A DNA stretch of 64,000 bases from Lentzea atacamensis (lineage in GTDB: Bacteria > Actinomycetota > Actinomycetes > Mycobacteriales > Pseudonocardiaceae). Within the stretch, counting starts at the first letter, position 1, and every line of letters begins with the position of its first letter. The translations under genes and the position numbers were made by a program. Below the pieces are notes generated by a model. That model saw only the letters and a program-made list of their open reading frames with translations. It did no database searches and was not told the DNA's origin. The stretch covers positions 124,001-188,000 of the forward strand of contig NZ_QLTT01000013.1 in the NCBI RefSeq assembly GCF_003269295.1, given 5' to 3'. Positions 1 to 64,000 of this stretch are shown piece after piece.

Positions 1-183
1 ATCGGCATGAACCAGGGTCTTGTCGCGGGCGCGGGGATCGCCGCTCATCTGCACCAGCACGTGGTGCCGCGGTGGGGCGGGGACGCGAACTTCATGCCGG
101 TCATCGGGCACACGAAGGTGCTGCCGCAGCTGCTGGGGGAGACCCGCGAGCTGCTGGCGGAGGGTTGGAAGGCTGTCGACTGA
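1..183 (+). CDS. HIT-family protein (AP4A phosphorylase-like), C-terminal part
   Basis: Only the last 60 codons are present; the gene enters from the left edge. The fragment carries the histidine-triad signature HLHQHVV at nt 46-66 followed by VPRW, the nucleotide-binding and catalytic motif of HIT hydrolases and phosphorylases. In Mycobacterium the gene at this position (Rv2613c) is a diadenosine tetraphosphate phosphorylase and directly precedes pgsA. Here pgsA follows only after two extra genes, so the syntenic identity is good but the usual operon is interrupted. The exact substrate cannot be decided from the fragment. Confidence 0.85.
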
Positions 184-196
184 CGATCACTGCCTA

Positions 197-225
197 TTGA
201 CTTTCGATAGATGGTGAGTGATAGT
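197..225 (+). promoter_or_regulatory. Promoter for leaderless small membrane protein gene
   Basis: TTGACT and GATAGT are separated by 17 nt, a near-consensus vegetative promoter. Transcription would begin about 7 nt later, at or next to the ATG at 232, giving a leaderless mRNA. The pair ATAGAT/ATCTAT flanks the -10 region as a small inverted repeat and could be an operator. Confidence 0.5.
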
Positions 226-231
226 CGATCT

Positions 232-411
232 ATGCCTCGACTGCTGCTGCCCTTGGTCGGTTGTGTTCTCGTCGTCGCTCTGGGCGTCGGCGCCATCATG
301 TACGCCCACCACGACGACGCGCCCGGTCTCGGGCTCATCGGTTTCGTGCTGATCTTCGGTGCCATCGGATTCGGTGTGCGCGCGGTATTGCGCGGACGTA
401 AGTCCGTCTGA
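232..411 (+). CDS. Small two-TM membrane protein, unknown function
   Basis: This encodes 59 residues with one hydrophobic helix near the N terminus (LLLPLVGCVLVVALGVGAI), a short HHDDAP loop and a second helix (GLIGFVLIFGAIGFGV), ending in a basic RGRKSV tail. The start at 232 is preferred because a promoter places the transcript start there; an in-frame ATG at 211 would add seven residues but lies inside the promoter. No family is recognised. It sits between the HIT gene and an XRE regulator, in a position that is normally empty in the mycobacterial operon, so it looks like part of a local insertion. Confidence 0.6.
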   Translation: MPRLLLPLVGCVLVVALGVGAIMYAHHDDAPGLGLIGFVLIFGAIGFGVRAVLRGRKSV

Positions 412-428
412 CTAAACGCGGCGTTTAG
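412..428. promoter_or_regulatory. Perfect 17-bp palindrome, possible operator
   Basis: CTAAACGC-G-GCGTTTAG begins on the base after the stop codon of the small membrane protein. It has no T-tract, so it is more like a TetR-type operator than an intrinsic terminator. The rest of the 277 bp up to the XRE gene shows no further gene. Confidence 0.4.
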
Positions 429-705
429 CGAACACGTGCTGTGATTGAAAGCCGTACCAATTCCTGGACAAAAGAGTGACAAAAACCACCCACGTTGTCC
501 GGGCAGGACAATCAGGCGGGTTTCCAGCTCGCACGGAATAGCATCGTTGCAACTTTCGGGTGTTTCTCGTCAACCGGCCGAGACGAAATGCCAGCGCAAA
601 GCGATTCCAGGTAGGTGAGATCACCCACCTGGAGGTGTCAAGGGTGAGTCAAGTCCCCGCCGATGGCCGATCGTCTGAGCGTGCACAGATGGTTACGGTG
701 CGAAC

Positions 706-1545
706 ATGACCGCACCTGAGCGTTCGCGATTAGCAAGAGAACGGCTTTCGCGTGAGTTACGCCGGTTGCGCACCGAGGCGAAGATGACCGGCACGGCCAC
801 CGCCCGTGCCACCGGGATGAGCCAGTCCAAGCTGTCGAAGATCGAGAACGGCATGCTGCTCCCGTCCGTCACGGACGTGGAGCGTCTCGTCGCCGAGCTG
901 GCCGCGACGAGGGAGACGCGCATCGAACTGGTCGAACTCGCCAGGTCGCTGCACGCGGAGGCGGAGACCCGCCGCGTCGTGCTGCACCGAGGGGCGCACC
1001 GCCACCAGCAGACGATCAGCCGCGTGGAGGCCCGCGCTGCGACATCGAGGTTCTTCCAGGTCAACCTGGTGCCCTCGTTGCTGCAGTCCGAGTCCTACCT
1101 GCGGATCGTGCTGGGGACGATGCCGCAGTCCGAACAGGAGGCCGCCGTAGCCGCGCTGCGCATCAGACGCTCGCGGATGGACGACCTCGCGAAGCAGTTC
1201 GTGTTCGTGCTGACCGAGAGCGCGCTGCGCTGGCGGATGGGCTCGGCGGAGCTGATGGCGGAACAGGTCGAGCACCTGGCCGCGATCCAGCGCCGCCCGA
1301 ACGTCCGCCTCGGCGTCGTACCGTGGTCGGCCGACGCGAACGTGGTGGCACTGCACGGTTTCCAGATCTACGACGAGCGCGTCGTCACGGTCAGCGTGCT
1401 GACCGGCAACGCCACCATCACCGACCCGCTGGACGTGCGGGAGTACCTCGCGCTGTTCGGCAGGCTGGAGCGGCTGGCGGTGCGCGGGGAGGAGCTGCAG
1501 GCGTTGCTGAAGCGGATCGCGGAGGATCACCGCAGGCTCGGCTAG
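706..1545 (+). CDS. XRE-family regulator with DUF5753 domain
   Basis: The 279-residue protein has an N-terminal helix-turn-helix (about residues 10-65, including ATGMSQSKLSKIENGML) and a C-terminal DUF5753 ligand/partner domain with the typical LVPSLLQSESYLR and LGVVPWSA segments. Such proteins (Scr1/WhiJ-like) usually act with a small DUF397 protein encoded next door; none is visible here. A TACGGT -10 box 7 nt before the ATG suggests a leaderless transcript. A second member of the family lies at 38.9-39.8 kb, and that one does have its DUF397 partner. This copy is inserted between the HIT gene and pgsA. Confidence 0.85.
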   Translation: MTAPERSRLARERLSRELRRLRTEAKMTGTATARATGMSQSKLSKIENGMLLPSVTDVERLVAELAATRETRIELVELARSLHAEAETRRVVLHRGAHRHQQTISRVEARAATSRFFQVNLVPSLLQSESYLRIVLGTMPQSEQEAAVAALRIRRSRMDDLAKQFVFVLTESALRWRMGSAELMAEQVEHLAAIQRRPNVRLGVVPWSADANVVALHGFQIYDERVVTVSVLTGNATITDPLDVREYLALFGRLERLAVRGEELQALLKRIAEDHRRLG

Positions 1546-1702
1546 AGGGGGCGGGGGATTCTCTCGGGGGTCATCTTCAGGCGTGCGTGTGCTCGCCGTG
1601 GGCTCGTCCGGGCCGCGGCGATGGAAGCTGGAAGCCTCTTCGCGGGTGCCGCCTCACCCGCGAGCAGCGCGTTTCGGCAGTCCAGCTAGGCTGCGACACG
1701 CC

Positions 1703-2305
1703 ATGCTGAACATCTTCGCTCGCGCGTCCGTCTCGCGCGTCACCGATCCGATCGGGGCGTGGCTGCTGGCGCGTGGCCTCACGCCCAACGTCGTCACCGT
1801 GACCGGCACGGTCGGCGCCGTCGCGAGCGCACTGTGGTTCATCCCCCGCGGGCAGCTGTTCCTCGGCTGCGCGCTGGTGACGTTCTTCGTGCTGCTCGAC
1901 CTGATCGACGGCGCGATGGCCCGTGCCCAGGGGCCCACGAAATTCGGCGCCGTCCTCGACGCCACCTGCGACCGCATCGCCGACGGGGCCCTGTTCGCCG
2001 CGCTCACCTGGTACGCGTTCGCCAGTGGCAGCACCTGGACCGCCGCGGCCGGGTTCATCTGCCTGGTGGCCTCGCAGGTGATCTCCTACGTGAAGGCGCG
2101 CGCCGAGGCGTCCGGGCTCAGCGCCGACGGTGGCCTCGCCGAGCGCGCCGAGCGGTTCATCGTCGCCCTCGTCGGCGCCGGTGTGCAGGGGCTCGGCGTG
2201 CCGCACCTCATGGACATCTCGCTGTGGCTGCTCGCGGTCATGACGGTGGCCACCGTGATCCAGCGCGTCCTCGCCGTGGCGAAGTCGGCGCGGGAGGCGG
2301 CGTGA
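1703..2305 (+). CDS. pgsA: Phosphatidylinositol phosphate synthase (CDP-alcohol phosphatidyltransferase)
   Basis: This 200-residue integral membrane enzyme carries the full CDP-alcohol phosphotransferase motif, D-G-x2-A-R-x8-G-x3-D-x3-D, seen as DGAMAR...FGAVLDATCD around residues 70-95. In actinobacteria the family member in this operon transfers phosphatidate from CDP-diacylglycerol to inositol-1-phosphate, the first step towards PIM lipids. The ATG is chosen because the family begins at MLNIFARA and a TAGGCT -10 box lies 10 nt upstream. The stop overlaps the GTG of the following acyltransferase, indicating translational coupling in a pgsA-acyltransferase-pimA-Nudix operon. Confidence 0.9.
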   Translation: MLNIFARASVSRVTDPIGAWLLARGLTPNVVTVTGTVGAVASALWFIPRGQLFLGCALVTFFVLLDLIDGAMARAQGPTKFGAVLDATCDRIADGALFAALTWYAFASGSTWTAAAGFICLVASQVISYVKARAEASGLSADGGLAERAERFIVALVGAGVQGLGVPHLMDISLWLLAVMTVATVIQRVLAVAKSAREAA

Positions 2306-3204
2306 ACCTCGCGACGCTCGGATACACCGCCGGGTGGCGGCTCATCCGCCTGTTGCCGCAGTCGTGGGCCCGCGCGCTGTTCCGGCTCGGCGCGGACTAC
2401 GCGGCCAAGCGCGGCGGTGCGAGCGTCGAGCAGCTGCGCACGAACCTGCGCAGGGTCGTGCCGCAGGCGGGCGAGGACGAGCTGGACGACCTGGTGCGCG
2501 ACTCGCTCCGGTCGTACGCGCGGTACTGGTGCGAGGCGTTCCGCCTGCCGTCGATGGACCTGCGCGCCGTCTACGAGAAGTGCGACTCGCAGGTGTCCGG
2601 CCAGGAGAACCTCGACGCGGCCCTGAAAGAGGGCACCGGCGCGGTCGTGGCCCTCCCGCACAGCGGCAACTGGGACATGGCCGGCGTGTGGCTCGTTGGC
2701 CACTCCGGCACGTTCACGACGGTCGCCGAGCGGCTGAAGCCCGAGTCGCTGTACCGCAAGTTCGTGGAGTTCCGCGAAACCCTCGGCTTTGAAGTGCTGC
2801 CGCTCAACGGCGGCGACCGTCCACCCGCGACGGTGCTGGCCGAACGGCTGCGCGCCAACAAGGTCGTCTGCCTGCTCGCCGACCGCGACCTGACCTCGAC
2901 CGGCGTCCCCGTCACGTTCTTCGGCGAGCAGACCCTGATGCCCGCCGGTCCGGCGCACCTGGCCATGACGACGGGGGCCGCGCTGCTCCCGGTCGGCTGC
3001 TGGTTCACCCAGGACGGCTGGCACTTCCGCATCCACCCGCCGATCAAGGTCAGCACCGTCGCGGCCGCGACGCAGGCCATCGCGGACGTGTTCGCCGCCG
3101 ACATCGCAGCGCACCCCGCGGACTGGCACATGCTGCAACAGCTCTGGCTCGCCGACCTGCCGGAAAGCCGCCGTGCCGCCCTCTCCAGGAGGCTCTCGCG
3201 GTGA
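2302..3204 (+). CDS. Phosphatidylinositol mannoside acyltransferase
   Basis: The 300-residue protein belongs to the LpxL/HtrB-like lysophospholipid acyltransferase family. HSGNWDMAG supplies the HX4D catalytic motif (about residue 118), and LLADRDL and PAGPAHLA are further conserved blocks. The mycobacterial orthologue (Rv2611c) acylates the mannose of PIM1/PIM2 at the cytoplasmic membrane. The start GTG overlaps the pgsA stop by 3 nt and its own stop overlaps the pimA GTG, so the three genes are coupled. Substrate assignment rests on the operon context and family, not on a residue visible here. Confidence 0.88.
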   Translation: MNLATLGYTAGWRLIRLLPQSWARALFRLGADYAAKRGGASVEQLRTNLRRVVPQAGEDELDDLVRDSLRSYARYWCEAFRLPSMDLRAVYEKCDSQVSGQENLDAALKEGTGAVVALPHSGNWDMAGVWLVGHSGTFTTVAERLKPESLYRKFVEFRETLGFEVLPLNGGDRPPATVLAERLRANKVVCLLADRDLTSTGVPVTFFGEQTLMPAGPAHLAMTTGAALLPVGCWFTQDGWHFRIHPPIKVSTVAAATQAIADVFAADIAAHPADWHMLQQLWLADLPESRRAALSRRLSR

Positions 3205-4313
3205 AGGTGGGGATCGTCTGCCCGTACTCCTTCGACGTGCCAGGGGGAGTGCAGGCCCACGTCGTCGACCTCGCGCGCGCCCTGATCTCGCTCGGGCACA
3301 CGGTCGACGTGCTGGCGTCCGCGGACGACGACCAGTCGCTGCCGGAGTTCGTCACCTCGGCCGGCCGTGCGGTCGGCATCCCGTACAACGGTTCCGTCGC
3401 CCGGCTTTCCTTCGGGCCGGTCTCGTACGCGCGGGTGCGCCGCTGGATCGACGAGCACTCGTTCGACGTCCTGCACCTGCACGAGCCCACCGCGCCGTCG
3501 CTGTCGTTCCTGGCGCTGATGGTCGCCGACGGCCCGATCGTCGCCACGTTCCACACCTCGACCCCGCGTTCCAAGATGCTCTCGGCGTTCCAGGGCGTGC
3601 TGCAGCCGTTCCTGGAGAAGGTCACCGCCCGCATCGCCGTGTCCGCGCTGGCCCGCCGCGTCCAGGTCGAGCACCTCGGCGGCGACGCCGTGGAGATCCC
3701 CAACGGCGTCGACGTCGACTTCTTCGCCTCGGCGTCCACTTTGGACGGCTATCCGCGTCCCGGCGGCACGATCGGCTTCGTGGGCCGCTACGACGAGCCG
3801 CGCAAGGGTATGCCGATCCTGTGGGAGGCGTTCGGCCTCATCGCCGACGAGTTCCCGGACCTGCGGCTGCTGGTCGTGGGCCGCGGCGAGACGTCGTTCG
3901 ACGGGCCGTACGCCGACCGGGTCGACCTGCTCGGCCAGGTCGACGACGCCGAGAAGGCCAGGATGCTGCGCAGCTGCGAGGTCTACGTGGCGCCGAACAC
4001 CGGCGGCGAGTCCTTCGGCATCATCCTGACCGAGGCCATGGCCGCGGGCACCGCCGTGGTGGCGAGCGATCTCGACGCGTTCCGCCGCGTGCTGGACGAC
4101 GGCAAGGCCGGGGTGCTGTTCCCGGTCGGCGACGCGGCCGGCCTGGCGGACGCGCTCCGTTCCGTGCTGCGCGACTCCGCTCTGCGCGCCGAGTACGTCG
4201 ACCTCGCCTCGCAGCGCGTGCAGGCCTTCGACTGGTCCGTCGTCGCGAGCCAGGTCCTGCGCGTCTACGAGACGGCCATCGCCGCCGACCCGCGCCGGGT
4301 GGGCGAGGCATGA
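3201..4313 (+). CDS. pimA: Phosphatidylinositol alpha-mannosyltransferase PimA
   Basis: The 370-residue GT4 glycosyltransferase transfers mannose from GDP-mannose to phosphatidylinositol on the cytoplasmic face of the membrane, giving PIM1. The N terminus MKVGIVCPYSFDVPGGVQ has the glycine-rich donor/acceptor loop, and GFVGRYDEPRKGM and GGESFGIILTEAMAAG (the E-x7-E element) are GT-B/GT4 nucleotide-sugar binding signatures. GTG start with 4-nt overlap to the upstream acyltransferase; the stop overlaps the ATG of the Nudix gene. Order and length match the mycobacterial pimA locus. Confidence 0.92.
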   Translation: MKVGIVCPYSFDVPGGVQAHVVDLARALISLGHTVDVLASADDDQSLPEFVTSAGRAVGIPYNGSVARLSFGPVSYARVRRWIDEHSFDVLHLHEPTAPSLSFLALMVADGPIVATFHTSTPRSKMLSAFQGVLQPFLEKVTARIAVSALARRVQVEHLGGDAVEIPNGVDVDFFASASTLDGYPRPGGTIGFVGRYDEPRKGMPILWEAFGLIADEFPDLRLLVVGRGETSFDGPYADRVDLLGQVDDAEKARMLRSCEVYVAPNTGGESFGIILTEAMAAGTAVVASDLDAFRRVLDDGKAGVLFPVGDAAGLADALRSVLRDSALRAEYVDLASQRVQAFDWSVVASQVLRVYETAIAADPRRVGEA

Positions 4314-5260
4314 CCACCGCGCTGGTCGTCGTCCTCGTCTCGCTGCTGCTGGCCGCCTGGATCATCTCCATCGCCAACCGCCTGGACCGCCTGCACGTTC
4401 GCACCGACGCCGCCTGGGCCGCCCTGGACGCCGCCCTGGCCCGCCGCGCCGTCGTGACGCGCGCTCTGCTCGACCCGGCGTTGTCGGCGGCGGCCTCCCG
4501 TGCCGAGTCGGCGTCACGAGCCGACCGCGAGCTGGCCGAGAACGAGCTCTCCGGTCTGCTGGGCGCCCTGGACCGCTCGGCGCTCGCTCCCGCGCTGGCG
4601 TTCGAGCTCGCCGACGCCGAGGAACGCGTCGTGCTGGCCCGCCGCGTCCACAACGACGCCGTCCGCGACACGCTCCTGCAGCGCCGCCGCCGCATCGTCC
4701 GCTGGCTGCGCTTGTCCGGCACCGCGCCGCAGCCGTCGTACTTCGAGATCGCCGAACCCGCAGCGCCCTCCGACGCCGTGATGCTCACGCCCCGGCCGTC
4801 CGCGCGTGTGGTGCTGACGGACCCGTCGGGTCGCGTGCTGCTGTTCCAGGGCTTCGACCCGGCGCGCCCCCAGGAACTCTTCTGGTTCACCGTCGGCGGC
4901 GGCGTGGAGGACGGCGAGGAGCTGCGCGACGCGGCCCTCCGCGAGGCCTTCGAGGAGACGGGCCTCAAGCTCTCGCCGGAGACGTTGATCGGACCGGTGT
5001 GGCGCCGCCGCGCGGTGTTCAGCTTCGACGGCGAGACGTTCGACGCGGAGGAGTGGTTCTTCCACGCCCGCGTCGACGGTGATCCGGCCATCGACACCTC
5101 GGGCTTCAACGACCTCGAGGAGAGCACCATCTCCGGCCACCGGTGGTGGAGCGCCGAGGAGCTGGAGTCCACTGAGGACACCGTGTACCCGGTGCAGCTG
5201 GCCGAGCTCCTGCCTGCGTTGACCGCTGACTGGGATGGCCAGACCCGGACGGTCCGCTGA
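4310..5260 (+). CDS. Membrane-anchored LemA-like/Nudix protein
   Basis: The 316-residue protein begins with one transmembrane helix (residues 2-20) and a LemA-like helical region, then carries a complete Nudix box, GGGVEDGEELRDAAL followed by REAFEETGL (G-x5-E-x7-REUxEExGU), at about residue 200. The orthologous position in Mycobacterium is Rv2609c. The Nudix part should hydrolyse a nucleoside diphosphate linked to another moiety; given the operon, a GDP-mannose or CDP-lipid clean-up role is possible but is only inference. The ATG overlaps the pimA stop by 4 nt. Confidence 0.85.
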   Translation: MTTALVVVLVSLLLAAWIISIANRLDRLHVRTDAAWAALDAALARRAVVTRALLDPALSAAASRAESASRADRELAENELSGLLGALDRSALAPALAFELADAEERVVLARRVHNDAVRDTLLQRRRRIVRWLRLSGTAPQPSYFEIAEPAAPSDAVMLTPRPSARVVLTDPSGRVLLFQGFDPARPQELFWFTVGGGVEDGEELRDAALREAFEETGLKLSPETLIGPVWRRRAVFSFDGETFDAEEWFFHARVDGDPAIDTSGFNDLEESTISGHRWWSAEELESTEDTVYPVQLAELLPALTADWDGQTRTVR

Positions 5261-5346
5261 TCTCCTGTCGCTTGTGGACAGTGCAGATGATCACGATTCG
5301 AACCGAGCTGTTGGATCTTGGTCGAGCACGGTGCATGATCCCTTCG

Positions 5347-5364
5347 GTCACCCAAATGGGTGAC
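5347..5364. promoter_or_regulatory. Inverted repeat upstream of secreted protein gene
   Basis: GTCACCC-AAAT-GGGTGAC is a perfect 7-bp inverted repeat ending 18 nt before the GTG of the next gene, just ahead of its GGAAGGAG ribosome site. It could be an operator or a 5'-UTR hairpin; there is no T-tract to suggest a terminator for the PIM operon. Confidence 0.45.
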
Positions 5365-5382
5365 ACTCGGAAGGAGTAACAC

Positions 5383-5805
5383 GTGCGTTTGTTCACGAAG
5401 GCCCTGGCACTGCTGGCGACGGTCGTCGCCCTGGTCGGGATCGGCACCTCGCCCGCGCTCGCCGCCACGAGCTACAGCGTCACCGAGTCCAACGACGTCG
5501 GTACGCAGCACGCGCGCGCCTGGGGATCGATCAACTGGACGGGCGCGCGCAGCTTCAACATCGGCACGGCCTACCTGCGGGACCTCGCGTGCGACAACCA
5601 GCCGGTGTTCTGGTACATCGACGTCGACAACCGCTGGACCGGCACTGAGCGCTTCTGGCACGGCGGCTGCAACACGCAGACGTCCTGGTCGAACGTCGGC
5701 GCGAGCGACACGTTCAACATCAGGGTGATCGTGATCTACGTCTGCCGCGACACGCTCTTCCCGGAGTGCGACGCCAAGTCCTACCGCAACCCGAACGTGG
5801 CGTGA
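5383..5805 (+). CDS. Secreted protein of unknown function
   Basis: The 140-residue precursor has a Sec signal peptide (MRLFTKALALLATVVALVG...) with cleavage expected after SPALAA. The mature part of about 110 residues contains four cysteines (LACDN, HGGCN, YVCRD, PECDA), compatible with two disulfides, and many aromatic residues. The start is fixed by the GGAAGGAG ribosome site 5-7 nt upstream of GTG. No family is recognised. It stands alone between the PIM operon and the convergent NLR gene, and its promoter region holds an inverted repeat. Confidence 0.7.
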   Translation: MRLFTKALALLATVVALVGIGTSPALAATSYSVTESNDVGTQHARAWGSINWTGARSFNIGTAYLRDLACDNQPVFWYIDVDNRWTGTERFWHGGCNTQTSWSNVGASDTFNIRVIVIYVCRDTLFPECDAKSYRNPNVA

Positions 5806-5835
5806 CGAGGTCGTGAGCCGGGCCTTGTCCCCGGG

Positions 5836-7914
5836 TCACCGCACGGCCTGTTGCCGCCAGAAGGCGAGTCCCTCCAGGGTGGCCTGCACGTCCGGATGGC
5901 CGGGGCCGAGCACTCGCAGGCGATCGGCCAGCAGCTGCTCGAACTCCCTCGCCGCACGTGCCGGATCGCCGAGGTGACCCACGCAGTCGAGGAGAACGGA
6001 CCGGGTCGACAGCGTTTTGGGGTGGTCGGCACCGAGCACGCGCGTCGAGTCGGTGAGCAGTTGCCGCAGTTCGGCGTGGCCACCGGCCACGTCGCCGGAC
6101 TCCGCGCGTTCACACGCCAGGTTGTGCCTGGTGGCGAGGGTCTGCGGGTGATCAGGTCCGTAGACCCGGAGCTGGTCGGTGAGCAGCCGTTCGAACTCCG
6201 CCAGCTGGCTGCCGGGGGTGGCCTGGCCGCGGAGGTTCGTGAGGTCGTGCTGGACGGCCAGCGTGTCGGGGTCGTCGGGCCCGAACAGCTCGACGTGGGT
6301 GGCGAGAAGCTGTTCGAGCTCGGCGATGGCACCGGTCAGGTCACCGGTCTCGGCGAGCAGGCCCGCGCGATCGTGGCGTGCCCGCATCACATCGGCGAAC
6401 ATCTCGGCGCGATCTGATCGGCGCACCCGTGTCGCGGCGGCGAAGAACCGGTCGTAGTCGGCGAAGGCGCCGGCCGTGTCACCGGATCGGCCGCGCCACC
6501 TGGCGAGGCTGCTGAGCTGGATCAGCGTGAAGTAGTTGTACGGGCCGAGGCTCTGGACGCTCGAGTGGTACAGCCGCTCGAAGTGGTCCCTGGCCTCGGC
6601 CACGAGTCCGCACAGGCCGAGGCTGCTGCCCAGCTTGAACGGCAGCAGATGGGTGTCGCGTCCCTCCAGGTGTGTGCCACCCGCTGCCACCAGAGCCGTG
6701 CCGTTGGCGCGGATCACCTGCCCGCGTTCGTCCATGCTTTCCAAGGCCGGCCAGGCGTCCACGAGGGCGTCGGCGGCGGCCCGCACAGACCTCTTCTCCT
6801 GCTTGACGTTCCACGTGTCGCGCGTGGCCTGCTGCACCAGGGCGTGGATCCGGGCCTCGCCGCCGTCCAGGGTGACCAGGCTCAGCCGGTGCAGGCCGGC
6901 GAGCACGTCCCGCACGCCGGCCTCGTCGAGCCGGTACCCGGTGCGCGAGGTGAGGTACTCCCGCACGGACGGTCCGGTGAGCACGTCGAGCGGAATGCCG
7001 TTGGGGCTCAGGACACTCGCGATGTCGAGCAGCAGCGCTGCCACCTTGCGCGGCCTCAGCGTCTCCGCCTGCTCCATCGACAACGACCAGGTGGCCGCGA
7101 TGGTGGCCAGGTGTTCGTCCGCGGCGTTCCCGCGGCGGAGCTTCCCCAGCCGGGCAACGTAGTCCGCGCACGACAGATGCGCGTCGACCATGTACGCACC
7201 CGCCTGGGCCAGTGCCAGCGGCAAGCTTCCCAACGCGCGCACCACTTCGGCCGCGCCGTGGAGCAACATGGGCTGACCGCCGAGCACGGCCTGCAGATAG
7301 GTCAGTCCCTCGTGCTCGCTGAAGACACCCACGTCGACGACCTGCCGCCCGTCTCCCAGCAGGGCCGCGTCCCGGCGCCGGGTCGTGACCAGCACCAGCC
7401 CGTTCCCCGGCGGCCACAGCCCGGCGAGATCGGCGGGATCCTGGAGGTCGTCGAGCACGACGAGCCACGGCTCCTCGGTGCGCGCCAGCCACTCCAGCAG
7501 CCTGCGCGCGCCCTTCTCCGGTCCGAGGTCGTCGCGCCCGGTGAGCTCGGCCGCCGCCTCGGCGTACGCGGACACGACGGCTTCCCTCGTGCCCGCGGTG
7601 ACCCAGACCAGCAGGTTCACCTCGCGCCCTGACCACATCCGCTGGGCGAGGTCGGCTGCCAGCTGGGTTTTGCCGACGCCGCCCATGCCGGACAGGACCG
7701 TGGTCCGCGACGGGGTCAGGCCGGGCCTTGCCTGGAAGGACGCCGCGCGCTGTGGCACCACACCGATCTGGAGCGGCAACTCCGCGGGAGGCCGCGTGGC
7801 CGAGTGCTGGTGCAGGGTGAAGTCGCCGGCGATGTAGCCGATCTGCACGTTGTCACCGAGCACGTCGCCGTGGACGGTGTTCTGCACGGACAGCGGCTCG
7901 ACCTCGTCAGGCAT
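5836..7914 (-). CDS. NLR-like STAND NTPase with TPR repeats and N-terminal RHIM-like motif
   Basis: The 692-residue protein has three parts. Residues 12-31 form a short motif, NTVHGDVLGDNVQIGYIAGD, whose core VQIG fits the RHIM-type amyloid core [IV]-Q-x-G; related motifs occur at the N termini of actinobacterial NLR proteins. Residues about 60-330 are an NB-ARC-type NTPase with Walker A GMGGVGKT (76-83), Walker B LVVLDD (151-156) and GSLPLA (229-234). The rest is TPR-like, with recurring patterns such as GPDDPDTL, GPDHPQTL and GADHPKTL. It is likely a ligand-triggered signalling switch, possibly in immunity. No effector gene is adjacent, but a gene at 15.2 kb has a similar N-terminal motif. 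Confidence 0.85.
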   Translation of the reverse strand: MPDEVEPLSVQNTVHGDVLGDNVQIGYIAGDFTLHQHSATRPPAELPLQIGVVPQRAASFQARPGLTPSRTTVLSGMGGVGKTQLAADLAQRMWSGREVNLLVWVTAGTREAVVSAYAEAAAELTGRDDLGPEKGARRLLEWLARTEEPWLVVLDDLQDPADLAGLWPPGNGLVLVTTRRRDAALLGDGRQVVDVGVFSEHEGLTYLQAVLGGQPMLLHGAAEVVRALGSLPLALAQAGAYMVDAHLSCADYVARLGKLRRGNAADEHLATIAATWSLSMEQAETLRPRKVAALLLDIASVLSPNGIPLDVLTGPSVREYLTSRTGYRLDEAGVRDVLAGLHRLSLVTLDGGEARIHALVQQATRDTWNVKQEKRSVRAAADALVDAWPALESMDERGQVIRANGTALVAAGGTHLEGRDTHLLPFKLGSSLGLCGLVAEARDHFERLYHSSVQSLGPYNYFTLIQLSSLARWRGRSGDTAGAFADYDRFFAAATRVRRSDRAEMFADVMRARHDRAGLLAETGDLTGAIAELEQLLATHVELFGPDDPDTLAVQHDLTNLRGQATPGSQLAEFERLLTDQLRVYGPDHPQTLATRHNLACERAESGDVAGGHAELRQLLTDSTRVLGADHPKTLSTRSVLLDCVGHLGDPARAAREFEQLLADRLRVLGPGHPDVQATLEGLAFWRQQAVR

Positions 7915-8006
7915 CAGATCATTCTGGCCGAGTCCGGTCGAACGTGTCCTCCGAATCGGAGGAGGGCACTGGCGTGGCTGACCGGGGGAAGGAGCACTGG
8001 TGGCCG

Positions 8007-8465
8007 ATGAGGAACCTCGTCGCCGCTGTCGTGGCGCTGGGCCTGCTCGTCGGCGGGTGCGTCCCGCAGGCGCCGTACGACCCCATCGCGGTGCGCCTCA
8101 CCGAATCCGGGCAGGTGGAGATCGTCTACACGAGCTGTCAGCCGCTGCCGGTGGTTACCGCGGAGGTCGTGGCCCCGGGGGAGCAGATCTTCGACGACGG
8201 TGACCCGCGGCTGTGGCAGGTGGACTTCTCGCCACCCGCGGACCTCAAGCAGTTCGTCGTCGGTGAAACACCGTCCGGCGCGGTGGACCGGGTTCCGTTC
8301 CAGCAGCCGCAGCCGGGCCGGATCCTCGTCGCGCGCATCGTGCTGCACGGTGACCTGGCCCTGTACCACGACTTCACGCTGGACGATCTGTCCGGCGGGA
8401 AGGTGACGTACCGGCAGAAGAACATGGCGCCGGAGGACTTCCGCCGCGAGACCTCGTGCGGCTGA
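8007..8465 (+). CDS. Lipoprotein of unknown function
   Basis: From the ATG at 8007 the protein is 152 residues with a lipoprotein signal peptide MRNLVAAVVALGLLVGGC; the lipobox LVGGC places the acylated cysteine at residue 18. GGGGGAAGGAG about 12 nt upstream serves as ribosome site. In-frame GTG codons at 7944 and 7974 would add a hydrophilic tail before the signal peptide, which is less likely. The mature domain is mainly beta-rich and is not assigned to a family. It is divergent from the NLR gene and may share its promoter region. Confidence 0.65.
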   Translation: MRNLVAAVVALGLLVGGCVPQAPYDPIAVRLTESGQVEIVYTSCQPLPVVTAEVVAPGEQIFDDGDPRLWQVDFSPPADLKQFVVGETPSGAVDRVPFQQPQPGRILVARIVLHGDLALYHDFTLDDLSGGKVTYRQKNMAPEDFRRETSCG

Positions 8466-8511
8466 GCCGGTGGGGGAGGGCACGCGTGGTTCGCCCGCCC
8501 TCCCCGATCTG

Positions 8512-9504
8512 CTACACGGCTGGGATGATCGCGGAGCCGTAGGCGTCGCGGGTCTTGTCCTTCTCGTCGTGCATCAGGTAGAGCGCGAAGTTGTCGACGC
8601 CGATCTCCTTCAGCTCCTGCAGCCGCTCGATGTGCGCGGACTCGGGACCGACCAGGCAGAACCGGTCCACGATCGCGTCCGGCACGAAGTCGGTCGAGCG
8701 GTTGCCCGCCTTGCCGTGGTGGGAGTAGTCGTAGCCCTCGCGGTCCTTGATGTAGTCGGTGAGGGCCGTGGGGACGACGCCGGAGTCGCCGTACCGCGCG
8801 ACGAGGTCCGCCACGTGGTTGCCGACCATGCCGCCGAACCAGCGCAACTGATCCCGCTGATGGGGGAGATCAGTTCCGACGTAGGCGGGTGCGGCCACGC
8901 ACATCGTGATGGACGACGGATCCCGGCCCGCGGCGGTGGCAGCCTCCCGGACGGAACCGATGGTCCAGCGGGCGATGTCCGGGTCGGCGGTCTGCAGGAT
9001 GAAGCCGTCGGCCTGCTCGCCGACCATCTTCAGCGCCTTCGGACCGTAGGCGGCCATCCAGATCTCGAGCTTTCCGTCGCGCACCCACGGGATCCGCACC
9101 GGCGTGCCGTGATGCTCGACCTCGCGGCCCTCGGCCAGTTCCTTGATCACGTGCATCGCGGTGCCCAGCGTCGACAGGGACGCGGGTTTCTGGCCGATCA
9201 CGCGGCGGGCCGAGTCGCCCCGGCCGATGCCGCAGACCGTGCGGTTGCCGAACATGTCGTTGAGAGTGGCGAACAGCGACGCCGTCACCGACCAGTCCCG
9301 AGTGGACGGATTGGTGACCATGGGGCCGATGATCAGGTCACGGGTGGCAGCGAGCACCTGGGAGTAGATGACGAACGGCTCCTGCCACAGCACGCAGGAG
9401 TCGAACGTCCAGCCGTAGCGGAAGCCGCAGTCCTCGGCGGCGCGGAGGCCGTCCACCACGTCCCGCGCCGGCGGGTCGGTCTGCAGCACGATGCCGAAGT
9501 CCAC
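8512..9504 (-). CDS. F420-dependent LLM-class oxidoreductase (TIGR03842-like)
   Basis: This 330-residue luciferase-like (TIM barrel) enzyme starts MDFGIVLQTDPPARDVV and includes the F420-type segments IGPMVTNPSTRDW and VCGIGRGDSARR. I recognise it as the LLM subfamily that travels with dihydropyrimidinase genes. It is the last gene of the pyrimidine catabolic operon, 11 nt after the dihydropyrimidinase, with an AGGAAGG ribosome site before the GTG. No PydA/PreA-type dihydropyrimidine dehydrogenase is encoded here, so the enzyme may carry out a redox step on the pyrimidine ring; that is inference. Extending the frame upstream would only overlap the dihydropyrimidinase. Confidence 0.82.
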   Translation of the reverse strand: MDFGIVLQTDPPARDVVDGLRAAEDCGFRYGWTFDSCVLWQEPFVIYSQVLAATRDLIIGPMVTNPSTRDWSVTASLFATLNDMFGNRTVCGIGRGDSARRVIGQKPASLSTLGTAMHVIKELAEGREVEHHGTPVRIPWVRDGKLEIWMAAYGPKALKMVGEQADGFILQTADPDIARWTIGSVREAATAAGRDPSSITMCVAAPAYVGTDLPHQRDQLRWFGGMVGNHVADLVARYGDSGVVPTALTDYIKDREGYDYSHHGKAGNRSTDFVPDAIVDRFCLVGPESAHIERLQELKEIGVDNFALYLMHDEKDKTRDAYGSAIIPAV

Positions 9505-9515
9505 GATGATCCTTC

Positions 9516-10901
9516 CTAGACCAGGTACTGGTTGAGGTCGCGGGACACGAAGCGGCCGTGGCCCGTCGAGCCGTGGTAGGCACCGTCCGCGATCACCTTG
9601 CGGCCGCGCGAGAACACGGTGTCGACCTTGCCCGTCACCTCGAAACCCTCGTAGGCCGAGTAGTCCACGGCCATGTGGTGGGTCTCCGACGAGATGGTCT
9701 GCGTCGCCGCCGGGTCGTAGATCACGACGTCGGCGTCGGCACCCGGAGCGATCACGCCCTTGCGCGGGTACATGCCGAACATGCGTGCCGGGGTGGTCGA
9801 GGCGATCTCCACCCAGCGCTCGCGGGTGATCTCGCCCTTCACCACGCCCTGGTGCAGCAGGTCGACGCGGTGCTCGACGCCCGGCATGCCGTTGGGGATC
9901 TTGGAGAAGTCGCCGAGGCCCAGCTGCTTCTGGTCCTTGAAGCAGAACGGGCAGTGGTCGGTGCTGACCACCGAGAGGTCGTTCGTCCGCAGGCCCCGCC
10001 ACAGCGACGACTGGTGTTCCTTGGGGCGCAACGGAGGCGACGCCACGTACTTCGCACCCTCGAAGCCCGGCCTGGCGAGGTCCTCCAGTGACAGGTAGAG
10101 GTACTGCGGGCACGTCTCGGCGAACACGTTCTGGCCCGTGTCCCGTGCGGCCGTCACCGCGTCAAGCGCCTGCGCGGCGGACAGGTGCACGATGTACAAC
10201 GGAGAACCGGTCACCTTGGCCAGCTGGATGGCGCGGGACGTGGCCTCGCCCTCCAGCTCCGGCGGGCGGGTCAGGCCGTGCTGGACCGGATCGCCCAGGC
10301 CGTTGGCCAGCGCCTGCGCGACGAGCTGGTCGATCGCGATGCCGTTCTCCGCGTGCATCATGATCGTGGCGCCGGTCTCGCGGGCCTTCTGCATGGCGCG
10401 CAGGATCTCGCCGTCCGTGGCGTAGAAGACGCCGGGGTAGGCCATGAACATCTTGAAGCTGTTCACGCCGGCCGCGATGCAGGACTCCATCTCCTTCAGC
10501 GACTCGTCGGTCACGTCGGAGATGATCATGTGGAAGCCGTAGTCGATGGCGCAGTTGCCGTCGGCCTTGCTGTGCCACTTGTCCAGAGTGGACAGCAGGG
10601 AGCTGCCCTTGGGCTGCACGGCGAAGTCGACGATCGTGGTGGTCCCGCCCCACGCCGCCGCGGTCGTGCCGGTCTCGAAGGTGTCCGCGGACTGCGTGCC
10701 GCCGAACGGCATCTCCATGTGGGTGTGCACGTCGATGCCGCCGGGGATGACGTACTTCCCCGCCGCGTCGACGACCTCGTCGGCCTGCACCTCGAAGCCC
10801 GGCGTCACCAGGGCGGCGATGTGCTCGCCGTCGATCAGCACGTCGGCGGCGTGCGAGCCGGTCGCGTTGATGACCAGGCCGTTGCGGATCAGTGTGCTCA
10901 C
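9516..10901 (-). CDS. hydA: Dihydropyrimidinase / D-hydantoinase
   Basis: This 461-residue amidohydrolase opens 5,6-dihydrouracil or dihydrothymine to N-carbamoyl-beta-amino acids. Metal ligands are visible as DVHTHMEMP (H59, H61), the carbamylated lysine in SFKMFMAYPG (K150), HAENG (H183), the histidine of HLSAAQAL, and STDHCPF. Length and order match bacterial dihydropyrimidinases. The GTG start overlaps the stop of beta-ureidopropionase by 4 nt, so the two consecutive pathway enzymes are coupled. It acts in the cytoplasm between the ring-reduction and carbamoyl-hydrolysis steps. Confidence 0.93.
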   Translation of the reverse strand: MSTLIRNGLVINATGSHAADVLIDGEHIAALVTPGFEVQADEVVDAAGKYVIPGGIDVHTHMEMPFGGTQSADTFETGTTAAAWGGTTTIVDFAVQPKGSSLLSTLDKWHSKADGNCAIDYGFHMIISDVTDESLKEMESCIAAGVNSFKMFMAYPGVFYATDGEILRAMQKARETGATIMMHAENGIAIDQLVAQALANGLGDPVQHGLTRPPELEGEATSRAIQLAKVTGSPLYIVHLSAAQALDAVTAARDTGQNVFAETCPQYLYLSLEDLARPGFEGAKYVASPPLRPKEHQSSLWRGLRTNDLSVVSTDHCPFCFKDQKQLGLGDFSKIPNGMPGVEHRVDLLHQGVVKGEITRERWVEIASTTPARMFGMYPRKGVIAPGADADVVIYDPAATQTISSETHHMAVDYSAYEGFEVTGKVDTVFSRGRKVIADGAYHGSTGHGRFVSRDLNQYLV

Positions 10902-11740
10902 GGCGTCACCAGACCCTCGTAGGTGTCGGGGCGGCGGTCGCGGTAGAACGCCCAGGTGTCGCGGACCTGGGTCAGCAGGTCCATGTCGAGGTCGCGCACC
11001 ACGAGCTCTTCCTCGGTGTCGGACGCCGCGTCACCGACCAGCTGGCCGCGCGGGCTGACGAAGTACGTCTGCCCGTAGAACTCGTTGTCGCCCAACGGTT
11101 CCACGCCAACGCGGTTGATCGCGCCGACGAAGTACTCGTTCGCGACGGCCGCGGCGGGCTGCTCCAGCCGCCACAGGTACTCGCTCAGCGACCGCGAGGT
11201 CGCCGACGGGTTGAACACGATCTTCGCCCCGGCCAGGCCGAGCGCGCGCCAGCCCTCCGGGAAGTGGCGCTCGTAGCAGATGTACACGCCGATCCGGCCG
11301 ACCGCGGTGTCGAACACGGGGTAACCGAGGTTGCCCGGCTTGAAGTAGAACTTCTCCCAGAACCCCTTGACCTGCGGGATGTGGTTCTTGCGGTACTTGC
11401 CGAGGTACGTGCCGTCCGCGTCGATCACAGCCGCGGTGTTGTAGTAGACGCCCGGCTGCTCCTGCTCGTACATCGGCACGATCAGCACGATGTTGTTCTG
11501 CGCGGCTACTTCCTTCATCAGCTCCGTCGTGGGGCCGTCCGGAATGCCCTCGGTGTAGGAGTAGAAGTCCGCGTCCTGCACCTGGCAGAAGTAGGGGCCG
11601 TAGAAGAGCTCCTGGAGACACAACACCTGCGCGCCCTGAGAAGCGGCGCTGCGGATGTGCTCGACCGCGTTCGCGATCATCGACTCCTTGTCGCCCGTCC
11701 ACTTCTGCTGGACGAGCGCCGCTCGGATGATGTTGCTCAC
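10898..11740 (-). CDS. Beta-ureidopropionase (N-carbamoyl-beta-alanine amidohydrolase)
   Basis: The 280-residue nitrilase-superfamily enzyme shows the full catalytic triad: E44 (LQELFYGPYF), K118 (YRKNHIP) and C155 (VYICYERHF). It releases CO2 and ammonia from N-carbamoyl-beta-alanine to give beta-alanine, or beta-aminoisobutyrate from thymine. AAAGGAG precedes the GTG start. Its start overlaps the end of the permease gene by 4 nt and its stop overlaps the dihydropyrimidinase start, so all are in one operon. Reading the frame further upstream into the permease is not supported. Confidence 0.9.
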   Translation of the reverse strand: MSNIIRAALVQQKWTGDKESMIANAVEHIRSAASQGAQVLCLQELFYGPYFCQVQDADFYSYTEGIPDGPTTELMKEVAAQNNIVLIVPMYEQEQPGVYYNTAAVIDADGTYLGKYRKNHIPQVKGFWEKFYFKPGNLGYPVFDTAVGRIGVYICYERHFPEGWRALGLAGAKIVFNPSATSRSLSEYLWRLEQPAAAVANEYFVGAINRVGVEPLGDNEFYGQTYFVSPRGQLVGDAASDTEEELVVRDLDMDLLTQVRDTWAFYRDRRPDTYEGLVTP

Positions 11741-13242
11741 CTGGTCTTCTCCTTTGCGGTGTTCTCCTTGAGAGCAAGGAAAACCAGGAGGCCGGCGACG
11801 AAACCGACCACCCAGTTGTAGTCGTAGAGCGGCTTGAGGAACGGAATCAGCCCGTCGGCGGGGAAGGGTCCGCCGTAGGCACCACCGACCGCGAGCACGC
11901 TGCCCACGAGCGTCGCCGCGACAGCGCGCCAGTTCCAGCCGCCGCTGAACCAGTAGCGCCCGCGTTCCAGATAGAGGTCCGCCAGCTCCAGCCGGGTGCG
12001 CGACCTCACCCAGTACCCGGCGACGAGAACGCCCGCCACGGCGGCGAGCACACCGCCGTAGAAGCCGAGCCAGGCGAAGATGTAGACCCGAGGGTCGGAG
12101 ATCAGCCGCCACGGCATGATCGCGATGCCCAGCACGCCGGTGATCAGTCCGCCGACCCGGAAGCTGATGAGCTTCGGCACGGCATTGGAGAAGTCGTAGG
12201 ACGGGCTCACGACGTTCGCCGCGAGGTTGGTCGAGATGGTGGCGAGGATGACCATCACCAGTCCGATGATCACCGCGACGGGGTTGTCGAACTTGGCCGT
12301 CAGCGCGACCGGGTCCCAGATCGCCTCCCCGTACACCACGATCGTGCCCGACGTGGTGATCACCGACAGCAGCGCGATGAACGACATCGTGGTCGGCAGC
12401 CCCAGGATCTGTCCCCAGGCCTGCTTGCGCTGGTCGCCGCCGAACCGCGTGAAGTCCGGCATGTTCAGCGACAGCGTCGCCCAGAAGGCGATCATGCCCA
12501 TCAACGAGGGCGCGAACACCTTCCAGAAGTCGACGCCCCAGCCCAGCTTCGACGGCTCCGAGAAGATCGGGCCGAAGCCGCCGGCCCGCGTCAGGACCCA
12601 CGCGGCCAGCGCGACCAGGCCGACGGCCACCAGCGGAGCCGCCCAGTTCTCCAGCACGCGCACCGCTTCCATGCCGCGCCAGATGATCACCATCTGCAGC
12701 GCCCAGAACGCGAGGAAGCTCAGCCACAGCGTCCACGGCTGCCCCAGCACCTGCGGAGCCGCGCTCCACCCCGTCCCCGCGAGCTTCCCGACGATGATGT
12801 GGATGGCCTGTCCGCCCACCCACGTCTGGATGCCGAACCAGCCGCACGCGATGAACGCCCTCAGCAACGCCGCGAGGTTGGCCCCGCGAATGCCGTAGAA
12901 CGCCCGCGCGAACACGGGGAAGGGGATGCCGTACTTGGTACCGGCGTGGCTGTTCAGCAACATCGGCACCAGCACGATGATGTTGCCGAGGGTGATGGTG
13001 AGGAAGGCCTGCAGCCAGTTCATCCCGATCGCGACGAGCCCGGCGGCGAGCAGGTAGCTGGGGATGTTGGTGGCCATGCCCATCCACAGCGCGAAGAAGT
13101 TGTAGGTCGTCCACGTCCGCTGCTTGATCGGCACGGGCGCGAGCTCGGGGTTGAAGAACCTGCTGTCCTCGATGGGACGCACGTCGCTCAGTTCGACGCG
13201 GCCATCAGGTGTGACCTGGGGCGGTGAGGACTCGACTGTCAT
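11737..13242 (-). CDS. NCS1-family nucleobase permease
   Basis: This 501-residue transporter has about 12 hydrophobic helices and the NCS1 signatures FFALWMGMATNIPSY near residue 50 and ARAFYGIRGAN around residue 120. NCS1 proteins import uracil, thymine, hydantoins or allantoin with a cation; here the downstream catabolic genes point to uracil/thymine or dihydropyrimidines. It is the first gene of the four-gene operon, and its promoter must lie in the 168 bp between it and the RDD gene, where TAACAG can be read 11 nt upstream of the ATG. Confidence 0.9.
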   Translation of the reverse strand: MTVESSPPQVTPDGRVELSDVRPIEDSRFFNPELAPVPIKQRTWTTYNFFALWMGMATNIPSYLLAAGLVAIGMNWLQAFLTITLGNIIVLVPMLLNSHAGTKYGIPFPVFARAFYGIRGANLAALLRAFIACGWFGIQTWVGGQAIHIIVGKLAGTGWSAAPQVLGQPWTLWLSFLAFWALQMVIIWRGMEAVRVLENWAAPLVAVGLVALAAWVLTRAGGFGPIFSEPSKLGWGVDFWKVFAPSLMGMIAFWATLSLNMPDFTRFGGDQRKQAWGQILGLPTTMSFIALLSVITTSGTIVVYGEAIWDPVALTAKFDNPVAVIIGLVMVILATISTNLAANVVSPSYDFSNAVPKLISFRVGGLITGVLGIAIMPWRLISDPRVYIFAWLGFYGGVLAAVAGVLVAGYWVRSRTRLELADLYLERGRYWFSGGWNWRAVAATLVGSVLAVGGAYGGPFPADGLIPFLKPLYDYNWVVGFVAGLLVFLALKENTAKEKTR

Positions 13243-13410
13243 CGTTCAACCCCCTGTTACGCTGCTGAAACAACGCCAACGCGGTCGGTTTCCATCCCGG
13301 AATCCTGGGTGCGCTGCCGCAGGACTGGCAGTGTCAGAGTGTCCACGCTTGTCATGATCGGCGCACAGTGTGTTCCGATTCGGTGCGGGAGAGATGCGCC
13401 GCGGCGCGGG

Positions 13411-13911
13411 TCACCGGTGCGATGCCACGCGGATGACCGCCGTGCCCGCCTTGCGGTCGTGCCACGTCCGGGTCCCGCGCAGATCCAGCGACTCCACCGC
13501 GGACAGCACGAGCAGCACGAGCCCTCCCACCAGTAGAAGCGGGGCGAGCCACCCCGCAGACCCCGTGCCGACGCGCTCGCCGATGACGACCCACGGCTGT
13601 TGCCAGCCGAGGCCCGCCATCAGCGCCGGCTCCCGCCAGCCCAGACCGGTCAGCACGAGCACCACACCCCCGCCTGGGAGGGCGGTCGTGATGAGCGTGC
13701 GGGCCAGCACCCGTCTGAGGCTGAGGCCGGACGCGGGGCCCACCACCCGCAGACCTGTCAGGACCTTGCCGAGGGTGTTCCAGCGCAGCAGCAGAGCGTC
13801 GTACGCGGCTGCGCCGAGCACCACCAGCACGGGTTCGTGGGCCAACGGCCACGCCACGACCAGCACCAGGAGCCAGTCGAGCAGACGGGCGAGCAGCCGA
13901 CGAACGAGCAT
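13411..13911 (-). CDS. RDD-family membrane protein
   Basis: The 166-residue protein has the RDD arrangement: an R-x2-D-like start to the first helix (RLLARLLDWLLVLVVAW), a central helix pair (RWNTLGKVLTGLRVV) and hydrophobic C-terminal segments, ending with a polar tail that includes LDLRGTRTWHDRKAGTAVI, typical of the family C terminus. Function of RDD proteins is mostly unknown. It lies between the promoter of the pyrimidine operon and a methyltransferase gene read in the same direction. The ATG start lacks a strong ribosome site. Confidence 0.8.
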   Translation of the reverse strand: MLVRRLLARLLDWLLVLVVAWPLAHEPVLVVLGAAAYDALLLRWNTLGKVLTGLRVVGPASGLSLRRVLARTLITTALPGGGVVLVLTGLGWREPALMAGLGWQQPWVVIGERVGTGSAGWLAPLLLVGGLVLLVLSAVESLDLRGTRTWHDRKAGTAVIRVASHR

Positions 13912-13962
13912 GATTCACGCTATGCGGCAGAAGTCGGTCATAAGTGGCCAGTTCATGGCCAG

Positions 13963-14571
13963 TTAACGCACGAACTCAGCCACCCACCTGGGGTGATCGC
14001 GCCTGATCGAGCGCGCGGTCAGGCCGTCGCAGGCGAACGCCTCGATCTCCGACGGCGTGAGCGGCCAGGGCGGGCCGTCCGGGGCGGGGCCCTCGTCTCG
14101 CGCCACGGCGAGCACCAGCAGCGTCGACCCGGTCAGCCAGGCCACGCGTTCGATCGCCCGGGCGTGCAGGTCGACGGGAAGGGCCTGCACGGTCATGTTC
14201 TCCACGACCAGGTCGAACGCGTGGTGCCACTCGGCGGGCGGGTCGAGCAGGTCGGCGACGACGTACTCCACCTTCGACTCCGGGTAGCGCGCCCGGACGG
14301 TGGCGATGCCGGTGGGGGAGATGTCGAACGCGACCACGTCGTAGCCGAGGGACGCGAGGAACTCCGCGTCGCGGCCGTAACCGCAGCCCACGACCAGGGC
14401 GCGCCGACCGGCGCCGTCGGTACCGGAAGCCCACTCGACGAGGTGCGGTTGCGGATGGGGCTGGTCCCACGGGACGGAGGCCTTTCCGGCCTCGGCCTCC
14501 GCGTAGAGGTCTTCGAACCAGCCGGTCGGGTTGGCGGTCTGGAGTCGGCGGGCATCGTCATCAGCGGACAT
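13963..14571 (-). CDS. Class I SAM-dependent methyltransferase (thiopurine-methyltransferase-like)
   Basis: The 202-residue protein begins MSADDDARRLQTANPTGWF and has SAM-binding motif I in ALVVGCGYGRDAEFLAS and the acidic motif VVAFDIS, with VVADLLDPP following. The pattern (WFEDLYAEAE, WDQPHPQPHL) fits the TPMT/DUF-type small-molecule methyltransferases. CTGGGGGT just before the ATG is the ribosome site; an upstream in-frame start would run into the neighbouring frameshifted gene. Substrate unknown. Confidence 0.82.
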   Translation of the reverse strand: MSADDDARRLQTANPTGWFEDLYAEAEAGKASVPWDQPHPQPHLVEWASGTDGAGRRALVVGCGYGRDAEFLASLGYDVVAFDISPTGIATVRARYPESKVEYVVADLLDPPAEWHHAFDLVVENMTVQALPVDLHARAIERVAWLTGSTLLVLAVARDEGPAPDGPPWPLTPSEIEAFACDGLTARSIRRDHPRWVAEFVR

Positions 14572-14581
14572 ACCCCCAGTT

Positions 14582-15236
14582 CTACCGAGTCGGCGCCGAA
14601 CCCACCTGTGAATTGAGTCCACGCTTGCGCAGCGCGATCAGTCGTCCGGTGAGCACGGCGAAGAACGCGAGGAACACCAAGGCCCCGTTGGCGCCGCGGC
14701 TGCGCGGATCGCTGGGGTCTGCGAACAGTTCGGTGGTGAACCCGAACAGCCACAGCGCGGACGCGCATCCGGTCAGGACGGCGAGCGCGTTGGTCGACAG
14801 TGCGATGAGGGTGCTCGGCGTCGCCTTGCCGAGAACGAGGTGGAGCAGGTGCACGACGCGCCGGCCGGACACCCCCGGACCAGAAGACGATCACGGTGCC
14901 GCCCAGCACGAGGATCGCGACGTCGATGAGGAGCCGTACCGCGATGTTCGTTCCCGCCGCGACCGCGTCGTCGGCGGCGGCGATCGCGGTGGAGCAGATC
15001 AGCAACGGGAGCAGCGCGACGAACCACCTGCCGATGTGCGGCCAGACCCGCGAGGGCTGCCGGACGGGGCCGGGGTGAACGACGTAGGCGGTGGGCTGCG
15101 GAGCAGGCGTGGTCACGTTGTAGTGGTGCAGCCCGCCTTGGACCGATCCGGCCTGGAAGACCGGCCCGGTCACGGTGCTGTTCTCGATGCTGTTCCGGAC
15201 GTCAGGCGACTGGTCCGGCGAGGGCGGTTGTGCCAC
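14582..15236 (-). pseudogene. Four-TM membrane protein with N-terminal RHIM-like motif, frameshifted
   Basis: Reading from the GTG at 15236, the protein has a polar N terminus with the motif ending GPVFQAGSVQGGLHHYN (core FQAG, residues 27-30), two TM helices (WFVALLPLLICSTAI; LLIDVAILVLGGTVIVFW), then loses frame. The natural continuation SGRRVVHLLHLVLGK with two further helices is in the next frame to 14582. A run of five G (plus-strand C 14872-14876) sits exactly at the break; four G would restore about 218 residues. It is either a real one-base mutation or an assembly error. The motif resembles the one on the NLR protein 7.3 kb away, suggesting a partner or effector. Confidence 0.6.
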
Positions 15237-15365
15237 GCGAGGTCCCCGTGCTCGTGGCGGGAAGCCGCAATCCTAGGGGACCAGCGTTTGCGGCAAAACG
15301 TTTGGCGACTCGCGGGTCACCGGGTGGCGCGTGCCTGGTTCACGTAGTCCACCAGACCGTCGTCC

Positions 15366-15908
15366 TCAGGCCACTCGATCTGCTCCTGATCGCGGACCTG
15401 TTCTCCTCCCACGACCGCTGCGCCGCCGCCTGGATCGCCGGGTCGCCCCCCCCGTGGACTTCGTGCCGAGCGCGTCCCACCGCCGCGACAGCTCGGCGAC
15501 GCGCGGGTCGGCCAGCTGGTCGGCGGTGAAGTAGCTCTCGTACACGGACATCAATTCCAAAGTGGACAGAAGTGACTCTGCGGTGTGCCCGTCGAGCAGC
15601 GCGGCGATCCGCGACCGCAGTGTCTCCACCTGCCGGGCCTGCGTGGTCAGAGCGGCGAGTTGCGCCTCGAAGACCGGGCGCAGCGAGTCCGATCGGGACA
15701 GTGCCGATCGGATCTCTTCCAGGGAAAGGCCTACCTGCCGCAGCGATCTCACCTGATAGAGGTGGCGAACGGCCTCCGGGGTGTACCGACGGTGACCGGA
15801 TGCCGTGCGCTCGGACGCGACGACAAGGCCGATCTCGTCGTGGTGGTAGAGCGTGCGGACGGTCAGTCCGCTTGCTTTGGCCAGGTCACCAATGTTCCAA
15901 CGGGTCAC
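15366..15908 (-). pseudogene. MerR-family (TipA-like) regulator, C terminus frameshifted
   Basis: Residues 1-70 are a clear MerR winged helix (WNIGDLAKASGLTVRTLYHH, then GHRRYTPEAVRHLYQ) followed by a coiled-coil and the family segment WDALGTKSTG at about residue 148. There the frame meets a run of eight G (plus-strand C 15446-15453) and goes into a low-complexity arginine-rich tail. GDPAIQAAAQRSWEE continues in one alternative frame and QIEWPEDDGLVDYVNQ, ending near 15317, in another, so at least one and possibly two indels separate this from an intact gene. The N-terminal DNA-binding half may still be made. Its own promoter is MerR-type. Confidence 0.6.
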
Positions 15909-15914
15909 ACGACG

Positions 15915-15945
15915 ACCGTAGGACCTCCCGTCGCGTCAGGTTCAA
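15915..15945 (-). promoter_or_regulatory. MerR-type promoter with 19-bp spacer
   Basis: On the minus strand TTGAAC and TACGGT are separated by 19 nt, the elongated spacing characteristic of MerR-activated promoters. The spacer, with the last base or two of the -35 box, carries the dyad ACCT...AGGT. The -10 box lies about 7 nt before the GTG of the MerR gene, so the mRNA is probably leaderless and autoregulated. Confidence 0.6.
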
Positions 15946-16037
15946 GTCCTCAACACCCGATCGAGCGGATCAACCGGCGAACCAAACCAGCCGATGAATA
16001 CGAAGATCGGTCCCCCCAAACCAGATTGAGGAAAACT

Positions 16038-16484
16038 GTGTCTCGTTCCGGACTGTTCCGTGCCGCCGCTCTGCTCGCCGCTGGTGCCGCCCCGTTGCTC
16101 GCGGGCTCGGCCAGCGCCGTCGAGGCGCCCGCCCTGGGCGGTGGCGTTCCCGAGGTCGGCGCGGACAAGCTGCTCGACGCCACGAAGCACGCCAACCCGC
16201 TCGACTCCGTGGGCGGGCTGCAGCTCGGCCACATCCAGGCGCCGGTCGCCGGCGACGTGCAGACCCCCGTGGCCCCCCGGGTTCCGGCCGCGCAGGAGCG
16301 CAGCGTGCCGAACCCGCTCGCGGCCGAGCTCGGCACCCTCCCGGCGCTGCCGAACGCCGAGGGGCTGGTCGGCAACGCGCAGGTCGGCGGCCTGAAGGCC
16401 CCGAGCCTCTCCGACCTGCCCACCAACGGCGTCGTGCCGAACCCGAACGTCCTGTCGGGCACGCTGCCGACGATCAACGGCTGA
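16038..16484 (+). CDS. Secreted Pro/Gly/Ala-rich protein, unknown function
   Basis: The 148-residue precursor carries a signal peptide (MSRSGLFRAAALLAAGAAPLLAG...) with likely cleavage after SASA. The mature chain has no cysteine, is rich in Pro, Leu, Gly and Asn, and repeats short patterns such as LPALPN, VPNPN and LSGTLP, so it is probably extended or disordered and wall-associated. The GTG is chosen because GAGG lies 6 nt upstream; a TTG 12 nt earlier is an alternative. It is followed by a hairpin that can also serve the convergent PucR gene. Confidence 0.68.
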   Translation: MSRSGLFRAAALLAAGAAPLLAGSASAVEAPALGGGVPEVGADKLLDATKHANPLDSVGGLQLGHIQAPVAGDVQTPVAPRVPAAQERSVPNPLAAELGTLPALPNAEGLVGNAQVGGLKAPSLSDLPTNGVVPNPNVLSGTLPTING

Positions 16485-16496
16485 GTGTCACGCTGA

Positions 16497-16527
16497 AAAT
16501 GGGCTCGTGCTCGTCACGGGCCCATTT
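16497..16527. terminator. Bidirectional terminator-like hairpin
   Basis: AAATGGGC and GCCCATTT form an 8-bp stem with a 15-nt loop; the A/T flanks give a short T-run in both directions. It lies between the secreted protein gene and the convergent pucR gene and includes the last codons of the latter. Confidence 0.5.
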
Positions 16528-18106
16528 CGTGCACCAACAGAGCTACGTACAGCGACAGCACTGACTCCGGGTCCTCCAGCGACACGCCCAGGACCTGCTC
16601 GATCCGCGCCAGCTGCTGGTAGTAGGCGGTGCGGGAGAGGTGGGCCGCCACCGCCGCCGCCGACTTGTTGCCGCCGTTCTCGCACAGGCACCGCAACAGC
16701 TCGACCAGCCGCGAACCCTGAGCGGAATCGCGCGCCAGCAACGGTCCCAGCTCGCGGTCCGCGAACGCCCGCACCCGCTCGTCCTCGCGCAGCAGGTGCA
16801 GCAGCCCTCGCAGCCGCACGTCGTCCAACCGGTGGTAGAGCTGGGATCCCGGCGCCCGCAACGCCGCACCGGCCACGTGGGCGGCCTCGCCCAGCGAGCG
16901 GCGAACGTCCGTTGTGGACGTCACGGTCGTGCCCACGGCGATCACCACGGTCGACGCCGCCGTGCGGTGGATCTCGCGCGCGACCTTGCGCAGGACCCCT
17001 TCCACCCCCACGGTCATCGGCACCGACAGCAGCGCGCGCACCGACGTGTCGTCCACGACGCCGACCAGCGCCGCGACGGTCACCCGCCGTCCCGCCAGCG
17101 CCGTCGCCTCCGCCAGATCACGCAGGACCTCTTGTGTCGCAAGCGTCTGCCCGAGCTGCACGGACACGGGCCGGATCGCCACGCCGATCAGCTGCCGCCG
17201 TTCCAGCGGCACCCCCAGCGCCGCCGCGCGAGCGCCGAGATCGGGTGCCTGCGGGGACTGGCCGAGGAGCTGGGCCAGCAGAGTTCGGTGGGTCTGCCGT
17301 TCGAGCGACTCCCGGTCACGCGCCACGAGCCGGTGCACGGCGAGCGCGGAAGCCGCCCGCTCCGCGACGACCACGTGCCGGTGCGGCGGCGGCTCCGGCG
17401 ACACCAGGACCAACCGTCCCCAGTCCGCGCCGCGTGCCCCGACGATCGTGATCAGCCAGCCGGACCCGGAGTGGTACGCGGTCCGCTCGGTCACCGTGAC
17501 CGCCCGCGAGCGCGCCGCCCAGTCGTCGAGCAGCAGAACAGGATCGTGGCCCGCCGCGTCGTAGGCCAGCACGTCGTGGCCCAGCGTCTCCAGCACGACG
17601 GGCAGCCCGGACGTCCGCGCCACCTCGCGCAGCACCTCGGCGGGCTCGGCACCGGCCACGGTCAGCGCGGTGAACGTCTCGTGCACCTGTTCCGCGGCCC
17701 GCAGCTCGGCCAGCTGGGCGTCCACGATCAGGCCGACGACCGCCTCGGTCACGGCCACGTACTTCGTCTCCTCGGACAGCGTGACCAGCGGTAACCCGTG
17801 TCGTTCCGCCGCGGTGACCAGCGCCGCCGGCACGTCGTCGCGCCAGCGCCGGCCCAGCTCGACGACCAGCCCTGCGCAGCCGACGGCAGCGAGCTCCTCG
17901 ATGTACCGGGCGAGGCCGGACTCGGGCAGCATCACGCCGGTCGTGAGCACCAGCTCGCCGCCGCGCAGCAGTGGCGCGATGTCTGCGATCTCCGCCACAT
18001 GCACCCAGCGGACCCGTCGCGACAGTCCGGCCGATCCAGCCACCAAGCGCGGCTTTCCCTGCCGGATCACCGGGAGAGCGACCACTTCGGCGACAGTCGG
18101 ATACAT
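16514..18106 (-). CDS. PucR-family transcriptional regulator of pyrimidine catabolism
   Basis: The 530-residue protein has the PucR layout: an N-terminal PucR sensor domain (MYPTVAEVVALPVIRQGK, LVLTTGVMLPESGLARYIEEL), a GGDEF-like central region, and a C-terminal helix-turn-helix (LLRCLCENGGNKSAAAVAAH, then LSRTAYYQQLARIEQVLG). The ATG at 18106 fits the family start; longer frames overlap the divergent aminotransferase gene. It is divergent from the aminotransferase/mmsA pair and lies in the same block as the dihydropyrimidinase operon, so it is the likely activator of both, sensing a pyrimidine degradation product. The effector is not known. Confidence 0.88.
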   Translation of the reverse strand: MYPTVAEVVALPVIRQGKPRLVAGSAGLSRRVRWVHVAEIADIAPLLRGGELVLTTGVMLPESGLARYIEELAAVGCAGLVVELGRRWRDDVPAALVTAAERHGLPLVTLSEETKYVAVTEAVVGLIVDAQLAELRAAEQVHETFTALTVAGAEPAEVLREVARTSGLPVVLETLGHDVLAYDAAGHDPVLLLDDWAARSRAVTVTERTAYHSGSGWLITIVGARGADWGRLVLVSPEPPPHRHVVVAERAASALAVHRLVARDRESLERQTHRTLLAQLLGQSPQAPDLGARAAALGVPLERRQLIGVAIRPVSVQLGQTLATQEVLRDLAEATALAGRRVTVAALVGVVDDTSVRALLSVPMTVGVEGVLRKVAREIHRTAASTVVIAVGTTVTSTTDVRRSLGEAAHVAGAALRAPGSQLYHRLDDVRLRGLLHLLREDERVRAFADRELGPLLARDSAQGSRLVELLRCLCENGGNKSAAAVAAHLSRTAYYQQLARIEQVLGVSLEDPESVLSLYVALLVHEMGP

Positions 18107-18214
18107 GGACACAACGTAATGCCAACCAGCCGATCCGGGTACAGGTTGTGCATGGCGGCGAACCGGGCGCCACAGCAGACTCCGAGGACAGGCGTAAGAC
18201 CCCTGGAGGACGTG

Positions 18215-19498
18215 ATGGCCCACAAAGAGCTGCTGGCACGACACCGCGCGGTCATGCCGAAGTGGCTGGCCCTCTACTACGACGAGCCCATCGAGATCGC
18301 GAGCGCCAGCGGGCGCCGGGTGACCGACCGCGAGGGCACGACCTACCTGGACTTCTTCGCGGGCATCCTGACCAACGCCATCGGCTACGACGTCGCGGAG
18401 ATCAGCGACGCGATCCGCTCCCAGCTCGACACCGGCGTGCTGCACAGCTCGACGCTGTACCTGATCAAGAACCAGATCGAGCTCGCCGAGAAGATCGCCG
18501 AGCTGTCGGGCATTCCAGACGCCAAGGTCTTCTTCACGAACTCGGGCACCGAGGCCAACGAGACCGCGCTGATGCTCGCCACGCAGGCCCGCCGCAGCGA
18601 ACAGGTGCTGGCCCTGCGCAACAGCTACCACGGCCGGGCGTTCGCCACGATCGCCATCACGGGCAACCGCGGCTGGTCCGCGTCCGCGCTGTCACCGATC
18701 AAGGTCAGCTGGGTGCACGGCGGCTACCGCTACCGCAGCCCCTTCAAGGCGATGGACGACAAGGAGTACATCAAGGCCTGCGTCGACGACCTGCGCGAGA
18801 TCATCGAGACCACCACGTCCGGCGACGTCGCGTGCATGATCGCCGAGCCGATCCAGGGCGTCGGCGGGTTCACCTCGCCGCCCGACGGCCTGTTCCGCGC
18901 GTTCAAGGACGTCCTGGACGAGTACGGCATCCTCTTCATCTCCGACGAGGTGCAGACCGGCTGGGGCCGCACCGGCGAGCACTTCTGGGGCATCCAGGCG
19001 CACGACGTGGTGCCGGACGCGATGACGTTCGCCAAGGGCCTCGGCAACGGCCTCGCGATCGGCGGCGTCGTCGCCCGCGGCGACCTGATGGACGTGATCA
19101 ACGCCAACTCGATCTCCACGTTCGGCGGCAACCCCGTCTCGACCGCGGGTGCGCTGGCCACCGTGAACTACCTGCTGGACCACGACCTGCAGGCCAACGC
19201 GGCCAAGCTCGGTTCGCGGCTGCTCGGCGGGTTGCGCGAGCTCGCGGAGAAGCACCCGGTCATCGGTGACGTGCGGGGCAAGGGCCTGATGATCGGCATC
19301 GAGTTCGTCGGGCCGGAGGGCGAGCCGAACCCCGGTGCCGCGACGACGGTGCTCAACGAGTCGAAGGCGCGCGGGCTGCTCGTCGGCAAGGGCGGCCTGT
19401 ACGGCAACGTGATCCGGCTGGCGCCCCCGATGACGCTGACGGAGGACGAGGCCGAGGAGGCGCTGGGCGTCCTCGCTCAGGCGGTGGAGCGCGCATGA
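18215..19498 (+). CDS. Class III aminotransferase (beta-alanine transaminase candidate)
   Basis: This 427-residue PLP enzyme has the class III signatures FFTNSGTEANETAL, FISDEVQTGWGRTG (PLP-nitrogen aspartate) and the Schiff-base lysine K274 in MTFAKGLGNGL. Its place between pucR and mmsA makes it the enzyme that converts beta-alanine (or beta-aminoisobutyrate) to malonate (or methylmalonate) semialdehyde. GGAGGA lies 4 nt before the ATG; a GTG one codon earlier is the alternative start. Its stop overlaps the mmsA ATG by 4 nt. A 4-aminobutyrate transaminase activity cannot be ruled out by sequence. Confidence 0.88.
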   Translation: MAHKELLARHRAVMPKWLALYYDEPIEIASASGRRVTDREGTTYLDFFAGILTNAIGYDVAEISDAIRSQLDTGVLHSSTLYLIKNQIELAEKIAELSGIPDAKVFFTNSGTEANETALMLATQARRSEQVLALRNSYHGRAFATIAITGNRGWSASALSPIKVSWVHGGYRYRSPFKAMDDKEYIKACVDDLREIIETTTSGDVACMIAEPIQGVGGFTSPPDGLFRAFKDVLDEYGILFISDEVQTGWGRTGEHFWGIQAHDVVPDAMTFAKGLGNGLAIGGVVARGDLMDVINANSISTFGGNPVSTAGALATVNYLLDHDLQANAAKLGSRLLGGLRELAEKHPVIGDVRGKGLMIGIEFVGPEGEPNPGAATTVLNESKARGLLVGKGGLYGNVIRLAPPMTLTEDEAEEALGVLAQAVERA

Positions 19499-20976
19499 TC
19501 AAGCACTGGATCAACGGCAAGCACTGGGAAGACGCCCCTGAGCGCGCCGGTGACGTCTACGACCCCGCGACCGGCAAGGTGGCGAACCAGGTCGCGTTCG
19601 CCTCGGTGTCCGAAGTGGACGCCGCCGTCTCCGCGGCCGCGGAAGCGTTTGCGTCGTGGCGCAACGCCTCGCTGGCGCAGCGCTCGACGGTGATGTTCAA
19701 GTTCCGCGAGCTGCTGAACGCGCGCAAGGGTGATCTCGCCGCGATCGTCTCGGCGGAGCACGGCAAGGTGGTGTCGGACGCGGGCGGCGAGATCCAGCGC
19801 GCGCTGGAGTCCGTCGAGTACGCGTGCGGGATCCCGCAGCTGCTCAAGGGCGGGTTCAGCGAGAACGCCTCGACGCGCGTGGACGTCTACTCGATCCAGC
19901 AGCCGGTCGGCGTGGTCGGCGTGATCTCGCCGTTCAACTTCCCGGCGATGGTGCCGCTGTGGTTCGTGCCGACGGCGATCGCCTGCGGCAACGCGGTGGT
20001 GCTCAAGCCGTCGGAGAAGGACCCGTCTGCGTCGATCTTCATCGCCGAGCTGTTCGCGGAGGCCGGGCTGCCCGGCGGCGTGCTGAACGTCGTGCACGGC
20101 GACAAGGTGGCCGTGGATCGGCTGCTGGAGCACCCGGTGGTGAAGGCGATCTCGTTCGTCGGTTCCACGCCGATCGCCCGATACGTCTACGAGACCGGCA
20201 CCGCGCACGGCAAGCGCGTGCAGGCCCTGGGCGGCGCCAAGAACCACATGGTCGTGCTGCCCGACGCCGACCTCGACCTCGCCGCGGACGCCGCGGTGTC
20301 CGCCGGCTTCGGCTCGGCGGGGGAGCGGTGCATGGCCATCTCGGTGGTCGTGGCCGTCGGCCCGGTCGGCGACGAGCTGGTCTCCAAGATCAAGTCCCGG
20401 ATCGCCGACGTGCAGGTGGGTTCCGGGCCGTCGTGCGAGATGGGCCCGCTCGTCACCGGCGCGCACCGGGACAAGGTCACGTCCTATTTGGACGCCGGCG
20501 TCGAGGCGGGCGCCTCGCTCGTCGTGGACGGCCGCAACCACCCGATCGACGGCGACGCGAGCGGGTTCTGGCTCGGGCCGACGCTGTTCGACCACGTCGG
20601 CACGGACATGACGATCTACACCGACGAGATCTTCGGGCCGGTGCTGTCGGTGGTGCGCTGCGACTCGTACGAGGAAGCCGTCGAGCTGGTGAACAGCAAC
20701 CGGTACGGCAACGGCACCGCCATCTTCACCAATGACGGCGGTGCCGCCCGCCGGTTCCAGAACGAGATCGAGGTCGGCATGGTCGGCGTGAACGTGCCGA
20801 TCCCCGTGCCGGTGGCCTACTACTCGTTCGGCGGCTGGAAGGAATCGCTGTTCGGCGACTCGCACGCGTACGGCCCGCACGGCGTGCACTTCTTCACCCG
20901 TTCCAAGGTGATCACCTCCCGCTGGCTGGACCCGTCGCACGGAGGCGTGAACCTGGGATTCCCGCAGAACACCTGA
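19495..20976 (+). CDS. mmsA: CoA-acylating methylmalonate-semialdehyde dehydrogenase
   Basis: The 493-residue aldehyde dehydrogenase shows the MMSDH-specific SPFNFPAMVPLWF segment, the glycine-rich VGSTPIARYVY and the catalytic cysteine C279 in GSAGERCMAI. It oxidises malonate or methylmalonate semialdehyde with NAD+ and CoA to acetyl-CoA or propionyl-CoA plus CO2, closing the reductive pyrimidine pathway. ATGA overlap with the aminotransferase shows a two-gene operon. The length and motifs distinguish it from ordinary non-acylating aldehyde dehydrogenases. Confidence 0.92.
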   Translation: MIKHWINGKHWEDAPERAGDVYDPATGKVANQVAFASVSEVDAAVSAAAEAFASWRNASLAQRSTVMFKFRELLNARKGDLAAIVSAEHGKVVSDAGGEIQRALESVEYACGIPQLLKGGFSENASTRVDVYSIQQPVGVVGVISPFNFPAMVPLWFVPTAIACGNAVVLKPSEKDPSASIFIAELFAEAGLPGGVLNVVHGDKVAVDRLLEHPVVKAISFVGSTPIARYVYETGTAHGKRVQALGGAKNHMVVLPDADLDLAADAAVSAGFGSAGERCMAISVVVAVGPVGDELVSKIKSRIADVQVGSGPSCEMGPLVTGAHRDKVTSYLDAGVEAGASLVVDGRNHPIDGDASGFWLGPTLFDHVGTDMTIYTDEIFGPVLSVVRCDSYEEAVELVNSNRYGNGTAIFTNDGGAARRFQNEIEVGMVGVNVPIPVPVAYYSFGGWKESLFGDSHAYGPHGVHFFTRSKVITSRWLDPSHGGVNLGFPQNT

Positions 20977-20998
20977 GGAACGGTGCAAGGATGGCCGC

Positions 20999-21637
20999 AT
21001 GACCGTCCGGCACTCCTACGACGTCGTGGCTGCGCGGTACGCCGCCGAACTGGGTGACGAGCTCGCGGGCAAGCCGCTGGACCGTGCGCTGCTCGACGCA
21101 CTCGCCGAGCTGGCGGACGGTCCGGTGCTCGACGTCGGCTGCGGACCGGGCCACGTCGCCGGGTACCTCGCCGGGCGCGTGCCCGTCGTCGGTGTCGACC
21201 TGTCACCGCAGATGTGCGCGCACGCCTCGGTTCCGGTGTGCGCGGGCGACATGACGGCGCTGCCGTTCCGTTCCCACTCGGTGTCCGCGCTCGTCTGTCT
21301 GTACGCGGTGATCCACCTCGACGCGGCGGAACGGACGGCGGCCTACGCGGAGTTCGCCCGTGTGTTGCGACCAGGCGGGCACGCGCTGATCGCGTTTCAC
21401 GTGCGTGACGCGGAAACGCAAGCGGGCGAAGAGAAAACGCTCACGCAGTGGTGGGGGAACGAGGTCGAGCTGACCTTCCGGTTCCTCGACCCGGACGCGG
21501 AGACACGCGCGTTGGCGGAGGCGGGCCTCACCGTGACGGCCCGCCTCGACCGCGCCCCCGATCCGCGGGTCGAGCACCCGAGTGATCGGTGCTACTTGCT
21601 CGCGCGGGCCGCCAGCGCCTCCGGCAACGGGTCGTAG
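20999..21637 (+). CDS. Class I SAM-dependent methyltransferase (UbiE/type 11)
   Basis: The 212-residue protein carries motif I VLDVGCGPGHVAGYLA (residues about 44-59), VVGVDLS as motif II and LRPGGHALIAFH, the family post-II region. It is a generic methyltransferase-11 fold without a recognisable substrate signature. It starts 22 nt after mmsA and could be read through from that operon. Its 3' end overlaps the convergent EF-G2 gene by 46 bp, so the last 15 codons are shared with the other strand. Confidence 0.85.
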   Translation: MTVRHSYDVVAARYAAELGDELAGKPLDRALLDALAELADGPVLDVGCGPGHVAGYLAGRVPVVGVDLSPQMCAHASVPVCAGDMTALPFRSHSVSALVCLYAVIHLDAAERTAAYAEFARVLRPGGHALIAFHVRDAETQAGEEKTLTQWWGNEVELTFRFLDPDAETRALAEAGLTVTARLDRAPDPRVEHPSDRCYLLARAASASGNGS

Positions 21638-23649
21638 CGGGAGAAGCGGCGCGTGAACGTGCCGGTGCCCGACGTCATCGCGCGCAGCTCGATCGCGTAC
21701 CGGAGCAGCTCGGACGACGGCACCTCCGCCCTGATCACGGTCCGCCCGCCCTCGTCGGCCTCGGTGCCGAGCACCCGTCCACGCCGTCCGGACAGGTCGC
21801 CCAGCACGGTGCCCAGGTGCTCGTCCGGCAGCCGGATCGCGACCTCGTCCATCGGCTCCAGCAAGACGGTCCGCCCGTTGGCCGCGGCTTCCTTCAACGC
21901 CAGCGCGCCCGCGGTCTGGAACGCCGCGTCCGACGAGTCGACCGAGTGGGCCTTGCCGTCGACCAGGGTGACCCGGACGTCGACCACCGGTGTGCCGTCG
22001 TGCAGGCCCTTCTCCAGCTGGGCGCGCACGCCCTTCTCGACGGAGGGGATGAACTGGTTCGGGATCGCACCGCCGACGATCTTGTCGACGAACTCGAAGC
22101 CGGAGCCGCGGGGGAGGGGTTCGACGACGATGTCGCACACGGCGTACTGGCCGTGACCTCCAGATTGCTTGACGTGCCGGCCGTGGCCTTTCGCCGGTCC
22201 CGCAAAGGTTTCCCGCAACGCCACGCGCACCGGTTCGGTGTCGATCTCCGCGCCGCCCGCCCGCAGCCTCGCCAGCACGACGTCGGCGTGCGCCTCGCCC
22301 ATGCACCACAGCACCATCTGGTGCGTCTCGGCGTTGCGGTCCAGGCGCAGTGTCGGGTCGCTCGCGACCAGGCGGTTGAGGTTGCGGGCCAGGTTGTCCT
22401 CGTCGCTGCGGGTGCGCGGGACGACCGCGACGGGCAGCAGGGGCTCCGGCATGTCCCACGGGGCCATCAGGAGGGGTTTCTCGGGGGCGGAGACGGTGTC
22501 GCCGGTTTCGGCGGTGGTCAGCTTCGTCAACGCGCACAGGTCGCCGGCCACGCAGTAGGGGACCTCGCGGAGGTTGGCGCCCAGCGGCGAGTAGATGTGG
22601 GCCACGCGTTCGTCGGCGTCGTGGTCCTCGTGACCCCGGTCGGACATGCCGTGGCCGGACACGTGCACCGGGCGTTCCGGGCGCAGCGTGCCGGAGAAGA
22701 CGCGGACCAGGGACACGCGGCCCACGTAGGAGTCGACCGCTGTGCGGACGACCTCGGCGACCAGCGGACCGGCCGGGTCGGCGGCCATGCGGGGCTGGGG
22801 GATGCCGTCCACCGATGTCACGGAGGGGACTTCGTGCTCCAGCGGGGAGGGGAACGCGCGCGCGATGCCGTCCAGCAGTTCGGTGAGGCCCATGCCCGTC
22901 GCGGCGCAGACCGGCATCACCGGGTGGAAGGAGCCGCGTGCGACAGCGGTCTCCAGGTCGGCGATGAGGGTGTCCTGGTCGATGTCCTCGCCCGCCAGGT
23001 AGCGGTCCATGAGGGTCTCGTCCTCGCTCTCGGCGATGATGCCCTCGATCAGCGCCGCCCGTTCGTCCGGGTAGTTGTCGCCCTGGGTGAGGAGACCGAC
23101 GAGCTGGTCGCCCTCCTGCATGTACAGCGGCACGACTCCAGCTCCGAACGCGGCCTGGCAGGCCATGATCTCGTTCATCACGTCGGCGCGGTGGTGGTCG
23201 GTGCGGGTGATGATCACGGCGCGGGGCATGCTCACCTGGGCGCACTCTTCCCACAGCGCGATGGTGGCCGCGTCCACGCCCTCGAAGGCGTTGACAACAA
23301 AAAGGGCCGCGTCCGCGGCCCGTAGTCCTGCCCTCAGTTCGCCCACGAAGTCGACGTATCCGGGGGTGTCGATGAGATTGATCTTGATGTCGCCGTGCTG
23401 GATCGGGGCTACTGCGAGGCCTACCGATCGTTGTTGTCGGACCGCCGCCGGATCGTGGTCGCAGACGGTCGTGCCCTCGGTGACCGATCCCGCTCGGGTC
23501 AGGACGCCGGTGGCTGCTAGCAGGGCTTCGGTGAGCGTCGTCTTGCCCGCGCCGGACGGGCCCACGAGCACGACGTTGCGGACCTTGGCCGGGTCGTCCA
23601 CAGCGACCGCGCCTGCCGGTGTCCCGTTGTCGGAGTGCTTGCTTCCCAT
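21592..23649 (-). CDS. fusA2: Elongation factor G-like protein EF-G2
   Basis: The 685-residue translation-type GTPase has G1 GPSGAGKT (residues 30-37) and G3 DTPGY, but G4 reads TRTD instead of NKMD and the switch I region lacks the RGIT motif of true EF-G. This is the pattern of the actinobacterial EF-G2 (Rv0120c-like) paralogue, whose ribosomal role is unclear. Domains II to V follow (RVFSGTLRP, GSGFEFVDKIVGGAIP). GGAGG 5 nt before the ATG at 23649 decides the start over an upstream GTG. Monocistronic and convergent with the methyltransferase. Confidence 0.9.
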   Translation of the reverse strand: MGSKHSDNGTPAGAVAVDDPAKVRNVVLVGPSGAGKTTLTEALLAATGVLTRAGSVTEGTTVCDHDPAAVRQQRSVGLAVAPIQHGDIKINLIDTPGYVDFVGELRAGLRAADAALFVVNAFEGVDAATIALWEECAQVSMPRAVIITRTDHHRADVMNEIMACQAAFGAGVVPLYMQEGDQLVGLLTQGDNYPDERAALIEGIIAESEDETLMDRYLAGEDIDQDTLIADLETAVARGSFHPVMPVCAATGMGLTELLDGIARAFPSPLEHEVPSVTSVDGIPQPRMAADPAGPLVAEVVRTAVDSYVGRVSLVRVFSGTLRPERPVHVSGHGMSDRGHEDHDADERVAHIYSPLGANLREVPYCVAGDLCALTKLTTAETGDTVSAPEKPLLMAPWDMPEPLLPVAVVPRTRSDEDNLARNLNRLVASDPTLRLDRNAETHQMVLWCMGEAHADVVLARLRAGGAEIDTEPVRVALRETFAGPAKGHGRHVKQSGGHGQYAVCDIVVEPLPRGSGFEFVDKIVGGAIPNQFIPSVEKGVRAQLEKGLHDGTPVVDVRVTLVDGKAHSVDSSDAAFQTAGALALKEAAANGRTVLLEPMDEVAIRLPDEHLGTVLGDLSGRRGRVLGTEADEGGRTVIRAEVPSSELLRYAIELRAMTSGTGTFTRRFSRYDPLPEALAARASK

Positions 23650-23894
23650 TGCTACCTCCGTCAAGTCGTAGTGTTCGATCTCACACCCGTTCACCTCCCG
23701 GTACAAGTGGGAGACCCCGACTGGACGCGGCCACGTTCACGAGGCCGTTTGACGAAGGTGGGAGTGACAGGGCTCACGACCTGCGGTTGATCGCGAAGTG
23801 GCCTTCTGATTCCAGGCTCCAGTGGCTTGGGTGAGGGGGCCACACCAGACGTAGGATGGGTTCACCGAAACTTCCCCTCGTGAAAGGTTGGCCC

Positions 23895-24788
23895 GTGAGC
23901 ACTGATCAGGTCACTGGCACCGCCCGCGTCAAGCGAGGCATGGCAGAGATGCTCAAGGGCGGCGTGATCATGGACGTGGTCGACGCCACTCAGGCGAAGA
24001 TCGCGGAGGACGCCGGCGCCGTCGCCGTCATGGCGCTCGAGCGCGTGCCCGCCGACATCCGCGCGCAGGGCGGCGTCGCCCGCATGAGCGACCCCGACCT
24101 GATCGACGGGATCATCAACGCCGTCTCCATCCCCGTGATGGCCAAGGCTCGCATCGGCCACTTCGTCGAGGCCCAGGTCCTCGCCTCGCTGGGCGTCGAC
24201 TACATCGACGAGTCCGAGGTGCTGACCCCGGCCGACTACGCCAACCACATCGACAAGTGGGCGTTCACCGTGCCTTTCGTGTGCGGTGCGACGAACCTCG
24301 GCGAGGCCCTGCGCCGCATCACCGAGGGCGCGGCGATGATCCGCTCCAAGGGCGAGGCCGGCACCGGTGACGTCTCCAACGCCACCACGCACATGCGCAA
24401 GATCCGCCAGGAGATCCGCCGCCTGCAGAACCTCCCCGAGGACGAGCTGTACGTCGCCGCCAAGGAGCTCCAGGCGCCGTACGAGCTGGTCAAGGAGGTC
24501 GCGCAGAACGGCAAGCTCCCGGTGGTGCTCTTCACCGCCGGTGGCATCGCGACCCCGGCCGACGCCGCGATGATGATGCAGCTCGGCGCCGAGGGCGTGT
24601 TCGTCGGTTCCGGCATCTTCAAGTCAGGCAACCCGGCCCAGCGCGCCGAGGCCATCGTGAAGGCCACGACCTTCTACGACGACCCGGACGTCATCGCCAA
24701 GGTCTCGCGCGGCCTGGGCGAGGCCATGGTCGGCATCAACGTCGACGACATCCCCGAGCCGCACCGCCTGGCCGAGCGCGGCTGGTAA
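23895..24788 (+). CDS. pdxS: Pyridoxal 5'-phosphate synthase subunit PdxS
   Basis: The 297-residue TIM barrel condenses ribose 5-phosphate, glyceraldehyde 3-phosphate and ammonia into PLP, working in a 12+12 complex with the glutaminase PdxT. MDVVD and the Schiff-base lysine K84 in [10 protein letters not shown] are present, as is the highly conserved [15 protein letters not shown] is supported by GAAAGG 7 nt upstream. PdxT is encoded 12.6 kb away on the same strand, whereas in Mycobacterium only one gene separates them. A strong hairpin terminates the gene. Confidence 0.95.
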
Positions 24789-24799
24789 CTCCCTTTCCG

Positions 24800-24841
24800 C
24801 GACGAAAGGCGCATCGCGTTCGCGCGGTGCGCCTTTCGTCG
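24800..24841. terminator. Strong bidirectional terminator after pdxS
   Basis: CGACGAAAGGCGCA pairs perfectly with TGCGCCTTTCGTCG (14 bp), and the inner atcgcg/cgcggt part can extend the stem. It separates pdxS from the convergent small membrane protein gene. Confidence 0.85.
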
Positions 24842-24843
24842 TC

Positions 24844-25104
24844 CTATGTGGACAGCAGGAAGATCGCGGCGCCCAGCAGCAACGCGAACACCGCGAGCAC
24901 GACGACGAGCGTCACGCCCGCGCCCGCCTGTCGGGGTGCCACGGGGATGGCCGGCTCCGGCACCTCGTAGCTGCCGATCGGCCGGGTGGCGCCGGTGGGC
25001 GGTCGCGGTTGCTCAGGGCCCTGCGAGAAGGCGGAGAACGGATCCGCGTGCTGCGCGTACAGGTCGCGCTCGTGGAACGGCTCGTTCGGTGGTTTGGTCA
25101 TCAT
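24844..25104 (-). CDS. Small tail-anchored membrane protein
   Basis: The 86-residue protein has a proline-rich, polar N-terminal region of about 60 residues (FSQGPEQPRPPTGATRP) and a single C-terminal transmembrane helix (VTLVVVLAVFALLLGAAIFLL), so it should sit in the membrane with the N terminus in the cytoplasm. GGGGGGAC precedes the double ATG; either methionine could start. Function unknown. It is divergent from the lipoprotein gene next to it. Confidence 0.65.
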   Translation of the reverse strand: MMTKPPNEPFHERDLYAQHADPFSAFSQGPEQPRPPTGATRPIGSYEVPEPAIPVAPRQAGAGVTLVVVLAVFALLLGAAIFLLST

Positions 25105-25186
25105 GTCCCCCCAGACTCGATGGTTCGAGCGTAACCGGAGACGCGTTCTCCCGGCGCGGGAGTTGTTCTCCTGTCATGATCGGCAC

Positions 25187-26071
25187 ATGGCCGGGGGACT
25201 TCGCGCGTTTGCGCTGGTTGTGGCGTTGCTGGCGACCGTGACGGCATGCGGGCGCAGCAGCGAGGAGATCGCGAGGTTGCGCCAGGCGGTCGAGGCCGAG
25301 ATGGCCAATGCACCGTTGCCGCCGGGCGCCCAGCTTCTGCACGGGCGGTTCGACAAGGGCTGCCGCGACTTCTGGGAGTGCGCCGACGGCCCGGACCGGC
25401 CCGCGGTCTACGAGGCCGACCTCTACCTGGGCAGGCCCCTCTCCGGTCCGGCGAGCATGTGCGCGTACTTCGTCACGATGCTGCGCCAGGCCGGCTTCCA
25501 GCTGTTCGGGAAGTGGGACAACGCGTGGTTCGCGATCAACGCGGGTGACTGCGCCGCCGGGCATCCCGGCAACGGCGTCGTGATGAGGAACAACGGCAGC
25601 CCGTTCAGCGACAAGGCGACGCTCGAGTTCACGCTGCTCGACGGAGGCAGGGTGGCGCCGAGGTACGAGCTCACCTACCGGCGTCCCGTCGAGGTGGAGC
25701 GGTCCGACGTCCGCCTGACGCGTTCGATGATCGCGCACCTCCGCAACGAGCTCGATCGCGAGTTCGTGCTGGCGGCCGACCCCGTGACCGACGGGATCGC
25801 CAGCAGCCGCACCACGGGCCGGCAGTGGACGGTGGATCCGAGCACGACCTCGTTGCGGTTCGAGGTCACGTGCGACCAGCAGCGCGAGGTCGAGCTGACG
25901 GCCAGGGATCCCGTCATCACCGGTCAGGACATCCGCACGGGGCAGCGCACCGTGCCGTGCACCGGCGCCGCCACCGTGATCGACATTCCGGTGTCCCTCA
26001 AGGGGGACAAGGCATTCGTCGCTGTCAGCGCGGACCAGCCGTACCTGGTCAGGTTCGTCTCGGCCGGCTGA
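25187..26071 (+). CDS. Lipoprotein of unknown function
   Basis: The 294-residue precursor MAGGLRAFALVVALLATVTAC has a lipobox VTAC at residue 21. The mature part begins with a helical stretch (SSEEIARLRQAVEAEM) and continues as a mixed domain with several cysteines (KGCRDFWECADG, ASMCAYF, GDCAAG, VTCDQQ, VPCTG). No known family is recognised. ATG is chosen because it starts the signal peptide; longer in-frame reading would place the signal internally. No clear operon partner. Confidence 0.68.
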   Translation: MAGGLRAFALVVALLATVTACGRSSEEIARLRQAVEAEMANAPLPPGAQLLHGRFDKGCRDFWECADGPDRPAVYEADLYLGRPLSGPASMCAYFVTMLRQAGFQLFGKWDNAWFAINAGDCAAGHPGNGVVMRNNGSPFSDKATLEFTLLDGGRVAPRYELTYRRPVEVERSDVRLTRSMIAHLRNELDREFVLAADPVTDGIASSRTTGRQWTVDPSTTSLRFEVTCDQQREVELTARDPVITGQDIRTGQRTVPCTGAATVIDIPVSLKGDKAFVAVSADQPYLVRFVSAG

Positions 26072-26076
26072 CCCGG

Positions 26077-26481
26077 TCAGGACATCGGGTACAGCTCGAC
26101 CTCGGCCTTGTGCCCGGACGCGCCCGCGAGCCGGGCATCGCAGGTGACGAGCGGCACGTCCAGCTCCTCGGCGAGCGCGAGGTAGAGCGCGTCGTAGGCC
26201 GAGGCCGCGTGCCGCAGCTCCCACGCCTTCCTGGCCAGCGGGACGTGGTCGATCAACGCGATCGGCACGTCGAGCAGGTTGCCGAGGGCTTCCTCCGCCT
26301 GCTCGTCGGTGATCAAGCCCCGATGCGCGAGCTTGCGCAGCACGTGCAACGACTCCGCGGTCAGCAGCTGCGGTGCTGCCGAGGTGCTCGTGAGGAGTCG
26401 TTGCACGAGCTTGCGGTCGGGGTCCGCGCCGATCAGGAACTCCATCAGCGCGGACGTGTCCACGACGGCGGTGAAGCTCAC
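26077..26481 (-). CDS. vapC: PIN-domain toxin of a VapBC pair
   Basis: The 134-residue PIN nuclease has the four acidic metal ligands D8 (VVDTSALMEFL), E43 (LTAESLHVLRK), D97 (AYDALYLALA) and D115 (LVTCDARLA), so the active site appears intact. VapC toxins cut tRNA or rRNA when freed from VapB. The start overlaps the stop of the antitoxin gene by 4 nt, the usual coupled antitoxin-toxin order. It ends 5 nt after the convergent lipoprotein gene. Confidence 0.88.
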   Translation of the reverse strand: MSFTAVVDTSALMEFLIGADPDRKLVQRLLTSTSAAPQLLTAESLHVLRKLAHRGLITDEQAEEALGNLLDVPIALIDHVPLARKAWELRHAASAYDALYLALAEELDVPLVTCDARLAGASGHKAEVELYPMS

Positions 26482-26732
26482 TCGTCGTCCTCGCGGAGGT
26501 CGCGGACGGCGCTCACGATGGTGGCACGGTCCACGCCCCAGTCGCGCCGGCGTGACCGCTCGTACAGCTCGGTCATCGACGGCTTCCTGGCCAGCTCGAC
26601 CAGGTGGTTGCGCAGGTACGTCGTCAGCGACAACCCGGCCTTGGCGGCCCGTGCCTGGAGGACGTCCACGACGTCACCGGGCACCTCGCGGATCTGGACC
26701 GCGCGGTACGGCAGGTCGCTCGGCTCACTCAT
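26478..26732 (-). CDS. vapB: VapB-type antitoxin
   Basis: The 84-residue protein has an N-terminal ribbon-helix-helix-like region (YRAVQIREVPGDVVDVLQARAA) with the Arc/FitA-type segment GLSLTTYLRNHLVEL, and a basic C-terminal part (ERSRRRDWGVD) that should wrap the toxin. It would bind VapC and repress its own promoter. The ATG at 26732 lies about 10 nt after a TAACGT -10 box, suggesting a very short leader; an ATG 12 codons upstream is less likely. Confidence 0.82.
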   Translation of the reverse strand: MSEPSDLPYRAVQIREVPGDVVDVLQARAAKAGLSLTTYLRNHLVELARKPSMTELYERSRRRDWGVDRATIVSAVRDLREDDE

Positions 26733-26803
26733 GCGCACCACGTTACCCTCGATGCGTGCAATCTGCATGCACCCATCGTGGCTGTGCTTCCCCGCCTATG
26801 CAA

Positions 26804-28987
26804 TTACACGATCGTGCGGTCCGAAACCTTCGCGGTGAGGCCCGCGAGGGCGGCGGGCAGCGGTTCGTGGTGCAGCACGCCGAGCCGTTGCGTGGCACGG
26901 GTCAGCGCCACGTACAGCTCAGCCGCACCACGCGGCCCGTCGGCCAGGATCCGTTCCGGCGCGACGACGAGCACCGAGTCGTACTCCAGGCCCTTGGTCT
27001 CGGAGGCGGGCACCGTGCCGGGCACACCGGGCGGCCCGATCACGACGCTGGTGCCTTCCTCCGATGCCTCGGCGAGCACGAACTCCTCGATCGCCGCGGG
27101 CAGCTCGGCGGTGGTGACCTGGCGGGCCCACGGCTCGACACCGTTGGCACGAACGGATTCCGGTGCCCGCACGTCCGGTGCGAACTCGGCGAGCACCTGC
27201 GCGGCGACCGCCATGATCTCGGCGGGCGTGCGGTAGTTGACCGTCAGCGACCGGTACTCCCAGCGGCCCGGCACGTACGGGTCGAGCATCTCGCCCCACG
27301 ACGTGGCGCCCGCCGGCGAACGGCGCTGGGCCAGGTCGCCCACCACCGTGAACGAACGGCCGGGGCAGCGCCGCATCAGCACGCGCCAGTCCATTTCGGA
27401 CAGTTCCTGGGCCTCGTCGACCACCACGTGCCGGTAGGTCCAGCCGCGGTCGGCGGAGGCGCGTTCGACGAGGGTGCGGGTGTCGTGCTCGTCGAAGCGG
27501 TCGGCCAGGTCCTCCGCGAACATCAGGTCCGTGGCGAACAGGTGGTCCTCGTCGTCCATGTGGTCCTGGCGGCCGACGAGGCTGTCCAGCACCTCGGCGG
27601 CGTACCGGGCCTCTGCCTGCCGTTCGGCCGTGGCGGCCTGGGCGGCGGCCTGCTCGGTGCCGTCGCGGCCCAGCAGTTCGTGCAGCTCGTCGAGCAGCGG
27701 CACGTCCGGCACCGTCCACGCCTCGCCGTCGGCGCGGTACAGCGACGGGTCGGCGCCGGCCGCCGCAAGGCGTTCGGGAGACGAGTAGAGCGAGGCCAGC
27801 AGCTGCTGAGGGGTCAGCACGGGCCACATCTCGTCCAGCGCCGAGGCGAACGCCTCGTCGTCCGCGAGCTCCTTGACCAGGCCGGACCGCATGTCCTCCC
27901 AGCCCTGGCGGTCGGACCGGGACAGCCAGCCCTTGCCGATCCGGCCGAGCGCTCGTTCGGTCAGGACGTACGTGATGATCTCGGTGAACACCTTGCGGGC
28001 CTCGTTGTGCGGCAGGCCGCTGTCGCGCGCCTCCTGCCGCGCCCACTCGGCGACGTCGGCGTTGATCTGGACCACGACGTCCTTCATCGTGATCGGGATC
28101 GGCGATGACGGCAGCCGCTGCCGGTCGGCCACCGCCGACTTCAGCACGTCCACCATCTTCAGCGAGCCCTTGAGCCGCGTGACGTCCGGCGTGTCCTCCA
28201 GGACGACGTCGAGCCCCGGCAGCAGACCGCCCGCGGTGGCGAACACCACGTCGGACTCGCCGAGCGACGGCAGCACGCGGCCGATGTGGTTGAGGAACGC
28301 GGGATTCGGGCCGACGACGAGGACGCCGTGCCGTTCCATGCGCTCTCGTTGCGTGTACATCAGATAGGCGACGCGGTGCAGCGCCACGACGGTCTTGCCG
28401 GTGCCGGGGCCGCCCTCGATCACCAGCACACCGGGGTGGTCGAGCCGGATGATCGCGTCCTGCTCGGCCTGGATGGTCGCCACGATGTCGCGCATGCCCG
28501 CGCCGCGCGGCGCGTTCAACGCCGCGAGCAGCGCCACGTCCCCGCGTTCGTCGCCGAGTTTGCCGAACACCTCGTCGGTGAAACCGGTCACGGCACGGCG
28601 GCGGGCGTGGAACTGGCGGCGCCTGCTCATGCCCTCCGGCTGCGCGCCGGTGGCGGTGTAGAACGGGCGCGCGGCTGGTGCACGCCAGTCGAGCAGCACC
28701 GGTTCGAACTCGTTGTCCTCGTCGAACAGGCCGATCCTGCCGATGTAGGACGTCTCGCCGTCGAGGCTGTCCAGCCGTCCGAAGCACAGCCCGTAGTCGG
28801 CCACGTTCAGCCGCTTCATCTCGCGGTGCCGGGCCCGCACCTCGTTGTCCCGCTCCATGACGGTCTCGCCGGTGCCACCCAGCGCTGACTGGTACGCGGC
28901 TTTCACCCGCGCCCGTTCGGCATCGAGCCGTGCGTAGAGACCGGCGACGTAGTCGCGTTCGGACCGCAGTTCTTCTTCGTACCCCAC
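26804..28987 (-). CDS. helR: HelD/HelR-like RNA polymerase-associated helicase
   Basis: The 727-residue SF1 (UvrD-like) protein has an N-terminal coiled coil (YEEELRSERDYVAGLYARLD), Walker A GGPGTGKT near residue 207, DEAQELSEMDW as Walker B/motif II, and ELYVALTRATQRLGVLH near the end. HelD proteins remove nucleic acid from stalled RNA polymerase; HelR members displace rifamycins and are controlled by the rifamycin-associated element. A palindrome matching that element lies 57 nt upstream, so HelR is favoured over housekeeping HelD. The GTG start is preceded by GGGGAG. The frame stays open much further upstream, but that part overlaps the divergent gene. Confidence 0.8.
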   Translation of the reverse strand: MGYEEELRSERDYVAGLYARLDAERARVKAAYQSALGGTGETVMERDNEVRARHREMKRLNVADYGLCFGRLDSLDGETSYIGRIGLFDEDNEFEPVLLDWRAPAARPFYTATGAQPEGMSRRRQFHARRRAVTGFTDEVFGKLGDERGDVALLAALNAPRGAGMRDIVATIQAEQDAIIRLDHPGVLVIEGGPGTGKTVVALHRVAYLMYTQRERMERHGVLVVGPNPAFLNHIGRVLPSLGESDVVFATAGGLLPGLDVVLEDTPDVTRLKGSLKMVDVLKSAVADRQRLPSSPIPITMKDVVVQINADVAEWARQEARDSGLPHNEARKVFTEIITYVLTERALGRIGKGWLSRSDRQGWEDMRSGLVKELADDEAFASALDEMWPVLTPQQLLASLYSSPERLAAAGADPSLYRADGEAWTVPDVPLLDELHELLGRDGTEQAAAQAATAERQAEARYAAEVLDSLVGRQDHMDDEDHLFATDLMFAEDLADRFDEHDTRTLVERASADRGWTYRHVVVDEAQELSEMDWRVLMRRCPGRSFTVVGDLAQRRSPAGATSWGEMLDPYVPGRWEYRSLTVNYRTPAEIMAVAAQVLAEFAPDVRAPESVRANGVEPWARQVTTAELPAAIEEFVLAEASEEGTSVVIGPPGVPGTVPASETKGLEYDSVLVVAPERILADGPRGAAELYVALTRATQRLGVLHHEPLPAALAGLTAKVSDRTIV

Positions 28988-29043
28988 GTGCTCCCCACAG
29001 CGCCTGTGAACTGGCATAGGGCGATGAGTCTGAGGCACGCACC

Positions 29044-29062
29044 GGGCCTTGTGGCAAGGCCC
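29044..29062. promoter_or_regulatory. Rifamycin-associated element-like palindrome with divergent -35 boxes
   Basis: GGGCCTTG-TGG-CAAGGCCC is a perfect 8-3-8 palindrome. As I recall the published RAE consensus (GGGGCTTGCGGCAAGGCCC), 17 of 19 bases agree. The palindrome embeds TTGTGG on the plus strand (17 nt before TATACG) and TTGCCA on the minus strand (19 nt before CAGACT), so one element carries two overlapping divergent promoters, the minus one facing the HelR gene. Confidence 0.65.
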
Positions 29063-29087
29063 CCCGCCTGCTATACGTTCAAGTGGG

Positions 29088-29113
29088 AAGGAGCGGAGGT
29101 CCGCTCCTTTTTT
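29088..29113 (+). terminator. Intrinsic terminator directly downstream of the RAE-linked promoter
   Basis: AAGGAGCGG-AGGT-CCGCTCCTT forms a perfect 9-bp stem with a 4-nt loop followed by six T. It lies between divergent genes and only about 10 nt after the TATACG -10 box at 29072, so a plus-strand transcript from the RAE promoter would be about 30 nt long. Confidence 0.8.
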
Positions 29114-29212
29114 GTTTTCCAGGTCCCCCGGTGCGTGTGGAGCGCGTGTAGAGGCCGTGTAGCCCGTCTCCCCAGGCTGAGCGTCATCCACTCGACAGGG
29201 GAGATACCGACC

Positions 29213-30514
29213 GTGAAGAGGATGTTCGTAGCGCTCAGCGCTGCCGTGATGACGTTGGCGGCACTTCAGCTGCCCGCGGAGGCCGCACCACCGACGCCCG
29301 CCTTCGGCCCGGCGATCGACAGATACGCCACCTACGTCGGCCAGACGACCTGCGACCCGGACGCGAAGCCCGGCGTCATCGGGTTCCGCGACCTGCTCAA
29401 GGCCGAGTACGGGCGCGCCGACCTCGGCATGGTCCGCGCGTGCGACAGCGGCGGGCAGAGCGAGCACAAGGAGGGCCGCGCGCTCGACTACCCGTTCAAC
29501 GCCTTCAACTCCGGCCAGGCGGCGGAGGCCAGGGACATCATCAACTGGCTGCTCGCCACCGACCAGCACGGCAACACCCACGCACTGGCCCGCCGCTTCG
29601 GCATCATGTACATGATCTGGGACCACAAGATCTGGAAGGCGTACGAGGCGTCGAAGGGCTGGCAATCCTACAGCGGCGCGAGCCCGCACACCGACCACAT
29701 CCACTTCAGCTTCAGCTGGGCCGGCGCCCGCAAGCAGACGACGTGGTGGACGGCGGCGCGCAGCCTGTCCGCGGAGAGCGTGAACGGCGACCGCTACGAC
29801 GACGTGCTCGCGGTCGGCCCCGACAACACCATGCGCCTCTACCCCGGCACGTCCAGCGGAACGTTCGGCGGCTCGAGCGAGGTCGGCCCCGGCTGGTCGT
29901 CGTCGTTCAACCGCATCGGCGTCGGTGACACCAACGCCGACGGTTTCGCGGACATCCTCGCCACGGACACCGGCGGCGCGCTGCACTACTGGCACAACTC
30001 CGGCCGCGGCACGTTCACCAAGCTCGCCAACTCCGGCTCCGGCTGGGAGACGCTGGAGTGGTTCGCGGTGCTGGACGTCAACGGCGACAACAGGGCCGAC
30101 GTCGTGGGCCGCGACGGCGGCCGGCTGTACTGGTACCCCGGCGAGGGCTCCGGCAAGTTCTCGCAGCGCCTCTTCATCGGCGAAGGCTGGGCCACGTACC
30201 CGAAGTTCGCGGGCGGTGACGCCGACGGCGACGGTGACGGCGACCTGTGGGCGACGAACGCCGACGGCGAGCTGTGGTTCTGGGAGGGCAACGGCAACGG
30301 CACGTTCTCCAGCGGGCGCCAGGTCGGGGCGGGCTGGAACGGCTTCGCCCCGATCAACGTGCTGGACGTGAACGGTGACGCGAAGGCCGACGTCGTGGCG
30401 GTGCGGTCGAGCGACGCGACGTTGTGGCGGTGGACAGGACAGGGCGACGGCACGTTCGCCACGGCCGCGCAGGTCGGGTCCGGGTGGAGCGGCTTCCGCC
30501 CTGCTCACCACTAG
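29213..30514 (+). CDS. Secreted M15-type peptidase-like protein with FG-GAP/VCBS repeats
   Basis: The 433-residue precursor starts with a signal peptide (VKRMFVALSAAVMTLAALQ, cleavage near AEA). Residues about 25-185 resemble D-Ala-D-Ala metallopeptidases: SEHKEGRALDYP gives the HxxxRALD zinc site and HTDHIHFSFSW the second one. The rest (about 190-433) contains FG-GAP repeats with Ca-binding-like blocks such as DTNADGFADILA, DVNGDNRADVVG, DADGDGDGDLW and DVNGDAKADVV, forming a beta-propeller-like module. It may act on peptidoglycan. GGGGAG 9 nt upstream fixes the GTG start. The terminator in the leader isolates it from the RAE promoter. Confidence 0.82.
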   Translation: MKRMFVALSAAVMTLAALQLPAEAAPPTPAFGPAIDRYATYVGQTTCDPDAKPGVIGFRDLLKAEYGRADLGMVRACDSGGQSEHKEGRALDYPFNAFNSGQAAEARDIINWLLATDQHGNTHALARRFGIMYMIWDHKIWKAYEASKGWQSYSGASPHTDHIHFSFSWAGARKQTTWWTAARSLSAESVNGDRYDDVLAVGPDNTMRLYPGTSSGTFGGSSEVGPGWSSSFNRIGVGDTNADGFADILATDTGGALHYWHNSGRGTFTKLANSGSGWETLEWFAVLDVNGDNRADVVGRDGGRLYWYPGEGSGKFSQRLFIGEGWATYPKFAGGDADGDGDGDLWATNADGELWFWEGNGNGTFSSGRQVGAGWNGFAPINVLDVNGDAKADVVAVRSSDATLWRWTGQGDGTFATAAQVGSGWSGFRPAHH

Positions 30515-30559
30515 AAAATTCGCGAGCGGCACGTTCCTGCGGCCGGTCATCATGGCCGC

Positions 30560-31381
30560 ATGAACGTGCCGTTCCGCTGGGATCTCGTCGCGCCCGACCA
30601 ACTGGGGTCGATGCTCGACGGTGTCGCCACGCCCGACCCCTGGTATCTCGGCGATCTCGCCGAGTGCGCGGGAAAGGTGTTGGCGCGCAGTGGAAACGGC
30701 GACCTGGTCTTCGTCGGACGGTCACTCGACTCGATGTTCGACCTCCTCGGCGGCGCGCTGCCGGACCGCACCCTCGCCCGGTTGCCGGTGTCGTTCTACG
30801 GCTCCCGCACGGTCGCCAGGGAGAACGTGCCGCACGCCAGGGAACTGGCCGCCGCCATCGGCATCACGCCCGCCGCACTGGCCCGGCGCGACCGGCCGGT
30901 GACCTTCGTCGACGTGGTGCACGGCGGCTCGACGTTCACCAAGCTCTTCACGATTCTCGACGACTGGATCGCCGAGGAACGGGAGACGTGGCCGGTGATC
31001 CGCCACAAGCTGAGGTTCGTCGGCATCACGATCCGCATGCAGACCAGCCCCAAGACGTGGCGCTGGCAGCAGCACGCCGCGTGGACCCGCCGCCTCCCCG
31101 CCGGTGCCGTGGTGAACGTGTCGCTCGACAGCGCCGTCTGGTCCTACTTCGGCGACGAGCAGCCCAAGCTGACCCGGTCCTACCAGCTGCACCGGTGGCG
31201 GGAGTACCTGCACGAGGTCAGGAGGGACGAGCACACGCGGGAGGCGTTGGCGGAGGCCGTGCACCTGGTGTCGCTGGGCCGCACCAAGGAGGTCCGGCGG
31301 CTGGTCGCGCGGGGGATCGACGGCGAGCCCGCGCTCACCGAGCCGTGGCTGCGCACGCTGTTCCGGCAGCTTTCCGCCTAG
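30560..31381 (+). CDS. Conserved hypothetical, phosphoribosyltransferase-like segment
   Basis: The 273-residue soluble protein is not assigned to a known family. Visible features are LVFVGRSLDSMFDLLGG near residue 55 and VTFVDVVHGGSTFTKLF near residue 115. The latter has the hydrophobic-strand plus D-x-x-x-G-x-T pattern of a PRPP-binding loop in type I phosphoribosyltransferases, and VVNVSLDSAVWSYFGDEQPK follows. No signal peptide or TM segment. The ATG follows a short gap after the FG-GAP gene, and the 3' end overlaps the convergent cupin regulator by 4 nt. PRTase fold is a guess. Confidence 0.6.
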   Translation: MNVPFRWDLVAPDQLGSMLDGVATPDPWYLGDLAECAGKVLARSGNGDLVFVGRSLDSMFDLLGGALPDRTLARLPVSFYGSRTVARENVPHARELAAAIGITPAALARRDRPVTFVDVVHGGSTFTKLFTILDDWIAEERETWPVIRHKLRFVGITIRMQTSPKTWRWQQHAAWTRRLPAGAVVNVSLDSAVWSYFGDEQPKLTRSYQLHRWREYLHEVRRDEHTREALAEAVHLVSLGRTKEVRRLVARGIDGEPALTEPWLRTLFRQLSA

Positions 31382-31932
31382 ACCGTGTGCTCCATGACCA
31401 TCATCGCGGTGGTGCCGGGTTCCAGCGCCTTGCAGATGTGCGGCAGGTCGCCGGGATAGACGATGTAGTCGCCGGGCCCGAGCTCGATCGGGTCCTCCGC
31501 GAGCCCGGCCAGGCAGCGCCCGGACGCCACGATCATGTGCTCGACGCTGCCCGGCACGTGCGGCTCGGACTCGCGCGCGCCGCCCGGTTCGAGCGCCAGC
31601 CAGTAGATGTCGTGCTTGGTGCCCGGACGGCAGGCGGCCAGCAGGGTGGCGGAGTAGTGCGCGCGCTCGGAGTGGATGACCGGGCCCTCGCCGGCGCGGA
31701 TCACCTGGACGCGGGGCACGGCGGGTTCGACGAGGCGGCTGAACGGGACGCCCAGCGCCACGCCGAGCGCCCACAGGGTCTCGACGCTGGGGTTTCCGGC
31801 GCCGGACTCCAGCTGGGAGAGCGTCGACTTCGCGATGCCCGCCTTCTTGGCGACCTCGCTCAGGGACATGCCGGTGCGGTCGCGCTCACGCCGGAGGTTG
31901 GCGGCGATGAGGTCGAGTGGTGCGTTCGACAC
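31378..31932 (-). CDS. XRE-family regulator with C-terminal cupin domain
   Basis: The 184-residue protein combines a helix-turn-helix (residues about 10-65, EVAKKAGIAKSTLSQLESG) with a cupin sensor (PGSVEHMIVASGRCLAG, LGPGDYIVYPGDLPH). Regulators of this type often control export or catabolism of amino acids. The gene is divergent from azlC and the intergenic palindrome is the likely shared operator, so it probably regulates the AzlCD exporter and itself. The GTG at 31932 is chosen because an upstream GTG start at 31962 would lie inside that palindrome. Confidence 0.85.
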   Translation of the reverse strand: MSNAPLDLIAANLRRERDRTGMSLSEVAKKAGIAKSTLSQLESGAGNPSVETLWALGVALGVPFSRLVEPAVPRVQVIRAGEGPVIHSERAHYSATLLAACRPGTKHDIYWLALEPGGARESEPHVPGSVEHMIVASGRCLAGLAEDPIELGPGDYIVYPGDLPHICKALEPGTTAMMVMEHTV

Positions 31933-31956
31933 AGAAGTCCATCCGTTCGGCTTGAC

Positions 31957-31976
31957 GAACACCCGTTCAGGTGTTC
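31957..31976. promoter_or_regulatory. Operator-like palindrome between cupin regulator and azlC
   Basis: GAACACC-CGTTCA-GGTGTTC is a perfect 7-bp inverted repeat with a 6-nt spacer, located midway between the divergent starts. Position and symmetry suit the dimeric XRE-cupin regulator. Confidence 0.55.
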
Positions 31977-31989
31977 ATCGTAGTGGGTG

Positions 31990-32685
31990 ATGCGTTCGAT
32001 ATGGCGAACCCTTGATGCTGTGCTTCTGCGTGACGTGGCCGCAGTCGCACTTGGTGCCGCGGTCACCGGCGCCTCCTTCGGCGCGATCTCGGTCGGCTCC
32101 GGCCTGCCGTGGTGGCTGCCGGTGCTGATGTCGGTGGCGATCTTCGCGGGCGGCTCGCAGTTCATGGCTGTGGGCATCGTCGCCGCTGGTGGCAGCCCTG
32201 CCGCCGCGGTGGTGGCAGGGCTGGTGCTCAACGCAAGGCACTTGCCGTTCGGGCTGGCGATCGGGGATGTGCTGGGCAAGAGCCCGCTCGCGCGGATCGT
32301 CGGCAGCCACCTGCTGATCGACGAGTCGACGGCCTTCGCGATGGCGCAGAAGGACCCGGCCAGGGCCCGCGCGGCCTACTGGGCGTGCGGCGTGGCGCTG
32401 TTCTTCAGCTGGAACACCGGCGTGCTCATCGGCGCGCTCGCGGGCCAGGCGATCGGCAACCCGTCGACGTTCGGGCTGGACGCGGCGTTCCCCGCCGCGA
32501 TGCTCGCGCTCACCCTGCCGGCGCTGAAGGACGCGGCCACGCGCAACGCGGCGCTCGTGGGCGGGGCGATAGCGCTGGCGACCACGCCGTTCTTGCCCGC
32601 GGGTGTGCCCGTGCTGCTCGCGCTCGCCGGACTGTTCGTGTTCAAGACGAAGAAGGAGGAGCCGTGCCCGTCGCCGCAGTCCTGA
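31990..32685 (+). CDS. azlC: AzlC-family branched-chain amino acid exporter, large subunit
   Basis: This 231-residue polytopic membrane protein has the AzlC hallmarks GASFGAISVGSGL, the SVAIFAGGSQFMAVG helix and LVLNARHLPFGLAIGD. With the small AzlD subunit it forms an exporter for branched-chain amino acids or their analogues; related BrnFE of Corynebacterium also exports methionine. A GTG directly before the ATG is the alternative start. The 3' end overlaps azlD by 22 nt. The divergent cupin regulator and the methionine gamma-lyase, Lrp and permease genes nearby support an amino-acid homeostasis role. Confidence 0.88.
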   Translation: MRSIWRTLDAVLLRDVAAVALGAAVTGASFGAISVGSGLPWWLPVLMSVAIFAGGSQFMAVGIVAAGGSPAAAVVAGLVLNARHLPFGLAIGDVLGKSPLARIVGSHLLIDESTAFAMAQKDPARARAAYWACGVALFFSWNTGVLIGALAGQAIGNPSTFGLDAAFPAAMLALTLPALKDAATRNAALVGGAIALATTPFLPAGVPVLLALAGLFVFKTKKEEPCPSPQS

Positions 32686-32972
32686 TCCTCGCCGCCGGCA
32701 CGTTCGCGATCCGGTTCGCGGGGCCGTTGCTGCGCGACCGCGTCACGCTGCCGGACAAGGTCAACGAACTGATGACGGCGTCCGCGACCGTTCTGCTGTT
32801 CGCGCTGGTGGCGGTGTCCACGTTCACGAACGGCAAGCAGTTCGGCGGCTGGGCGCTCGTGATCGGTGTGCTGGTCGGCGGGCTCGCGGCGTGGCGGAAG
32901 TTGCCGTTCGTCGCGGTGATCGTGCTGGCCGCGGCCACGACCGCGGGGTTGCGGCTCATCGGCGTGGCCTGA
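32664..32972 (+). CDS. azlD: AzlD-family exporter small subunit
   Basis: The 102-residue membrane protein has three to four hydrophobic helices and the family features AAGTFAIRFAGPLLRDR near the N terminus and AAWRKLPFVAVIVLAA near the C terminus. It pairs with the preceding AzlC. AAGGAGGA 4-5 nt before the GTG gives a good ribosome site, and the 22-nt overlap with azlC indicates coupled translation. Nothing suggests truncation. Confidence 0.86.
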   Translation: MPVAAVLILAAGTFAIRFAGPLLRDRVTLPDKVNELMTASATVLLFALVAVSTFTNGKQFGGWALVIGVLVGGLAAWRKLPFVAVIVLAAATTAGLRLIGVA

Positions 32973-33033
32973 AGCGGGCGTGGCAATACCTCCGCGATAG
33001 GCGGCTGATGGGCGCCGGGCCTCAGATGGACCC

Positions 33034-33692
33034 ATGGCTGCGAAACCTGGACTGGTCGGGCGGGACCGGGAGACGACTCAGCTGGCGGGTGCGCTGACCG
33101 CGGCGGCGGGCGGCGACGGGCACCTGGTGGTGGCCACCGGGGGGACTGGGGGCAGGCAGACCGCACTGCTCACCACCGCGCGGGAGCTGGCCGCGCAACG
33201 CGGGTTCGCGGTGCTGGCGGCGCGGGGGAGCTGTCTCGAGCGCGAGCTGCCGTTCGGGCTCGTGAGCAGGTTGTTCGTCTGCGTGCGGCCGGGCGGGGAG
33301 GTTCAGCACCTGCCGCGCATCGCCGCCGCGCTGGGGCAGTCCGACACGCTTGCCGAGCCGGGGCCGGTGACGTTGCCCGAACTGCACGTCCTGCACCGCG
33401 CACTCGCGCGCATGGCCGCCGAACGGCCCGTCGCCATCGTCGTCGACGACGCGCAGTGGGCCGACCAGCCGTCACTGCAGTGGCTGAGCACTCTCCCGCA
33501 CCGCATCGAGCACCTGCCCGTCTTCGCGCTGGGGGGATCGGTGCGGGCGAGGGGTGCAAGATGAACCGGGAGATCGCGGCCGCGCTGTTCGTGCAGCTGC
33601 GGACCGTGAAGATCCACCTGACCAAGGTTTATCGCAAACTCGGCATTGACGGCCGCGATCAGCTCGCGTCCGCATTGCGGCTCGCCGGCTAG
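33034..33692 (+). pseudogene. Remnant of a LuxR-family AAA (LAL) regulator with internal deletion
   Basis: The first 165 codons read as the N-terminal AAA domain of a large LuxR regulator: LVGRDRET, a degraded Walker A (GGTGGRQT, Arg in place of Lys) and Walker B VAIVVDDAQWAD. The frame then stops at 33564. In another frame, from about 33555 to 33692, comes the C-terminal LuxR helix-turn-helix (MNREIAAALFVQLRTVKIHL, then TKVYRKLGIDGRDQLASAL). Intact proteins have roughly 600-700 residues between these parts, so a large internal deletion plus frame change made this a pseudogene. A small protein from the ATG at 33561 could still be translated. Confidence 0.75.
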
Positions 33693-34129
33693 TGCTTTCG
33701 AACGTGCGAGAAAAGCAGGTTTGTATGAACCTCTGTCACCTCTCGCCGACTGGTGAATTTGTCCAGCACCAGCCGTTGCAGGTGACCGACGTCCGATACC
33801 GCGACATGCACCAGGAAATCTTCCGGGCCTGTCACGTGCGATAGCGCAAGTGTTTCGGGGAGGGAGAGGACGTACGCCATGAACGGGTCGACGATCTCCT
33901 TGGTGTGCGGCCGGATCTTCAGCGCGAGCATCGCCTGCACCGGCCGTCCGATCGCGCCGAGGTCGATCTCCGCGTGGTAGCCGGTGATCACCCCGCGCTC
34001 CCGCAGCGCCCGGTGCCGGACCACCGCCGTGGACTGCGCGACGTTCACGCGTTCCGCCAGGTCCTTGTTCTGCAGCCGCGCGTCCTTCCGCAGCTCCCGC
34101 ACGATGGCCTCGTCGATCGAATCCAGCAC
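33689..34129 (-). CDS. Lrp/AsnC-family transcriptional regulator
   Basis: The 146-residue protein has the Lrp helix-turn-helix at the N terminus (LDSIDEAIVRELRKDARLQN, then LAERVNVAQSTAVVRHRAL) and the RAM ligand-binding domain (VSDVGHLQRLVLDKF). It is divergent from the methionine gamma-lyase-like gene with 74 bp between the starts, so it very likely controls that gene in response to an amino acid, and possibly azlCD as Lrp does for brnFE. GTG start directly before LDSIDE. Convergent with the LuxR remnant. Confidence 0.88.
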   Translation of the reverse strand: MLDSIDEAIVRELRKDARLQNKDLAERVNVAQSTAVVRHRALRERGVITGYHAEIDLGAIGRPVQAMLALKIRPHTKEIVDPFMAYVLSLPETLALSHVTGPEDFLVHVAVSDVGHLQRLVLDKFTSRREVTEVHTNLLFSHVRKH

Positions 34130-34203
34130 GGCGAATCTCCGTTCCGTCGAATCTGCTGCGGTTCATCATCCGTCGTGGCGAGGAAGTCTCCACCATTCCG
34201 GCC

Positions 34204-35391
34204 ATGACGCGCATCGAGACCATCGCAGTGCACGGCGGCCGCGACGACCTCGCGGAGCTCGGCGTGCACGCACCTCCCATCGACCTGTCCACCACCTACC
34301 CCGTGCCTGACCAGGCGCTCGGCGGGGAAGCACTGGGTGAGTGGGCCACGGGCGCGGCACAGGCCTCGTCGCCGGTGTACGCGCGGCTGCACAACCCGAC
34401 GGTCGCCCGGTTCGAGAAGGCGCTCGCCGGGCTCGAGCACACCGAGGCCGCCGTCGCGTTCGGCAGTGGCATGGCCGCGGTGACCGCGGTGATCCAGGCA
34501 GCGTGCGTGATGGCCGGAAAGCCGCACGTCATTGCCGTGCGGCCGCTCTACGGCGGCACCGACCACCTGCTGTCGTCCGGTCTCCTGGGCGTCTCCACCA
34601 CCTATGTCGAAGCAGGCCTCGTGTCCTCCGCGATCCGGCCGGACACCGGGCTGATCGTCGTCGAGACGCCGGCGAACCCGAACCTGGACCTGGTCGACAT
34701 CGACCACGTCGTGCGCCAGGCCGGTTCGGTGCCGGTGATGGTCGACAACACCTTCGCGACCCCGATCCTGCAGAACCCGGCCCTGCACGGTGCCTCGTAC
34801 GTGCTGCACTCCGGCACGAAGTACCTCGGCGGGCACGGCGACGTCCTCGGTGGCGTCGTGGCCTGCTCGGAAGCGCTGGCGGCGGCGTTGCGGCAGGTCA
34901 GGATCATCACCGGTGCCGTGCTGCACCCGCTCGGCGGCTACCTGCTGCACCGCGGCCTCGCGACCCTGCCGCTGCGCGTCGAGGCTGCCTCCCGCTCCGC
35001 CGCCGTGCTGGCCGCGCGGCTGGCCGAGCACGACGCCGTGGAGTTCGTGCGTTACCCGTCCGCGTCGCTGCAGATGCGGGGAACCGGCGCGATGATCGCG
35101 TTCGGCGTGCACGGCGACCCGACGTCGATCGTGCGGCGGCTCCGGCTGATCACGCCGGCCGTGTCGCTGGGCTCGGTCGACACCCTGATCGAGCACCCGT
35201 GGGCGCTCACTCACCGCCTAGTACCCGGTGAAGAACTGCGTGCATCGGGCGTTCCGGAGAATTTGCTTCGCATTTCCGTCGGGCTCGAGCACGTCGAGGA
35301 CATTTGGAACGACCTGAACAGCGCGTTGTGTGACGTCGATTACGTTAAGCCTTCCCCAGGTGATTACTTGGTGATGACCGCCACTCACTAA
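34204..35391 (+). CDS. Trans-sulfuration PLP enzyme (methionine gamma-lyase/cystathionine lyase type)
   Basis: The 395-residue Cys/Met-metabolism enzyme has the PLP lysine K206 in SGTKYLGGHGD, the phosphate-binding FGSGMAAVTA and the VETPANPNLDLVDI block. LRASGVPENLLRISVGLEHVED near the end is the family C terminus; about 20 further residues (after SAL) are unusual. Methionine gamma-lyase, homocysteine lyase or cystathionine gamma-lyase activities cannot be separated by eye. The divergent Lrp regulator and the following amino-acid permease argue for amino-acid catabolism rather than biosynthesis. A terminator follows. Confidence 0.86.
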   Translation: MTRIETIAVHGGRDDLAELGVHAPPIDLSTTYPVPDQALGGEALGEWATGAAQASSPVYARLHNPTVARFEKALAGLEHTEAAVAFGSGMAAVTAVIQAACVMAGKPHVIAVRPLYGGTDHLLSSGLLGVSTTYVEAGLVSSAIRPDTGLIVVETPANPNLDLVDIDHVVRQAGSVPVMVDNTFATPILQNPALHGASYVLHSGTKYLGGHGDVLGGVVACSEALAAALRQVRIITGAVLHPLGGYLLHRGLATLPLRVEAASRSAAVLAARLAEHDAVEFVRYPSASLQMRGTGAMIAFGVHGDPTSIVRRLRLITPAVSLGSVDTLIEHPWALTHRLVPGEELRASGVPENLLRISVGLEHVEDIWNDLNSALCDVDYVKPSPGDYLVMTATH

Positions 35392-35407
35392 GGTCCCAAC
35401 GCATCAG

Positions 35408-35445
35408 CGCGTCGGGGCGCGGGAGGTTCCGACGCGAGCATTTTT
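35408..35445 (+). terminator. Intrinsic terminator after the PLP lyase gene
   Basis: CGCGTCGG and CCGACGCG form an 8-bp stem with a 13-nt loop, followed by AGCATTTTT. It lies before the permease gene, which therefore either has its own promoter or depends on read-through. Confidence 0.7.
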
Positions 35446-35467
35446 CCGTTTCGGAAGGAACCTCCTA

Positions 35468-36874
35468 GTGAGTTCTGTGGAAACTGATGCGGACGGCTAC
35501 ACCAAGTCGCTGAGCAAGCGTCAGGTGCAGATGATCGCCATTGGTGGCGCGATCGGCGTCGGCCTCTTCCTGGGCGCGGGCGGACGCCTCGCCGCGGCGG
35601 GGCCGTCGCTGATCCTGTCGTACGCGGTGTGCGGTCTCGCGGCGTTCTTCGTCATGCGCGCGCTGGGCGAGCTGGTGCTGCACCGCCCGGTCGCAGGCAG
35701 CTTCGTGGAGTACGCCCGCGAGTTCATCGGCCCGTGGGCGGGCTTCACCTCCGGCTGGATGTACTGGGTGAACTGGGCGATGACCGGCATCGCCGAGATC
35801 ACCGCCGTCGCGATCTACATGCACAAGTGGTTCCCGGACCTGCCGCAGTGGATCACCGCGCTCGTCGCCCTGGTGGTCCTGGTGGCCATCAACATGCTGT
35901 CGGTGAAGCTGTTCGGTGAGCTGGAGTTCTGGTTCTCCGTCATCAAGGTGACCGCGATCGTCGTCTTCCTGGTCACCGGTGTCGGCCTGGTGATCGGCGC
36001 CGCGGACATCGGAGGCACCACGGCGTCCGTCAGCAACACCCTGGGCCACGGCGGCCTGTTCCCGGCCGGCTTCGGCGTCGCCCTGATGACCCTGCAGGCC
36101 GTCGTCTTCGCCTACGCGGCCATCGAGCTCGTCGGCATCGCGGCCGGCGAGACCAAGGACCCCGAGAAGATCATGCCGCGCGCCATCAACGGCGTCGTCT
36201 ACCGCATCGCGATCTTCTACGTCGGTTCGGTGCTGCTGCTCACGATGTTGTTGCCGTGGCACCACTTCACCGGCACCGAGTCGCCGTTCGTGACCGTGTT
36301 CTCGGCACTGGGCATCCCGGCGGTCGGCGACATCATGAACGCCGTCGTGCTGACCGCCGCGCTGTCGTCGTGCAACTCGGGTCTGTACTCCACCGGCCGC
36401 ATCCTGCGGTCGCTGGCGCAGAAGGGTGAGGCCCCGGCCTTCACCGGCAAGATGAACTCCCGGCACGTGCCCTACGGCGGCATCCTCTTCACCGGTGTCG
36501 CGTACCTGTTCGGCGTGGTGCTCAACTACATCGTGCCCAAGGACGCGTTCGACATCGCGATCGCCATCGCGTCGCTGGGCGTCGTGTCGACGTGGGCCAC
36601 GCTGATCATCTGCCAGATGAAACTGCGGCAGAAGGCGTTGAAGGGCGAGGTGCAGCGGCCCTCGTACCGGATGCCCGGCGCGCCGTACACGGGCTGGCTG
36701 ACGCTCGCGTTCCTCGCGCTGGTGGTCGGGCAGATGGCCTTCTCGTCCGGTCACGCGGAGCGGATCGCGTTCTGGTCGATCCCAGGCCTCGCTCTCGTGC
36801 TGTTCCTGGGGTGGCGCTACGTGAAGTCGCGTCAGCCGGCCGCGGCGCAGGAGCAGCTCGTCACCGTCGACTGA
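35468..36874 (+). CDS. Amino-acid permease of the APC superfamily
   Basis: This 468-residue transporter of about 12 helices starts with the AAT-family signature IAIGGAIGVGLFLGAGGRLA and has VAGSFVEYAREFIGPWAG and ELVGIAAGETKDPEKIMPRA, as in the AnsP/GabP/CycA group of proton-coupled importers. Substrate unknown; the lyase next door suggests a sulfur or branched-chain amino acid. A GGAAGGAACC sequence precedes the GTG. The terminator between the two genes suggests partly independent expression. A hairpin follows the gene. Confidence 0.88.
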   Translation: MSSVETDADGYTKSLSKRQVQMIAIGGAIGVGLFLGAGGRLAAAGPSLILSYAVCGLAAFFVMRALGELVLHRPVAGSFVEYAREFIGPWAGFTSGWMYWVNWAMTGIAEITAVAIYMHKWFPDLPQWITALVALVVLVAINMLSVKLFGELEFWFSVIKVTAIVVFLVTGVGLVIGAADIGGTTASVSNTLGHGGLFPAGFGVALMTLQAVVFAYAAIELVGIAAGETKDPEKIMPRAINGVVYRIAIFYVGSVLLLTMLLPWHHFTGTESPFVTVFSALGIPAVGDIMNAVVLTAALSSCNSGLYSTGRILRSLAQKGEAPAFTGKMNSRHVPYGGILFTGVAYLFGVVLNYIVPKDAFDIAIAIASLGVVSTWATLIICQMKLRQKALKGEVQRPSYRMPGAPYTGWLTLAFLALVVGQMAFSSGHAERIAFWSIPGLALVLFLGWRYVKSRQPAAAQEQLVTVD

Positions 36875-36893
36875 CCGAAGTCGGGTGATTGAT

Positions 36894-36928
36894 CGCGAGC
36901 CGTCCCCTCACGAAGGGGGCGGCTCGCG
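36894..36928 (+). terminator. Terminator-like hairpin after the permease gene
   Basis: CGCGAGCCG-TCCCC pairs with GGGGG-CGGCTCGCG around a small loop, a very stable GC hairpin. There is no good T-tract, so termination may be factor-assisted. Confidence 0.6.
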
Positions 36929-36989
36929 GCTTTCACCCGGCCGGGCGGCTGAAAGCGCGGAAAACGGCGCGAAGGAGCAGCCTGATTCC

Positions 36990-37286
36990 ATGACAACGAG
37001 CCACATGGAGCACCGCGAGCACTCTCACCGGCACGGCGAGGGCTGCGGACACGTCGGGGTGCCGCACAGCGACCACGTCGACTACGTCCACGACGGGCAC
37101 CTGCACCGGGAGCACGACGGTCACTTCGACGAGTGCGAGCCGGAAGGTCACAACGAGCACGGTGCGCACGACCACGCGCACGGCGACGGGTGCGGGCACG
37201 TGGCGGTCCCGCACGCCGACCACGTCGACTACGTCCACGACGGACATCGCCACGCGGAACACGACGGGCACTACGACGAGCACTGA
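36990..37286 (+). CDS. Histidine-rich putative metal-binding protein with duplicated module
   Basis: The 98-residue protein contains 27 histidines. It is built of two tandem copies of about 33 residues, each beginning HG-E/D-GCGHV and continuing [14 protein letters not shown], then EHDGHxDE. Conserved Cys and His suggest zinc, nickel or cobalt binding, as storage or chaperone. Related actinobacterial proteins, as I recall them, usually have one module. No signal peptide or TM helix. GAAGGAG lies 12 nt before the ATG, slightly far. It lies 80 nt before pdxT but nothing links it to PLP synthesis. Confidence 0.75.
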
Positions 37287-37366
37287 GCGGTACGGCCCCG
37301 GCTCGCGGTCACACCGCCGGGCCGGGGCCTGCCAGCGGGCTGACCAGGCTCAAATATGCTGGTGGC

Positions 37367-37993
37367 ATGGTTGTCACCGCCCCACCCGTCATCGGCGTGC
37401 TCGCCCTGCAGGGCGACGTCCAGGAGCACCTGGTCTCGCTGGCCAAGTGCGACGTCACCGCACGCCCCGTCCGCCGCCCGGAAGAGCTCGACGAGCTCGA
37501 CGGCATCGTCATCCCCGGCGGCGAGTCGACGACCATCAGCAAGCTGCTCGACAACTTCGGGCTGCTCGAGCCGCTGCGGGCCAAGATCAAGGCGGGCTTC
37601 CCCGCGTACGGGTCGTGCGCGGGCATGATCCTGCTGGCCAACAACGTGCTGGACGGCCGTGAGGACCAGCACCAACTCGGTGGCCTGGACGTCACCGTGC
37701 GCCGCAACGCGTTCGGCAGGCAGATCGACTCGTTCGAGACGGACCTCGACCTGGCGGGCGAGACCGTTCACGCCGTGTTCATCCGCGCACCCTGGGTGGA
37801 GGCGGTGAGCAGCGAGGTCGAGGTCCTCGCTACGGTGCCTGTTACGGCTGAGGCGGGGGATGCCGCCGGTAGGATCGTCGCGGTCAGGCAGGGCAACGTG
37901 CTGGCGACGGCGTTCCACCCGGAGCTCACGGGCGACGAGCGCGTTCACCGCCTGTTCGTTGACATGGTCCGAGGTTCGACGGAGGAGAAATGA
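37367..37993 (+). CDS. pdxT: Pyridoxal 5'-phosphate synthase glutaminase subunit PdxT
   Basis: The 208-residue class I glutamine amidotransferase delivers ammonia to PdxS. The catalytic triad is C84 ([10 protein letters not shown]), H184 and E186 (FHPELTGDE); [12 protein letters not shown] and IPGGESTT are family signatures. A TATGCT -10 box lies 6 nt before the ATG, so the mRNA is probably leaderless. Its stop overlaps the yebC ATG by 4 nt. Separation from pdxS by 12.6 kb is unusual. Confidence 0.95.
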
Positions 37994-38739
37994 GCGGCCA
38001 CTCAAAGTGGGCGACCACCAAGCACAAGAAGGCCGCCATTGACGCCAAGCGCGGCAAGCTCTTCGCGCGGCTGATCAAGAACATCGAGGTGGCCGCCCGC
38101 ACCGGCGGCGGCGACCCGGACGGCAACCCGACGCTCTACGACGCGATCCAGAAGGCCCGCAAGAACTCGGTGCCGCTCGACAACATCGAGCGCGCCCGCA
38201 AGCGCGGCGGCGGCGAGGAAGCCGGCGGCGCCGACTGGCAGACGATCATGTACGAGGGCTACGGCCCCAACGGTGTCGCGGTGCTCATCGAGTGCCTCAC
38301 GGACAACCGGAACCGCGCCGCCACCGAGGTCCGCACGGCGATGACGCGCAACGGCGGTTCGATGGCCGACCCCGGCTCGGTGTCGTACATGTTCAGCCGC
38401 AAGGGCGTCGTGATCGTGCCGAAGGCGGGCACGACCGAGGACGACGTGATGATGGCCGTGCTGGAAGCGGGTGCCGAGGAGGTCAACGACCTGGGCGAGG
38501 CCTTCGAGGTCGTGTCCGAGGCCGGTGACCTGATTCCGGTCCGCAAGGCGCTGCAGGACGCCGGCATCGACTACGAGTCGGCCGAGTCGAGCTTCCTGCC
38601 GTCGGTCTCCGTGCAGCTGGAGGCCGAGGGCGCGAAGAAGATCTTCAAGCTGATCGACGCGCTGGAGGACTGCGACGACGTGCAGAACGTCTTCGCGAAC
38701 TTCGACGTGTCGGACGAGGTCATGGCCGAGGTCGGCTGA
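37990..38739 (+). CDS. yebC: YebC/PmpR-family protein
   Basis: This 249-residue protein of the YebC family begins [20 protein letters not shown] and has the typical three-domain length. Family members bind DNA or, as YebC2, help the ribosome through proline stretches. It is coupled to pdxT by an ATGA overlap, the same order as in Mycobacterium, where ruvCAB follow; here ruvC does not follow, and a terminator and accessory genes come next. The fold is intact with no missing segment. Confidence 0.95.
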
Positions 38740-38753
38740 CCGCGAGCTGTACG

Positions 38754-38793
38754 ACGGCCCCGTACCCGATCATCGGTGCGGGGCTGTCTTTTT
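38754..38793 (+). terminator. Intrinsic terminator after yebC
   Basis: ACGGCCCCG pairs with CGGGGCTGT (9 bp, one G-U) around a 16-nt loop and is followed by CTTTTT. It overlaps the 3' end of the convergent DUF397 gene. Confidence 0.75.
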
Positions 38794-38940
38794 GATGGTG
38801 CTCAGGAACGCCGACCACGCCTCCGCGCTCACGGACAGGTGCGCGGTCGGCGCCTTGCTGTCCCGGATTCCAACGCCACGGCCGATCTCCACGCAGTCAG
38901 CACCGCTACCGCTGTAGCTGCTCTTGCGCCAGACGGTCAT
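38770..38940 (-). CDS. DUF397 small protein, partner of the XRE-DUF5753 regulator
   Basis: The 56-residue protein MTVWRKSSYSGSGADCVEIG is a typical DUF397 member, continuing with VGIRDSKAP and ending with the WSAFL helix. DUF397 proteins form functional pairs with XRE-DUF5753 regulators (WhiJ/Scr1-like, proposed as antitoxin/toxin-like modules). Its ATG shares one base with the stop of the upstream regulator gene (TGATG), so translation is coupled. Confidence 0.85.
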   Translation of the reverse strand: MTVWRKSSYSGSGADCVEIGRGVGIRDSKAPTAHLSVSAEAWSAFLSTIKKTAPHR

Positions 38941-39776
38941 CAGTTGCCCTCCAAGATGTTGTCGATCACCGCCCTCGATTGTTCCTCATCCGAAGCAACG
39001 GCAGCGAGCTTCTTGAGGGTGGTCTCGTACACCTCGACGGTGTCGGCGTCGTCGAGGAAGAGGCAGCGGTTCAGGGTCTCCAGATAGACCACGGTCGGAA
39101 ACTTCGCGAACTCCATCACGTAGAAGCCGCCTGACGTTCCTGCGTGGATCCCAGCTGACGCCGGGATGATCCGGATGCTGATGTACGAACGCACGGACAC
39201 CCTCAGCAGGTGAGCCAACTGCTCACGCCAGACCTCGACACCGCCCACCTGCAGCCGCAGCGCGAACTCGTGCACGTAGAACACGAACTGGCGGCTACCG
39301 TCCAGGATCTTCGCCCGAGCACTCCGTGCCGCGGCGACCGTGGGGACATCGGCAGCTTCGATCACCGGCGAGGCCGCGGTGACGACGTAGGCGTACTCGG
39401 GGATCTGGAGCACGCCAGGCACGAGAGTCGGCGACCAAGCGATGATCTTCTTCGCGCTCTTCTCGTGCTCGATGAAAGTGCGTACCTGGTCCGGCACGCC
39501 ATCCTCCGGGAACTGGAGCCAGCCCTTCTCCCCGGACTCCAGGAACAGTGCGATCAGGTGGCTGCGTTCCTCGACCGTGGCTTGGCAGAACGCCAGCAGT
39601 TCCCGGACTTCCATCTCGCTGACGCCACCCTTGCCCGCCAGCAGATCGGAGATCTTGGCCTCCTGCCAGCCGAGCAGCTCGGCGATTCTGCGCTGGGTCA
39701 GGCCGGTTCGTTCGATGATCTTGCGGACTCCGTTGCCGAACTCTCGGCCCACCACGCTGGATGACCTCTTGGGCAT
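38940..39776 (-). CDS. XRE-family regulator with DUF5753 domain
   Basis: The 278-residue protein has an N-terminal helix-turn-helix (LTQRRIAELLGWQEAKISDL) and a DUF5753 domain (TLVPGVLQIPEYAYVV, ISIRIIPASAGIHAG, YLETL). It is followed directly by its DUF397 partner, the classical two-gene arrangement seen in many copies in filamentous actinobacteria and linked to development or antibiotic production in Streptomyces. The ATG before PKRSSSVVGREFGNGVRK fits the family. Compare the orphan copy at the left end of the window. Confidence 0.9.
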   Translation of the reverse strand: MPKRSSSVVGREFGNGVRKIIERTGLTQRRIAELLGWQEAKISDLLAGKGGVSEMEVRELLAFCQATVEERSHLIALFLESGEKGWLQFPEDGVPDQVRTFIEHEKSAKKIIAWSPTLVPGVLQIPEYAYVVTAASPVIEAADVPTVAAARSARAKILDGSRQFVFYVHEFALRLQVGGVEVWREQLAHLLRVSVRSYISIRIIPASAGIHAGTSGGFYVMEFAKFPTVVYLETLNRCLFLDDADTVEVYETTLKKLAAVASDEEQSRAVIDNILEGN

Positions 39777-39903
39777 GGAGGAACGCTAGGAGCCGAAGCC
39801 GGATGGACTCCATCGTTTCCGGCCAAATCTGCCTGAAGGTGGGAGTCTTGGAGCAGCTCTAAGCAGGCCTAAGGCACAGAAACGGTGCCGTAGGGTGGAT
39901 GCC

Positions 39904-40404
39904 GTGCTTTCCGACGAAGACATCGAACTGCGGGCCCGGCTGCTCTCCGCCGCCGACCGGCACGGCCACACCAACATCGTCGTGAACCCGGACGCCGAGG
40001 GCGCGGGCTACGTGTTCTCGGTGGGGGCGTGGCGGCGGTTCGGCGTCGCGGAGGCCGTCGTGATCGGGCTGCCGCAGGGCATGGGCGAGAACCTGATCAA
40101 CCTGTACGTGCGGCGGGCGAGCAGCGGCGAGCGGTTCGTGCCCGGCCAGCTGTACCACGACTTCTTCGAGGGCGTGCCCGTCACGTTCGAGCGCGTCTAC
40201 AAGGGCTACTACCCGGAGTTCTTCGGCAGCGCGTACCTGCTCTACGACGGGTCGGACTTCGCCGCCGTGCAGATCATCGTGCCGACGCCGCAGGGGCACT
40301 GGCCGTGGCAGCCCGACGCGCCGGAGGGGTTCCACGACCACCAGCTGATCCTCACGGAAAGCGGTGTGCCGGAGAGCTGGACACCGGGGGTCACCGGGCC
40401 GTGA
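39904..40404 (+). CDS. DUF4262-domain protein
   Basis: The 166-residue protein shows the DUF4262 pattern: GYVFSVGAWRRFGVAEAVVIGL near residue 35, a central YHDFFEGVPVTFERV and the closing VQIIVPTPQGHWPWQPDAPEG. Function unknown. The GTG at 39904 is preferred because a TAGGGT -10 box ends 7 nt upstream, indicating a leaderless mRNA; a GTG three codons earlier overlaps that box. Its stop overlaps the GTG of the acetyltransferase by 4 nt, forming a two-gene operon. Confidence 0.78.
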   Translation: MLSDEDIELRARLLSAADRHGHTNIVVNPDAEGAGYVFSVGAWRRFGVAEAVVIGLPQGMGENLINLYVRRASSGERFVPGQLYHDFFEGVPVTFERVYKGYYPEFFGSAYLLYDGSDFAAVQIIVPTPQGHWPWQPDAPEGFHDHQLILTESGVPESWTPGVTGP

Positions 40405-40904
40405 ACATCCATCTCGGACCATTGAGGCCCGCACACGCCGGTGAACTGCTCACGGTGCAGAAGGCCGCGTACGTGAGCGAGGCCAGGCGCTATGCCATGT
40501 GGGAGCTCCCGCCGCTGATCGAGACACTCGACGAGATCAACCGGCACATCGAGTCCGGTATGCCGGCCATCGGGGCGTGGGACGGGCATCGGCTCGTGGG
40601 TTCTGTCCGCGGCAACGTGGCCGGTGAGCGCATGGAGGTCGCGCGGTTGTCGGTCGCGCCGGACATGGGCGGCCGCGGCATCGGGCGGCGCCTGCTCAGA
40701 GAGATCACGGAGACCGCGCCCGCGGACGTGCGGGTGGTGTGGCTGTTCACCGGCGGCGAGAGCGCGGGAAGCCTGGGCCTGTACGAGAGCGAGGGGTTCG
40801 TCAGGGTGGACGAACGCCAGGACGACTTCGGGATCCGGGTCACGCTGGAGAAGACGGTCATCCGGCGTTCAGCGGCTCGCCACGAGACCCTGGCAGGCTT
40901 CTGA
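40401..40904 (+). CDS. GNAT-family N-acetyltransferase
   Basis: The 167-residue protein has the GNAT acetyl-CoA loop R/Q-x-x-G-x-G/A as MGGRGIGRRLL near residue 90, preceded by VARLSVAPD and followed by SLGLYESEGF. The substrate is not predictable. Translational coupling to the DUF4262 gene suggests a shared role, which is unknown. The C terminus runs about 10 residues beyond the last family strand. A strong hairpin follows the gene. Confidence 0.85.
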   Translation: MNIHLGPLRPAHAGELLTVQKAAYVSEARRYAMWELPPLIETLDEINRHIESGMPAIGAWDGHRLVGSVRGNVAGERMEVARLSVAPDMGGRGIGRRLLREITETAPADVRVVWLFTGGESAGSLGLYESEGFVRVDERQDDFGIRVTLEKTVIRRSAARHETLAGF

Positions 40905-40971
40905 AGCGGTCCACCCACGACCACTCACCGGTGCGGACGTCGATCACACGTCGGCTGATCCGTCCGGCACC

Positions 40972-41005
40972 CGCCGGCCCCGGCGCATCCGCGCCGGGGC
41001 CGGCG
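40972..41005 (+). terminator. Strong GC-rich terminator-like hairpin
   Basis: GCCGGCCCCGGCGC-ATCC-GCGCCGGGGCCGGC is a perfect 14-bp stem (15 with the flanking pair) and 4-nt loop, downstream of the acetyltransferase gene. No T-tract follows. Confidence 0.65.
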
Positions 41006-41138
41006 CTGTGCGGAGACCGAATCGTTGTCCGGACCTCGTTGTCCGCTCAACGCGCCTCGACACCGGACAACGGCCAACCGGTAGAAATGCGGTGCGGCCA
41101 GCCAGTCCGGGGGGATCTGGGGGCGCGACCGGGGGAGG

Positions 41139-41185
41139 AGCGCCCCGCCTCGCAGGAGGCAGAGGGGGATGCGAAGCGGGGCGCT
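41139..41185 (-). terminator. Inverted repeat downstream of the DinB-like gene
   Basis: AGCGCCCCGC and GCGGGGCGCT are 10-bp arms separated by 27 nt, just after the stop of the minus-strand gene. In the stretch between the two hairpins a further pair, CGTTGTCCGG/CCGGACAACG, is visible but no gene is seen. Confidence 0.45.
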
Positions 41186-41198
41186 TCAAGTACCCGGC

Positions 41199-41762
41199 CT
41201 ACGGCTTGCGACCGAGAAGGCCTATCAGTCGTGTCTGGTCGTCCGCGTCCGGCGCCACCGGTACCGGCGAGTCGAACATCGGGCTCGCGCTCCACTCGTC
41301 GACGCTCTGCTCCACGTACTTCAGCACCGTCGAGGCCAGGTCCGCGTCGATCTGCTCGTCGGCGCCGATCGAGCGCGCCAGGTCCCACGCGTGCACGGCG
41401 AGGTCCGTGGTCATCTGCCAGCAGTACTCCTCGGCGCCGATCACGCCGGACGACACGTGCACCTGCTTCGACAACGCGGACGGCTCCAGCCACGCCTCGC
41501 GCGCCGCCGCGGCCGCGACCACCCAGGACACCAGCGGATCATCGCCCAGGTTGTCGTGGTCGAACCGGTCGCCGACCTGGCTGACGGTGCACCCGGCGAG
41601 CAGCTCCGGGGCCCAGAGCTGTTCGTAGACGAGATGACCGACCAGGTCTCTGACCGACCACTCCCGGCAAGGCGTCCCGAGCGCCCACTGATCCGGTGCG
41701 ATCTCCCGCACCCGCTTGTCGAACTCCGTCATCGCTAGTCCGTGCGCCTGGATCAAGTCCAC
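41199..41762 (-). CDS. TIGR03086-type DinB/maleylpyruvate isomerase-like protein
   Basis: The 187-residue four-helix protein has the MDMPI_N/DinB pattern: PCREWSVRDLVGHLVYEQ with the first metal histidine, and TTDLAVHAWDLARSIG with the second and third ligands. This actinobacterial family includes mycothiol-dependent enzymes such as maleylpyruvate isomerase; this TIGR03086-like member has no assigned substrate. The GTG start is the only in-frame start before the helix. It is divergent from the peptide transporter gene. Confidence 0.83.
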   Translation of the reverse strand: MDLIQAHGLAMTEFDKRVREIAPDQWALGTPCREWSVRDLVGHLVYEQLWAPELLAGCTVSQVGDRFDHDNLGDDPLVSWVVAAAAAREAWLEPSALSKQVHVSSGVIGAEEYCWQMTTDLAVHAWDLARSIGADEQIDADLASTVLKYVEQSVDEWSASPMFDSPVPVAPDADDQTRLIGLLGRKP

Positions 41763-41910
41763 CTGAGCAGTGCATCAAATCCTGCCCAAGTGCGCACCCC
41801 GGCGTGAGAGTTGGGCCACTCGGACGCAACCCCGACTGCAAACCGTACGGGCGTTCGGCGTAATGTGCGTCGAATCCGCCGTGACATCGTTGACACGAGA
41901 GGACGATGAC

Positions 41911-43380
41911 GTGAGCGCACCTAGCGCCAGCATCTCCGAGCAGGACAAAGGTTTCTTCGGGCACCCCCGAGGCCTGTCCACGCTCTTCTTCACCGAACTG
42001 TGGGAACGGTTCTCGTTCTACGGGATGAAGGCCATCCTCGGCCTCTACCTGTGGACGGCCGTGGCCGAGGGCGGCATGGGCGTCGACAAGGCGCTCGCCC
42101 TGTCGGTGGTCGCCATCTACGGCTCGTCGGTGTACATGTCCGGCGTCGCGGGCGGCTGGCTCGCGGACCGCGTGTTCGGTGGCCAGCGGGCCACGTTCTA
42201 CGGCGGCGTGCTGATCATGTGCGGCCACCTCGCGCTGGCACTGCCGATCGGGCTTGCAGGTGTCTACCTGGGCCTCGTCCTCATCGTTCTCGGCACGGGC
42301 CTGCTCAAGCCGAACATCTCCACGGTCGTCGGCGGCCTCTACGAGCAGCACGACACCCGTCGTGACGCGGGCTTCACCGTCTTCTACATGGCGATCAACA
42401 TCGGTGGCTTCGTGTCGCCGCTGATCACCGGCGCACTCGCGGACGGCATCAACTACCACGCCGGTTTCGCCGCCGCCGCGGTCGGCATGGCGCTCGGCCT
42501 GATCCAGTACCAGCTCGGGCGCAAGCACCTGCGCGGCTCGGCCGCCGTGCCGCCGAACCCGCTCCCGCGGCAGGAGAAGGGCCGCGTCTACGGCCTCATC
42601 GCGGCCATCGCCGTCGCGCTCGTCGCCGCCGGGTTCGTCGCGTACCAGCTGTGGGACGTCGACGGTGTCATCGCTGTCATCTCGATCCTGTCGGTGCTCC
42701 TGCCGGTCACCTACTTCACGATCATGATCCGCAGCAGGAAGACGACCGCCGAGGAACGCCCGCGCGTCATCGCCTACATCCCGCTGTTCATCGCGGCGGC
42801 GATGTTCTGGCTGATCTTCGAGCAGAGCGCGTCGGTCATCGCGGAGTTCGCCGACTCGCACGTGGACAACCACGTGTTCGGCTGGGAGTTCCCGGTCGCC
42901 TGGTTCCAGTCGATCAACCCGATCATGATCATCGTGCTGGCGCCGGTGTTCGCGCTGCTGTGGGTGAAGCTCGCCGACCGCGCGCCCAGCACCCCGCGCA
43001 AGTTCGCCGGCGCGCTCGTGCTGGTCGGTTTGTCGTTCGTGCTCATGTACTTCGCGAGCAACTCGGCGGCCGACGGCAAGGTGACGCCGCTCTGGCTCGT
43101 GGTGATGTTCCTGATCATGACCGCCGGTGAGCTCATGCTCTCGCCGGTCGGCCTCTCGGTGACGACGAAGCTCGCGCCGCGCGCGTTCGCCTCGCAGACG
43201 ATGGGCCTGTGGTTCCTCGCCAGCGCAGCGGGTTCCGGCATCGCCGCGCAGCTCGTGAAGTTCTACACCAGCAGCCCGTCGGCGTACTTCATGACGCTGG
43301 GCGGCGCGGCGATCGTGCTCGGCATCGCGCTCGCGGTGGCGGCGCCGGTCATCCGGAAGTTGATGTCCGGCGTCGAGTAG
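41911..43380 (+). CDS. POT/PTR-family proton-dependent oligopeptide transporter
   Basis: The 489-residue MFS protein has the POT signature ELWERFSFYGMKA (ExxER motif in helix 1), GGWLADRVFGGQRATFYGG and FTVFYMAINIGGFVSPLI (PTR2 motif), and about 14 helices. It imports di- and tripeptides with protons. GAGAGGA lies about 8 nt before the GTG; a longer reading upstream covers the divergent promoter. A clear terminator hairpin follows. Confidence 0.92.
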   Translation: MSAPSASISEQDKGFFGHPRGLSTLFFTELWERFSFYGMKAILGLYLWTAVAEGGMGVDKALALSVVAIYGSSVYMSGVAGGWLADRVFGGQRATFYGGVLIMCGHLALALPIGLAGVYLGLVLIVLGTGLLKPNISTVVGGLYEQHDTRRDAGFTVFYMAINIGGFVSPLITGALADGINYHAGFAAAAVGMALGLIQYQLGRKHLRGSAAVPPNPLPRQEKGRVYGLIAAIAVALVAAGFVAYQLWDVDGVIAVISILSVLLPVTYFTIMIRSRKTTAEERPRVIAYIPLFIAAAMFWLIFEQSASVIAEFADSHVDNHVFGWEFPVAWFQSINPIMIIVLAPVFALLWVKLADRAPSTPRKFAGALVLVGLSFVLMYFASNSAADGKVTPLWLVVMFLIMTAGELMLSPVGLSVTTKLAPRAFASQTMGLWFLASAAGSGIAAQLVKFYTSSPSAYFMTLGGAAIVLGIALAVAAPVIRKLMSGVE

Positions 43381-43390
43381 TCCCTTGACG

Positions 43391-43443
43391 AGGCGAGAGG
43401 GAGGCCCGTCGCGGCGGCGGTGCGGCGGGTCTCCCTCTCGCCT
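43391..43443 (+). terminator. Terminator hairpin after the peptide transporter
   Basis: AGGCGAGAGGGAG and CTCCCTCTCGCCT form a perfect 13-bp stem with a GC-rich 27-nt loop; both directions lack a strong T-run. Confidence 0.65.
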
Positions 43444-43536
43444 TCAAGGATGCACTACGGAGATGTGTCATTGGGGCACGAACATTGCTCCAGCCGGGTG
43501 AAGTCGAGCACGTGCTGCGACGGATTTCGCCCCAAG

Positions 43537-44823
43537 TCAGCTGTTCTTCACGGCCAGTGACCGTTTGGTTTCGTTCGCCCGCACTGGAAGTCGCAACGCG
43601 CCGCGGATCAGCTTCGACTTCCTGCGCGCCACCGGACCGTCCGGCGCGAGGTCCGGGAACCGCTTGAACAGCTCGTGCAACGCGATCGCGCCCTCGATGC
43701 GGCTGAGCCCCGCGCCGATGCAGTAGTGGATGCCCGCGGAGAACGACAGGTGCTCACGCGCGTTGGACCGCGTCGGGTCGAACTTCAGCGGGTCGGCGAA
43801 AACCCGCGGGTCCCGGTTCGCCGCCGCCAGCATCAGCAGCACCGGCATGCCCTTCGGCAGCGTGACGCCGGCCAGCTCCAGGCGTTCCTTCGGCCACCGG
43901 ATCGTGTACTGCACCGGCGGGTCGAGCCGCAGCACCTCTTCGACGAATCCCTCGGCATATTCGGGGCTTTGCGCGAGCGGGGCGACGGTGTGCGGGTTCT
44001 CGAAGGCTTTCAGCACGCCGTTGCCGATGAGGTTGACCGTCGTCTCGAACCCGGCGAACAGCAACAACCCGGTGGTGGCGACGAGATCCTCGCGGCTGAG
44101 GTCCGCGTGCTGCGTGACCAGGTGGCTGACGATGTCGTCCTTGGGGTTGCGGCGGCGTTCGTCCATCAGCCCGTCGATGAAGTCGTTGTACTCGATGATG
44201 GTGGCGTGCAAGCTCTTCAGCTGCTTGTAGGACCACACGCCGTCGAGCGTCTCGGCGAGTGAACTGCCCCAACGGGCAAAGGTTTCCTTGTCGTCGTCGG
44301 GCACGCCCAGCAGATCTGCGATGACCTGGATCGGCACCTGCGCGGCGAACTCCGTGACGACGTCGAACCGGTCGTCGAGCCTGTCCAGGTAGTCGGTGAC
44401 GATCTTCTGGATGGACGCGGTGCGGTCCTTCAGCGCGCGTGGCGTGAAGAACGGCTGGACGAGCTTGCGCAACCGGGTGTGGTTGGGCGGGTTCATCATC
44501 AGGAACGAGTCCTGCACCGGGTTGACGATCTTCTCGCCGTTCTTGACCAGCGTGATCGGCACCATCGACGCCTCGTCGAAGGTCGCGGTGATGAACCTGT
44601 TGTCCCGCAGGACCGAGTCGCAGATCTCGCGCGACGGGCTCACGTAGGCGCCCATCCTGCTGCGGACCATGTCGCCCTTCGCGCGCACTTTCTCGTACAT
44701 GGCGTACGGGTCGCGGTCCGGCGGCGAGGCGATGACGGCTGCGTACGGGTCACCAATCAGCGCGTACCCGCGGACGAGAGAGCGGAGCGCGAAGAACTGG
44801 GCGGCGGTCTTCAGCGTGGACAT
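43537..44823 (-). CDS. Cytochrome P450
   Basis: The 428-residue soluble P450 has the I-helix oxygen-binding motif LLFAGFETTV, the K-helix ExxR (EEVLR) and the heme-ligand segment FSAGIHYCIGAGLSRIEGA with the cysteine thiolate. It fits bacterial class I P450s that take electrons from a ferredoxin; no ferredoxin is encoded nearby. Substrate unknown. It lies 31 nt downstream of a TetR-family regulator gene in the same direction, so the two probably form an operon controlled by the palindrome upstream of the regulator. Confidence 0.92.
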   Translation of the reverse strand: MSTLKTAAQFFALRSLVRGYALIGDPYAAVIASPPDRDPYAMYEKVRAKGDMVRSRMGAYVSPSREICDSVLRDNRFITATFDEASMVPITLVKNGEKIVNPVQDSFLMMNPPNHTRLRKLVQPFFTPRALKDRTASIQKIVTDYLDRLDDRFDVVTEFAAQVPIQVIADLLGVPDDDKETFARWGSSLAETLDGVWSYKQLKSLHATIIEYNDFIDGLMDERRRNPKDDIVSHLVTQHADLSREDLVATTGLLLFAGFETTVNLIGNGVLKAFENPHTVAPLAQSPEYAEGFVEEVLRLDPPVQYTIRWPKERLELAGVTLPKGMPVLLMLAAANRDPRVFADPLKFDPTRSNAREHLSFSAGIHYCIGAGLSRIEGAIALHELFKRFPDLAPDGPVARRKSKLIRGALRLPVRANETKRSLAVKNS

Positions 44824-44854
44824 GCGTCCACAGTGCGGGGTACGTGAAGAAGCT

Positions 44855-45448
44855 TCAAGAGTTCCGGCGGTGTCGCCGCACGGTTTCTTCGACGAGATCG
44901 AGCACGGGCTCCATGTCGTCCGCGGGAAGACCCATCGCGAGGTGCGAGACCAGGCCTTCCAAGACCAGTTCCAGGAAGCTCGTCAGGACGGTCACGTCGA
45001 CGTCGTCGCGCAGGTTGCCGGCTTCGCGCTGACGGATGAGGCGCTGCCGGGTGGCGGCGGTGAGCTGTTCACTCCGCTCGGCCCACCTGGCCCGGAAGTC
45101 GGGGTCGGTGCGGAGCCTGCGCGAGACCTCCAGCCGGGTGCCGAGCCAGTCCGCGGCGTGCTCTTCGTCCCGTTTCTCCGGTTCGTCCAGCAGATCGCGC
45201 ATGACCTGGACTAGGCCCTGCTCGGCCACGACGTCCGCCATCCTGAGGGCGTCGTCCTCGGCGAGCGCGAGGAAGAGCGACTCCTTGTCGCGGAAGTGGT
45301 GGAAGATCGCACCGCGGGACAGTCCCGTCGCCTCTTCCAGGCGGCGTACCGTGGCACCCTCGTAGCCGTGGCGCGCGAAGCACGCACGCGCGCCGTCGAG
45401 GATCTGACGGCGGCGGGCGTCGAGGTGGTCCTGGCTCACCCTGGGCAC
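44855..45448 (-). CDS. TetR-family regulator, AcnR-like
   Basis: The 197-residue protein starts PRVSQDHLDARRRQILDGAR and has the helix-turn-helix TVRRLEEATGLSRGAIFHHF followed by RDKESLFLALAEDDALRM. It is strikingly like the AcnR/Rv1474c group that represses the aconitase gene in Corynebacterium and Mycobacterium. Here no acn gene is adjacent; the downstream gene is a P450. The GTG at 45448 gives the family N terminus. A 24-bp perfect palindrome 31 nt upstream is the likely autoregulatory operator. Whether it is the AcnR orthologue or a paralogue cannot be told from the window. Confidence 0.85.
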   Translation of the reverse strand: MPRVSQDHLDARRRQILDGARACFARHGYEGATVRRLEEATGLSRGAIFHHFRDKESLFLALAEDDALRMADVVAEQGLVQVMRDLLDEPEKRDEEHAADWLGTRLEVSRRLRTDPDFRARWAERSEQLTAATRQRLIRQREAGNLRDDVDVTVLTSFLELVLEGLVSHLAMGLPADDMEPVLDLVEETVRRHRRNS

Positions 45449-45479
45449 CGGTAGATGGTCGCAGGGCCGGGGCGGGAAA

Positions 45480-45503
45480 TCCAATCCGTACGTACGGATT
45501 GGA
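45480..45503. promoter_or_regulatory. Perfect 24-bp palindrome, TetR operator candidate
   Basis: The palindrome has half-site TCCAATCCGTAC and its exact reverse complement with no spacer, centred on GTAC. It lies 31 nt before the GTG of the TetR gene, a typical position for autorepression, and about 110 nt before a small gene on the plus strand. Confidence 0.75.
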
Positions 45504-45614
45504 CACGTCCAAGAGTGTGATCTTTTGGGCGGTCACCGTTGATGATCCCTTTCGTGTGGATCATCGGCCGGGCTTGCGCGACCAGGGCCGCCGCCACCAA
45601 TATTCTGCACCGCC

Positions 45615-45767
45615 ATGGAGACGCAGGAGATCATCAAGCTGTCGGCGCTCGCGGAGCGCCTCGGGTGGCAGCGGCGTGAGTCCACCGGCGTCCACGTGGT
45701 CGATCTGCTGGTGAGCCGCTCGGTCTCGGATCTCATCGCCGCGCTCGCGCAGAACCGGGACCTGTAA
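45615..45767 (+). CDS. 50-residue protein of unknown function
   Basis: The reading frame METQEIIKLSALAERLGWQR continues with an amphipathic helix (VHVVDLLVSRSVSDLIAALA) and ends NRDL before TAA. A TATTCT -10 box lies 8 nt before the ATG, consistent with a leaderless transcript. The composition (Leu, Ala, Val heptad-like spacing, no shift into GC-biased noise) looks like a small helical, possibly dimerising protein. No family is recognised. It is divergent from the TetR gene across the 24-bp palindrome. Confidence 0.5.
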   Translation: METQEIIKLSALAERLGWQRRESTGVHVVDLLVSRSVSDLIAALAQNRDL

Positions 45768-45858
45768 CGGACTGTTTCACGGCTTTCGGTAAGCGCTTTC
45801 CCGCACTTCGGCACGGGGTTGACAGCGGTTGTCATGCGGTGGTGTGATCTGCGCGACA

Positions 45859-45876
45859 GATAGGAAAGTTTCTATC
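45859..45876. promoter_or_regulatory. Near-palindrome with GAAAGTTTC core
   Basis: GATAGGAAAGTTTCTATC is symmetric at all but two pairs and contains GAAAGTTTC, a core seen upstream of secreted carbohydrate-active genes in actinobacteria (LacI-type control). It lies 62 nt before the CBM-bearing secreted protein gene. Confidence 0.5.
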
Positions 45877-45938
45877 CAATAACTGAATCCGCCGCCGCTC
45901 TGAGTGATCCCCCTACCCGTCTCGTGGGAGGCACAACA

Positions 45939-48887
45939 GTGGCACCGAGCAGAGGCCGGGCGTTACGCGCGGTCGGCACGATGGGCGTCGCGTTCGCGAC
46001 GGCCATCGCAGTGATGTCGGTACCTGAGGCCGCTTTCGCGGCGCCGGTCAGGTACGAAGCGGAGAGCGCGACGATCTCCCAGGGCGTGGTGGAGTCGAAC
46101 CACGCCGGGTTCTCCGGTACCGGTTTCGTCAACTTCGACAACGTGGCCGGGAGCTCCGTGGAGTTCAGCGTCACCGCGTCGAAGGCCGGCGAGGCGAAGC
46201 TGACCTTCCGGTACGCCAACGGAACCACGGACAACCGGCCGGTCGACGTGAACGTCAACGGTGGCCTGGCCGTCGACGAACGCGCGTTCGCGGGCACGGG
46301 CGCGTGGACGACGTGGACCTCGGTCACGAACACGGTCCAGCTCAACGCGGGCGTGAACACGATCCGGCTGACCGCCACGGGTGCCACCGGCGGTCCGAAC
46401 CTCGACTACGTCGAGCTCGAGGAGACCGGCGCGGTTCCCGCTCTCGAGCAGGAAGCGGAGAACGCGAGCATCTCCCAGGGCGTGGTGGAGTCGAACCACG
46501 CCGGGTTCTCCGGTACCGGTTTCGTCAACTACAACAACGTGGCCGGCTCGTACGTCGAGTACACGATCACCGCGGACCAGGGTGGTGAACACGACCTCAC
46601 GTTCCGCTACGCCAACGGAACGACGACCGACCGGCCGGTCTCGGTGACCGTCGACGGCGGCTCAGCGCAGACCGTGTCGTTCCCCGGCACCGGTGCGTGG
46701 ACGACGTGGCAGACGCGCACCGCGAAGGCGACGCTGAAGGCCGGTCCGAACAAGATCCGCGCGACCGCGACGACCGCGAACGGCGGCCCGAACGCGGACA
46801 AGCTGACCGCGGTGCTCGCCGGCCCGCCGGACACCGAGGCGCCGACGCCGCCGAAGAACCTGCAGTTCGTGTCCTCCACGCACGACTCCGTGACGCTGAA
46901 GTGGGAAGCGGCCACTGACAACGTCGGCGTCGTGGGCTACGACGTCTACCAGCACGGCCAGCTCGTCACGAGCGTCGGCAACGTGCTGGAGGCCACCGCG
47001 ACCGGCCTGCAGCCCGACACCACCTACGACTGGACCGTGTTCGCGAAGGACCGCGCGGGCAACGTCTCGCAGGCCTCGAACAACGTGCCCGGCCGCACCC
47101 AGCCGGCGCCCGCGGACACCCAGCCCCCGACGACGCCCGGCAACCTGCGCGGCACCGGCGTGACCGAGACCAGCGCGTCGATCGAGTGGAACGCCTCGAC
47201 CGACAACGTGGGCGTGACGGGCTACGAGATCCACGTCGACGGCGTGCTGAAGCAGACCGCGGACGGCTCCGCGACGACGGCGACCATCGCCGGCCTGACC
47301 AAGGGACAGGCGTACAAGGTCAAGGTCCGCGCGAAGGACGCGAAGAACAACCTCTCCGGCTTCTCCAACGAGATCACCGTGACGCCGAACTCGGGCGGCC
47401 CGCAGGGCGTGCCGAACCCCGGCACCGTCAAGCAGATCGCCGGCGGCGTCGACGTCGCGTGGGGCCTCGCGTTCCTGCCCGACGGCTCGGCGCTCGTCAC
47501 CGAGCGGGAGTCGTTCAACATCCTGCGCGTGACCGAGGCCGGCTCGAAGACCGTCATCGGCAAGATCCCCGGCGCCATGGGCACCGGCGGTGAGGGCGGC
47601 GCGCTCGGCATCGAGGTCTCGCCGAACTGGGCCTCCGACCGGTTCATCTACGTCTACCACACCTACAGCGGCGGAAACCGCCTGGTCAGGGCGCAGTTCG
47701 ACGGCGCGCAGCTGTCCAACTGGACGACGCTGCTCGACGGCGTGCCGAAGAGCCGGTTCCACAACGGCGGCCGCCTGCGCTTCAGCCCCGACGGCCGGCA
47801 CCTGTTCATCTCGACCGGTGACGCGCAGAACGGCTCCAACGCGCAGAACCTGAACAACAACGCCGGCAAGATCCTCCGGGTCAACCCCGACGGCTCCATC
47901 CCGTCGGACAACCCGTTCCCGGGCAAGGCGATCTGGAGCTACGGCCACCGCAACGTCCAGGGCCTCGACTTCGACTCGAAGGGCCGCCTGTGGGCCTCGG
48001 AGTTCGGCAACTCGCAGCAGGACGAGGTCAACCTGATCACCAAGGGCGGCAACTACGGCTGGGACCGCTGTGAGGGCACCATCGGCGACTGCTCCGGCAC
48101 CATCCCGCCGAAGAAGACCTGGTCGACCTCGCAGGCCTCACCGTCGGGCCTGACGATCATCAACGACTACGTCTTCGTCGCCACGACCGTCGGCCAGCGC
48201 ATCTACCGCATGCGCATCGACGCCAACGGCAACCTCGTGGAACAGCAGACCTACTTCCAGGGCACCTACGGCCGCCTGCGCACGGTCGAGGTCGACAAGG
48301 AAGGCGACATCTGGCTGACCACGTCGACCGACAAGGACGGCTCGCCCGGCAACGACCGGATCATGCACATCGACATCGTCTACGAGGGCGGTGGCGGCGG
48401 CTTCAAGCTGACGTCCTCGGCCTTCGCCGACGACGCGATGATCCCGGCCAAGTACACCTGCGCCGGCGACGGAGTGGCGGGCCAGGACCCGTCGCCGCCG
48501 TTCGCGTGGGGCGAGTCCTCCGGGGCCCAGGCCTACGCCATCGTCTTCGCCGACCGCGTGAACAACGGCAACAAGCTGCACTGGGCGATCTGGGACATTC
48601 CGGCGACTGCCCGCTCGCTGCCGGAGAACCTGGGTGCCGGGTTCAACGTGCCCGGTCAGGGACCGGCCAAGCAGAAGGCGATGGGGTCGGGTGCGAACTC
48701 GCAGAAGTTCTTCGGGCCGTGCCCCGGTGGGTCCACCAACCCGTACACGTTCACGTTGTACGCGTTGAACACCGCCACGGTGCCGGGGATCACCTCGTCG
48801 TCGACGATGGCGCAGATCGAAACGGCCATCAAGAACGCGTCCACGGCCAACACCGTGCTGCGCGGACGTTCGAACGCCCGTACGTGA
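45939..48887 (+). CDS. Secreted CBM-FN3-PQQ sugar dehydrogenase-PEBP multidomain protein
   Basis: The 982-residue precursor has a signal peptide ending near AAFAAP. Two tandem CBM35/CBM6-like modules follow (about 38-140 and 145-270), then two FN3 domains (about 280-375 and 380-470, each starting DTxxPTTP-like and with WxxxTDNVGVxGY). A glucose/sorbosone-type PQQ dehydrogenase propeller spans about 480-790 (VAWGLAFLPDGSALV, FHNGGRLRFSPDGRHLFIS, WSYGHRNVQGLDFD, EFGNSQQDEVN). A C-terminal YbhB/PEBP domain covers about 810-975 (AKYTCAGDG, HWAIWDIP, GPCPGG). GGGAGG 7 nt before the GTG at 45939 sets the start. It probably oxidises sugars while bound to polysaccharide. Confidence 0.88.
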   Translation: MAPSRGRALRAVGTMGVAFATAIAVMSVPEAAFAAPVRYEAESATISQGVVESNHAGFSGTGFVNFDNVAGSSVEFSVTASKAGEAKLTFRYANGTTDNRPVDVNVNGGLAVDERAFAGTGAWTTWTSVTNTVQLNAGVNTIRLTATGATGGPNLDYVELEETGAVPALEQEAENASISQGVVESNHAGFSGTGFVNYNNVAGSYVEYTITADQGGEHDLTFRYANGTTTDRPVSVTVDGGSAQTVSFPGTGAWTTWQTRTAKATLKAGPNKIRATATTANGGPNADKLTAVLAGPPDTEAPTPPKNLQFVSSTHDSVTLKWEAATDNVGVVGYDVYQHGQLVTSVGNVLEATATGLQPDTTYDWTVFAKDRAGNVSQASNNVPGRTQPAPADTQPPTTPGNLRGTGVTETSASIEWNASTDNVGVTGYEIHVDGVLKQTADGSATTATIAGLTKGQAYKVKVRAKDAKNNLSGFSNEITVTPNSGGPQGVPNPGTVKQIAGGVDVAWGLAFLPDGSALVTERESFNILRVTEAGSKTVIGKIPGAMGTGGEGGALGIEVSPNWASDRFIYVYHTYSGGNRLVRAQFDGAQLSNWTTLLDGVPKSRFHNGGRLRFSPDGRHLFISTGDAQNGSNAQNLNNNAGKILRVNPDGSIPSDNPFPGKAIWSYGHRNVQGLDFDSKGRLWASEFGNSQQDEVNLITKGGNYGWDRCEGTIGDCSGTIPPKKTWSTSQASPSGLTIINDYVFVATTVGQRIYRMRIDANGNLVEQQTYFQGTYGRLRTVEVDKEGDIWLTTSTDKDGSPGNDRIMHIDIVYEGGGGGFKLTSSAFADDAMIPAKYTCAGDGVAGQDPSPPFAWGESSGAQAYAIVFADRVNNGNKLHWAIWDIPATARSLPENLGAGFNVPGQGPAKQKAMGSGANSQKFFGPCPGGSTNPYTFTLYALNTATVPGITSSSTMAQIETAIKNASTANTVLRGRSNART
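46074..46530 (+). repeat. Pair of identical 61-bp direct repeats inside the CBM region
   Basis: Bases 46074-46134 and 46470-46530 are identical over 61 nt, beginning ATCTCCCAGGGCGTGG. They encode ISQGVVESNHAGFSGTGFVN in each of the two CBM modules, while the flanking parts of the modules have diverged, suggesting recent gene conversion or duplication. Confidence 0.9.
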
Positions 48888-48897
48888 TGTGAGGAAC

Positions 48898-48927
48898 GTG
48901 CCCGTGCGCACGCGTGCGCACGGGCAC
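48898..48927. terminator. Perfect 14-bp hairpin after the PQQ dehydrogenase gene
   Basis: GTGCCCGTGCGCAC-GC-GTGCGCACGGGCAC is a complete palindrome 10 nt after the stop codon, followed by TCCTTG. It probably ends the transcript before egtA. Confidence 0.7.
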
Positions 48928-49016
48928 TCCTTGATCTGTAAGGATTTCGGCCGTGCAGCTGTCAGACCCCGCGTGTAGCGTCGAGTGCGCCAGACGATCA
49001 CGGGGAGTGTGGCAGC

Positions 49017-50216
49017 GTGACTGCGTTGCGTGACCAACCGGCGCCGGTGACGTTCACCGACCGCGCCGAGGCCGAGGCTTACGTCGCCTCGGTCTGCTTC
49101 AAGCACGGACCTCCGCGGCTGTTCGGCGTGGAGCTCGAATGGACGGTGCACCACGCGGAAGACCCAGGTCAGACCCTAGATCCACACCGGTTGGCCGCGG
49201 CTCTCGGAGACCACGCGCCACCCACCCTCGTTCCAGACAGCCCCCAGAGGCCGCTACCGAGCGGCACCCCGCTGACCGTCGAGCCGGGCGGGCAGGTCGA
49301 GATCTCGACACCTCCCTGCACCAGCCTCCCGGACCTCTTCCGAACGGTCGCTCAGGACATCTCCCACCTCACCGCCATGCTGGCGGACCACGGTCTCGTG
49401 CTCGGCGATCGTGGCGCCGACCAGCACCGCGGGCCCACGCGCATGTTGCAGGTGCCCAGATACGCGGCGATGGAGCACGCGTTCGGCCACGTCGGTGCCG
49501 ACGGCATCGCGATGATGTGCAGCACGGCCGGTCTGCAGGTGTGCCTCGACTTCGGCGAGGAGAAGCACCTCAGGGACCGGTGGGCCGCCGTGCACCAGCT
49601 CGGGCCGGTGCTGAACGCGTTGTTCGCGAACTCGCCGGGTATCGGTGGCAGGCACCAGGACTGGGCGTCGGCTCGCATGCGGACGCTCTACGGCACGGAT
49701 CCCGTGCGCACCAGGCCCAGCGCTGTGTGCGCCGATCCGGCACAGGCTTATGCGAAGAGAGTCGTCGACACACCGGTGATCGTCGTGCGCGGGCCGAGTC
49801 CCAGCTGGATTCCGCCGCGAAGACTGACGTTCGCGGAGTGGATCGGCGGGGCGCTCGACCGCAGCCCCACCAGTGACGACCTCGACTACCACATGACGAC
49901 GATGTTCCCGCCGGTGCGGCCGCGCGGGTACATCGAGATCAGATACCTCGACACGCCCGCGCCTGGCGGGTGGATCGCGCCGAGTGCGCTGCTCGTCGCG
50001 CTGTTCAGCGACCCGTCCGTTGTGGACGGTGTGCTGGCGGCGACGGAACGGGCGGCCGGGCGGTGGCTCGTCGCCGCACGGCACGGGATGGCGGACGAAC
50101 GCATCGCCAGGGCTGCCGAAGACGTTGTGGCCCTTGGTGTTGAGGCGTTGTGCCGCACCGGTCTCCCACACGACCAGATCAGCACGATCAGCCGGGAGCT
50201 TGAGGGGAAGCTGTGA
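49017..50216 (+). CDS. egtA: Ergothioneine biosynthesis glutamate-cysteine ligase EgtA
   Basis: The 399-residue enzyme of the GCS2 family makes gamma-glutamylcysteine for ergothioneine. FGVELEWTVH near residue 40 and VEISTPPCTSLPDLF carry the metal and glutamate-binding residues, and PRGYIEIRYLDTPAPGGW is the conserved C-terminal block. It opens a four-gene cluster egtABCD with overlapping or nearly touching genes; its stop overlaps the egtB GTG by 4 nt. GTG start. Confidence 0.92.
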   Translation: MTALRDQPAPVTFTDRAEAEAYVASVCFKHGPPRLFGVELEWTVHHAEDPGQTLDPHRLAAALGDHAPPTLVPDSPQRPLPSGTPLTVEPGGQVEISTPPCTSLPDLFRTVAQDISHLTAMLADHGLVLGDRGADQHRGPTRMLQVPRYAAMEHAFGHVGADGIAMMCSTAGLQVCLDFGEEKHLRDRWAAVHQLGPVLNALFANSPGIGGRHQDWASARMRTLYGTDPVRTRPSAVCADPAQAYAKRVVDTPVIVVRGPSPSWIPPRRLTFAEWIGGALDRSPTSDDLDYHMTTMFPPVRPRGYIEIRYLDTPAPGGWIAPSALLVALFSDPSVVDGVLAATERAAGRWLVAARHGMADERIARAAEDVVALGVEALCRTGLPHDQISTISRELEGKL

Positions 50217-51502
50217 CAGAAGAACTCCGCGAGCACGTGGCGGAGGAACTGTTGCGTTCGCGCGCGCGTTCCACCGCATTGACCGACGCCGTCGACGAGC
50301 ACGATCTCGTCCGGCAGCACTCGAAGCTGATGTCGCCGCTGGTCTGGGACCTGGCGCACATCGGCAACCAGGAGGAGCTCTGGCTCGTTCGCGACGTCGG
50401 CGGTCGCGAACCGGTCCGCAGTGACATCGACGAGTACTACGACGCGTTCAAGTACGGGCGCAGCGTCAGGCCCGAGTTGCCGCTGCTCAACCCGAAGGAA
50501 GCCCGCCAGTACGTCGGGGACGTGCGCGGCAAGGTGTTCGACGTGCTGGAGAAGGTGCCGCTGCAGGGCCGCAGGCTCGTCGAGAACGGGTTCGCGTTCG
50601 GCATGATCGTGCAGCACGAGCAGCAGCACGACGAGACGATGCTCGCCACGCACCAGCTGCGCACCGGTGAACCGGTGCTGCACGCGCCCGCGCCGCCGCG
50701 CGGAAAGCTCGTTCCCGCAACGGAAGCGTTCATTCCGGGCGGACCGTTCGAAATGGGCACGTCGGACGAACCGTGGGCGTTGGACAACGAACGTCCCGCG
50801 CACACCGTCCACGTCGACGCGTTCTTCATCGACACCACACCGGTCACGAACGCCGAGTTCGCCGAGTTCGTGCTGGCCGGCGGCTACGACGACCGTCGTC
50901 TGTGGACGGAGGCGGGCTGGGAGCACCGGACGACGGCCAAGCTGGTCGCTCCGCGCTTCTGGCAGCGCGAGGGGAACTCGTTCACCCGCACCGCGTTCGG
51001 CGTGACCGAGCCGATCGTGCCGGACGAACCCGTTGTGCACGTGTGCTTCCACGAGGCGCAGGCGTATGCGACGTGGGTGGGCAAGCGACTTCCGACCGAG
51101 CCGGAGTGGGAGAAGGCCGCCCGCTTCGATCCTGAAACCGGGCAAACCCGCCGTTACCCCTGGGGCGACGAGGAACCGACGGAGCTCCACGCGAACCTCG
51201 GCCAGCGCCACCTGCGGCCGGCACCGGTCGGGGCCTACCCGGCGGGGGTGTCCGCGAGCGGTGTGCACCAGCTGATCGGTGACGTCTGGGAGTGGACCTC
51301 ATCGGACTTCCACGGCTATCCGGGCTTCGAGGCCTTCCCGTACCGCGAGTACTCGGAGGTCTTTTTCGGGCCGGACTACAAGGTGCTGCGCGGTGGCTCG
51401 TTCGGCACCGACAAGTCCGCGATCCGGGCGACGTTCCGCAACTGGGACTACCCGATCAGAAGGCAGATCTTCGCCGGCTTCCGCTGCGCCAGGGACGCCT
51501 AG
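50213..51502 (+). CDS. egtB: Hercynine oxygenase (sulfoxide synthase) EgtB
   Basis: This 429-residue non-heme iron enzyme couples gamma-glutamylcysteine (or cysteine) to hercynine with O2. The N-terminal DinB domain has the iron ligands H in LAHIGNQEEL and the HxxxHxE motif in VQHEQQHDET. The C-terminal FGE-sulfatase domain contains FEMGTSDEPWALDNERP, GKRLPTEPEWEKAA and VLRGGSFGTD. Gene order after egtA, with gamma-glutamylcysteine as a likely substrate, fits the mycobacterial type. The stop lies 3 nt before egtC. Confidence 0.94.
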   Translation: MTEELREHVAEELLRSRARSTALTDAVDEHDLVRQHSKLMSPLVWDLAHIGNQEELWLVRDVGGREPVRSDIDEYYDAFKYGRSVRPELPLLNPKEARQYVGDVRGKVFDVLEKVPLQGRRLVENGFAFGMIVQHEQQHDETMLATHQLRTGEPVLHAPAPPRGKLVPATEAFIPGGPFEMGTSDEPWALDNERPAHTVHVDAFFIDTTPVTNAEFAEFVLAGGYDDRRLWTEAGWEHRTTAKLVAPRFWQREGNSFTRTAFGVTEPIVPDEPVVHVCFHEAQAYATWVGKRLPTEPEWEKAARFDPETGQTRRYPWGDEEPTELHANLGQRHLRPAPVGAYPAGVSASGVHQLIGDVWEWTSSDFHGYPGFEAFPYREYSEVFFGPDYKVLRGGSFGTDKSAIRATFRNWDYPIRRQIFAGFRCARDA

Positions 51503-51505
51503 GCG

Positions 51506-52231
51506 ATGTGCCGCCATCTGGCTTACCTGGGCCCCGCCGTGCCTGTGGCGGGCCTGGTCTACGACGCGCCGCACTCGCTGGAGCGCCAGTCGTACGCGCC
51601 GAAGGACATGCAGGCCGGGGGAACCGTGAACGTCGACGGCTACGGCGTCGGCTGGTTCCCCGGTCCGGTCCGGTACCGGCGCGCGGGCACGTTGTGGAGC
51701 GACCCGAACCTGCGGCAGCTGGCGTCCGCGGAGTCGACGGCCTTCCTGGCCGCGGTCCGCTCGGCGACCACCGGGATGCCGGTCGCCGACGCGGCGTGCG
51801 CGCCGTTCACCGACGGCACCTGGTTGTTCAGCCACAACGGACGCGTCGACGGCTGGCCGCACACCGTGGCCGGGCTCGCGAAGACGCTGGACGTGACCGA
51901 CGTGCTCACGATGGACGCGCCGACCGACTCCGCGCTGTTGTGGACGGTGCTCAGACGCCGGCTGGAAACGGGGAAGAACCCGGCGCAAACGCTTGTTGAA
52001 CTGGTGCGGGAAGTGACGGACGCGGCGCCGAAGTCGCGCCTGAACTTCCTGCTGACCAACGGAGAAGTGCTCGTGGGGACGACGTGGACACACGCCCTGT
52101 GGGTGCTCGCCAAAGGACAGAGCGTGACGCTCGCGTCCGAACCGCTTGACGACGACCCGGACTGGCGGGAGATCCCCGACCGGCACGTGGTCACCGCCGT
52201 TCCATCCACTGTGGAGGTTCGACCGATATGA
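51506..52231 (+). CDS. egtC: Gamma-glutamyl-hercynylcysteine sulfoxide amidohydrolase EgtC
   Basis: The 241-residue class II glutamine amidotransferase-like hydrolase begins MCRHLAYLG, so the catalytic cysteine becomes N-terminal after methionine removal. FSHNGRVDGW and the DSALLWTVL segment are family markers. It removes the glutamate from the hercynylcysteine conjugate, so the EgtA-EgtB-EgtC branch is complete. Its stop overlaps the egtD ATG by 4 nt. Function assignment is supported by both neighbours. Confidence 0.93.
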   Translation: MCRHLAYLGPAVPVAGLVYDAPHSLERQSYAPKDMQAGGTVNVDGYGVGWFPGPVRYRRAGTLWSDPNLRQLASAESTAFLAAVRSATTGMPVADAACAPFTDGTWLFSHNGRVDGWPHTVAGLAKTLDVTDVLTMDAPTDSALLWTVLRRRLETGKNPAQTLVELVREVTDAAPKSRLNFLLTNGEVLVGTTWTHALWVLAKGQSVTLASEPLDDDPDWREIPDRHVVTAVPSTVEVRPI

Positions 52232-53199
52232 CCGAGCCGGTGCTGGACGTTCATCTCACGCCGGAGGACGCCGCACACGCGCTACGTGCCGACGTGCGCG
52301 CCGGGCTGACGGCAAGCCCGAAGTGGGTGTCGCCGAAGTGGTTCTACGACGCGGTGGGCAGCGCGTTGTTCGAGGACATCACGCGACTGCCCGAGTACTA
52401 CCCGACGCGCGCCGAACGCGAGGTGCTCGGCGACCGCGCGAGCGAGATCGCGGCGACGACCGGGGCGCATTCGCTGGTGGAGCTGGGGTCCGGGTCGTCG
52501 GAGAAGACGCGGCTGCTGCTCAGCGCCCTTCGCGAGCACGGGACGTTGCAGGAGTTCGTGCCTCAGGACGTGTCGGTGTCGGCGTTGACGGACGCGGCGC
52601 ACGCGATCATGGCGGACTATCCGGGGCTGCGCGTGCACGGTGTGGTCGGCGACTTCACACAGCACCTGTCGCTGCTGCCGGGTGAGTCACCGCGCCTGGT
52701 GGCGTTCCTGGGCGGCACGATCGGCAACCTGATCCCGGAGGAGCGGGAGAAGTTCTTCCGCGCCGTCCGCGACGTGGTGCAGCCGGGGGAGTGGCTGCTG
52801 CTCGGCACGGACCTGGTGAAGGACGAGCAGACGCTGGTGCGCGCGTACGACGACGCGCAGGGTGTCACTGCGGAGTTCAACCGCAACGTGTTGAACGTGC
52901 TCAACCGCGAGGTCGGCGGCGACTTCGACGTCGAGTCGTTCGAGCACGTGGCGTTGTGGAACGCCGAGCGGGAATGGATCGAGATGCGGTTGCGCGCCAA
53001 GCGGGACATGCGGGTGACGCTCGCCGACCTCGGCCTGACCGTGGAATTCCGCGCGGGTGAGGAACTGCGGACCGAGGTGTCGGCGAAGTTCCGCGAGGAA
53101 GGCGTGCGGCGGGAGCTGGAAGAGGGCGGATTTTCCTTGCACCGCTGGTGGACCGACACAGAAGGCAGGTTCGCGGTGTCGCTGGCCCGGGCTGTCTAG
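52228..53199 (+). CDS. egtD: L-histidine N-alpha-methyltransferase EgtD
   Basis: The 323-residue SAM-dependent enzyme trimethylates histidine to hercynine, the first step of ergothioneine synthesis. FYDAVGSALFEDITRLPEYYPTR is the conserved N-terminal block, LVELGSGSSEKTRLLL the SAM loop and LVAFLGGTIGNLIPEE a further signature. It ends the cluster. No egtE (beta-lyase) follows; the next gene is a secreted hydrolase. Confidence 0.94.
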   Translation: MTEPVLDVHLTPEDAAHALRADVRAGLTASPKWVSPKWFYDAVGSALFEDITRLPEYYPTRAEREVLGDRASEIAATTGAHSLVELGSGSSEKTRLLLSALREHGTLQEFVPQDVSVSALTDAAHAIMADYPGLRVHGVVGDFTQHLSLLPGESPRLVAFLGGTIGNLIPEEREKFFRAVRDVVQPGEWLLLGTDLVKDEQTLVRAYDDAQGVTAEFNRNVLNVLNREVGGDFDVESFEHVALWNAEREWIEMRLRAKRDMRVTLADLGLTVEFRAGEELRTEVSAKFREEGVRRELEEGGFSLHRWWTDTEGRFAVSLARAV

Positions 53200-53272
53200 G
53201 GTCAGGGCACTGGGGATACAACCCTCCGATAGGCGGGTACAAACGGCGCACCGTGGGTGATGGGGTGCTTCC

Positions 53273-54904
53273 GTGACGTCATCACCTGCATCTGTGCGTG
53301 CCGTGCGTGCCGCGCTTGCCTGCGCGCTCGTGCTGGGCACCATCGTTTCCGGTCTGGGCACGGCGAGTGCCCAGACCGAGACCTCCGCCGTCAGACCCGC
53401 TGCCTGGGGGCAGTGTGCGGCAGGCGAACTCGCCAACCTCCCGGCCAGCGTGACCCCCGAGGAGAAGGCGCGGCTCAGCTGCGCCGTCCAGGAGGTGCCC
53501 GTCGACCACTCGCGCCCGCGAGGTGAGAAGACCGGCATCGCCATGATGAAGCGGCCCGCCAACGACCCGGCGCGCAAGATCGGCACGATCTTCCTCAACC
53601 CCGGAGGTCCCGGCGGTTCCGGCTACGTCCGCGGTGCCGTCGCGAAGAACTACTTCCAGCCTGCGGTGCTGGACCGGTTCGACATCGTCGGCTTCGACCC
53701 GCGCGGTGTGGCCCGCAGTGCCCCGTTGCGCTGCTTCCGCACGCAGGAAGAGGCGGAGGCGGTGGCGCAGGGCTGGTACGAGCTGCCCATCACCAAGGAG
53801 GAGATCGCGAGCTCGCTGCGGCAGTCCAAGGTCTACACGGACTACTGCAAGATCAACGCCGGCCCGCTGCTCAACCACATGTCGACCGAGGCCGTCGCGC
53901 GCGACCTCGACGTCCTGCGCGAGGCCGTCGGCGACAAGCAGCTCAACTTCGTCGGCTTCTCCTACGGCACGCTGCTCGGCTCGACGTACGCCAACATCTT
54001 CCCGCACCGCACGCGGGCGATGGTGATCGACGGCAACGTCGACCCGCGGCTGCGCCTGACCAACGGCACCGAGTACGACCGCCAGCGCGCGCAGGGCTTC
54101 GAGATCGCGCTCGACGCGATGCTGAAGCGCTGTGACGCGGTGGGTGCGGCCAAGTGCGCGTTCGCCGGCAACGCCCGCCAGAAGTTCGAGAACATGAAGG
54201 CCGCGCTGCGCAAGAACGGCCCGGTCGCGGTGCCGGGCGAGCCCGCCCCGGTCTCGCTGGCCACCGTCACCGGCAGGGTGGCGGGCGACCTGTACTCGGT
54301 GGCGCGGATCAACACTCTGGTGCCGTGGCTGCAGAAGGTCCACGTGGCCCTCAACCCGGCAGAGGCGTCCGCCGCGGCGCTGAGCGTTCAGTCCGCTGTG
54401 GACGTTCCCGAGCCGGCGAACAACAACGGTCGCTGGGACGTGGACGCGCTGCCGGACACCCCGTACACCGCCGACGACTCCTACTACGCGGTCAACTGCA
54501 CCGACAAGCCGTTCGCGCGTACGAACCGCTTCTGGGAGCAGACGGCGAACAAGTGGGAGAAGGAGTCGCCCACGTTCGGCCGCTACCAGGCCGCGTCCGA
54601 CCTGATGACGTGCCCGACCTGGCCGACGCGCCACCCGGACCGCTGGATCGGCCCGTGGAACCGCCACACGAAGAACCCGATCGTCGTGGTGGGCAACTAC
54701 TACGACCCGGCGACGCAGTACCTGTTCTCGCAGCGCATGGCCAAGCAGCTCGGCAACGCGCGGCTGATCAGCGTCGACTCGTTCGGCCACTGCATCCTGG
54801 GCCGCTCGGCAGCCACCGACGCGGCCGTGGCCGCGTACCTGGTGGACCTCGTCGCGCCGGTTGACGGCTCGGTGTTCCAGCCGAACGTTCAGCCGTTCGC
54901 CTGA
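53273..54904 (+). CDS. Secreted alpha/beta-hydrolase, tripeptidyl aminopeptidase-like
   Basis: The 543-residue precursor has a signal peptide cleaved near TASAQ. The hydrolase domain shows the oxyanion region LNPGGPGGSGY, the nucleophile serine in GFSYGTLLGS, the aspartate in YYDPATQYLF and the histidine in FGHCILG, as in SlpD/Tap-type tripeptidyl aminopeptidases of Streptomyces. The C-terminal TAP-like domain is present. It would trim exported peptides. GTG start; the last 16 bp overlap the convergent membrane protein gene. Confidence 0.87.
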   Translation: MTSSPASVRAVRAALACALVLGTIVSGLGTASAQTETSAVRPAAWGQCAAGELANLPASVTPEEKARLSCAVQEVPVDHSRPRGEKTGIAMMKRPANDPARKIGTIFLNPGGPGGSGYVRGAVAKNYFQPAVLDRFDIVGFDPRGVARSAPLRCFRTQEEAEAVAQGWYELPITKEEIASSLRQSKVYTDYCKINAGPLLNHMSTEAVARDLDVLREAVGDKQLNFVGFSYGTLLGSTYANIFPHRTRAMVIDGNVDPRLRLTNGTEYDRQRAQGFEIALDAMLKRCDAVGAAKCAFAGNARQKFENMKAALRKNGPVAVPGEPAPVSLATVTGRVAGDLYSVARINTLVPWLQKVHVALNPAEASAAALSVQSAVDVPEPANNNGRWDVDALPDTPYTADDSYYAVNCTDKPFARTNRFWEQTANKWEKESPTFGRYQAASDLMTCPTWPTRHPDRWIGPWNRHTKNPIVVVGNYYDPATQYLFSQRMAKQLGNARLISVDSFGHCILGRSAATDAAVAAYLVDLVAPVDGSVFQPNVQPFA

Positions 54905-55869
54905 TCGGGCTCGCGGCGGTGGCGGTGCCGGTACAGCGCCGCCACCGCCGCGCCGGCCAGGAGCACTCCGCCCGCGATCAGCCAGATCGGGGAGCTCTGC
55001 TCGTCGGTGAAACCGGTGTCCACGGGCACAGCCCTGAGCGTGGCGAACGTCTGCGCCTCGTCGCGGGGCACGAGGGTCTGACCCACGGCCACCGCACCGA
55101 GTGCGCAGACCGCGACCACGGCCAGCGTGCGTTGCTTGATCGCTGACGCGACCAGCAGCACTCCCGCACTGAGGAACGGCGTCAGCGCCGCCGAGGCCAG
55201 CGACACCAGGGCCACGGCACCGTCGACGCCGTTCTTCTTGACCCAGGCCCAGATTCCCAGTCCGAGCGTCACGGTGATCGCGATGATCGTGACCAGCAAC
55301 GTCCACGGTCCCCGCTGGTCGATCAACACGAGCGCGAGAATCCCGATGCCGGTCAGGTAGCGGGCGTCCCTGCGCGGCCCGATCGCGGCGGCAGCGGCGG
55401 CGAAGAGCACGATCGGGGCCTCGAACGGCATCTGCCACACCGCCACGGCGTACAGGGCGCCTGCGACAGCCACGCGCCAGCTGAGGCACCGGATCGCCCA
55501 GCCCAGCACGCCGACGACAAGTGCCCACGCCGGGAGGAAGGGCAGCTCGACGAGGTACGTGGTGTCGTCGGAGCCGTACAGATCGGTGCTCCGGTACCAG
55601 CCAGGCTGGCTGCCACCGCAGACAATTCCGCCGTGGAGGCAGGGGTCGTCGGAGAGCGGCGGGCTGATGGCCATGGTGACTGTGCGAACTGCGAACGCAC
55701 TGATCCCCGCGATCACCAGCGCCACCCATGCAGGTCGTGGCGCCACGACGATGAGCAGCACAGTGATCGCCACGGCCGCGTACGTGAGCGGTAGCAGCCA
55801 GTGCATCTGGTCGTTGATCAGGGAGAGAGCGACGAGCGCCGCCCCGGAGATGATCGTCCGCCAGATCAC
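54889..55869 (-). CDS. Polytopic membrane protein of unknown function
   Basis: The 326-residue protein has about 9-10 hydrophobic helices (for example ALVALSLINDQMHWLLPLTY, AVRTVTMAI, WALVVGVLGWAI, VLLVASAIK) and one larger extracellular-looking loop with two cysteines (DDPCLHGGIVCGGSQPGW), possibly disulfide-bonded. No family is recognised. The GTG start overlaps the stop of the TauE/SafE-like gene by 4 nt, so the two are translated together; earlier in-frame starts would overlap that gene. Confidence 0.75.
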   Translation of the reverse strand: MIWRTIISGAALVALSLINDQMHWLLPLTYAAVAITVLLIVVAPRPAWVALVIAGISAFAVRTVTMAISPPLSDDPCLHGGIVCGGSQPGWYRSTDLYGSDDTTYLVELPFLPAWALVVGVLGWAIRCLSWRVAVAGALYAVAVWQMPFEAPIVLFAAAAAAIGPRRDARYLTGIGILALVLIDQRGPWTLLVTIIAITVTLGLGIWAWVKKNGVDGAVALVSLASAALTPFLSAGVLLVASAIKQRTLAVVAVCALGAVAVGQTLVPRDEAQTFATLRAVPVDTGFTDEQSSPIWLIAGGVLLAGAAVAALYRHRHRREPDQANG

Positions 55870-56585
55870 AGCAGCGCGCTCCTCACGATCAGCACCACGG
55901 CACTCGCCCCCGCCACGACCAGCATGGGGGTCCTGATGCCGCCCGCGTCGAACCTCTTGCGCAACGGCCCGGACAGCAGGAAACCCGCCACCAGGAAGGG
56001 GATCAGCGCGAGCCCCGCCCACAGCTGGTGCGCGGTGACGTTACCGGTGGCGGTGAGGCCGATGATCGAGACCACCGAGCCCAGCGTGAAGAACGCCGCC
56101 AGCGTCGCCCTGACCTGAGGGCCCGACTGGTTCTGGTAGAGCAGTGCGACCATCGGGCCGCCGATCGACGTCGCCGTGCCGAACGAGCCGCTCGCGACAC
56201 CGGCCGTCACGAGCGATGGCGGCGTGGGCTGCGGGCGCCAGGAGATGACCGACAGCAGCACGCACGCCAGCACCGCGACGCCGACCACGACACCGAAGCT
56301 CTTGGGGTCGAGCGAGTCCACGATCCAGATGCCGACGACCGTGCCCGGCAGGCGGCCCAGCATCGCCCAGCCCACACCGCGCCAGTCGACGTGACCGAAC
56401 TCCCTGACCAGCGACATCATCGCGTGCGCACTGGCGACGACCAGCACGGGCACCGGCACGAGCGCCGGGTCGAGCAGCGCCAGCAGCGGCACGGCCACCA
56501 GCGCCAGGCCGAAGCCGATCAGGCCCTGCAGCAGTCCCCCCAACGCGACCACGACACCCGCCACCGCCAACAATCCCCAGGACAT
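55866..56585 (-). CDS. TauE/SafE-family membrane permease
   Basis: The 239-residue protein has the TauE/SafE pattern: an N-terminal GGLLQGLIGFGLALVAVPLL and the repeated second-half copy GSFGTATSIGGPMVALLYQ, with 7-8 helices overall. Family members move sulfite, taurine breakdown products or other organic anions. ATG chosen at MSWGLL; a TTG three codons upstream is less likely. Coupled to the next membrane protein gene, with which it may form a complex. Confidence 0.84.
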   Translation of the reverse strand: MSWGLLAVAGVVVALGGLLQGLIGFGLALVAVPLLALLDPALVPVPVLVVASAHAMMSLVREFGHVDWRGVGWAMLGRLPGTVVGIWIVDSLDPKSFGVVVGVAVLACVLLSVISWRPQPTPPSLVTAGVASGSFGTATSIGGPMVALLYQNQSGPQVRATLAAFFTLGSVVSIIGLTATGNVTAHQLWAGLALIPFLVAGFLLSGPLRKRFDAGGIRTPMLVVAGASAVVLIVRSALL

Positions 56586-56667
56586 GGTTAGCAAGGCTAC
56601 AGATCAGTGCTCGGAGGTCTTCTCTCCGTTCGCCTGGCGTTGGTGCAGGCCACCTACAGTCCGCGCC

Positions 56668-58434
56668 ATGACTGCGTCCCGCCGCTCCTTCCTGCTCGGC
56701 ACCGGTGCCGCCGCTGCCGCTGCCGCCCTGGTCACGCCTGGTTCCGCAGCGGCTGACATCGTTGTCCAGGGCGGCAGGCCGGACCCCGAGGCGCGCAGGT
56801 TCACGCTCGCCGTGATCCCGGACACGCAGTACATGTTCGACCTGGACCGCGGCGACCCGGCACCGTTGAAGGCCACGTTGCAGTACCTGATCGACCACCA
56901 GAGGTCGGAGAACATCGTCTTCGTCAGCCACCTCGGCGACCTCGTCGAGAACGGGCGGCAGAGCGAGATCGACGACATCAGCGAGCGGTTCGAGGTGCTC
57001 GACCGGCGCCGCGTCGGGTACAGCGTGCTCGCGGGCAACCACGACCTGCCGGACTCGCGCACCGACGACCAGCGCGGCCGCACGCCGTACCTGGACAGGT
57101 TCGGGCCGCAGCGGTTCCGGCACTCGCCGACGTTCCGCGGGTCGAGCGCCGACGGCTACAACACGTTCCACGTGTTCCGGGCCGCGGGCAAGGAGTGGCT
57201 GGTCCTGGCGCTGGACTGGCGCATGTCCGCCAAGGGTTTCGAGTGGGCGCGCTCGGTGCTGAAGCAACACGCCAAGCTGCCGGTCATCCTCACCACGCAC
57301 GAACTGGTCTACGACGGCGGCGACGGTGTCGCGGCGATGTCCGACTACGGGCACAAGCTGTGGGACGACCTGATCAAGGACAACGACCAGATCTTCCTGG
57401 CGCTGAACGGGCACTTCTGGCCTCCGGCACGGGCGACGCTGCGCAACGCCGCGGGCAACGACGTGCATGTGCACATCACGAACTACCAGGACCGCTACTA
57501 CGGTGGCGGCGCGATGATCCGGCTCTACCACTTCGACCTCGACCGCAAGACCATCGACGTGCGCACGCTGTCGCCGTGGCTGGTGGGCAAGAGGACGCTC
57601 AACCCGCTGGAGCGCAAGGAGATCGAGCTGACCGGGCCTGTCGACCGGTTCAGCGTGCCGATCGACTTCGAGCAGCGGTTCGCCCGGTTCGACCCGCCGG
57701 TGCTGCCGACGGCACAGCCCGCCCGTGACGTCCTGGTGCACGGCACCGTCGCGTACTGGCGGCTCGGCGAAGGGCTGAAGGACCTGTCCGGCAACGGCAA
57801 CGACCTCACGCAGACCGGCACGCTGACGGCGTCGGACGACCATCACCGGTTCGCGCCGTCGCACCGGTCGCTGTTCTTCGGCAAGAGCGGCTACCTGACC
57901 ACTGTGGACGGTGCGCCGCTGAACCGGCAGACGTTCGAGCGCGGTTACACGATCGAGCTGTTCCTCAAGCTGCCCAAGGACTTCAATCACCCGTGGTGCG
58001 GTCTGTTCACCAAGCTCGCGCCCGGTTCGGCGGCCGGCAAGACCGGGGACGACCCGAGCGAGCCGATCGCCACGCTGAACCTCGCCGGCGGCGGCAGCCT
58101 GCAGTGGGCGGTGTTCCCGCGCAACCTGCCGGGGCTGTCCACGAACTGGGGCCACGAGATGGACTACGAGACGTGGTGGCACGTCGCGGTGGTCAACGAC
58201 GGCGTGCACACCACGATGTACGTCGACGGATCTCCCTTGCTGCGCAACCCTTCGACGCCCGCACGCGGCATCTCGACCGCAGGCGACCCGTGGCTCGTCG
58301 GTGCCTACGCGTACGACAAGGTCGTCGAGAAGTCGTTGCACGGCTGGATCGGTGACATGCGGGTCGTGAACCGGCCGCTCGACAGGTCCGAGTTCATGCG
58401 GTCGAAGGCAGCCCGAACTTCGGGAACAGACTGA
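56668..58434 (+). CDS. Tat-exported metallophosphoesterase with LamG-like domain
   Basis: The 588-residue precursor has a twin-arginine signal (SRRSFLLGTGAAAAAAALV). The catalytic domain (about 45-300) shows the calcineurin-like motifs PDTQYM, HLGDLVENG, GNHDLPDS, TTHELVYDG and LNGHFWP. A C-terminal concanavalin/LamG-type module (about 370-580) includes VAYWRLGEGLKDLSGNGND and WWHVAVVNDG. It probably dephosphorylates or cleaves a polymer outside the cell. A TACAGT -10 box ends 7 nt before the ATG, so the mRNA is likely leaderless. It overlaps the convergent sigma factor gene by 41 bp. Confidence 0.86.
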   Translation: MTASRRSFLLGTGAAAAAAALVTPGSAAADIVVQGGRPDPEARRFTLAVIPDTQYMFDLDRGDPAPLKATLQYLIDHQRSENIVFVSHLGDLVENGRQSEIDDISERFEVLDRRRVGYSVLAGNHDLPDSRTDDQRGRTPYLDRFGPQRFRHSPTFRGSSADGYNTFHVFRAAGKEWLVLALDWRMSAKGFEWARSVLKQHAKLPVILTTHELVYDGGDGVAAMSDYGHKLWDDLIKDNDQIFLALNGHFWPPARATLRNAAGNDVHVHITNYQDRYYGGGAMIRLYHFDLDRKTIDVRTLSPWLVGKRTLNPLERKEIELTGPVDRFSVPIDFEQRFARFDPPVLPTAQPARDVLVHGTVAYWRLGEGLKDLSGNGNDLTQTGTLTASDDHHRFAPSHRSLFFGKSGYLTTVDGAPLNRQTFERGYTIELFLKLPKDFNHPWCGLFTKLAPGSAAGKTGDDPSEPIATLNLAGGGSLQWAVFPRNLPGLSTNWGHEMDYETWWHVAVVNDGVHTTMYVDGSPLLRNPSTPARGISTAGDPWLVGAYAYDKVVEKSLHGWIGDMRVVNRPLDRSEFMRSKAARTSGTD

Positions 58435-59311
58435 GGTCGAAGAACGACGAGACGCGCGTGATCCGGTCGTCCCGCACTTCCAGCACCTGGAGGTTGAACG
58501 GCCGGAACACACCGTCGGCATCTCTCAGGTACAGCCCGTAGGCGGGCTGGCCGTTCGCTTCCGCTTCGATCATCCGCGCGCCGTGGGGGACGGCCGGGCA
58601 CTGGTTCGCGAGGTGCCACGCGACCATCTCGGGACCGCGGTACCACTGCGGGTACGGCGGCATCTCCCAGACGACGTCCTCGGTGAACATGCCGATGATC
58701 GCCGGGATGTCCTTGGCCTCGAACGCCGTCATCCACCGGTCCAGCAGCTGCTTCGCGTCCGCGGGTTCGGTGACGGAGTCCTCGGTGAGGTCCTTGAGCT
58801 GCGCGTGCGCGCGTTGCAGCGCGCTGTTGACGGCCGCGACGGTCATGTCGAGCTGGTCGGCGGTCTCGGCGGCGGTCAGCCGCAGCACGTCGCGCAGGAT
58901 CAGCACCGCGCGCTGCCTCGGCGGCAGGTGCTGGAGGGCGGCGACGAACGCGAGCCGGGTGGACTCGCGTTCGGTGACGATCGCGGCCGGGTCGGTCGGG
59001 AACGGCTCCAGCCACGGGATCTCGTGGTCCTGGGTCAGCGGGTCGTCCTGCGCCGAGCTCGTGGACAGCCCGAACGGCATCGGCCGCCGGGTCCGGCTGT
59101 CGAGCGCGGTGAGGCAGACGTTCGTCGCGATGCGGTACAGCCACGTTCGCACCGACGAGCGGCCCTCGAACTGGCCGTACGCCTTCCACGCGCGCAGGTA
59201 CGTCTCCTGCACCAGGTCCTCGGCGTCGTGCACTGAGCCGAGCATCCGGTAGCAGTGCGCGAGCAGCTCGCGGCGGAACGGGTCCGCGACGGTCGCGAAA
59301 TCCACTGTCAC
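58394..59311 (-). CDS. ECF RNA polymerase sigma factor with SnoaL-like C-terminal domain
   Basis: The 305-residue protein has sigma-70 region 2 (ELLAHCYRMLGSVHDAEDLV) and region 4 (LQHLPPRQRAVLILRDVLRL, then AAETADQLDMTVAAVNSALQ), followed by a SnoaL/NTF2-like domain (WMTAFEAKDIPAIIGMFTED). This is the SigG/SigJ-type extended ECF group, in which the extra domain takes the place of an anti-sigma factor. The GTG overlaps the stop of the WYL regulator gene by 4 nt, so both are in one operon, the regulator first. Target promoters unknown. Confidence 0.87.
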   Translation of the reverse strand: MTVDFATVADPFRRELLAHCYRMLGSVHDAEDLVQETYLRAWKAYGQFEGRSSVRTWLYRIATNVCLTALDSRTRRPMPFGLSTSSAQDDPLTQDHEIPWLEPFPTDPAAIVTERESTRLAFVAALQHLPPRQRAVLILRDVLRLTAAETADQLDMTVAAVNSALQRAHAQLKDLTEDSVTEPADAKQLLDRWMTAFEAKDIPAIIGMFTEDVVWEMPPYPQWYRGPEMVAWHLANQCPAVPHGARMIEAEANGQPAYGLYLRDADGVFRPFNLQVLEVRDDRITRVSSFFDLSLFPKFGLPSTA

Positions 59312-60270
59312 GGTTGCACTCCAATCGCGTTCTGCAGCCTGCTGATGAGTGTTCGCGCGTAGTCCCTGAGCTCGGGCGGCTCGTGCACGTCGAAGTCGAA
59401 ACCGAGGAACATGAGGTGCCACAGGATCCGGTCGGGCGTGTCGGCGCCGGTGATCATCCGGCACGAGCTGTCGTCGATCGGTTCCAGCGACGCCGACATC
59501 GGCGAGGTGCGTTCGGCGACGGTCTCGAGCGGGGCGTGGATCGTCAGCACCGCCTGGTAGGTGTAGACGTTCGAGGAGACCTGCCGGGACACGAACTCGC
59601 CGAGGCTCTCCGCCGGCGGCCGGCGGGGCGCGCAGCGGGCGGCGAGGGCGGGCTCGGTGGTGATGCGGTCGACGCGGAACGTCCGCCAGTCTTCTTTGGA
59701 CAGGTCCCAGGCGACGAGGTACCACCGGCGCCCGGTGTGCACGAGGCCTTGGGGTTCGACGAGCCGTCTCGCGGGCTCGCCTTGCGTTGGGGCGTAGGTG
59801 AACCGCAGCTGCTGGTGGTCGCGACAGGCGGCGGCGATGATCGTGAGCGTCTCCGGGTCGACCGTGGGGCCCGCGGCCGTCAGTGGAGTCGTGTGGGCCT
59901 GCAGCGCCTGCACCCGGCGGCGTAGACGGGACGGCAGGACCTGTTCGAGCTTCGTGAGCGCGCGGACCGACGTCTCCTCGATGCCCGCGATCGTGCCGTT
60001 GGCGGCGGTCCGCAGCCCTACCGCCACGGCGACCGCTTCGTCGTCGTCGAGCAGCAGCGGCGGGAGCTCCGCGCCGGCGCCGAGCTGGTAGCCGCCGGTC
60101 GCACCGGGCAGTGACGTGACGGGGTAGCCGAGGCTGCGGAGCTTGTCGACGTCGCGGCGGATCGTGCGGACGTCGACGCTGAGCCGTTCGGCGAGCTCAG
60201 GACCCGTCCAGTCGCGCCGCACCTGCAGGAGGGAGAGGAGCTTCAGCAGCCGTGCGGACGTCTCCAGCAT
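59308..60270 (-). CDS. WYL-domain transcriptional regulator
   Basis: This 320-residue protein has an HTH-11 winged helix (LLQVRRDWTGPELAERLSVD, then VRTIRRDVDKLRSLGYPV) and a WYL sensor domain (LVEPQGLVHTGRRWYLVAWD). WYL regulators sense nucleotides or small ligands and often respond to DNA damage or phage. A TAGACT -10 box ends 7 nt before the ATG at 60270, so the mRNA is probably leaderless; an ATG seven codons upstream would lie in that promoter. Divergent from the leader of the S1 gene; operon with the ECF sigma factor. Confidence 0.87.
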   Translation of the reverse strand: MLETSARLLKLLSLLQVRRDWTGPELAERLSVDVRTIRRDVDKLRSLGYPVTSLPGATGGYQLGAGAELPPLLLDDDEAVAVAVGLRTAANGTIAGIEETSVRALTKLEQVLPSRLRRRVQALQAHTTPLTAAGPTVDPETLTIIAAACRDHQQLRFTYAPTQGEPARRLVEPQGLVHTGRRWYLVAWDLSKEDWRTFRVDRITTEPALAARCAPRRPPAESLGEFVSRQVSSNVYTYQAVLTIHAPLETVAERTSPMSASLEPIDDSSCRMITGADTPDRILWHLMFLGFDFDVHEPPELRDYARTLISRLQNAIGVQP

Positions 60271-60290
60271 GTGAGGGAGTCTAAGTTCCA

Positions 60291-60320
60291 TTGCGGACAA
60301 CGGCCTGTGGTGGCTAGGGT
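60291..60320 (+). promoter_or_regulatory. Promoter for the leader peptide / S1-domain gene
   Basis: TTGCGG and TAGGGT are separated by 18 nt. The -10 box ends 7 nt before an ATG at 60328, so transcription should begin at or beside that codon. It is divergent from the WYL regulator promoter, starting only 8 bp from its -10 box. Confidence 0.55.
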
Positions 60321-60327
60321 TTGCGTC

Positions 60328-60384
60328 ATGACTGCCGGGTCGGCCTTGTGCCGTGAGCGGAACGGTTGCCCGGCCCTGACTTGA
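60328..60384 (+). CDS. Leaderless 18-residue upstream reading frame (leader peptide candidate)
   Basis: ATG at the predicted transcript start opens MTAGSALCRERNGCPALT and ends with TGA at 60382. The stop codon falls in the loop of a stable hairpin (60372-60392), so a ribosome that finishes or stalls here would change the folding of the downstream leader. Two cysteines and two arginines are the only distinctive residues. This is inference from position; no homologue is recognised. Confidence 0.4.
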   Translation: MTAGSALCRERNGCPALT

Positions 60385-60444
60385 TCAGGGCCCCTCCTGC
60401 CCCCGCGCTATCCGTTCTTCGGGATACGCGCACGGGAGAGGAGG
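60372..60444 (+). promoter_or_regulatory. Structured 5' leader with possible anti-Shine-Dalgarno
   Basis: GGCCCTGA-CTTGA-TCAGGGCC forms an 8-bp hairpin (60372-60392). CCTCCT at 60393-60398 can pair with AGGAGG at 60439-60444, the Shine-Dalgarno of the S1 gene. GCGCTATCC (60405-60413) pairs with GGATA-C-GCGC (60422-60431) between them. Such competing pairings suggest translational control. Confidence 0.45.
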
Positions 60445-60453
60445 TGATGCGCA

Positions 60454-60645
60454 ATGCTCCCCAACGTTGGTGATGTCTTTTCCGGGAAGGTCGTCTCGAC
60501 CGTCCCGTTCGGTTCGTTCATCGAGCACCCCGCCGGTGCACACGGGCTCCTGCACGGCAGGCAGGCCGAGGTCGGCTCGTCGGTGCAGGTGAAGGTGCTC
60601 GCGGTGGACGCCGAGCAGCAGCGGTTCAGCCTCGAGCTGGCGTGA
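60454..60645 (+). CDS. S1 RNA-binding-domain mini-protein
   Basis: The 63-residue protein is a single S1 domain: VGDVFSGKVVSTVPFGSFIE with the typical G-x-V and F-G-x-F RNA-face residues, then VGSSVQVKVLAVDAEQQRFS. It would bind RNA in the cytoplasm, cold-shock-protein-like in size but with an S1 fold. The ribosome site GAGGAGGTGAT is almost fully complementary to the 16S rRNA tail, implying very high translation unless masked by the leader. It has its own transcript. Which RNA it binds is unknown. Confidence 0.82.
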   Translation: MLPNVGDVFSGKVVSTVPFGSFIEHPAGAHGLLHGRQAEVGSSVQVKVLAVDAEQQRFSLELA

Positions 60646-60661
60646 TGTGAGTGCTCGGGCA

Positions 60662-60765
60662 GTGAGTTCGCGTCGGTCGTCCGGTCAACCGCTCGCGCCG
60701 AGTTCGGCGAAGCCCGATTAGGTGCGAGCGATTCGGCCGGACGACCGACTCAAAGGCGAACTCAC
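60662..60765. repeat. Long imperfect inverted repeat between convergent genes
   Basis: Arms of about 35-45 bp: GTGAGTTCGC, CGGTCGTCCGG and GCTCGC on the left meet GCGAGC, CCGGACGACCG and GCGAACTCAC on the right, with unpaired stretches between the blocks. It may be a bidirectional terminator, a small MITE-like element or a structured RNA. No reading frame in it looks coding. Confidence 0.65.
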
Positions 60766-60829
60766 CGCCGTCTCCGAAGGAGCGGCAATCAAACACAGTG
60801 CCCTGTCCGGTGCATCTCACGGCTTGCCT

Positions 60830-61690
60830 TCACGGCTTGCGGTAGTCCGCGCACTCCACGATCAGACGGTCGTGGAGGGTTCTGCGATGCCCTTGTTCCT
60901 GGGGTGCCGTACCCAGCGCGCTCGCCGGGCTCGTGATGTCGTGCAACAGCCGGTACAACACGACATCCGTTGCGGTGTAAAGCCAATCGTCCGCCTTGCC
61001 GGGCGGTGCGGCCGGTCCCAGCATGTTCTCGAACCACGCCGGGAACAGCAGGTCGTTCGCGACCGCGTCCTCGATGCGGGCGCGGATCAGCTCGCGTGCC
61101 TGGGCGACGGCCTCGTTGCCCGCCGTCTTGGCGGCGGCGTCGCCGGCGTGCTCGTTGTCGTCCGGTGCTTCCGGGCGTTGTTTGCCGACGATCGTCTGCC
61201 ACTGCTTGTACTTCTTGCGCCACAACGATTCCGCGTTGGGTGGCAACGTCGTGAGCGCTTCGGCGGCGTCGATCGCCTCGTGCGCCTGCCGGTCGTACTC
61301 GGCGACGGCCCTGCGCCTGGTCTTGGCCTCCTGCGGCGTGAACGTCTTGCGCGCGTAGGCTTCCTGGCCCGCGAGGATCCTGGCGATGAGCGGTTTGCCG
61401 ATCTCCGGCCAGGTGTCGAAGTCGGCCTTCCGCGTCTCGCCGGCCCGGACCTTCCTGTTGAGCGCCACCAGCAACCGCTCCAGCCGGTGCACGCTCTCCG
61501 CGAGCTCGGTGACCCTCTCGTTGGTCTTGGCGATCTTGCGCGTGGTGTCGCGGACCTGGTTGGTCGTGCTGAGCTTGTGCTGGGCGGCGTCGGTCTGGGC
61601 GTTGTCGATGCGGTCGCCGAGCGACTTGAGGTCCTTCTTGAGCCGCTCGACCTTGTCGTCCAGGGCCTTGACCGGGTCGATGTTCTTCAT
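60830..61690 (-). CDS. Coiled-coil protein of unknown function
   Basis: The 286-residue protein starts with about 100 residues of strong coiled coil (DDKVERLKKDLKSLGDRIDN, ETRKADFD preceded by leucine heptads) and ends in a helical domain (WFENMLGPAAPPGKADDWLY, LLHDITSPASALG). No TM segment or catalytic motif is visible. GGAGGA 7 nt before the ATG sets the start, which overlaps the stop of the upstream membrane-protein gene by 4 nt. The pair may form a membrane-linked scaffold; this is inference from gene order. Confidence 0.75.
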   Translation of the reverse strand: MKNIDPVKALDDKVERLKKDLKSLGDRIDNAQTDAAQHKLSTTNQVRDTTRKIAKTNERVTELAESVHRLERLLVALNRKVRAGETRKADFDTWPEIGKPLIARILAGQEAYARKTFTPQEAKTRRRAVAEYDRQAHEAIDAAEALTTLPPNAESLWRKKYKQWQTIVGKQRPEAPDDNEHAGDAAAKTAGNEAVAQARELIRARIEDAVANDLLFPAWFENMLGPAAPPGKADDWLYTATDVVLYRLLHDITSPASALGTAPQEQGHRRTLHDRLIVECADYRKP

Positions 61691-62148
61691 CGCAGAGTCC
61701 TCCACGCCCACCAGGCGACGCCCGCCAGCACGGCCAGGGAGGCCCAGCCGTTCGCCAATGGTGTCAGCACGACCGCGAGGAGGGCCGCCGCGGCCGCCGC
61801 CGTTCTGGCCCGCGGCTCCCAGATCCCGCGGCCGACGGGATCGACCAGGACCGCGGCCGCGACGGCCACCGCGAGCAGGACGGACAGCAGCGACCAGCCG
61901 TCGAACCAGCCGATCACCACGACGAGGGCCGCGATGGCGGTGCCCGCCGCGATCGCCCTGTTCGGGACGGTCAGGCGGGCCGCCTCGACGTCGCGGCGGG
62001 CGTGCATCACGGCCTCGACCTCTTTGGCGGTCTCGGCTAGGAGCACGGGGAAGTCAGGGCTGCCGGGTCCCGCTGCCTGCAGTGCTCGTAGTGCTGTTCG
62101 CAACGCGTGCTGGCGGTCGGCCAGGCGGGCGAACGGTTCGGCTGCCAT
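61687..62148 (-). CDS. Small multi-TM membrane protein with helical N-terminal region
   Basis: The 153-residue protein has an amphipathic N-terminal region of about 60 residues (MAAEPFARLADRQHALRTAL; ETAKEVEAVMHARRDVEAAR) and then three to four hydrophobic helices (AIAAGTAIAALVVVIGWF; LLSVLLAVAVAAAVLV; AAAAALLAVVLTPLA; SLAVLAGVAWWAW). No family is recognised. It is translationally coupled with the following coiled-coil protein, whose helices might associate with its N-terminal part. Confidence 0.72.
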   Translation of the reverse strand: MAAEPFARLADRQHALRTALRALQAAGPGSPDFPVLLAETAKEVEAVMHARRDVEAARLTVPNRAIAAGTAIAALVVVIGWFDGWSLLSVLLAVAVAAAVLVDPVGRGIWEPRARTAAAAAALLAVVLTPLANGWASLAVLAGVAWWAWRTLR

Positions 62149-62163
62149 GCCCCGAAATCGTGA

Positions 62164-63045
62164 TCAACGAGCCCCGTGGGCCGCCAGACCTGTCGCCTGA
62201 GTTGGTCCGGTTGCCGACGAACTTCCCTCAACCGGAGCAACGAGGTCCCGGATGAACGAGACGACCTCGTCCGGTGCCTCCTCGGCCATGAAGTGGCCCG
62301 CGCTGGTGGTGGTGTACCGGAGGTCGGTCGCCCACTTGCGCCAGAGCTCGGTGGGGTCGAAGCCGAGCTGACTGCCCCAGTCCTGCTGCATGACGGCTAC
62401 GGGCATCGTGAGTTTCCTGCCCGCTTCGAGGTCGGCGCGGTCGTGCTCGACGTCGATGGTCGCCAGGGCGCGGAAGTCGGCGACGATCGAGGGCACGGCT
62501 TCTCGTGCGGCTTTGAGGTAGCCGGCCCTGATGTCGTCCGGGAACGGGCTCTTCGCCCACACGTCGAGGAAGTGGCCGAAGAACGCGTCGGCGCTGTTGG
62601 AGATCAGTTCCTCCGGCAGGCCTTCCGGCTGGGCCATCAGGTAGAGGTGGAAGGCCACCGCTGCCTCGCGTCCACGCAGCACCTCCCAGGTGTCCAGGGC
62701 CGGGACGCTGTCCAGCAGGCCGAGGTGGCTGATCCGGTCCGGGTGGTCCAGGGCGGCACGGAAGGCCACGTGCACGCCCCGGTCGTGGCCGACCAGGGCG
62801 AACGTGCCGAGTTGGAGCTCATCGGCCAGGTTGATGACGTCCTGGGCCATCGTGCGCTTGTCGTAACCGTGCCGCGGCTTGCTGCTGGCCCCGTAGCCGC
62901 GCAGGTCGGGGCAGATGACGGTGTGGTGCTCGGCGAGCTTCGGCGCGACGTGGCGCCACATCAGGTGGGTTTGCGGGAAGCCGTGCAGCAGGACGATCGG
63001 GGGGCCTTCGCCGGTGATGACGGTGTTGAGGGCGATCTCGTTCAT
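62164..63045 (-). CDS. Alpha/beta-hydrolase of the haloacetate dehalogenase/epoxide hydrolase type
   Basis: The 293-residue enzyme has the oxyanion motif LLHGFPQTHLMWR, the nucleophile elbow LVGHDRGVHVAF, in which Asp replaces Ser, and the catalytic histidine in TTSAGHFMAEE. An Asp nucleophile with HDRG is the pattern of fluoroacetate/haloacetate dehalogenases and epoxide hydrolases, which form an ester intermediate. The last 20 residues (SSSATGPTQATGLAAHG) are an unusual low-complexity tail. The natural substrate is unknown. It is divergent from the BTAD regulator gene. Confidence 0.86.
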   Translation of the reverse strand: MNEIALNTVITGEGPPIVLLHGFPQTHLMWRHVAPKLAEHHTVICPDLRGYGASSKPRHGYDKRTMAQDVINLADELQLGTFALVGHDRGVHVAFRAALDHPDRISHLGLLDSVPALDTWEVLRGREAAVAFHLYLMAQPEGLPEELISNSADAFFGHFLDVWAKSPFPDDIRAGYLKAAREAVPSIVADFRALATIDVEHDRADLEAGRKLTMPVAVMQQDWGSQLGFDPTELWRKWATDLRYTTTSAGHFMAEEAPDEVVSFIRDLVAPVEGSSSATGPTQATGLAAHGAR

Positions 63046-63094
63046 GGGAACCAGGATCGGGCGGCCTGATCAGCAGGCGATTAGCATCCGGTTC

Positions 63095-64000
63095 GTGCAG
63101 ATCAGGGTGCTTGGACCGGTCACGGTCATCGGCACTGATGGTCGTGTTGTGGCCGTTGGCAGCAAACGTCGTCGTGAGCTGCTCGGTCGTCTCGTGGCGG
63201 CTGGTGGGCGGGTCGTGTCGCTCGATGCGCTGATCGACGATCTCTGGGAGGACCCGCCCGCCGGAGCGGTCGGTGCGGTGCGGACGTTCGTGTCCGAGCT
63301 GCGTGCCGCTCTCGGGGCGGACGCCATCGCGACGGTCGGCCGTGGCTATGCGCTGCGGGTTGCCGAGGTGGACGCCTGGCGGCTCGAGGAGGGGTCTTTC
63401 CCGGTCAGCTGGGGCGAGCCGTACGCCGATCTCGACCCGTCGCCGTGGGTGCTGCAGGAGCGCGCTCGGCTGTTGGAGTTGCGTGCGCGCGCTCTGCTCG
63501 ACCAGGGCCGTGGGGCGTCGTTGGTCGCCGAGCTTTCATCGTTCGCCGCGGCGCATCCGTGGCGGGAGAAGGCTCATGTCCTGCTGGCGCACGCGTTGTT
63601 CCAGGACGGGCGGCAGGTGGAGGCGCTGGAGGTGCTGCGCGAGGCCCGCGGCAGGCTGATGGGCCGGTTCGGGCTGGACGCGGTGCCCGATCTCGACCGC
63701 GCCGAGGAGGACATCCTCCGCCACGCCGTGACCCGGACCGGCGGATATGCCCGGTTGCGGTCCGCGAGCGTGGTCGCGGGACAGGCGGCGTTGACCGGCG
63801 GCTTGGCGCTGGCGCAGGCCCAGCGTTTCGCCGCGGTCGCCGAAGCCGAACGGCTGGGCGATCCGCTGCTCACCGCTCGCGTTCTGACCGCCTACGACGT
63901 GCCGGCGAACTGGACCGTCAGCGACGACGCCGCCCAGGCCGCGGTGCTGGTGGAGGCGGCTCGGCGCACGTTGCGGCTGCTCCCCGCGGATGCTCCGGTC
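63095..64000 (+). CDS. BTAD-family transcriptional regulator, 5' part
   Basis: The first 302 codons are present; the gene leaves the window on the right. It starts with an OmpR/PhoB-type winged helix (VQIRVLGPVTVIGTDGRV; AAGGRVVSLDALIDDLWEDP; VRTFVSELRAALG; TVGRGYALRV), then a BTAD domain (WVLQERARLLELRARAL; ALFQDGRQVEALEVLREAR). An NB-ARC or TPR part often follows in the longer SARP members, but here residues 225-302 look helical without a P-loop. A TAGCAT -10 box ends 7 nt before the GTG, so the mRNA is probably leaderless. Possible role in secondary metabolism. Confidence 0.83.
   Translation, partial: MQIRVLGPVTVIGTDGRVVAVGSKRRRELLGRLVAAGGRVVSLDALIDDLWEDPPAGAVGAVRTFVSELRAALGADAIATVGRGYALRVAEVDAWRLEEGSFPVSWGEPYADLDPSPWVLQERARLLELRARALLDQGRGASLVAELSSFAAAHPWREKAHVLLAHALFQDGRQVEALEVLREARGRLMGRFGLDAVPDLDRAEEDILRHAVTRTGGYARLRSASVVAGQAALTGGLALAQAQRFAAVAEAERLGDPLLTARVLTAYDVPANWTVSDDAAQAAVLVEAARRTLRLLPADAPV

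Follow-up and report, generated by a model that had tools for sequence, protein, structure and literature searches.

Antibiotic-inducible leaders of the ermC/whiB7 type join an upstream open reading frame (uORF) to alternative hairpins and to a masked Shine-Dalgarno (SD) sequence or a terminator, features that the leader analyzed here appears to share. Other close systems are described in actinobacteria. The mycobacterial polycysteine uORFs, as described in PMC9031893, are leaderless short reading frames at that end, placed upstream of the gene they regulate by attenuation. The Streptomyces amino-acid attenuators trpL, leuL, ilvL and thrL likewise have leaderless reading frames for their leader peptides, and the hairpins that follow lack a U-tract in several cases (PMC8079986). 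In the B12 riboswitch of M. tuberculosis metE, an ORF is nested in a structured leader and mutation of its start codon alters the output (PMC11260477). In mycobacteria, leaderless translation needs RTG as the first codon of the messenger, and this is also sufficient (PMC4633059).

The window studied here is a stretch of 64,000 nucleotides from Lentzea atacamensis, to which all positions refer. On its forward strand, a −35-like TTGCGG (60291-60296) is separated by an 18-nt spacer from a −10-like TAGGGT (60315-60320), and seven bases after the latter, at the ATG of position 60328, begins an 18-codon uORF, MTAGSALCRERNGCPALT (60328-60384), predicted to be leaderless with the transcript starting at 60328. 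Two proposed RNA stems are contained within the reading frame. P1 pairs GCCGGG (60334-60339) with CCCGGC (60369-60374), that is, codons 3-4 with codons 14-16, and encloses P2, a small hairpin formed by GGC (60342-60344) and GCC (60350-60352). Folding predicts a further hairpin, GGCCCTGA (60372-60379) with TCAGGGCC (60385-60392), which recurs in close relatives, holds the uORF TGA (60382-60384) in its loop and shares three bases with P1 (60372-60374). The anti-SD CCTCCT (60393-60398) is paired in the predicted fold with the SD AGGAGG (60439-60444) of the downstream gene, and the resulting SD-masking hairpin (60393-60444) is composed of anti-SD, inner CCC/GGG, apical GCGC/GCGC helix and SD. The gene itself (60454-60645, forward strand) encodes a 63-aa S1 mini-protein (Pfam S1, E 1.4e-8), the only S1 match of the genome in a short frame, since the other two belong to reading frames 538 and 748 codons long. 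Every part named by the sequence-only reading was found where it had been placed.

Directly 3′ of the S1 gene, an imperfect long inverted repeat, GTGAGTTCGC...GCGAACTCAC, was seen by eye at 60663-60767, possibly a terminator, possibly a mobile repeat. A convergent gene (60830-61711, reverse strand) encodes a 293-aa protein with a COG5_N match only, below threshold. A possible resemblance of GACUGCCGGG to 16S rRNA was put down to coincidence, since divergent members of the family described below lack this sequence.

The Lentzea-type set comprises 21 sequences, the window and 20 relatives; among the 21 relative loci, 19 were named Lentzea, another came from Nocardia sp. NRRL S-836, and the last, an unrelated MAG, was excluded. 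From the uORF start through CCTCC, 68 of 70 alignment columns are identical in this set; the S1 coding region has 133 identical columns of 192, and the spacer 60398-60434 has 10 of 37. The CCTCC after the uORF is invariant, and the same 18-codon frame is present in 20 of the 20 relatives. These 68 identical columns, together with the recurrence of start, frame, length and stop in the 108 elements described below, confirm on sequence grounds that the arrangement is more than chance.

Genome searches gave 108 elements, the window's included, with 100 distinct uORFs; many copies are closely related, and element counts are not independent trials. Of 200 genomes of the family searched at the DNA level with a 70-base core, 72 had matches (E≤0.01, chance matches counted). 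The class was represented by 394 genomes, of which 33 contained a strict pattern and 0 its reversed control. The covariance model R2, covering the 57-base uORF and built from 68 sequences, located 54 places in 50 of the 394 genomes at E≤1.8e-6, the next match being at 1.1e-4; the 54 take in one uninspected place (G362, E 1.8e-6), and the 50 genomes span eight actinomycete families. Among 336 genomes of the phylum, class members included, no further true member appeared outside the class, two weak matches there being read as chance. The window genome carries a single element (2.4e-15; next match 1.8). A search of a plasmid collection returned eight records, from Streptomyces, Streptantibioticus and Embleya, and the five copies examined, which were not used for the models, all consist of GTG, 18 codons and TGA. 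Left out of the 108 were L116, L118 and L121 (chance), L207-L213 (chance, E >1e-4), L130/L131 (duplicates), L099 (degenerate), 8 of the 78 places from the 70-base-core search and nine further Lentzea loci (L058-L066). L099 (G019:C5, near 439916-439962 of the contig) is a leader that has lost start codon and frame within repeat-rich DNA; inspection of its ORF listing by eye showed no representative payload type downstream.

The start codon of the uORF is GTG in 74 elements and ATG in 34, hence RTG in 108 of 108, a count biased toward conservation since the search query contained the start; main genes of the same loci, with starts assigned by script, use ATG in 83 cases, GTG in 11 and TTG in 5 (n=99). 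The uORF has 18 codons in 103 elements and 19 in five, and all length differences are 3-nt insertions, which L075, L120 and L132 have in the P2 loop and L138 and L140 close to codon 13. It ends with TGA in 106 elements, TAA in two and TAG in none, while TAG closes 14 of 99 main genes of the same loci (Fisher p 2e-5, a value overstated since the sequences are related). A TAnnnT −10 box lies 6-8 nt before the uORF start in 104 of 108, and the commonest bases at −36, −35 and −34 are T, T and G. Since this is the usual −10 spacing, the transcript is predicted to begin at the start codon and the uORF to be leaderless, which agrees with the proposal, made from the window's letters, that transcription starts at the uORF. 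Since 70 and 78 of the 108 elements are also open in the two alternative frames, the openness of a frame says little by itself, and the argument draws more strength from the fixed ends.

The nine variable codons have mean entropies of 1.30, 1.09 and 1.10 at the first, second and third codon positions, a similar diversity which indicates that the frame is kept and the peptide largely not. A structured RNA binding a metabolite or a protein, in which the reading frame were incidental, would agree with such little selection on the peptide, with the invariance of uORF positions 2-4, 8-11 and 15-17 in 68 sequences and with the double changes in P1 described below. Such an RNA would not explain why ATG is exchanged with GTG and TGA with TAA, why TAG is avoided and length changes only by 3 nt, nor why the predicted transcript start coincides with the RTG, and we consider it improbable. 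The 18-codon peptides do have G4, A6 and P15 in 103 of 103, with T2, A/T3 and A/V16 nearly constant, as would suit an 18-residue product that either works in trans or is an arrest peptide. Those residues are, however, largely forced by P1 and P2, and codons 7, 8, 10, 12, 14, 17 and 18 vary widely, which makes a function of the peptide itself very improbable.

P1 is paired in 98.3% of cells over the 68 sequences, while shifted registers reach 26 to 54%. Both of its end pairs show double changes from GC to AU, in 11 cells, a number that 0 of 500 shuffles attain; AU pairing is found again in the plasmid locus L253. As many pairs with double changes occur in 165 of 500 shuffles and as many pair types in 422 of 500, neither count standing above the shuffles, and the register shifted by +3 has a higher covariation score (0.098) than the true one (0.066). 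Variation in P1 is confined to the end pairs and probably reflects few independent events. P2 is invariant in 68 of 68, and since it does not vary, and hence cannot covary, it proves nothing on pairing; in Lentzea it shows a single GC-to-GU change, at 60351. A4, invariant and outside both stems, may hint at a bound partner. Covariation had been named beforehand as a check on the pairings. The CCTCCT/AGGAGG helix is constant inside Lentzea and shows no covariation there, and when a consensus fold was derived for the post-stop leaders of 23 Lentzea-type sequences, one of its 16 pairs had a double change.

The conserved block from +2 to +17, with its palindromic GCCG-GGT-CGGC, could also be read in the DNA, as the operator of a transcription factor lying over the transcript start, and in Lentzea a divergent gene (59308-60270, reverse strand, with the ATG at 60270 as its assumed start) encodes a WYL-domain regulator (Pfam HTH_11 + WYL). 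Changes in P1 are nonetheless matched 30-40 nt away, and among the 108 elements the WYL gene stands upstream of the window's copy only, with upstream sequence shorter than 1500 nt for 63 of them. Apparently it is not part of the element elsewhere, the regulator was set aside as a partner of the leader, and an operator is very improbable.

The sequence-only reading placed the uORF stop codon in a hairpin loop. The uORF part of that picture is conserved in the 108 elements; the hairpin around the stop, strong among Lentzea-type leaders and weakly above shuffles overall (p≤0.05 in 17 of 99, below the shuffle mean in 63 of 99), was rejected as a universal part. A hairpin after the stop reaches p≤0.05 in 7 of 29 S1, 15 of 50 quinone reductase, 8 of 18 glyoxalase and 0 of 9 DLH leaders. 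For the window's element (L054) alone, modelled nascent transcripts of 48-60 nt would form P1 with a probability of about 0.99, the stop hairpin then becoming dominant.

According to tblastn, the gene next to the 108 elements is an F420H2-quinone reductase/hemerythrin fusion in 50, an S1 gene in 29, a glyoxalase-like gene in 18 (19 with L129, classed by eye) and a dienelactone hydrolase (DLH) in nine, one element meeting the contig end; Pfam names were assigned for eight example payload genes. The five plasmid copies precede two quinone reductases and three glyoxalases, and the gene after the S. clavuligerus plasmid copy (NZ_CP065243.1, 148145-148201, minus strand) is annotated as a nitroreductase/quinone reductase family protein. 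Some genomes hold two elements before different genes: S1 and glyoxalase in G130, quinone reductase and DLH in G256, G499 and G330; in G515 the second element ends at the contig edge. Such pairs suggest a small shared regulon, and the payload genes are probably stress-related. The 27 stand-alone S1 mini-proteins listed have 63-90 aa, apart from one of 155.

Feedback of the S1 protein on its own leader had been envisaged, as had a response to cysteine limitation, and the S1 domain of the payload and two Cys codons in the Lentzea uORF would fit them. As a general mechanism S1 feedback is not supported, since 29 of 108 leaders precede S1 genes and 78 precede enzyme genes (one classed by eye). When 45 genomes with other payloads were searched with the mini-S1 alignment, the best match of each genome fell in a frame 506-689 codons long, which corresponds in size to ribosomal S1; among the matches listed, the others were mostly in long frames and a few in short ones, down to 147 codons. 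Cysteine fares no better: 89 of 108 uORFs are without Cys, none has more than three, and one adjacent pair occurs in the related L138/L140. The probability that the leader senses S1 or cysteine is thus close to negligible. Composition by position revealed no run or enrichment, across the 108 uORFs, of an amino acid made or charged by the product of the downstream gene.

Masking of AGGAGG by CCTCCT, also proposed for the window, is sustained by the predicted fold, in which 60393-60398 pairs with 60439-60444 and the modelled probability of an unpaired SD is 0.002, compared with 0.296 when the upstream part is shuffled. With 40 mononucleotide shuffles of the upstream part per gene as control, predicted SD accessibility lies below the control in 26 of 28 S1, 16 of 18 glyoxalase, 9 of 9 DLH and 28 of 48 quinone reductase genes with assigned starts. 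The quinone reductases divide by leader length, all 16 short leaders falling below the shuffle mean and 12 of the 32 long ones (148-364 nt) doing so. Masking is hence predicted for most short leaders, while the long quinone reductase leaders, with their SD mostly unmasked, may rely on a second promoter or on transcription attenuation. Examples of long leaders before the quinone reductase/hemerythrin fusion are L089, L090, L101-L103, L106-L109 and L153-L156.

A masked SD behind a uORF invites explanation by classical translational attenuation, in which a ribosome waiting at the uORF stop, for instance when release factor 2 (RF2) is limiting, or stalled inside the uORF covers the anti-SD and frees the SD. 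TGA and TAA are both read by RF2, and the uORFs end in no other codon (108 of 108). The geometry of the Lentzea type is also suitable: the anti-SD starts 11 nt past the first base of the TGA, and in thermodynamic modelling a footprint at the stop raises the SD accessibility of L054 from 0.003 to 0.17-0.18 and that of L067 from 0.17 to 0.33-0.53. Over the short-leader classes the modelled means hardly shift, going from 0.201 to 0.240-0.258 for S1, from 0.171 to 0.151-0.166 for glyoxalase, from 0.239 to 0.238-0.242 for DLH and from 0.060 to 0.028-0.025 for short quinone reductase leaders. Opening of the SD by a ribosome at the stop or in mid-uORF is thus, in the model, weak or absent outside the Lentzea type. 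Of the translational attenuation suggested for the window, the predicted SD masking stands and the release of the SD by a ribosome at the stop would apply to the Lentzea geometry at most; we regard attenuation of this classical kind as rather unlikely. Elsewhere the stop footprint barely shifts accessibility and so does not account for a coupling between uORF translation and the SD.

Taking these data together, we propose a family of leaders with a leaderless uORF, in which the fold inside the uORF competes with translation of the uORF and this competition is the sensing step; we consider this proposal probable, though by no means secure. Transcription would begin at the start codon of the 18-codon uORF. 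The 5′ end would then be either engaged by a 70S ribosome or folded through P1 around P2, and P1, once folded six bases from the 5′ end, would hinder 70S loading on the leaderless start. After the stop codon would come GC hairpins and, in short leaders, the hairpin masking the SD of the main gene, so that translation of the main gene would be low by default. Whether or not the uORF is translated would decide which hairpins form and hence whether the main gene is expressed, and translation of the uORF would depend on the capacity for leaderless translation and on anything that stabilizes or opens P1/P2. Sequence comparison supports the uORF frame, the predicted +1 start, P1, the predicted SD masking and the four payload types; actual translation of the uORF, competition between P1 and the 70S ribosome, coupling to the SD and the off-by-default direction are steps that we infer.

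Regarding the signal, the payloads and the literature suggest oxidative or electrophile stress, or general translation stress. In E. coli, leaderless translation is described as increasing in oxidative stress in a ppGpp-dependent manner that does not need bS1 (PMC9031893), and this report, joined to the redox and detoxification payloads, makes general stress plausible as a signal, and no more than plausible. The same 2022 review considers riboswitch control of leaderless translation unlikely except where the riboswitch forms part of the coding sequence itself, and is aware of no published example of such a strategy. The present leader could possibly be such a case, and we put this forward tentatively, as doubtful: a sensor RNA that is itself leaderless coding sequence, in which a ligand, a protein or the state of the ribosome would act on the fold of codons 3-16, set 70S loading at the 5′ end and so control diverse stress genes. 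Around 20-25% of S. coelicolor and mycobacterial genes are thought to depend on leaderless translation (PMC9031893). If the proposed competition is true, the leader shows how this translation can be controlled for each gene individually, and doubles as a ready reporter of leaderless-translation capacity. It is moreover a compact 5′-terminal element, present in eight actinomycete families and on Streptomyces plasmids before four unrelated types of genes, and it offers clues to the function of stand-alone S1 mini-proteins and of F420H2-quinone reductase/hemerythrin fusions.

The arrangement had not been recognized from the sequence alone, and the searches agree. Rfam gave no match for the window, two for the leader (E 8-9, none above the gathering cut-off) and one for the loci of 13 relatives (E 0.37; it scores 23.1 bits, where the cut-off is 49). 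NCBIfam had no match for four uORF peptides submitted with their upstream in-frame residues, and the open-licence papers searched yielded no description of the leader, nor did the parts of the surveys PMC11109978 and PMC8914203 checked by term. The leader family looks undescribed.

Compared with the ermC/whiB7-type leaders, no conserved stalling peptide was seen here, and the payloads are not ribosome-protection genes. The polycysteine uORFs are characterized, in the account given by PMC9031893, by a run of Cys codons, whereas here most uORFs contain no Cys at all, the length is fixed at 18-19 codons and a stem is located inside the ORF. The Streptomyces attenuators of PMC8079986 differ in that their leader peptides contain a run of a single amino acid and precede genes for biosynthesis or tRNA ligases, while the present leader precedes four unrelated payload families; having no amino-acid run, it lacks the defining feature of both systems. 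In metE the uORF was chosen for its SD motif and is situated at +123, inside a known aptamer (PMC11260477), whereas in the leader described here the ORF is 5′-terminal, is predicted to be leaderless and holds the whole fold.
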